A program made the translations under genes and the position numbers. DNA of 21,644 bases from a virus. The DNA is taken from positions 1-21,644 of the IMG/VR virus record IMGVR_UViG_3300005528_000228; one strand, given 5' to 3'. Numbering within the stretch: position 1 is the stretch's first letter; each line of letters starts with the position of its first letter. Below, one piece after another: positions 1 through 21,644 of the stretch. The notes below the pieces were generated by a model, which saw nothing but the letters and a program-made list of their open reading frames with translations, was not told the origin of the DNA and ran no database searches.

Positions 1-14
1 TCATTTCATGCACC

Positions 15-67
15 GTTTCACGATTGTTGCACTGTTTCACACTGTTGCGGCGTTGCATGCGTTGCAG
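15..67. repeat. Cluster of TGTTKCA-type motifs, left copy
   Basis: Several close copies of TGTTTCAC or TGTTGCA occur in one orientation: CGTTTCAC at 14-21, TTGTTGCAC near 24-32, TGTTTCAC at 33-40, TGTTGCGG near 43-50, and GTTGCATGCGTTGCA at 52-66. The same motif family recurs at 357-554, so the small gene at 18-356 is bracketed by it. Spacing is irregular, so these look like protein-binding sites rather than a CRISPR or tandem array. Confidence 0.5.
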
Positions 68-356
68 GGGCGGCCATTACGCGCTCACCGTCATGCATCG
101 CCGTGACGAATGTTCCGGCGGACAGATCGGGGCGAAAATGCCAATTCATCGGCGTGGCGCGTCCCCTCAAAATCGCCGCGGTTGCGGCGTTTTCCGGGGA
201 ATTCGCGTATACGATCACGTCCGTCGTCCGCGGCACGTATTCACATAGCCGGACTGTGTACGCGCGGAGCGGAGCGGGCTTGCGCCGGCAGAACCGTTCC
301 ACCGCTAATTCGATCAATTTCCCGATCGCGGGGCGTTGCACTGACGTTTCCTGCAC
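18..356 (-). CDS. Hypothetical 112-residue protein
   Basis: I do not recognise this protein. It starts at a GTG (354-356) preceded by a good ribosome site, GAGGA, 7 bases upstream. The first half is basic and helix-like. The middle looks like a small alpha/beta fold, with a VIVYAN strand followed by an Ala-rich helix. No membrane segment, signal peptide or cysteine cluster is visible. The last dozen codons run through the TGTTKCA repeats at 15-66, so the C-terminal tail (Gln, Thr and Cys rich) is dictated by repeat DNA. It lies downstream of the 557-880 gene on the same strand, separated by a 200-base repeat-rich gap. Its place left of the control region, transcribed away from the late genes, fits an early or accessory phage gene, but that is inference. 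The ribosome site and protein-like composition support a real gene. Confidence 0.55.
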   Translation of the reverse strand: MQETSVQRPAIGKLIELAVERFCRRKPAPLRAYTVRLCEYVPRTTDVIVYANSPENAATAAILRGRATPMNWHFRPDLSAGTFVTAMHDGERVMAAPATHATPQQCETVQQS

Positions 357-554
357 TGTTTCATCCTCGAGCTAGCTGTTTCAGTTCGTGCAACGCGGTT
401 TGCATACGTGCAAGCGTTGCGCAACACGGAAACCGTAGCGCGAAAATCCAAACAATGCGTTTCACCGGGCGAGGCTGTTGCATGCATAAGTTGTTGCTCG
501 CGCAACAGTTCCGGCCCCGCACCGTTGCATGCAACAGCCTCGCCCGGTGAAACA
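357..554. repeat. Cluster of TGTTKCA / TGMAACA motifs, right copy
   Basis: This is the gap between the two minus-strand genes, and no ORF in it is convincing. It carries many copies of a heptamer in both orientations: TGTTTCAT at 357-364, TGTTTCAG at 378-385, GTGCAACGC near 388-396, GTTGCGCAAC near 416-425, the palindrome GTTGCATGCAAC at 524-535, and GTGAAACA at 547-554. Its right part is a long inverted repeat, listed separately. Binding sites for a phage regulator or partition-type protein are plausible. This is inference from motif density only. Confidence 0.5.
459..553. repeat. 28-bp perfect inverted repeat
   Basis: The arms at 459-486 and 526-553 are perfect reverse complements over 28 bases. 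They begin with GTTTCACCGGGCGAGGC and end with GTTGCATGCA. The 39-base centre contains a smaller hairpin, GTTGCTCGCGCAAC, at 493-506. As single-stranded DNA or RNA this would fold into one long stem. It has no T-run on either side, so it is not an obvious terminator. It lies just beyond the stop codon of the minus-strand gene at 557-880 and could affect expression of the next gene at 18-356. Confidence 0.75.
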
Positions 555-556
555 GT

Positions 557-880
557 TTAGGCGAGGTAGAACCAATCGCGGTGTCCGCTTCGGTGCGTAC
601 CGCTCGCGAGCTCGAGGCCCGCCACCATTCCCGCGGCGTCACCATTGGCCACGACTTTCGCCTGGTAGCGGGCAGCACGGGCACGGAGCGCGCGTAAGGC
701 CCGTTGGTAGCGGGCGCGATCGGACGCGGCGAGCGCATCCCGCATCGCCACGGCAAGCGCGTAGACGGTAGCAGCGTCCCGTGCAATTTCGTCGGCGGAT
801 AATCGCAACGCGGATGGCTCGCGCGCGAGTTGTGCGGCGATCCGTGCCGCAGCCGTAGCAACGTCTTCGTCGGCGCGCAT
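557..880 (-). CDS. Hypothetical Ala/Arg-rich helical protein, 107 residues
   Basis: The family is not recognised. Three in-frame ATG codons are possible (ending at 925, 904 and 880). The innermost is chosen because GGAG lies 6 bases before it and the product starts with MRADED, like a normal soluble protein. The chain is nearly all helix, with strongly Ala/Arg-rich amphipathic stretches at about residues 10-35 and 45-85, and a short Gly/His/Trp-containing end. There is no cysteine, signal peptide or membrane segment. A promoter-like sequence on the same strand lies 40-70 bases upstream. It is the first gene of a leftward unit that also contains 18-356. A DNA-binding or regulatory role would fit the position but is not shown by any motif. 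Confidence 0.5.
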   Translation of the reverse strand: MRADEDVATAAARIAAQLAREPSALRLSADEIARDAATVYALAVAMRDALAASDRARYQRALRALRARAARYQAKVVANGDAAGMVAGLELASGTHRSGHRDWFYLA

Positions 881-920
881 GGCAACTCCGTAATCGGCAT
901 GCATCGGGGAACACGTCGAG

Positions 921-947
921 AACATACAACCCGACGCGTAACGTCAA
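921..947 (-). promoter_or_regulatory. Candidate leftward promoter
   Basis: On the minus strand TTGACG (942-947) is followed after 15 bases by TATGTT (921-926). The -35 is good. The spacer is short and the -10 is fair. It lies just upstream of the leftward gene at 557-880. Confidence 0.4.
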
Positions 948-1041
948 GCAGGAATATTACTTACAACCGCCGCTTGTGAATATCCGGCTCGAGGTGGCGG
1001 GGCCGTAATCTGTCGCATCGCTATTATTCTTGGTAATTGCA

Positions 1042-1063
1042 TTTCGTGCCGCGCAGCACGAAA
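1042..1063. repeat. 8-bp hairpin TTTCGTGC / GCACGAAA
   Basis: A perfect 8-base stem (1042-1049 with 1056-1063) encloses a 6-base CGCGCA loop. It has T-rich sequence on one side and A-rich on the other, so it could act as a weak terminator. It sits immediately before the palindrome array. Confidence 0.45.
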
Positions 1064-1075
1064 GTCACCGCGGCG

Positions 1076-1413
1076 TTCCGCCGGTTCCGAACAACCGGCG
1101 GAAGCCCTGTTGGCGGGAGAATCCGTGTACCTCGTAAAAATTCAGGTTTACAGTTCCGCCGGTTCCCGCCGGTTCCGCCCGAACCGGCGGAAGCCTTGCA
1201 AATCAAGGGGTTAGGTCATAGGGCGTATACATCGGATGTAGGCGGATGCGGTATTCCGTACACGTCCCGCCGGTACCGGCGGAAGTCTAAAAAGCCAATG
1301 GAAACAAGCACTTAGAATTTTCCGGGAATTTTTCCGCCGGTTCGATCTCCGCCGGTTCCGCCCGAACCGGCGGAAACCCCGTGTTTGCGGGCTTTCCGCC
1401 GGTCCGCCGGTTC
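1076..1413. repeat. Array of CCGCCGGTTC / GAACCGGCGG palindromes
   Basis: The motif TTCCGCCGGTTC and its complement recur many times. Hairpins with perfect or near-perfect stems lie at 1076-1103 (11-bp arms, 6-base loop), 1154-1192 (two left arms sharing one right arm at 1181-1192), 1267-1282 (a 16-base perfect palindrome centred on GTAC), and 1331-1376 (two left arms sharing the right arm at 1364-1376). Unpaired arms follow at about 1393-1413. The unit is REP-like in size. The double-left-arm layout occurs twice, which suggests duplication of a compound unit. Spacers between hairpins are unrelated and partly AT-rich. Confidence 0.8.
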
Positions 1414-1508
1414 CGCTCCCCTACGGGGAGGCTAGCGGCTGCTTAGAGCCAGCCCGCTTAGCGCCGTCCCCCTGCCGTAGGGCGCCGCGCCGAATTTTGC
1501 CGGGGAAA

Positions 1509-1536
1509 TTCCGAAATGAATTCCAGAATTTATAAA
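1509..1536 (+). promoter_or_regulatory. Weak candidate promoter for the GapR-like gene
   Basis: TTCCGA (1509-1514) and TATAAA (1531-1536) are spaced by 16 bases in an AT-rich patch about 80 bases before the 1619 start. The -10 is good and the -35 poor. Confidence 0.25.
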
Positions 1537-1618
1537 GTTGATCGGCGTGCAGGTTTGAAAGATTTCATTTACTAATCGTCGCCAGCGTCAGTGAGACAAC
1601 TTCGAAAAGGTTCAGCCC

Positions 1619-2203
1619 ATGGCCAAGCGTTCTTCCGAGCCAGCCCCGCGCAACGTCGGCAATTTCCATATCGATATTCCCGACGACAAGACGGCAGCGG
1701 CCCGTTACGTCTATCAGCGCGTGCTGAAATTGCAGCACGAACGGCAGCGGGACGGCGAGCACATTCGCGACGCGCTCAAGGCCGCGAAGGAAAAGGGCGC
1801 CAACGTCGCCGCGCTCCGTACCGCGGCCCGGCTCAAGAAAATGAGCCCCGAAAAGCGCGTGAAATGGGAAGAAACGATCACGGCCGCGGCATCGTTCTTC
1901 GGCTATCTGCCCCTAACCGTGGCGGATGAGATGCCGCGCGAAAAGGACATTCCGCACGCCGATGCGCTCGCCGGCGTGGTCGCGTTGCAGCAGGAGCAAA
2001 AACGCGCCGGGGAAAAGATCCGTGAGATTTTCAAGGCGGCGAAAGACGCGGGCGTCGATGTCGATTCCGTCCGCGTGTTCCTCCGCATGGCGAAGCGCGA
2101 TCAGACCGAAATTCAAGATTGGTTTGACGGGCTCGACATGACCGGCAGCGCGCTTGGGATCTGGTCCGGCGATACGGAATATTTGCAGGCCGACGCCGAA
2201 TAA
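1619..2203 (+). CDS. Tandem GapR-like (DUF2312) DNA-binding protein
   Basis: GapR is a small alphaproteobacterial nucleoid protein that binds AT-rich and overtwisted DNA. Here two GapR-like modules lie in one 194-residue chain, at about residues 33-97 and 118-181. Each has a long charged helix (with HERQRDGEHIRDALKAAK in the first and QQEQKRAGEKIREIFKAAK in the second), then a Gly turn, then a second basic helix (ALRTAARLKKM or SVRVFLRMAKR), then a short Trp/Phe-containing helix ending in FGYL or LGIW. Canonical GapR has one module of roughly 85-90 residues and works as an oligomer, so this is an internally duplicated version. AAAGG lies 8 bases before the ATG. It is the first gene of the rightward block, beside the palindrome array and upstream of the packaging genes. 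A role in phage DNA condensation, replication or late control is inferred. The fold assignment is from pattern resemblance, not a search. Confidence 0.7.
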   Translation: MAKRSSEPAPRNVGNFHIDIPDDKTAAARYVYQRVLKLQHERQRDGEHIRDALKAAKEKGANVAALRTAARLKKMSPEKRVKWEETITAAASFFGYLPLTVADEMPREKDIPHADALAGVVALQQEQKRAGEKIREIFKAAKDAGVDVDSVRVFLRMAKRDQTEIQDWFDGLDMTGSALGIWSGDTEYLQADAE

Positions 2204-2250
2204 GGTATTCGACTTTACGGAAAGTCCGAACCCACAACGGAGTAACGAAC

Positions 2251-2397
2251 ATGACCAAGCGTAAGAATTCCGAGCCTGCCGTCTGCCCGGTCTCTGGCCA
2301 GAAGCTTATCTATTCGGGCCGTGGCCGCCCGCCGGTTTTCCATTCGAGCGTGACGCCGAAGCAGCGTCGCGAGCATCGGGCAAGGGCAGACGCGTAA
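2251..2397 (+). CDS. Small basic protein with degenerate zinc-ribbon-like pattern, 48 residues
   Basis: This short ORF has a GGAG ribosome site (2239-2242) 8 bases before its ATG and lies 47 bases after the GapR-like gene. The protein starts MTKRKNSEP, contains CPVSGQKL, then SGRGRPPVF and ends in a strongly basic helix with KQRREHRARAD. Many small phage and bacterial zinc proteins have a CxxCG segment, then GRxRRFC, then SDACRQR. This one follows the same rhythm but keeps only Cys12 and a His at about residue 31 at the expected ligand positions, so it may not bind zinc. A nucleic-acid-binding role is suggested by the net charge. Probably co-transcribed with the preceding gene. Confidence 0.6.
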   Translation: MTKRKNSEPAVCPVSGQKLIYSGRGRPPVFHSSVTPKQRREHRARADA

Positions 2398-2504
2398 TCT
2401 GGTTGCGGCGGCGCGGAAAGCGCCGGGCTGCAACAGATCGGGCCGACCTTGCAACGGCGTTAAACCCAAGAGCCGACTAGCGACTGGCTAACTCGCTAGG
2501 TTCC
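2398..2504 (+). other. Structured untranslated region after the small basic gene
   Basis: No ORF is convincing here. A nested hairpin spans 2402-2434: outer GTTGC/GCAAC arms, inner GGCGC/GCGCC arms (2410-2414 with 2420-2424) and a GGAAA loop. A second hairpin, CTAGCGA/TCGCTAG, lies at 2478-2500. Both precede a strong terminator, so the 3' end of this transcript is highly structured. No tRNA cloverleaf could be built from it. Confidence 0.5.
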
Positions 2505-2543
2505 GCCCCGTGATCCCCGACAGGATCGCGGGGCGCTGCTTTT
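2505..2543 (+). terminator. Rho-independent terminator of the GapR-like unit
   Basis: A 13-base stem (2505-2517 with 2523-2535, one G-U pair), a 5-base loop and a following TGCTTTT make a good intrinsic terminator. It ends the transcript carrying the genes at 1619 and 2251. Confidence 0.75.
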
Positions 2544-2547
2544 GTGC

Positions 2548-2577
2548 TTGACGATCTTGCGGGCTTCGTGCTATTTA
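2548..2577 (+). promoter_or_regulatory. Rightward promoter (extended -10)
   Basis: TTGACG (2548-2553) and TATTTA (2572-2577) are separated by 18 bases, and TGC directly precedes the -10, giving an extended -10 element. It begins just after the terminator at 2505-2543. Transcription would start near 2584 and read into the three-hairpin RNA. Confidence 0.6.
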
Positions 2578-2583
2578 TTCTCG

Positions 2584-2685
2584 CGTCGTAGCCTCCCTAC
2601 GCAATAGAGCTGTCCCGGGGCAAGGGACAGTTACTCGAAACGAAAGCCGCTCCGCGTTCAACACCGCGGGGCGGCTTTCGCGTTT
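2584..2685 (+). ncRNA. Candidate ~100-nt small RNA with three hairpins
   Basis: Between the promoter at 2548-2577 and the terminator at 2641-2680 there is no ORF, but there are three consecutive stem-loops. These are CGTAG/CTACG (2587-2591 with 2597-2601, loop CCTCC), CTGTCCC/GGGACAG (2610-2616 with 2624-2630, 7-base loop), and a 16-base stem (2641-2656 with 2665-2680). Promoter, compact hairpins and terminal stem together fit a stand-alone RNA of about 100 nucleotides. The alternative is a leader of the terminase transcript with readthrough. No known RNA family is recognised. Confidence 0.45.
2641..2685 (+). terminator. Strong terminator hairpin before the terminase genes
   Basis: CGAAAGCCGCTCCGCG (2641-2656) pairs with 2665-2680 along 16 bases with one G-U pair and an 8-base loop. 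A short CGTTT follows. The T-run is modest, so termination may be partial, allowing some transcription into the late genes. Confidence 0.65.
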
Positions 2686-2703
2686 GGGCGGCCACGCCAC
2701 GCT

Positions 2704-2730
2704 GTTTTTGCGCTTGACAGATTTTGCGCG
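2704..2730 (+). promoter_or_regulatory. Second copy of a TTTTGYGCTTGAC element
   Basis: Here TTTTGCGCTTGAC, then AGATTTTGCGCG, closely repeats the sequence around 2540-2563 (TTTTGTGCTTGAC, then GATCTTGCGGG). TTGACA (2714-2719) is a perfect -35, but no good -10 lies at 16-18 bases (CTGCAA or nearby). It may need an activator. It lies about 55 bases before the terminase small-subunit start and is the best candidate for late-operon control. Confidence 0.45.
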
Positions 2731-2772
2731 TATTGTCTGCAACTCATTTAATTGCAGGGAAATATCAGTGCT

Positions 2773-3297
2773 ATGGCCGCGAAGAAAAACCCGCGGAAGA
2801 TCGGTGCAAATGGCGAGGCGAAGCGCGTGGCGTTCCTCGCCGCGATAGGCAAGGGCCTGTCGATCACGGAAGCGTCGGGCGTGTCCGGGCTCAATCGCAA
2901 CACTGCGGGGCGACTGCGAAAGCAGGATAAGGAATTCGCGCTTGCCTATGACCAGGCGATTGCGGAGGGCCGGCACTATCTCGCTGCCGAAGCCACGCGC
3001 CGCGCCGTGGAAGGCACCGAAAAGCCCGCGCTGCATCAGGGCCGTGAGGTCTACACGCTGAACCGCGAGACCGGGGAATTGCAGCCCTTGCGGCTCCGCG
3101 AATATTCGGACGTGTTGTTGATGTTCCTCATGAAAGCCCGCGATCCGATGCGCTATGACGATCGAATTCGCGCCATGAAATTTGAGCGGCGTTGGCGGAA
3201 GCGTGACGGCGAGGGCGACGGCGACGCGGTCGCGCCGGCGGACGTAATCGACATGTTGGCGAAGCTGGCGAGCCAGAAGGCAAAGGAAGCCGCGTAG
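2773..3297 (+). CDS. terS: Terminase small subunit
   Basis: The small terminase recognises phage DNA and recruits it to the packaging motor. The 174-residue product has an N-terminal basic stretch and a helix-turn-helix at about residues 26-51 (GKGLSITEASGVSGLNRNT, then RLRKQ). A helical oligomerisation-type region follows, and the end is charged. Position directly before the large terminase and overlap with it (TAGTG) support the call. ATG 2773 is chosen over an in-frame TTG at 2752. Its best ribosome site, AGGGAA, is rather far, about 12-14 bases, so initiation may be weak. The sequence is diverse in this family, so the call rests on HTH plus context. Confidence 0.8.
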   Translation: MAAKKNPRKIGANGEAKRVAFLAAIGKGLSITEASGVSGLNRNTAGRLRKQDKEFALAYDQAIAEGRHYLAAEATRRAVEGTEKPALHQGREVYTLNRETGELQPLRLREYSDVLLMFLMKARDPMRYDDRIRAMKFERRWRKRDGEGDGDAVAPADVIDMLAKLASQKAKEAA

Positions 3298-4637
3298 TGA
3301 GTGCGCGCCACGAAATAGCGGCGCGGCTCAATGGCGCGAACCGCTACACGCTCGAGCTTGTCGGCTGGCGCGCCCGATGGCTCGAGACGGCGCGCCCGAA
3401 ACAGATCCCGCCCGATGGCGATTGGAGCACGTGGCTACTGCTTGCCGGGCGGGGTTTCGGTAAGACGCGCCCGGGCGCGGAGGAAATCGGATTTCAGGCA
3501 GCGTCGCAACCCGCCACGCGCTGGGCAGTCGCCGCGCCGACGCAAGCGGACGTGCGCAACGTATGCTTCGAAGGGGAAAGCGGCCTTTTAGCCGTGATCC
3601 CGCCCTATCTCCGCATGCCGGGCCCGCGCGGGTATTCTTCGCAAGCGCTACGGATCACGCTCCGCAACGGGTCGATAATTCAGGGATACAGCGCCGAAAA
3701 GCCCGATCGGTTCCGCGGTCCACAACACCACGGCGCATGGTGCGATGAGCTCGCATCGTGGGGTGCGTCCGCCTCGAGTGCACCCGGGAAGGCGCCAAGC
3801 AATCGCCTTCAAGACGCGTGGGACAATCTGCTGCTTGGGCTTCGGCTCGGGAAGCGTCCTCGAATTATCGCCACGTCCACGCCGCGGCCCATCGATTTCT
3901 TACGGGCACTGATCAAGGATTCAGGCACGGCGGTAACGAAGGGAAACACTTTCGAAAATGCGGCCAATCTTGCCCCGTCGGCGCTGGCCACGTTCAAGAA
4001 AGTATTTGAAGGCACGCGGCGCGGGCAGCAAGAGCTTTACGCCGAAATCCTCGAGCACGCGGAAGGCGCGCTATTCAGCCCCGCAACAATCGAGCTTCAC
4101 CGCATACGCGACGGTGAGCAACCGCAATTCGTGCGGATCGTTGTTGCGATAGATCCCGCCGTGACGGCCGAAGTGCTCGAGGGCCGGAAAAGCGACGAGA
4201 CAGGAATTATCGTGTGCGGCCTTGCCGCTGACGGCCGGATTTACGTGCTGGACGACTTTTCGGGCATCTACAAGCCGCGGGATTGGGCGCGCATGGCGCT
4301 ATCGGCCTATGAGCGGTACCAGGCGGATTGCATCGTCGGCGAAATCAATCAGGGCGGCGATCTGATCGAAGGCAATCTAGCCGCGGAGGCGGGTAATCGC
4401 GCGGCGTTCGCCTTCAAGGGCATTCACGCCAAGCGGGGTAAATACCTCCGCGCGGAGCCGATCGCCGCGCTGTATGAAAAAGGAATTGTTTCGCACGTCG
4501 GACATTTTCCGGCACTTGAGAAACAAATGTGCAACTTCCTTGGTTTTACGGGCGAAAATTCCCCTGATAGACTTGACGCCCTTGTCTATGGCGTCGGCGA
4601 ACTCGCGCTAGGAACCGCAACTCATGAGTTTTTCTAA
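3297..4637 (+). CDS. terL: Terminase large subunit (packaging ATPase/nuclease)
   Basis: This is the motor that pumps DNA into the prohead and cuts it. The N-terminal ATPase domain shows Walker A GRGFGKT at residues 51-57, Walker B AWCDE at 147-151 and the coupling motif IATSTPR at 191-197. The C-terminal RNase H-like nuclease has candidate metal ligands D286 (VVAIDPA), E349 (GEINQGG) and D427 (RLDALVYG). The 446-residue length is normal for the short terminases of the Terminase_6/GTA-like type. It starts at a GTG sharing one base with the terS stop and overlaps the portal start by 14 bases. The ATPase site closely resembles gene-transfer-agent terminases of alphaproteobacteria. Whether packaging is headful or cos-type cannot be told from the sequence alone. 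Confidence 0.95.
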   Translation: MSARHEIAARLNGANRYTLELVGWRARWLETARPKQIPPDGDWSTWLLLAGRGFGKTRPGAEEIGFQAASQPATRWAVAAPTQADVRNVCFEGESGLLAVIPPYLRMPGPRGYSSQALRITLRNGSIIQGYSAEKPDRFRGPQHHGAWCDELASWGASASSAPGKAPSNRLQDAWDNLLLGLRLGKRPRIIATSTPRPIDFLRALIKDSGTAVTKGNTFENAANLAPSALATFKKVFEGTRRGQQELYAEILEHAEGALFSPATIELHRIRDGEQPQFVRIVVAIDPAVTAEVLEGRKSDETGIIVCGLAADGRIYVLDDFSGIYKPRDWARMALSAYERYQADCIVGEINQGGDLIEGNLAAEAGNRAAFAFKGIHAKRGKYLRAEPIAALYEKGIVSHVGHFPALEKQMCNFLGFTGENSPDRLDALVYGVGELALGTATHEFF

Positions 4638-6741
4638 CCTTGTTCGGCGGCTTGCAGGCCACAAGCCCGAAAGGAAAGCGGGCAAGGGCTCGCGGTTCCT
4701 CGAGATCGTCACGGCGAATGACGACTACACCGCGCCGCCTCCGCGCGCCGCGGACCTGCTGAAACTCTACAATGAGCATCTTTGGGTGCGCGCGATCGTC
4801 GGCAAGATCGGCAAGCGCGCGGCTGCACAAAAATGGTACTTGGAGAAGCCCGACGGAACGCGGGTTGATAAGCATCCGCTTCTGGACTTTCTCAAGAAAG
4901 GCACGAAGCGGCTTCCCGGGCGCCTTGGCGTGCAAGTCACGGTGACGCACAAGGATCTCGCCGGCGAAGCGTTTTGGGCAATCGGGCTGGATCGGTCGGG
5001 CGTGCCGGTCGAATTCGCGCCGATCCCGCCGCATTGGGTGACGAACATTCCCGCTTCGGACGATCCGGGCGAAGTGTTCGAAGTGCAACCCAAGGTCGGA
5101 ACGCTGTACCGCATTCCCGCCAATCAGATCATCCATTTCCGCGATCCCGATCCGCTGGACCCCTACGGCCGCGGCTCGAGCAACGCGCACGCGGCCCGCG
5201 TCCAACTCGACACTGATCAGAACGCGGCGAAGTACCTCGCCGCGTTCTTCAAGAATTCGGCCCGCCCTGATCTGATCGTGTCGGGCAGCAAGGATGCACC
5301 AATCAGCGACCGCGACCGGCCCCGGCTCGAGGAACATTGGAACAATCGCTATCGGGGCGTGGCCAATGCTTTTCGGCCGTTCTTCTCGTCGCAGCCTATC
5401 GACGTGAAGGAATTGACGCGCTCGCTTCGCGACAACTCGATTGCGGAGATCAGCCAAGAGGGCAAGGCGACAATTGCCGAATTCTACGGCGTGCCGCCCG
5501 AGATCCTTGGCAGACTTGAGAACAGCAACCGCGCCACGATCGACGCGGCGGATCACTTGCTAGGCAAGCATGTGATCGATCCACGCCTTGCCGATCTTCT
5601 GGACGTGCTCGGGCCGTGGGCCACGGAAGCGTTCGGCCTGGACGGGCTCGAGCTCCGCTACGAAACGCCAATCCAAGAGGATCTTGTATTTAAGCTGTCC
5701 GTCATGACGGCGCGGCCGGGCGCCTATGCGGACAACGATTTCCGCAAGCTGACGGGCGACAAGCCTTGGCCCGGCGAGGAATTCGACAAGCCCCGCCCCG
5801 ATCCGCTCGCCGCGAACGATGACGGCGGCGACGATCCGGACGGCGAGGGCGGGCCCGGCGGCAAGAAACCCAAGCCGAAGCCGGGCGACGACGCGAAAAC
5901 CGGCAAGGCCACTAGGGGAAATGACGTAGCTCCGCGGGGAAATTCCCCCTCCGCGGAGCGAAAAACTCTTTCCCCCGAGGAAATAATCAGGGTATCCGAC
6001 GCGCATGCGGACCCGTCCGTTGTTGCCGAAGCGACGCGGATCATGGACGCGATTTTTCTCAAGTTGCTCGAAACTTACGGCGAAGACCTGCTCGGCGTTC
6101 TCGAGACCGAAGTACGCTTTCAGGTCACGTCGGCCGTTGCCAATTGGCTCGACGGCCGCGGAAGCCGCCTCATTTCAGGTATTGACGACACGACACGGAA
6201 AGCGCTAAGAGCCTCGCTTGTTGAAGGTGCCGCGGCTAACGAAAGTCTAGCCGCCTTGTCAGACCGGATTGAACAGATTTTCGAGGATGCCGCGAGCACG
6301 CGGGCCCCGATCATCGGCCAGACCGAAGCAACCGCGGTGACGGGCTTCGGCTCGCATGAAGCGGCCCGCCAAGCGGGCTTCGACGCGAAGAAATGGCTTG
6401 CGAGCGGCGATCAAGCCGTGCGCACGACGCATCAAGCGCTTCACGGCCAGATCAAGCGGCTTTCTGAGAAATTCCGTAGCCCGTCGGGCGCGGAGGCGGA
6501 CCATCCGGGCGACTTCGGCGTGACTTCCGAGGATATTCACTGCCGGTGCGCCATGCGGCCCGTGCTGACGGGCGAGCTCCAACGCGCGGCCAATCTCACC
6601 GATACCGCTTTCGAAGCGGCGTGGGGCGGCATGCACGCCCGCATTGCCGGCGCGATCGAAGCCGAAGCGCGCAAGATCTTTGCAGGCCAGAAGGCCGTGG
6701 CGCTTGCCATGCTGAACCGTATGAGGCCCGCCCATGGGTGA
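4624..6741 (+). CDS. Portal protein fused to a MuF-type head morphogenesis domain
   Basis: The portal forms the ring through which DNA enters, and MuF-type proteins are minor head components. In this 705-residue chain, residues 1 to about 385 match an HK97-type portal. Features are an LYNEHLWVRAIVGKI helix, the wing segment with FAPIPPHW and IIHFRDPDP, and the stem and clip region with EFYGVPPEIL. Residues 388-455 are a low-complexity linker rich in Asp, Gly, Pro and Lys. Residues about 465-705 are a helical region ending in the MuF hallmarks, with RTTHQALHGQ and a final HCRC at 639-642. In many phages these are two separate genes; here they share one frame. The gene overlaps terL by 14 bases and the protease by 8. 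A 9-bp inverted repeat lies in the linker DNA. The single continuous ORF, with no internal stop, makes a true fusion likely. Confidence 0.9.
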   Translation: MSFSNLVRRLAGHKPERKAGKGSRFLEIVTANDDYTAPPPRAADLLKLYNEHLWVRAIVGKIGKRAAAQKWYLEKPDGTRVDKHPLLDFLKKGTKRLPGRLGVQVTVTHKDLAGEAFWAIGLDRSGVPVEFAPIPPHWVTNIPASDDPGEVFEVQPKVGTLYRIPANQIIHFRDPDPLDPYGRGSSNAHAARVQLDTDQNAAKYLAAFFKNSARPDLIVSGSKDAPISDRDRPRLEEHWNNRYRGVANAFRPFFSSQPIDVKELTRSLRDNSIAEISQEGKATIAEFYGVPPEILGRLENSNRATIDAADHLLGKHVIDPRLADLLDVLGPWATEAFGLDGLELRYETPIQEDLVFKLSVMTARPGAYADNDFRKLTGDKPWPGEEFDKPRPDPLAANDDGGDDPDGEGGPGGKKPKPKPGDDAKTGKATRGNDVAPRGNSPSAERKTLSPEEIIRVSDAHADPSVVAEATRIMDAIFLKLLETYGEDLLGVLETEVRFQVTSAVANWLDGRGSRLISGIDDTTRKALRASLVEGAAANESLAALSDRIEQIFEDAASTRAPIIGQTEATAVTGFGSHEAARQAGFDAKKWLASGDQAVRTTHQALHGQIKRLSEKFRSPSGAEADHPGDFGVTSEDIHCRCAMRPVLTGELQRAANLTDTAFEAAWGGMHARIAGAIEAEARKIFAGQKAVALAMLNRMRPAHG
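5929..5959. repeat. Inverted repeat in the portal-MuF linker
   Basis: GCTCCGCGG (5929-5937) and CCGCGGAGC (5951-5959) flank a 13-base centre that itself contains GGAAATTCC. Local base and codon use (ACTAGGGGA, GTAGCTCC, AATTCCCCC) differ from the rest of the gene. It encodes linker residues of about 436-446. It looks like a relic of an intergenic hairpin or a small inserted palindrome. Confidence 0.6.
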
Positions 6742-7375
6742 TCTGATTTATATCACGTCGCGGCGTGCCGAACCGAAAACGGATGCCGTTGCGCGAACCA
6801 TTCCGTTCCGCCTTTCGAACGCCGTGCAAGATCGCGCTGGCGACACGGTCTCGCTTTCCGGCTGGAAGCTCGAAAACTATCTGGCGAACCCGATCATTCT
6901 ATGGGGCCACGACCACGACTTGCCGTCTATCGGCCGCATGGCTCGGCTCGGGCTCGAGGGCGATTGGCTCGTGGGTGACGTGACTTTCGCCACGAAGGAA
7001 CAGCACCCCTTCGCGGATACGATTTTCCGCCTTGTGGACGGCGGATTTATCAACGCCGGTTCCGTCGGTTTCAAGCCGCTCCGCTGGGCATACCGCGAGA
7101 AAGACGGCGGGATTGACTGGCTCGAGCAAGAGCTTCTGGAATACTCAATTTGCAATATCCCGATGCACCCCGGCGCGCTCGCTCGCGCCGTCGCCCGCGG
7201 CGTCGATATTGCCCCGCTCGCCGATGCCGTCGGCGCCAAAAATACCGGATCTTATGCGGATCTGGTCTCGAAATTGCTGGCCAGCAATACCCCCGCCCCT
7301 CATCAATCAACCCACAACGTCGCGACTTTGCGAAATCAAGTCGCGCACCGAAAGCTGCGATCGCAGCTAGCTTGA
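6734..7375 (+). CDS. HK97-family prohead protease
   Basis: This serine protease (U35/S78 type) trims the capsid protein's scaffold segment during head maturation and digests itself. In 213 residues it shows the expected FRLSNAVQDRAGDTVS opening, the histidine motif PIILWGHDHD (His59 or His61) and the serine motif INAGSVGFKP with Ser110. An acidic residue near 133-136 could complete the triad. The C-terminal 45 residues are low in structure and basic, as is usual for the autoprocessed tail. It overlaps the portal-MuF gene by 8 bases and lies 13 bases before the capsid gene, the normal HK97 order. Motifs, length and neighbours agree well. Confidence 0.93.
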   Translation: MGDLIYITSRRAEPKTDAVARTIPFRLSNAVQDRAGDTVSLSGWKLENYLANPIILWGHDHDLPSIGRMARLGLEGDWLVGDVTFATKEQHPFADTIFRLVDGGFINAGSVGFKPLRWAYREKDGGIDWLEQELLEYSICNIPMHPGALARAVARGVDIAPLADAVGAKNTGSYADLVSKLLASNTPAPHQSTHNVATLRNQVAHRKLRSQLA

Positions 7376-7388
7376 AAGGGCACACCCC

Positions 7389-8867
7389 ATGCATGTACGT
7401 ATTAAGGAACTCCGCGAGATCGCGGAGAAAGCCGCCGCGCGCCAAGGCGAGCTTCTCGACATCGCCGCGAAGGACGGTGGCCGCGCTCTGACCGCGGAGG
7501 AACAGAAGGAATTCGACGATCTGACCGCGAAGGCTGACAAGGCCCTCGCCGATATCGTCCCGCTGCAACAGGTCGCGGAGCGCGCTGCCAAGGCCGCCGC
7601 GGTCCAGATCCCCGCCGCGCCGGTCCAGCGCGACGCAACGGGCGTGATTGAGCGCGTGGCACGTCCCGCCGCTGCGATCGACGCGCCGGATCACAGTCCG
7701 GAAGCGGAGGCGGCCCGCGTCTTCGCCAACCCGAAGGATCCGGACGCCTGGAAGAAAGAGCTTGGCGCCTACGCCTGGTCCGTCGCGAAGAACAAGGCCG
7801 TGCCGCGCTTCACGCCGCTCGAGCACTTGCAGCGGTCGGGCTGCCAAATCCTCGTGGACAAGAGCCTCGCGGAGGCCGATCGCATTCAGCGTGAGGCTAT
7901 CGCCGCACTCGGAAATAGCGTCAGCCCGACGGTGCTTCGCGGCCTGAACAGCCTTTCCGGGCAGGGCGGTGACAACATGATCATGACGCCGCTGTCATCG
8001 GAATTCCTCGAATTCCTTCGGGCAGAATCGGCGTTCATGCGCGGCGGCCCCAACGTGATCCCGATGCCGCTCGGCTCGCTCGACATGTCCGGCGGTAACG
8101 CCGGCGCGGCGGGCACGTACCACGCTGAGAATGCGGATCTCGGCTACACGCAAGCCACGACGCGCAAGATCAACATGCGCGCCAAGCATATCGGCGCGAT
8201 CACGGCGCTGGGCAACTACGCGATCGAGATCAGCCCCCTCGCACTCCCGGCGATCTTCGGCGACGATCTGGCCAACGGCATCATGCAGGGTATCGATTCT
8301 GCTGGTCTCCGCGGCGACGGCACCGGCCAGAACCCCGCCGGCCTGCTGACACTCACGGCCGCGGCGCACAAGGTTGCCGCGACTAACCTCACGGCCCCGA
8401 CGGTCGCTCAGATCGACGCGGACGTGAAGCCCATGATGACGAAGTTGGACGCCTCGCTTGTGCCCAAGCGGCGCCGGCGCTGGCTCATGGCTTCGCGCAC
8501 GTTCCGTTACTTGCAGTTCATGCGTGACGGCATCTCGGGCTATGTGTTCCCCGGTCTGCATCTCGAGGCGCCGGTCTGGTACGACAACGTCCCGGTGATC
8601 GTGTCGGACCTTATCCCGGTTGCGCTTGGCGTCGGCACGAACGAATCCGAGCTCTACCTCGTGGACTTCGGCCACGTGCTTATGGGTAACACCCGGTCAC
8701 TGACGCTGAAGGCCAGCCAAGAGGCGAGCTACAAGAACGCGGGCGGTACTCTCGTATCCGCGTTCTCGCTCGACGAAACCGTGATTCGCGCCATGGCGTC
8801 GCATGATTTCGACATGCGCCACGACAAGGCCGCGGCCATTCTGACCGCACTCAAGTGGGGCGCCTAA
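7389..8867 (+). CDS. Major capsid protein, HK97 fold, with N-terminal scaffold domain
   Basis: This protein builds the icosahedral shell. The 492-residue product has an N-terminal charged coiled-coil at about residues 1-75 (IKELREIAEKAAARQGEL, then LTAEEQKEFDDLTAKADKAL). This matches the HK97 delta domain that acts as built-in scaffold and is removed by the protease. A flexible Ala/Pro stretch at about 76-115 is the likely cleavage zone. The rest has HK97-type features: the N-arm, a long spine-helix region, a GDGTGQNPAGLL segment and a P-domain with PVIVSDLIP. No separate scaffold gene is present, consistent with this arrangement. AAAGGG lies 9 bases before the ATG. A hairpin 12 bases after the stop may limit downstream transcription. 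Confidence 0.95.
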   Translation: MHVRIKELREIAEKAAARQGELLDIAAKDGGRALTAEEQKEFDDLTAKADKALADIVPLQQVAERAAKAAAVQIPAAPVQRDATGVIERVARPAAAIDAPDHSPEAEAARVFANPKDPDAWKKELGAYAWSVAKNKAVPRFTPLEHLQRSGCQILVDKSLAEADRIQREAIAALGNSVSPTVLRGLNSLSGQGGDNMIMTPLSSEFLEFLRAESAFMRGGPNVIPMPLGSLDMSGGNAGAAGTYHAENADLGYTQATTRKINMRAKHIGAITALGNYAIEISPLALPAIFGDDLANGIMQGIDSAGLRGDGTGQNPAGLLTLTAAAHKVAATNLTAPTVAQIDADVKPMMTKLDASLVPKRRRRWLMASRTFRYLQFMRDGISGYVFPGLHLEAPVWYDNVPVIVSDLIPVALGVGTNESELYLVDFGHVLMGNTRSLTLKASQEASYKNAGGTLVSAFSLDETVIRAMASHDFDMRHDKAAAILTALKWGA

Positions 8868-8878
8868 TAGCGTCCCGG

Positions 8879-8902
8879 CGGGCGGGGATTTAACCCCGCC
8901 CG
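8879..8902 (+). terminator. Attenuator hairpin after the capsid gene
   Basis: CGGGCGGGG (8879-8887) and CCCCGCCCG (8894-8902) form a perfect 9-bp stem with a 6-base ATTTAA loop. No long T-run follows, so it is more likely a partial terminator or a 3' stabiliser of capsid mRNA than a full stop. Confidence 0.55.
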
Positions 8903-8948
8903 TTCCCCGAGAATGATCAGTGAAACAAACTTGAAATAAGGAAACACC

Positions 8949-9200
8949 ATGTCTACCCCTACGCTTGCCGAAGTCCAGAAACACGCTAACGAGACGGGGC
9001 TTGTGCCTGTCAAGTTCAAGGGCGTGAAGGTCAACCCGGGCAGCCCCGACGGCCCCGAGAACCGCGCCGGCGAGGCGGGTTTGGGCCTCCGCGTCGGCGA
9101 GATCCGCGGCGTGTTGCCCGAGGTCGCGCACCGCATGATCGCGCTCGATACGGCCGAATTGGTCGTTGTCACCAAGAGCAAGGCCACGCCCGCCGCGTAA
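8949..9200 (+). CDS. Small head-region accessory protein, 83 residues
   Basis: No named family is recognised. AAGGAA lies 6-7 bases before the ATG. The N-terminus is helical, followed by short strands (LVPVKFKGVKVNPG), a Gly-rich loop and a C-terminal RVGEIRGVLPEVAHRMIALDTAELV segment. The last pattern (VGEhx, then xAxxhhxxxxAE) recurs in small beta-rich proteins encoded just after phage capsid genes. That supports a minor head, decoration or head-completion role by position, but not by demonstrated function. It lies between the post-capsid hairpin and the connector gene. Confidence 0.75.
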   Translation: MSTPTLAEVQKHANETGLVPVKFKGVKVNPGSPDGPENRAGEAGLGLRVGEIRGVLPEVAHRMIALDTAELVVVTKSKATPAA

Positions 9201-9226
9201 TCGCTTCCCGCTGTTGAAGGTGCCCC

Positions 9227-9835
9227 ATGCTCCGCGACGTTGAAATAGCTTCCGCTTCACTGGCCTTTACAACTTTAGCCAGCGCGCGGACTTATATCGG
9301 CGGCGCGGGGCATGACGGCGACGCGTTTCTAACCGCCATGATTGAGGCGGTATCGGTGCAAATCGAAGCCTACTGCGGCACGGTCATCAAGCGGCGGACG
9401 GTAACGGAGCGGATCACGCTGGACGTTGTCTCGCGGTCGCTGATCTTGCGCCACGCGCCCGCCGCGTCGCTTACGTCGCTGAGCTACGACGGCGCGGCGC
9501 TAGTTGTTGGGGATTTCCGGCTTGCCAAAGATACCGCGATGCTTCGTCGGATCGATGGCAGCGGCTTCGAAGTCGGCGCGGACTATGTCGCAGTCTATGA
9601 AGCTGGATACGATCCGATCCCGCCCGCGATCGAGCAAGCCGCAAACGCGCTGTTGAAGGCCGCGCTCGAGAATGCCCAGCGCGCGGAGGGCGTCCAGCAA
9701 GAGCAAGTCCCGGACGTGGGCTCGATTACCTACGCGCCGCCCGGTTCCGTACTTTTCGAGGGCATGAACGGCGTGCGCGTCCCGTCGGCGGTCGCGAATC
9801 TTCTGGCGCCCTACGTTCTGAGGTATTCGACATGA
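9227..9835 (+). CDS. Head-tail connector (gp6/gp15-like adaptor)
   Basis: Adaptor proteins form a ring under the portal. The 202-residue chain has an N-terminal helical part (SARTYIG, then DAFLTAMIEAVSVQIEAYCG), a beta segment with VTERITLDV and LILRHAPAASLTSLSY, and a helix after YEAGYDPIPPAIEQAANALLKAA. This is the layout of HK97 gp6 and SPP1 gp15 type connectors. The GYxPIPPAIxxA motif is especially typical. The C-terminus has an extra loop before the final VANLLAPYVLRYST helix. Its stop overlaps the ATG of the microprotein at 9832. Confidence comes from the motif plus its position right after the head genes. Confidence 0.85.
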   Translation: MLRDVEIASASLAFTTLASARTYIGGAGHDGDAFLTAMIEAVSVQIEAYCGTVIKRRTVTERITLDVVSRSLILRHAPAASLTSLSYDGAALVVGDFRLAKDTAMLRRIDGSGFEVGADYVAVYEAGYDPIPPAIEQAANALLKAALENAQRAEGVQQEQVPDVGSITYAPPGSVLFEGMNGVRVPSAVANLLAPYVLRYST

Positions 9836-9915
9836 GCGCGCAATTCTGGATCGGGCTTTATGTGCTCGCGTTCGTAGCTGCCGCGGCAGCCGTTGCATTC
9901 AGGGTATTCGCATGA
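9832..9915 (+). CDS. 27-residue single-span membrane microprotein
   Basis: This tiny ORF starts in an ATGA overlap with the connector gene and ends in an ATGA overlap with the head-closure gene. It has its own ribosome site: GAGG at 9820-9823, 8 bases before the ATG. The product is MSAQFWIGLYVLAFVAAAA followed by VAFRVFA, one continuous hydrophobic helix with almost no charge. A membrane-inserted peptide is the natural reading. Nothing in the neck genes around it is membrane-bound, so its role there is unexplained. The start region GGTATTCGACATGAGC is nearly repeated as GGTATTCGCATGAGC at its end. It may have spread by a small duplication. Too short to assign a family. Confidence 0.6.
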   Translation: MSAQFWIGLYVLAFVAAAAAVAFRVFA

Positions 9916-10277
9916 GCCTGCAAGCCACCGTCGCCCGCATGACCGCCCGCAACGGGGCGCGCTTCACGATCCGCCGCGAGACCGTGGCGGCCGGCGCGAA
10001 CGCCTGGACCAAAGGCACGGCGACCGTGACGTTCCTCGAGGTCGTGGCGCGCGAGCGGTTCTACAGACCCGACGAAATCAAGGGCGCGATCGTGGAAGGC
10101 GATGCGCTAATTACCGTGACCGCCCCGCCGTGCGGCTTTGTGCCCGTGAAGGGCGACAGGATCGCGCTCGGGTCGCACGTCGCGGACGCCGGCGCGGAGT
10201 GGCGGCAGATAACGAACGTCTATGCCCCGCGCATCGGATCGGCCGTCGCGGTCTATAAGCTGACGGTGCGCCAATGA
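9912..10277 (+). CDS. Head-tail joining / head-closure protein
   Basis: Head-closure proteins plug the connector and dock the tail. This 121-residue, beta-rich protein has the usual features of the SPP1 gp16 and Phage_H_T_join type. They are an early RFTIRRE strand, a GTATVTF segment, ARERFYRPDEIKGAIVEGDALITV in the middle (the KGxhxxGDxxhhh pattern is characteristic) and VKGDRIALG near the end. AGGG lies 7 bases before the ATG, which overlaps the microprotein's stop. The next gene overlaps it in turn by 4 bases. Position between connector and tail-completion genes fits. Confidence 0.8.
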   Translation: MSLQATVARMTARNGARFTIRRETVAAGANAWTKGTATVTFLEVVARERFYRPDEIKGAIVEGDALITVTAPPCGFVPVKGDRIALGSHVADAGAEWRQITNVYAPRIGSAVAVYKLTVRQ

Positions 10278-10768
10278 ACCTGTCGCAGTTCGATCGCCAA
10301 GCCCGCGAAGCCGCGCGCCGCGTCGTTGCGGAGGGCACGGAAGCCATCCGCAGCATGGCATTGCAGCTTTATTCGGACTTGCAGACCGAAGCGAAGACGC
10401 AAGGCGGCGGCCGGTTCGGATCGCCCGTCGCGTCGGGCCGGCTTGCGGGTTCGATGCGCATGGGGATCAACGCCGTTGATTACTCGGCAGAGCCCGCGGA
10501 CCCGGATTATAAATACCCCGCCGGGCGCGGAGCGCGGCAACTACCGCCCCGCACGATCCGCAATCAGCCGATTGCGCGGATCGCGGCGCGGTTGCGCGTG
10601 TTCCGGCTTGGGGATCGAATCTATATCTCGAATTCCGTCCCGTACATTCGCAGGATCGAAATCGGCCGGCACTCATGGCAGACGCCGGACGGCGTGTTTG
10701 ATCCGACCGTGCGGGACTTTCTTCGCCGCTTTCGCAACCCGCTTCTGAGAGTGCGCCGCCTTGGCTGA
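10274..10768 (+). CDS. Neck / tail-completion protein (HK97 gp10-like)
   Basis: This 164-residue protein starts with a charged helix, then has a segment with SPVASGRLAGSMRMGI. Near its C-terminus ISNSVPYIRRIEIGRHSWQTPDGVFDPTV follows. The SGRLxxS and ISNxxPYIxxIExG motifs, with Thr/Pro and a C-terminal helix, are typical of HK97 gp10 and lambda gpZ type proteins that finish the tail or tail-head joint. A proline-rich insertion between (PAGRGARQLPPRTIR) is less usual. It overlaps both neighbours (ATGA at the start, the next TTG inside its stop region). Function is inferred from motif and order. Confidence 0.75.
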   Translation: MNLSQFDRQAREAARRVVAEGTEAIRSMALQLYSDLQTEAKTQGGGRFGSPVASGRLAGSMRMGINAVDYSAEPADPDYKYPAGRGARQLPPRTIRNQPIARIAARLRVFRLGDRIYISNSVPYIRRIEIGRHSWQTPDGVFDPTVRDFLRRFRNPLLRVRRLG

Positions 10769-11183
10769 TTTCACAACATACGCGGCGGCGTTGCGGGCCC
10801 GGCTGATCGCCGAATTCACGGCGCTGCCCCTGTATTGGCCAAACGACGATCGGACGCCAACGCTCGAGGCCGCGCCGAACGGCTTCGTATATTCCGAAAT
10901 CGAAGTGCGCGACGAAGAACCGGCAAGCCTCGGGCCGAATGGCCAGCGGTTGCACCGCGACTATGGGGAGTTTCGAATTTACGTGTACGTGCCGCGCGGC
11001 TCGCTCGCCGGCACTGCGGAGGGGTACGCGGAACAGATCCGCGCGGCCTTCAAGGTGCCCGACGTGCCAGACGTGGTTTTCACGCGCCGCACGATCGGGG
11101 CCGGGCAAGCGTCGGACAATGACGTAGGCCGCTTTTGGGCGGTCCCCGTGATCCTGCAATTCTACGCCAATCGAACGGAGTAA
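10761..11183 (+). CDS. Tail terminator protein (DUF4128/gpU-like)
   Basis: Tail terminators cap the tube and bind the head neck. The 140-residue protein has an N-terminal helix, LPLYWPNDDRTP, a strand pair with YSEIEVRDEEPASLG, GEFRIYVYVPRG and a helix with GYAEQIRAAFK. This is the usual order for phage tail terminator-like proteins (lambda gpU and HK97 gp11 type). It appears to begin at TTG 10761, overlapping the previous stop, since no ATG or GTG gives the conserved N-terminus. Initiation is probably coupled to the upstream gene. The next gene has its own good ribosome site. Confidence 0.8.
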   Translation: MADFTTYAAALRARLIAEFTALPLYWPNDDRTPTLEAAPNGFVYSEIEVRDEEPASLGPNGQRLHRDYGEFRIYVYVPRGSLAGTAEGYAEQIRAAFKVPDVPDVVFTRRTIGAGQASDNDVGRFWAVPVILQFYANRTE

Positions 11184-11188
11184 CGCCT

Positions 11189-12118
11189 ATGCCCCGCGCT
11201 ATCGCAGCAACTACGCAAGTTTCCTACATTCCGGAAGTGACGGACGGCACGACGCCCGCCACGCCGGCCTTTCAGATCTTCCGAGCCACGGGCGAAAGCC
11301 TGGAAGTGCAGCGCAAGCTCGTGTTCTCGGGCGAGCTCAACGCGCTTCGCGGACCGAAGAACTACGCGCTCGCCGCGCGCATGGGCGCCGGCGCGTTCGA
11401 TTGCGAATTTACGGACGGCAGCCTTGAAGACATGCTGGAAGCCGCGTTGCGCGGCGCCTGGTCCACCGATGTTCTCGTTAACGCGAACACGCCGAAGCCC
11501 TTCACGCTGGAAACGCGTTTCGAGACCGGCGCAACCGACGTTTTCAAGCGGCTCCGCGGCGCCCAAGTCAATACGTTCAGCCTCAATGCGCGAGCGCAAG
11601 AGATCGTGACGGCCCAAGTCGGCTACATGTCGCGGCTTTCGGAATTCAACAACGCGTTGATCGCGGGCGCGACGTACACGGCCGGTAACGCTGAACCGAT
11701 CTTCGCGGGCGACAAGGTCGGCACAATCACAATGGCGGGGCTCGCTCTGGATGCGGTCCACACGATCACGATGCAGGTTAATAACAACCTTCGCGCCCGC
11801 CCGGCGCTGGGCAGCCTGGACGCGATCGAGCTTGCGCCGGGCGATCTGGAAGTGACCGGCACCGTGGGGCTGTATCTCGCCGATACGGAATATGACGTAC
11901 TGACGGCATTTCAGGACGCAACCGCTACGTCGCTTTCATTTCAGGTCGGCACGACGGCCGGCAAGATCACGCGTTTCGAAATGCCGTCGATTTTGCTCGA
12001 GGAACCGAAGCCCCAAGCCGAATCGAAAGACGGCGATTTGTTGCTGAACCTCAATTTCCGCGCTATTCAGTCGTCAACTATCGCCGGCGGGTTGATCCGC
12101 ATAACGAGGAACATTTAA
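11189..12118 (+). CDS. Major tail tube protein
   Basis: Hexamers of this protein stack to make the tail tube. ATG 11189 is chosen because GGAG lies 8 bases before it; a longer in-frame opening at 11135 would overlap the previous gene and has no ribosome site. The 309-residue protein begins TTQVSYIPEVTDGTTPATPAF, with an early strand and a LNALRGPKNYALAARMGAGAF segment. It then shows the repeated beta arrangement of Phage_tube_2-type tube proteins, with FTLETRFETGATDVFKRLRG and a second domain at about 185-300. Length is at the large end of the family. Order before the chaperone pair and tape measure is standard. Confidence 0.88.
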   Translation: MPRAIAATTQVSYIPEVTDGTTPATPAFQIFRATGESLEVQRKLVFSGELNALRGPKNYALAARMGAGAFDCEFTDGSLEDMLEAALRGAWSTDVLVNANTPKPFTLETRFETGATDVFKRLRGAQVNTFSLNARAQEIVTAQVGYMSRLSEFNNALIAGATYTAGNAEPIFAGDKVGTITMAGLALDAVHTITMQVNNNLRARPALGSLDAIELAPGDLEVTGTVGLYLADTEYDVLTAFQDATATSLSFQVGTTAGKITRFEMPSILLEEPKPQAESKDGDLLLNLNFRAIQSSTIAGGLIRITRNI

Positions 12119-12120
12119 TC

Positions 12121-12576
12121 ATGAACCCATGGCAGCGGCGTGAATATTCGGAGCGGCTGGAAACCGGCGGCATTTCGGTGTCGGTTCCCGGCTATCCGGA
12201 ATGGGCTTTCACGGTGCGGCGCCGCTGCGCATGGAATGCGGACTACCAACGCGCCGTCGTTCGCTGCTCCGCGCGCCCGGAGGCCGCGGAGCTCATGGCG
12301 TGGCAGCGGGAGAACCCCGGCACGGCCATGCCGGACAAGCTCGCCGCGATCGACGCGGCCATGATGCGCGAGGCGTTCGCGGAAGGCTGCTTGATCGACT
12401 GGACCGTGACCGGCCCGGACGGGAAGCCCTTCCCGCCGACGCTGGGCAATGCGCTGCTACTGTTCGAAAAATTCCCGGACATCTTCGTGGAGCTTTCGAC
12501 GGCGGCCGGCGAGGCGGGACGCTTCGCGGCGCCTCTGCCGATCGCCAAGAAAGCCAAGGCCACGGCGGGAAACTGA
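12121..12576 (+). CDS. Tail assembly chaperone (G-like, unshifted product)
   Basis: Tail assembly chaperones coat the tape measure while the tube is built. This 151-residue protein has two early strands, a WxADYQRAVVRC-type helix and an acidic/hydrophobic helix region. It ends in a basic tail, AKKAKATAGN. GAGGAA lies 10 bases before the ATG. It sits between the tube and tape measure genes, the place of lambda G/T. The last two sense codons and the stop form the slippery sequence GGGAAAC then TGA, so a minority of ribosomes should continue in the -1 frame. No sequence family is recognised with certainty; the call comes from position plus the frameshift signal. Confidence 0.8.
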   Translation: MNPWQRREYSERLETGGISVSVPGYPEWAFTVRRRCAWNADYQRAVVRCSARPEAAELMAWQRENPGTAMPDKLAAIDAAMMREAFAEGCLIDWTVTGPDGKPFPPTLGNALLLFEKFPDIFVELSTAAGEAGRFAAPLPIAKKAKATAGN

Positions 12577-12950
12577 CGGCCCGCCTCCGCTATGAGCAAG
12601 GCCCGTGGAAAGAGCATTTAAAGTTTTTCGCGGGCCGCGGCGGTTGGCGGGAACGTACCCCGCCTGAAATATGGGATGGCTGTTTTATTCTGCCCGGCGC
12701 GTTGCCGGTGTGGAAGTCGTTTCTTCGATTGTCGCGCGGCCGGAATTACACGGCCATGGGCTACCCCGCCCCGATTTCGTATCGGGACATGCGCGACGAA
12801 GCGGAGCGTTGCAAGTGCGAGCTTTCGTCTGACGTGGTAGAGGACATCCTCGCTACGCTTGACGATCTGTTATTAGAATTGTGCTCGCGCGATGACGATC
12901 AGCATAATCGCCGAAATCAACAGCCAGCGGGCCGCGTCGGGCGCGCGTGA
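12121..12950 (+). CDS. Tail assembly chaperone GT-type fusion by -1 frameshift
   Basis: Slippage at 12567-12573 would join the 151-residue first frame to 125 codons in the -1 frame, from CTG 12573 to the stop ending at 12950. The predicted product is about 276 residues. The extension is protein-like and has no suitable start codon of its own. It opens LTARLRYEQGPWKEHLKFF, continues with WDGCFILPGALPVWKSFLRL and SYRDMRDEAERC, and ends with a helical Asp/Leu-rich part. This resembles the T domain that recruits tail tube protein in lambda-like phages. It overlaps the start of the tape measure gene by 59 bases. The alternative, an independent ORF, lacks an in-frame start near the junction. Confidence 0.75.
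12567..12573 (+). promoter_or_regulatory. -1 ribosomal frameshift slippery site GGGAAAC
   Basis: In the zero frame the bases read GCG GGA AAC TGA. G GGA AAC is a canonical X XXY YYZ heptamer, followed at once by a stop. Re-pairing one base back reads GGG AAA, then CTG in the frame of the T-like extension. I see no clear pseudoknot by eye. Confidence 0.8.
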
Positions 12951-14976
12951 TTTCAATAACGCGCTCGCGTCTATGCGCGCCGCGACGGCGGCCGGTGCCG
13001 GCGCTATCCGCGCGCTAGAAAATTCGTTCGTGGGCTTGGCCGCTAAGGTGTGGATCGCTAAAGAGGCGATACAAGCTAGCGCGCGGGCGACGATCGGTGC
13101 GGCGGATAACTATCAACTTCTTTCGGCTCGGCTCGGGATCCTCGCGAAGGAAGGCACATCTGCCGGCGCGCTTCTAGCAGGCATCTCGGAAGCGGCGAAC
13201 CGGGCTCGGGCGCCGGTAGGGGATCTGGCGGATATCTACAGGCGCAACGCGAACGCGCTGAATGATCTCGGCTACTCGGAAGCCCAGGGCATTCGGCTCG
13301 CGGAGACGCTGGCGAAGGTTACGAAGATTTCGGGCGTGTCCGCGGCCGAAGCCACTTCGGCCATGGTCCAGCTAAGCCAGGCGATTTCGAGTGGCAAATT
13401 TCAGGGCGACGAATTCCGATCGGTCGCGGAGAATTTGCCCGAAGTGCTTCGGATCCTCGAGCGGCAGACCGGAAAGACGGCCAAACAGCTCCGCGAGATG
13501 GCCGAAGCGGGGCAGCTTTCCGGTAAGGTCTTAACGCAAGCGCTGCTTAACGCGGGCGCGGAAATAGATGATAAGTTTTCGCGCGTCCCAAAGACGGCGG
13601 GCGAGGCGTTCTCGCAACTCACGTCGCAAATCTCGCTGACGTTCGGCGAGATCGCGGCGCAATCTGGCGCGACGCAACGGTTCGTTGAACTGCTGGACCA
13701 GATGCGCGCGGCGGTGCTGTCCCCGGCGTTCGCAAGCGGCGCCCGCGCGTTGGCGGATACAATGGGCGCGATTGGCGAAGCGCTCAAGACGGTCGGCGGT
13801 TTCCTCGCTGAAGCCCGAATTCAGTATATCGCCTGGACAACGGCCATATCGGAATCGTCCGTTTATAAAATCGCGGTTGAAGGTATCACGGCGCTACGCG
13901 ACGGCATTTCGTCGCTGTGGTCTTCGATGACTTCGGTGGACGTAGCGAAGACCGTTGCGGACACCGCTCGCGCGTCGTTGCCGGGGCTGTCAGAGACGAT
14001 CGACCGCGCGCGGGAGCTAACCGCGCAACTGCGCACGATTGAGCAATTCCGCGGCACGCAAGCGGCGTCCGCTGACCCGGTGAAGGCCGCGGCTAACCCG
14101 GACAAGCCTGCTAAAATCAAATTCGAGGAAAGCGAGCTTTCCAAGCAGCTAAAGCAGCAGATCGAGGCGGAGCGGCTTCGCGCGGAAATCTCGCGAGCCC
14201 AAGCCGCGGGCGATAAAGACCGGGTCCACAACCTCGAGACACAACTAGAAATTCACTCGCGCATTACCGCGGAGATGCGCAAGAAAGAGCCGGCGTTGTC
14301 GCGCGAGCTCGAGCTCATGATTGCGACCACGAACCAAGCCCAGCGCCAGAAGGAATTGCAGGCGGAGTTGAACCAGTTCGGAACCGAATTCGCGACAACC
14401 ATGTTCACGTCGCTCCGCCAGAGCATCGAAGACGGGAAGCGGTTCGGCGAAGTGCTGGGCAATCTGGCGCTGAAACTGGCGGACATGGTCGTTCAGTTCG
14501 CCATTATGAAACCCCTCGCCGAAAGCATTGGAAAGAGCATCGGCGGCTTTCTTGGCGCTGGCGGCGTGTCGGATGCTTCGGACCCGTTCGGCATCGGAAA
14601 GGGCGGGATCGGTTCGCTGATCAGCGGGGCGGGCTCGTTGTTCGGCTTCGCGAATGGCGGGGTATTTGACCGCCCCGTCGCGATGGCGGGCGCCGGCGGC
14701 TTCCGCGGCGTCATGGCCGAAGCGGGCCCCGAAGCGATCATGCCCTTGCGCCGCGGGCCGGGCGGGCGGCTAGGCGTGGAAATGCTTGGCGGCGGGCAGT
14801 CGTCGCCTGCGAATATCACGATCAACATTGCGGGCGACGCGACGGCCGAAACCGTGGCCAAGCTCCGCGCCGTGGCGCGCGAAGAATTCGCCCGAAGCAC
14901 GCCGGGCCTCGTCCGCCAAGCCGTCGGCGCGGTCGGCGATCGGCACCGCGCGGATAGCGGCTATTTGAGGCGATAA
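12892..14976 (+). CDS. Tail tape measure protein
   Basis: The tape measure sets tail length and is ejected with the DNA. The 694-residue protein has an N-terminal TMP_3-type region at about 60-240, with ARAPVGDLADIYRRNANAL, SGKFQGDEFRSVAENLP and TGKTAKQLREMAEAGQLSG. A mid-region coiled coil at about 405-500 carries SELSKQLKQQIEAERLRAEI. The lambda-family C-terminal motif at about 580-640 includes ANGGVFDRP and EAGPEAIMPLRRGPGG. By the usual rule of about 0.15 nm per residue the tail would be near 100 nm. The ATG has no recognisable ribosome site and lies inside the T-like frame, so initiation may depend on coupling. A weak hydrophobic stretch near residues 560-580 is Gly-rich rather than a clear membrane span. 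Confidence 0.93.
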   Translation: MTISIIAEINSQRAASGARDFNNALASMRAATAAGAGAIRALENSFVGLAAKVWIAKEAIQASARATIGAADNYQLLSARLGILAKEGTSAGALLAGISEAANRARAPVGDLADIYRRNANALNDLGYSEAQGIRLAETLAKVTKISGVSAAEATSAMVQLSQAISSGKFQGDEFRSVAENLPEVLRILERQTGKTAKQLREMAEAGQLSGKVLTQALLNAGAEIDDKFSRVPKTAGEAFSQLTSQISLTFGEIAAQSGATQRFVELLDQMRAAVLSPAFASGARALADTMGAIGEALKTVGGFLAEARIQYIAWTTAISESSVYKIAVEGITALRDGISSLWSSMTSVDVAKTVADTARASLPGLSETIDRARELTAQLRTIEQFRGTQAASADPVKAAANPDKPAKIKFEESELSKQLKQQIEAERLRAEISRAQAAGDKDRVHNLETQLEIHSRITAEMRKKEPALSRELELMIATTNQAQRQKELQAELNQFGTEFATTMFTSLRQSIEDGKRFGEVLGNLALKLADMVVQFAIMKPLAESIGKSIGGFLGAGGVSDASDPFGIGKGGIGSLISGAGSLFGFANGGVFDRPVAMAGAGGFRGVMAEAGPEAIMPLRRGPGGRLGVEMLGGGQSSPANITINIAGDATAETVAKLRAVAREEFARSTPGLVRQAVGAVGDRHRADSGYLRR

Positions 14977-14979
14977 AGC

Positions 14980-15567
14980 ATGCCCCGTGGCCTAACCGTC
15001 GCACAGAAATCCGCGCTTGCCGCGCGCGTGAAAATGCCGCTCTACTTCGTGAAATTCGATTTCGCGAGCGGCACGGTGCGCGTGTGGAACGGCGTTGGCG
15101 ACGTGACCGCGCTCGCCGCTACGTGGAAAGGGCTTGGGGAATTCGGCGTTATTCGCGGGCTCGAGACGGACGCCGGGTTACGCGCAACATCCATTTCGCT
15201 GTTGCTGGCGGGCGTACCGAATAACGTATTGACGCCGGGCGTTGTCGCCTCGAGCCGGACGGAGCGCTATCAGGGCCGCCCGGTCACGGTCTATTTCGCA
15301 GCGGGCGATACCGCCACGGGGTTGCCGCTCGCCGATCCCGTCGCGATCTGGTCCGGCGTCGCGGACGTGCTCACGTTCGCGCTTGGTGAGAACGTGTCCG
15401 CCGAATTGACGTGCGAAAACTTCGCGTCACATATGCGGCGATCGAACGGGCTTCGCGCCACGACGGAAAGCCACAACGGCCGGCTCGGGAATCCGTCACC
15501 GCGAGATCTGTTTTTCGAACCGACGGACCGCCTCATGGGCGCGCCGCGGCCGTTGCTCGAGGGCTGA
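14980..15567 (+). CDS. Tail-tip protein (distal tail/DUF2163-like)
   Basis: This 195-residue, beta-rich protein follows the tape measure by three bases, with GAGG about 9 bases before the ATG. It has MPLYFVKFDFASGTVRVWNG and VRGLETDAGLRATSISLLLAG-type strands, and an RTERYQGRPVTVYFAAGD segment. These recall DUF2163 and the lambda M/L-type proteins that link the tube to the hub. The gene order (tape measure, this protein, an NlpC/P60-like protein, then the hub) mirrors GTA and lambda-like tail tips. The C-terminal 40 residues (ESHNGRLGNPSPRDLFFEP) look like a knot-like or metal-binding extension as in lambda gpL homologues, but no cysteine cluster is present. Confidence 0.7.
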   Translation: MPRGLTVAQKSALAARVKMPLYFVKFDFASGTVRVWNGVGDVTALAATWKGLGEFGVIRGLETDAGLRATSISLLLAGVPNNVLTPGVVASSRTERYQGRPVTVYFAAGDTATGLPLADPVAIWSGVADVLTFALGENVSAELTCENFASHMRRSNGLRATTESHNGRLGNPSPRDLFFEPTDRLMGAPRPLLEG

Positions 15568-15569
15568 AC

Positions 15570-15977
15570 GTGGATAGGTTGCCGGGATGGGAACAGCGAT
15601 TGCAAGCGATCTTCGATCGCGAGAACGGCGCCCCGTTCCAATGGGGTCGCGCGGATTGTGCGACGTTCGCGGCGGATTGCGTCGAAGCGGTCACGGGGCG
15701 CGACGCACTCGGGCCGTTGCGCGGCTCCTACGCATCGCGGATCGCGTCCCGTGCGCGGATGCGCGCTCGCGGCTGGCGCACGATGGCCGAAGCGGCGGGC
15801 GGCGTGCTCGAGGGCATGGGCGCGCGGCCCGTGCCGCCGCGGTTCGCGAGTGCGGGTAGTATCGGCGTGACTGCGGACGGTGCGCTATGCGTCCGCTTCC
15901 CTGTCGGGTTTGTCGCGCGGTTCGCTGACGGTCGTTTCGGCCTCGCGGCCAATGTCGAAAAAGCGTGGGATCTCTGA
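15570..15977 (+). CDS. NlpC/P60-like tail-tip protein (DUF6950-like)
   Basis: Start GTG 15570 is preceded by GAGGG 7 bases upstream and lies three bases after the previous stop. The 135-residue protein opens LPGWEQRLQAIFDR and has FQWGRADCATFAADCVEAVTG at residues 23-43. That is the cysteine motif of NlpC/P60-like tail proteins, with Cys30 as the would-be nucleophile. A glycine/Arg-rich middle and a beta C-terminal part (VCVRF-like, then GLAANVEKAWDL) follow. No histidine occurs anywhere in the chain, so the classical Cys-His catalytic pair is missing and peptidase activity is doubtful. In lambda and GTA the corresponding protein lies before the tip hub, as here. Confidence 0.72.
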   Translation: MDRLPGWEQRLQAIFDRENGAPFQWGRADCATFAADCVEAVTGRDALGPLRGSYASRIASRARMRARGWRTMAEAAGGVLEGMGARPVPPRFASAGSIGVTADGALCVRFPVGFVARFADGRFGLAANVEKAWDL

Positions 15978-18025
15978 TGCCTAATTTGCTCGCGCAAGCT
16001 GCGATCGGTGCCGCCGTTTCGGTAGTGACGGGGTTTCTCGCGCGCAAGCTCGCCAAGAAACCGAAGACGGAAACCACGCTTGCGCCGGCGACGCCTCGCC
16101 CGATGACGGATAACTTGACGGCGAGCGTGGAAGTAGGAAGCCCGCTCCCGGGCGTGTTCGGGCATCGGCGCGTAGGCGGCAAAATCGTGGTCTCCGCGAA
16201 GTCGGGTACGAAAACTTACAACGTCATCATGATCGCCGGCGCGCCCGTGACTGCGATCAACGCCGTGTTTTTCAACGACAGGCTTTTGTCGATCGACGGA
16301 AGCGACCGCGTCACAACTTCACCTTGGGCGAAGAACGCCGAATATTCCGCGCGCGTGAAGCTCTACAGCGGCGCGCAATTGACGGCAGACCCGTGGCTTA
16401 CTGCGGCATTCCCGGGCTGGAAGGCGGACCACGTCGGCAAGCAGATCGCATATGCGGTTGTCGAATTTGATCCCGCCGTGAACCCGACCGCGTTCGATAA
16501 AGTCTATCAGGCCGGCACGCCCGACATCACTTTCGACGTGTCGGGCTTCCGTTGCTACGATCCACGAAACGGCGCGCACAATATCGCGGACCCGACCACG
16601 TGGGGCTATTCGTCCAACGCGGCAATCATCAAAGCCAATTACCTCATTCATGCGCTTGGCGCGGCGTTGCCCACGTCCGCCGTCGATTGGCCATCGGTGA
16701 CGGCCGCGGCAAACATCTGTGACCAGGCGGTTACGCTAAAGGCCGGCGGCACGGAAGCGCGCTACACGTGCGCCGCGCAATGGCTCACGGATGAGCGGCA
16801 TGAAGACGTTCTAGCGCGCATGAACGCGGCGGACGCGGGGCGCGTGCATCTTGTCGGAACGAAGTGGCGCGTGTCATCCGGGGCCGCCGTAGCGTCTTCG
16901 GCGTCGATCGGCGTCAACGACTACGCGGGCGACGGCCTGTCGTTCAGCGATACCCCGCCGCTCGCCGAGCTCGTGAACAGCGTGCGCGGGAAGTTTTCAA
17001 GCCCACTGCATAACTATGAAGATCGGGACTTTCCGCCGTGGACCGATGCCGCGGCCGTGGCCGCCGACGGGCGGGAAGCGTGGCTGGATCTGGACTTGGC
17101 TTTTGTCACGTCCCCGACGCAAGCCCAGCGCCTTGCGAAGATCGCCTATAATCGCGGGCGGTTCGGCGCGGAGGCGGCCGTTACGACAGGCTTTCAGCAT
17201 TTCGACGTTGTAGCCGATGACGTGATTTCGCTAACTGACGACATGGCGGGATTTGCCGCGACCGCGTTCCGCGTCGTCAGCGAGGAAGTGCAGGACGATT
17301 TCACAATTCGGTTCACGCTCGAGCGCGAAGACGCTTCGTTCTGGGCGTGGACCGCGGCCACGGATGAAAAAGACTTTCTCGCCTATGAGCCCTTGCAGGG
17401 CGAGACCGGCAACCCGCAACCACCGGGCTTCTGGCTCTATCGCAGCGTGTCCGCACCGAACGTTTTCGTCGTTATGCGCTATTGGGAAAACTCGTCCCCG
17501 ACGACGGCCGTAGACACGCATGCATGGACGTACACGACAGTAACGGAAGTGGCGGCTAGCGCTACCACGGGTGGCTCGCGAAACCTTGGAAGCGGCGGCG
17601 CTAACTTTCTCGCGAGTACGGTGCAAGGCAAGATCGCAGCAACCGCGGAGCTATCCGCGGCCGTGGCAGTGGCGGGCGGCACGCAAGCGAGCCTTACGGG
17701 CGCGGATATCAACACGCCCGTTGCCCCGCATTACTACTTGCCGCCTCCGCGTCGGCCGTTCGCCGCCGGCGTGCATTCTGGAAGCGTCACGCTTCGCGTT
17801 CCGCAAGTGCCGGGCTCGAAATCCGCCGAAATTGAACTATGGGAAAACACGACAAACGTTTTCGGCACGGCGACGCTGTTGTCCACGCAAACGAACGACG
17901 CGGACGGCCTTTCGCACGTCGTTTCTGGCACGTCCGGACAGGTCAAATTCTATTGGGCGCGGACGAAGAACGGGCCGGATAGCAAATTCTCGCCGCCGTC
18001 GAATGCTGCGTTGATTGTGTTCTAA
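15977..18025 (+). CDS. Tail tip hub / host-specificity (gpJ-like) protein
   Basis: The central tip protein contacts the host and closes the tube. The 682-residue product starts with a hydrophobic span at about residues 4-22 (LLAQAAIGAAVSVVTGFLA) followed by a basic patch. This opening resembles the membrane-active start of lambda gpI/J-type tip proteins. Then come a beta-rich hub region with GSPLPGVFGHRRVGGKIV and IMIAGAPVTAINAVFFND, and several wing domains. A C-terminal immunoglobulin/fibronectin-like module at about 585-682 includes SVTLRVPQVPGSKSAEIELWE. ATG 15977 overlaps the previous TGA by one base. The length is short for gpJ (about 1100 in lambda), so a separate fibre or receptor-binding protein is probably encoded further right. 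Confidence 0.82.
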   Translation: MPNLLAQAAIGAAVSVVTGFLARKLAKKPKTETTLAPATPRPMTDNLTASVEVGSPLPGVFGHRRVGGKIVVSAKSGTKTYNVIMIAGAPVTAINAVFFNDRLLSIDGSDRVTTSPWAKNAEYSARVKLYSGAQLTADPWLTAAFPGWKADHVGKQIAYAVVEFDPAVNPTAFDKVYQAGTPDITFDVSGFRCYDPRNGAHNIADPTTWGYSSNAAIIKANYLIHALGAALPTSAVDWPSVTAAANICDQAVTLKAGGTEARYTCAAQWLTDERHEDVLARMNAADAGRVHLVGTKWRVSSGAAVASSASIGVNDYAGDGLSFSDTPPLAELVNSVRGKFSSPLHNYEDRDFPPWTDAAAVAADGREAWLDLDLAFVTSPTQAQRLAKIAYNRGRFGAEAAVTTGFQHFDVVADDVISLTDDMAGFAATAFRVVSEEVQDDFTIRFTLEREDASFWAWTAATDEKDFLAYEPLQGETGNPQPPGFWLYRSVSAPNVFVVMRYWENSSPTTAVDTHAWTYTTVTEVAASATTGGSRNLGSGGANFLASTVQGKIAATAELSAAVAVAGGTQASLTGADINTPVAPHYYLPPPRRPFAAGVHSGSVTLRVPQVPGSKSAEIELWENTTNVFGTATLLSTQTNDADGLSHVVSGTSGQVKFYWARTKNGPDSKFSPPSNAALIVF

Positions 18026-18051
18026 AAGCCGCACGGCTATGGTGCGCCGCG

Positions 18052-18702
18052 ATGACGATCATAAACCAGAGATGGCCGAATGATCTTATTCCGGAAGCGT
18101 GCCAGTTCGGCCGTTCGCGGAACGATCAATTGCAGGTTTCGCCGCGCACTCGCGAAACTCATGTCATCCGCATGGGCCGCCCTTTGTGGTCCGCCGAGCT
18201 TTCATGGACAATGCCTAGCGGCAACACGCTGGCGAAGCTCCGCTACTGGCTCGAAGAATTGGACGGCTTCGCGGGCAGCGCGCAAATCTGGAATTTCGCC
18301 GCACCGCATCCTATGCCGATCGGAACGACGGCGCTTCCGACGCACTGGCAAGCCGGTTCCACGGTCCAGATCGCCGCCGGCGCGTCGATCAACGCAACAA
18401 GCGTTGCGCTCAAAGGCTTGCAAGCGAGCCAGCCCGCCGTAAAGCAGGGGCAGCCAATCCAGATCGGTCGGCGCATTTACATCGCCGCCGCGGACGTGAA
18501 CGCCGACGGCAGCGGCAACGCGACGGTCGGCTTGACGGGCGGGCTTCTGGCCGCGGCCGTCACTGACGACATTGTGAGACTTCGCGACGCGGCTTGCGAA
18601 ATGCGGCTCGCGGAACAGAGTTTCACCGAAGAAACGGAAGCACAAACCGGCTGGACGCGTATTCGCGCGAGCTTCGTTGAGACCGTAACGGACTTCGCAT
18701 GA
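18052..18702 (+). CDS. Tail protein with beta-sandwich modules
   Basis: This 216-residue protein is coded 26 bases after the hub, with a weak ribosome site. It starts MTIINQRWPNDLIPEACQF, with a strand/helix N-terminal region similar to distal tail proteins (WxPxELSWTM, LRYWLEELDGFAGSA). It ends with a second domain holding INATSVALKGLQASQP, GQPIQIGRRIYIA and DGSGNATVGLTGGLL. Segments of this kind, with a GxPIQIGxxxY and a SGNATV loop, occur in small tail and baseplate proteins. Position suggests a tip accessory. A specific name is not supported. Confidence 0.6.
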   Translation: MTIINQRWPNDLIPEACQFGRSRNDQLQVSPRTRETHVIRMGRPLWSAELSWTMPSGNTLAKLRYWLEELDGFAGSAQIWNFAAPHPMPIGTTALPTHWQAGSTVQIAAGASINATSVALKGLQASQPAVKQGQPIQIGRRIYIAAADVNADGSGNATVGLTGGLLAAAVTDDIVRLRDAACEMRLAEQSFTEETEAQTGWTRIRASFVETVTDFA

Positions 18703-19118
18703 GACGCGACATGAACCGAACCGACGAAACGGCAGAACGCGCGGAAGTGCTGGCCCATACTAAAGGGCTCGAGCAACGCGTGGACGGGATCGAGCGCGCC
18801 GTGGACGTGCTCGGGAAACGCTTCGACCGGGTAAGCGGCAACATCAACGACAAGTTGGACGCGCTCGCGCGTGCGGTCACGCTGCAAGCCGCGCAACCGC
18901 AATTCTCGATAACGGCCATGCTTCAAGTCGTGGTCATGTGCACAGCGTTGCTTGGCTCGGGCGCCACGGCCACGATCTGGATTGCCACGTCAATTGCTGC
19001 CGGGCCGGTCGCGGAGCTCCGCACGAAGCTGGACCACGAACGCGATTCAACCCGCCGGCTCGAGCGCATGATTGAGCGCTTGGCCGATCGCATTCCGGAC
19101 AGGATCGCCACGCGATGA
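18699..19118 (+). CDS. Coiled-coil membrane protein, holin candidate
   Basis: The 139-residue protein has a helix with heptads at residues 23-60 (GLEQRVDGIERAVDVLGKRF, then NINDKLDALARAV). A hydrophobic region follows at about 70-103 (ITAMLQVVVMCTALLGSG, then ATIWIATSIAAG). It may be one long span or a hairpin of two. A second charged coiled coil lies at 107-133. This coil-membrane-coil layout directly before an endolysin suggests a holin or a lysis-timing protein, similar in plan to XhlA-type proteins. The ATG overlaps the previous TGA in ATGA, and its own stop overlaps the endolysin start. Another in-frame ATG at 18711 is possible. Confidence 0.6.
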   Translation: MRRDMNRTDETAERAEVLAHTKGLEQRVDGIERAVDVLGKRFDRVSGNINDKLDALARAVTLQAAQPQFSITAMLQVVVMCTALLGSGATATIWIATSIAAGPVAELRTKLDHERDSTRRLERMIERLADRIPDRIATR

Positions 19119-20032
19119 AATACACTTTCGAACACTGCCGCGCCGACTACGTGAACAACTGGCACGAGATGGCAGTTCGGCCCCGCTACGCTGCCGCCGT
19201 AGCTGCTAGCGCGCGCAAGATCCTTCAAGGGCGCGATCGGTATATGGCGGTTGCGCGCGAAACGGGCGTGCCATGGTTCGTCATCGGCATCATTCACAAG
19301 ATGGAATGCAACTGCGATTTCGGGAAACACCTTCACAACGGGGACAGTCTGCGCAAGCGCACATGGCGCGTTCCGGCCGGGCGCCCGAAGTCTGGCAAGC
19401 CGCCGTTCGCGTGGGAAGAAAGCGCAATCGACGCTATCCGGTACGACAAGCTCGACCATATCAAGAAATGGTCGGTAGAGGTCGCGGCGTTCGCGTTCGA
19501 AAAGTACAACGGCTTCGGATCGCGCCGGCGCGGCGTTCCAAGTGCCTATCTGTGGTCATTCTCGACAGTCTACACGCGCGGGAAATTCGTCCGGGATCAC
19601 GTATGGGACGCTAACGCGATCTCGGAACAAACCGGCGCGATGGTGCTCATGAAAGAGCTATTCCGGTTGCAGCCGTCGCTTGCGTTGCCCGTCGGCGAGC
19701 CGACTGCGGTCCGGATCGACGAAGATAGCCGCGAAGGCTATGGCGAGGAACCGCCGCTGCGCCAGTCGCGCACGGTATGGGGCGGCGTGCTCGCGGGCTT
19801 CGGCGCGGCCATCACATGGGCATGGAACAAGATCGGGCTTACCGTGGACGCGGTCGGCAACGTGGCGGGCGACGTGATCGAATCCGCCGACGGCATCGCG
19901 TCCAGCGCGGGGCGGGTCGCGGAGCTTGTCGGGCTCAATCTTCCCTACATCGGCGCGGCGGCACTGATCGCCGGGCTTTATCTCGTCATCTACGCGCGCA
20001 CGGATGCGCGCCGCAACGGCAAGGTCGGGTAA
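19115..20032 (+). CDS. Endolysin (lysozyme-like), with C-terminal membrane segments
   Basis: The enzyme cuts peptidoglycan at lysis. The N-terminal domain at residues 1-185 carries HKMECNCDFGKHLHNGD, where Glu64 is the likely catalytic acid. It also has RTWRVPAGRP and PFAWEESAIDAI, YNGFG at 131-135 and SAYLWSFSTVYTRGKFV. These mark a recognisable family of phage and bacterial lysozyme-like proteins. After an acidic linker (about 195-215) come a hydrophobic amphipathic region, AGFGAAITWAW (about 225-238), and a strong membrane span, PYIGAAALIAGLYLVIYA (about 277-294), ending in a basic tail. No N-terminal signal is present. The gene overlaps the preceding holin candidate by 4 bases and ends one base before the next membrane protein. 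The domain call is firm; the membrane topology is inferred. Confidence 0.85.
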   Translation: MKYTFEHCRADYVNNWHEMAVRPRYAAAVAASARKILQGRDRYMAVARETGVPWFVIGIIHKMECNCDFGKHLHNGDSLRKRTWRVPAGRPKSGKPPFAWEESAIDAIRYDKLDHIKKWSVEVAAFAFEKYNGFGSRRRGVPSAYLWSFSTVYTRGKFVRDHVWDANAISEQTGAMVLMKELFRLQPSLALPVGEPTAVRIDEDSREGYGEEPPLRQSRTVWGGVLAGFGAAITWAWNKIGLTVDAVGNVAGDVIESADGIASSAGRVAELVGLNLPYIGAAALIAGLYLVIYARTDARRNGKVG

Positions 20033-20033
20033 C

Positions 20034-20417
20034 ATGACACTGATCGCTGGCTTTCTCGCAAAGGTCGCGGCAAGCGGCGCTTGGGCGTGGTTCGGCAAGC
20101 TGATGAGCGGCTTCGGCACGGCTGCCGCGGCGTTCTTCGCGGCCATTCCGGCGCTTCTGGACGCGGTAACGCGGTTCTTCGAAGCGCTTAGTAAGAATGC
20201 CCTAATGGCGTTCGTGATTGCCGGTCTCGTCTTCGGGGCTTGCGGCTTCCTCTATGGCGTGTCGTTGGACAAAGACATCAGAGCACGCGACAAGGCTCGA
20301 GCGATTGCAACCGCAAACGCCAACGCGGACAGGGCGATTGCGGCCATTCGCGCTGACTACGAAAAGCGGCTGGCCGATCTTCGCGCCCGAATGCCGCGCA
20401 CTGCCGCCAAGAGGTAA
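20034..20417 (+). CDS. Membrane/coiled-coil protein, i-spanin candidate
   Basis: ATG 20034 is chosen, one base after the endolysin stop. The 127-residue protein has an amphipathic Ala/Phe-rich N-terminus (residues 3-50), a clear membrane span at 56-76 (ALMAFVIAGLVFGACGFLYG) and a charged coiled coil to the end (KDIRARDKARAIATANANA, then YEKRLADLRARM). Inner-membrane spanins have one span followed by a periplasmic coiled coil, so the C-terminal half fits. The long N-terminus does not. No o-spanin lipoprotein with a credible lipobox is visible nested in or after it. The alternative is a second holin-type protein. Confidence 0.6.
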   Translation: MTLIAGFLAKVAASGAWAWFGKLMSGFGTAAAAFFAAIPALLDAVTRFFEALSKNALMAFVIAGLVFGACGFLYGVSLDKDIRARDKARAIATANANADRAIAAIRADYEKRLADLRARMPRTAAKR

Positions 20418-20421
20418 CCGC

Positions 20422-21312
20422 ATGGCTCGCCGGTTTGCACTCCCCGAAATGGACGAACCAATAGGGGAGTGGCTAGACCGGCGTTCGCGCGCTTTCGATC
20501 GCCGCCAAGCGCGGCGCAAAGCCGAAGCGTGGCTTCCGATCGCAATTCCCGAGCATCGCGGGCGGCCGTTCGGCGTCGCGTTCTTCGGCGACATGCACGC
20601 GGACAACCCGGATTGCAATATCCCGCTTCTCCGTGCGGACCTAGCTGCGGTCGCGAGCACGGCCGGAATGTTCGGCGTGCACGTCGGCGACGGAACCGAT
20701 AATTGGGTCGGCCGCCTGATGTCTAAATTCGCCGAAAGCGAGACGACACAAAAGCAAGCGCGCCGGCTCATTCAACACATTCTGCACAAGGCCGGCGTCG
20801 ATTGGCTGGCATGGATCGGCGGCAACCACGACAAGTGGAACGAAGGGCTTGCGATCCTCGGGTTGCTCGCCGGCGATTCGTTCTATCTGCCGTTTTGGGA
20901 AGCCAAGCTCGAGCTTCGGTGCGGGCGCGAGAAATTCCGCGTTCACGTGGCCCATGATTTCCGCGGCCATTCGGATTGGAACATTACGCACGGGCCGCTA
21001 AAGGCCGCCTACAAGGGCAGCGTCGCGGATCTGTACGTGTGCGGGCACAAACATGATTGGGGCATTCAACAATTCGAGATTGCCGGCCATGGCCGCGTAG
21101 TCCATGCGGCTCGAGCCCGTGGCTACAAGTGGGCCGATGATTACGCGACGGAGCACGGATTTCAGTCCGCCAGCCACGGCGCGGGCATTGTCGCGATCTT
21201 CGATCCGCGTGAGAAAAACCCGGCGCGGCGCATTATGCTTGTGCCGGATATCCAGCACGGTTGCGCGATCCTCGCCGCGCTCCGCGGCGAAAGGCCAAAG
21301 CGCAAGCGTTGA
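20422..21312 (+). CDS. Calcineurin-like metallophosphoesterase
   Basis: This family hydrolyses phosphoesters with a two-metal centre. The 296-residue protein shows all the signature motifs: GDMHAD (Asp57, His59), GDGTDN (Asp90), GGNHDKW (Asn135, His136, Asp137), HDFRGH (His178) and CGHKHDWG (His209, His211). An N-terminal helical, Arg-rich stretch (residues 1-45) precedes the domain. GAGG lies 8 bases before the ATG. It follows the lysis genes and is in the same orientation. Metallophosphoesterases in phages serve in DNA, RNA, nucleotide or protein dephosphorylation, so the substrate cannot be named. Its C-terminus is basic (RPKRKR). The complete motif set suggests an active enzyme. Confidence 0.88.
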   Translation: MARRFALPEMDEPIGEWLDRRSRAFDRRQARRKAEAWLPIAIPEHRGRPFGVAFFGDMHADNPDCNIPLLRADLAAVASTAGMFGVHVGDGTDNWVGRLMSKFAESETTQKQARRLIQHILHKAGVDWLAWIGGNHDKWNEGLAILGLLAGDSFYLPFWEAKLELRCGREKFRVHVAHDFRGHSDWNITHGPLKAAYKGSVADLYVCGHKHDWGIQQFEIAGHGRVVHAARARGYKWADDYATEHGFQSASHGAGIVAIFDPREKNPARRIMLVPDIQHGCAILAALRGERPKRKR

Positions 21313-21316
21313 TGCG

Positions 21317-21346
21317 TTGGCGCTGGTAAATCAAGGCCGCTACACT
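21317..21346 (+). promoter_or_regulatory. Candidate promoter before the last gene
   Basis: TTGGCG (21317-21322) and TACACT (21341-21346) have an 18-base spacer in the 60-base gap before the terminal gene, the largest non-coding gap in the right-hand third. Each hexamer matches consensus at four of six positions. Confidence 0.3.
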
Positions 21347-21372
21347 GCCCGCGCTAAATTCGAGGGTCGCGC

Positions 21373-21644
21373 ATGTCCGCCTGGTACACGGTCAATTTCT
21401 CGCTCGCGAATAACGCGGATTGGGAACAAGAATTTCAGATGAAAGATACCGCGGGCGCGGCTATCGATCTGACGGGCGCGGCATTCGAAATGGACGTGCG
21501 CGACCGCGCCGGCACTGAAATTCTCACGTTGACGACGGGCAACGCGCGGATCGTGATCACGAACGCCGCGGCCGGAAACTTCAAGCTGATCGTGCCCGCG
21601 TCTGTCATGCGCACGCTTCCGACGGGCGGCTATGCGCACGATCT
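21373..21644 (+). CDS. Tail fibre/baseplate-type protein, N-terminal part (runs off the window)
   Basis: ATG 21373 has GAGGG 6 bases upstream and the frame stays open to the edge, giving 90 codons. The protein starts MSAWYTVNFSLANNADWEQ and continues as alternating strands with DLTGAAFEMDVRDRAG and ILTLTTGNARIVITNAAAG. This N-terminal module, with DLTGxxhxMxVR, occurs at the front of phage tail-fibre or baseplate-attached proteins. Receptor-binding fibres are missing from the rest of the window, which makes this the best candidate for their start. The rest of the gene must be seen to say more. Confidence 0.7.
   Translation, partial: MSAWYTVNFSLANNADWEQEFQMKDTAGAAIDLTGAAFEMDVRDRAGTEILTLTTGNARIVITNAAAGNFKLIVPASVMRTLPTGGYAHD

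Follow-up and report, generated by a model that had tools for sequence, protein, structure and literature searches.

The window, as the whole stretch of viral DNA analysed here (an IMG/VR virus fragment of 21,644 nucleotides) will be called, carries a metallophosphoesterase (MPE) gene close to its end. The genes run in the order terminase, portal, protease, major capsid, connectors, tape measure, tail, J-like tail (beginning at 15965), distal tail, three small genes, the MPE and an ORF matching phrog_1084. The features from the distal tail gene onward are as follows.

18052..18702, + strand: distal tail protein (phrog_1302, 1.4e-25)
18699..19118, + strand: small membrane/coiled-coil protein, putatively holin-like; read from the ORF, with no match from PHROG
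19115..20032, + strand: endolysin-like protein with a hydrophobic C-terminal segment; homologous to L001 and Bradyrhizobium phage proteins
20037..20417, + strand: membrane protein with a coiled-coil-like tail, putatively holin/spanin-like; codon-position GC backs the frame
20422..21312, + strand: MPE gene, 296 aa plus stop (phrog_7339), without an N-terminal DNA-binding module
20587..20598, + strand: motif I, GDMH (D57 in 84/84 rows, H59 in 83/84)
20686..20703, + strand: motif II, GDGTDN (D90 84/84, N94 81/84)
20821..20832, + strand: motif III, GNHD (N135, a ligand, and H136, the counterpart of H451, the proton donor of DP1 according to PMC10721889; both 84/84)
20953..20955, + strand: motif IV, H178 within VAHDF (84/84)
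21043..21054, + strand: motif V, GHKH (H209 82/84, H211 84/84)
21373..21644, + strand: phrog_1084 protein of unknown function (1.4e-13), cut by the contig end

The MPE gene and its neighbours

The MPE frame opens with the ATG at 20422, 4 nt past the end of the membrane ORF 20037..20417; its final sense codon reaches 21309 and the stop occupies 21310-21312. An upstream extension to the TTG at 20218 (364 aa) was ruled out, as the codon-position GC fits the 20037-20414 frame. The five motifs make up the complete ligand set of the calcineurin-like MPE superfamily (D-x-H, D, N-H, H, H-x-H), and the ligands are conserved in 82-84 of 84 distinct rows, the window among them, which bears out the initial annotation of a complete enzyme with all its metal-binding motifs intact. 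The protein matches phrog_7339 at E 2.6e-31 over residues 30-266; the label of this family in PHROGs v4, 'DNA repair exonuclease', is an annotation rather than an assay. Pfam alone misses the gene, Metallophos_2 falling below the cut-off at E 0.029. Because of the phrog_7339 match, at least 537 related stretches in a single IMG/VR scan, a confident AlphaFold model (pLDDT 90.1, pTM 0.88) and the conservation of the motifs, the ORF is not a product of chance: it is a real, intact phage enzyme gene, and an ordinary one from an under-studied family.

The surroundings are compact. From 18052 up to the MPE, genes overlap or lie no more than 5 nt apart, and 60 nt separate the MPE from the next ORF. 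In the region 17900-21644 the promoter scan found 0 against 0.8 expected and the terminator scan 4 against 4.4 expected; tRNA and Rfam scans found nothing.

The product of ORF 19115 is called endolysin-like on account of its homology to L001:3599-4510 from a related IMG/VR locus (41% over 186 residues) and to a protein of Bradyrhizobium phage ppBjS10J-1 deposited as 'peptidoglycan-binding protein', and because four aligned members of the group have an invariant glutamate in common (E64 of the window, in IHxxE). It has no Pfam match and no PDB sequence match, and in IMG/VR six pattern matches yielded no relative; perhaps it represents an unlisted lysis family. ORFs 19115 and 20037 also lack a PHROG match, ORF 20037 has no NCBIfam match, and the phrog_1084 neighbour found no match when searched in phages. 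The MPE had initially been placed after lysis genes in a late operon. The late run of terminase, capsid and tail genes is indeed there, and a place after lysis genes is reasonable; the lysis assignment itself is weaker than was stated, being partly inferred and without PHROG matches.

A family with varied N-terminal modules

The relatives sampled are the 80 best matches from each of three IMG/VR scans and 4 more that overlap with them, together with 9 loci from the GTDB genome collection and 4 phage records, so that the sample is weighted toward near kin of the chosen seeds. After 8 helper or duplicate loci were dropped (L005, L096-L102), 252 loci remained, reduced to 84 representatives with cores at most 75% identical; the window counts as one of each set. 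All 48 members scanned match the phrog_7339 profile, and the nearest relatives, among the matches listed, are 42-44% identical to the window protein. The abundance in IMG/VR contrasts with cultured phages, where only 4 of 50,697 records hold a family member; among plasmids there are 2 in 72,556 records, both in phage-like regions. Literature searches, judged on titles and abstract openings, turned up no description of an HTH-fused phage metallophosphoesterase.

The first of two features beyond the initial annotation lies ahead of the catalytic core. In the window protein 55 residues precede motif I, whereas 82 of the 84 representatives have a longer N-terminal part (lengths follow a start-codon rule favouring 85-175 residues ahead of motif I), and in 72 of the 84 this part holds a recognisable HTH or zinc ribbon. 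The HTH is found in 64, by an HMM of the N-terminal part. A CxxC...CxxC zinc ribbon replaces it in 8 (L186, L222, L201, L207, L246, L259, L218 and L256), and some of these match transposase ribbons in Pfam. Other segments occur in 10, judged by eye, and some of them look HTH- or Myb-like. Pfam matches among the 84 comprise HTH_8 (23), HTH_30 (21), HTH_1 (7), HTH_23 (6), HTH_28 (6), Zn_ribbon_IS1595 (3), Zn_ribbon_InsA (2), the homing-endonuclease-associated HNH_repeat (1) and Terminase_5 (1). The N-terminal part of L024:5824-6858, a member assigned by eye, is probably the single PF18780 match among the 84.

Only two representatives are without a module, the window and L178. The second (L178:1622-2902 and 2926-3873) likewise has its MPE directly behind an endolysin-like ORF. 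In the core tree the window groups with L001, L010 and L088, all HTH-bearing; the 15-row set around it has an SH-aLRT of 99, and an inner group of 5 has 90, this group including L176, a poorly filled long-branch row. The HTH-bearing proteins L001, L003 and L010 are 42-43% identical to the window protein, which lacks their HTH; L001 also has an endolysin-like neighbour in common with the window, and the L001 and L003 proteins end in a long basic tail. Since the window is nested among HTH-bearing rows, its copy has lost the module, a derived state. A six-frame scan of the window found no HTH remnant near 20 kb; one near-threshold hit (E 0.0093) was rejected as a remnant, sitting in the frame of the far-off ORF 1619-2203.

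Other members of the family exchanged the module, since the zinc ribbon arises in two separate groups of the tree. Two P. aeruginosa phages, MPK9 and PAE2, offer a related case. They have flanking DNA in common with phage IME307, a cultured carrier of the family, and hold HTH-MPE proteins (L260:1890-3026 and L261:1991-3124) in a slot comparable to that of the IME307 gene. Their first 50 residues are 96% identical (48/50), the remainder 37% (122/326), which marks the junction of module and core as a recombination point. The relationship of these cores to phrog_7339 members is marginal (E 0.00017 and 0.025 against a database of 8 proteins). The MPK9 protein was deposited as 'putative DNA polymerase, small subunit, C-terminal domain'.

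Predicted fold and known enzymes

The model of the window protein has the superfamily fold, with 400 of 995 chains aligned by VIA at Z of at least 8. Its best match, by Foldseek and VIA-align, is DP1, the subunit of archaeal DNA polymerase D (PolD) that serves as proofreading exonuclease (Z 17.8 and 3.2 A over 218 residues, 11% identity), followed by the B-subunit of human Pol-delta (16.1), Mre11 (13.6), LpxH (13.2) and Vps29 (13.2). This list re-examines hits from Foldseek, and the ranking covers the listed families; the Foldseek TM against DP1 is a modest 0.53. For the model of HTH-bearing L001, DP1 again comes first (17.4), ahead of an archaeal phosphodiesterase (15.4 over 162 residues) and Mre11 (14.2).

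The likeness extends to the predicted active site. PMC10721889 gives the DP1 ligands as D360, H362, D404, N450, H497, H560 and H562, with H451 as the catalytic histidine, and to these residues, H451 in its place after N450, correspond D57, H59, D90, N135, H136, H178, H209 and H211 of the window model, in the same order and with the same local spacing. The correspondence supports phosphodiester chemistry and offers a lead to DNA. It is not taken as membership, since the protein fits neither the DP1 nor the SbcD profile: there is no match to PF04042, the profile of the polymerase B-subunits, and at a threshold of E 0.1 the window has none to TIGR00619, that of SbcD/Mre11. The 296-aa protein has no room for the separate OB domain of DP1, no DP2 partner lies within the 21.6 kb fragment, and SbcC, the partner one would look for beside an SbcD-like enzyme of common fold and motifs, is not seen there either. 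Among PDB sequences, neither the protein nor profile A2 found a convincing match to the MPE core.

Two further memberships were rejected on the motifs. PPP phosphatases carry the signature GDxHG, GDxxDRG and GNHE; the window reads GDMHA, GDGTDN and GNHD. The LpxH form of motif III is GNRD, and the window has GNHD.

Genomic context and possible function

How unusual is the position of the gene? The initial annotation had remarked that the MPE lies in a late operon rather than with replication genes, but this is no ground for surprise. A lysis-type ORF lies in the fetched flank of 24 of 41 non-redundant loci (the window included, as L005), a count containing cluster c5 (4 loci), recognised by no PHROG, and c14 (2 loci), whose match is to a tail-lysozyme profile and, weakly, to an endolysin one. 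The 41 loci come from the first scans and exclude L023, L041 and L043, where the first ORF caller missed the MPE; lysis clusters were scanned by one representative each, or two for c5 and c6. An integrase of one cluster occurs in the flank of 7 of the 41. Endolysin families are the most frequent among upstream ORFs within 3.6 kb (110 of 145 scanned), and phrog_1 and phrog_216 integrases, 9 each, are the commonest among downstream ORFs (106 from a list of 126, plus two dNMP-kinase ORFs added by hand). Because late placement is ordinary for the family, by itself it is no argument for a special late function.

Other positions occur as well. In IME307, FBPa42, CBP1 and an Aquitalea plasmid-prophage the family gene lies between replication genes and Q/terminase, and in IME307 it stands directly before Q with a 4-nt overlap. 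The genes of IME307 and FBPa42 are 97% identical amid unrelated upstream DNA; in such flank comparisons the pairs are related, not independent.

Several observations on individual loci can be added. Marine contigs (L045, L053, L061, L065, L068, L075, L086 and kin) have a conserved stretch of some 200-220 bp, apparently without coding function, ahead of the MPE; their homology ends about 220 bp upstream, and the preceding genes, probably tail genes, are exchanged between contigs. In L001 (6869-7462) and L003 (6914-7474) a dNMP-kinase-like gene directly follows the MPE, and then an integrase on the opposite strand. On the Rhodovastum plasmid a 372-bp ORF within prophage tail/lysis genes (L262:4929-5300) is predicted by PLSDB to encode an OCH beta-lactamase, probably a false call, and MPK9 has a putative anti-CRISPR AcrIF7 gene (L260:4968-5171) inside its lysis gene region.

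What, then, may the enzyme do? Most likely the window protein is a two-metal DNA phosphodiesterase or nuclease, made late and lacking the usual DNA-targeting domain, a reading in which our confidence and our doubt are about equal. Five loops would place D57, H59, D90, N135, H178, H209 and H211 around two metal ions, an arrangement supported by their conservation and by the DP1 match. By analogy with DP1 and Mre11, a metal-bound hydroxide would attack the phosphodiester and H136 would protonate the leaving group; beyond metal ligation, the chemistry is inferred. In most relatives the N-terminal HTH, or sometimes a zinc ribbon, would set the MPE core on DNA. The window protein begins at the linker; having no targeting domain of its own, it would work on DNA ends or structures unaided or be led to them by a partner. 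To judge from its position, it is probably translated late with the lysis genes, during recombination and packaging of phage DNA.

The modules of the relatives, the DP1/Mre11-like fold and the phrog_7339 match speak for DNA as the substrate, and of the late roles suggested initially it is the processing of DNA ends that they favour. On the other side, a shared fold shows no function, the DP1 and SbcD sequence models do not match, the chief argument for DNA, the module, is missing from the window copy itself, and in lambda the same slot is occupied by a protein phosphatase, NinI.

Another of these suggested roles, counteracting host defence, looks unlikely. Here the enzyme would degrade cyclic (oligo)nucleotide or 2',3'-cyclic phosphate signals and so shield late infection. 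The predicted fold fits Rv0805-type phosphodiesterases as well (Foldseek), the loss of the module is easiest to accept if the substrate is soluble, and PMC7824862 predicts that T5 A1-like calcineurin phosphodiesterases in jumbo phages act in this way. However, an enzyme that removes small signalling molecules would not be expected to carry DNA-binding modules such as those of the 72 representatives, late expression would probably come late for signal clearance, and nothing points to defence, with no PADLOC match for the window protein.

It is quite improbable that the window protein is a NinI-like phosphatase, an MPE dephosphorylating host or phage proteins. The comparison is suggested by gene order, since lambda ninI, like the IME307 relative, immediately precedes Q and overlaps it by 4 nt, and NinI is itself a phage MPE. 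Yet the window protein belongs to a different subfamily, without the PPP signature, and most of its relatives bear DNA-binding modules, of which lambda NinI has none.

Very doubtful, too, is that the family consists of site-directed mobile, homing-like nucleases, with the window copy as a crippled, immobile remnant. Its swappable modules, with a homing-endonuclease-associated repeat in one of the 84, its patchy positions and the near-identical gene of IME307 and FBPa42 in differing upstream DNA would suit such mobility, but mosaic exchange of whole modules accounts for the same pattern, and the lysis gene of the window, being without IMG/VR relatives, allows no empty-site comparison there. We know of no homing endonuclease with the MPE fold. 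That the gene is a truncated, inert leftover is hardly credible: despite the missing N-terminal domain and only 43% identity to the nearest relatives, the 296-codon frame is open, all catalytic residues and a normal coding GC pattern are kept, the start codon directly follows the previous gene, and L178 provides a second module-less member in a like position.

The favoured reading, a late DNA phosphodiesterase, can be extended to the family, although we regard the extension as speculative and on the whole improbable. In it, phrog_7339 would be a large family of nucleases directed to DNA and seldom met in cultured phages. Its members would join a DP1-like core to an exchangeable module (HTH, zinc ribbon or homing-type repeat), an MPE counterpart to the modular HNH/GIY-YIG phage nucleases; the window would hold a natural module-less form, moved to the late operon and acting on DNA ends.

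In phages, metallophosphoesterases are a frequent annotation but seldom receive an explanation. Two features go beyond the initial annotation, the two-part architecture of the family and DP1 as the closest fold to the window model. The modular family is more interesting than the window copy itself. A single catalytic core combined with interchangeable DNA-binding modules suggests a concrete hypothesis, that of DNA targeting, and for the role of the module the two copies without it, in the window and in L178, are natural controls.
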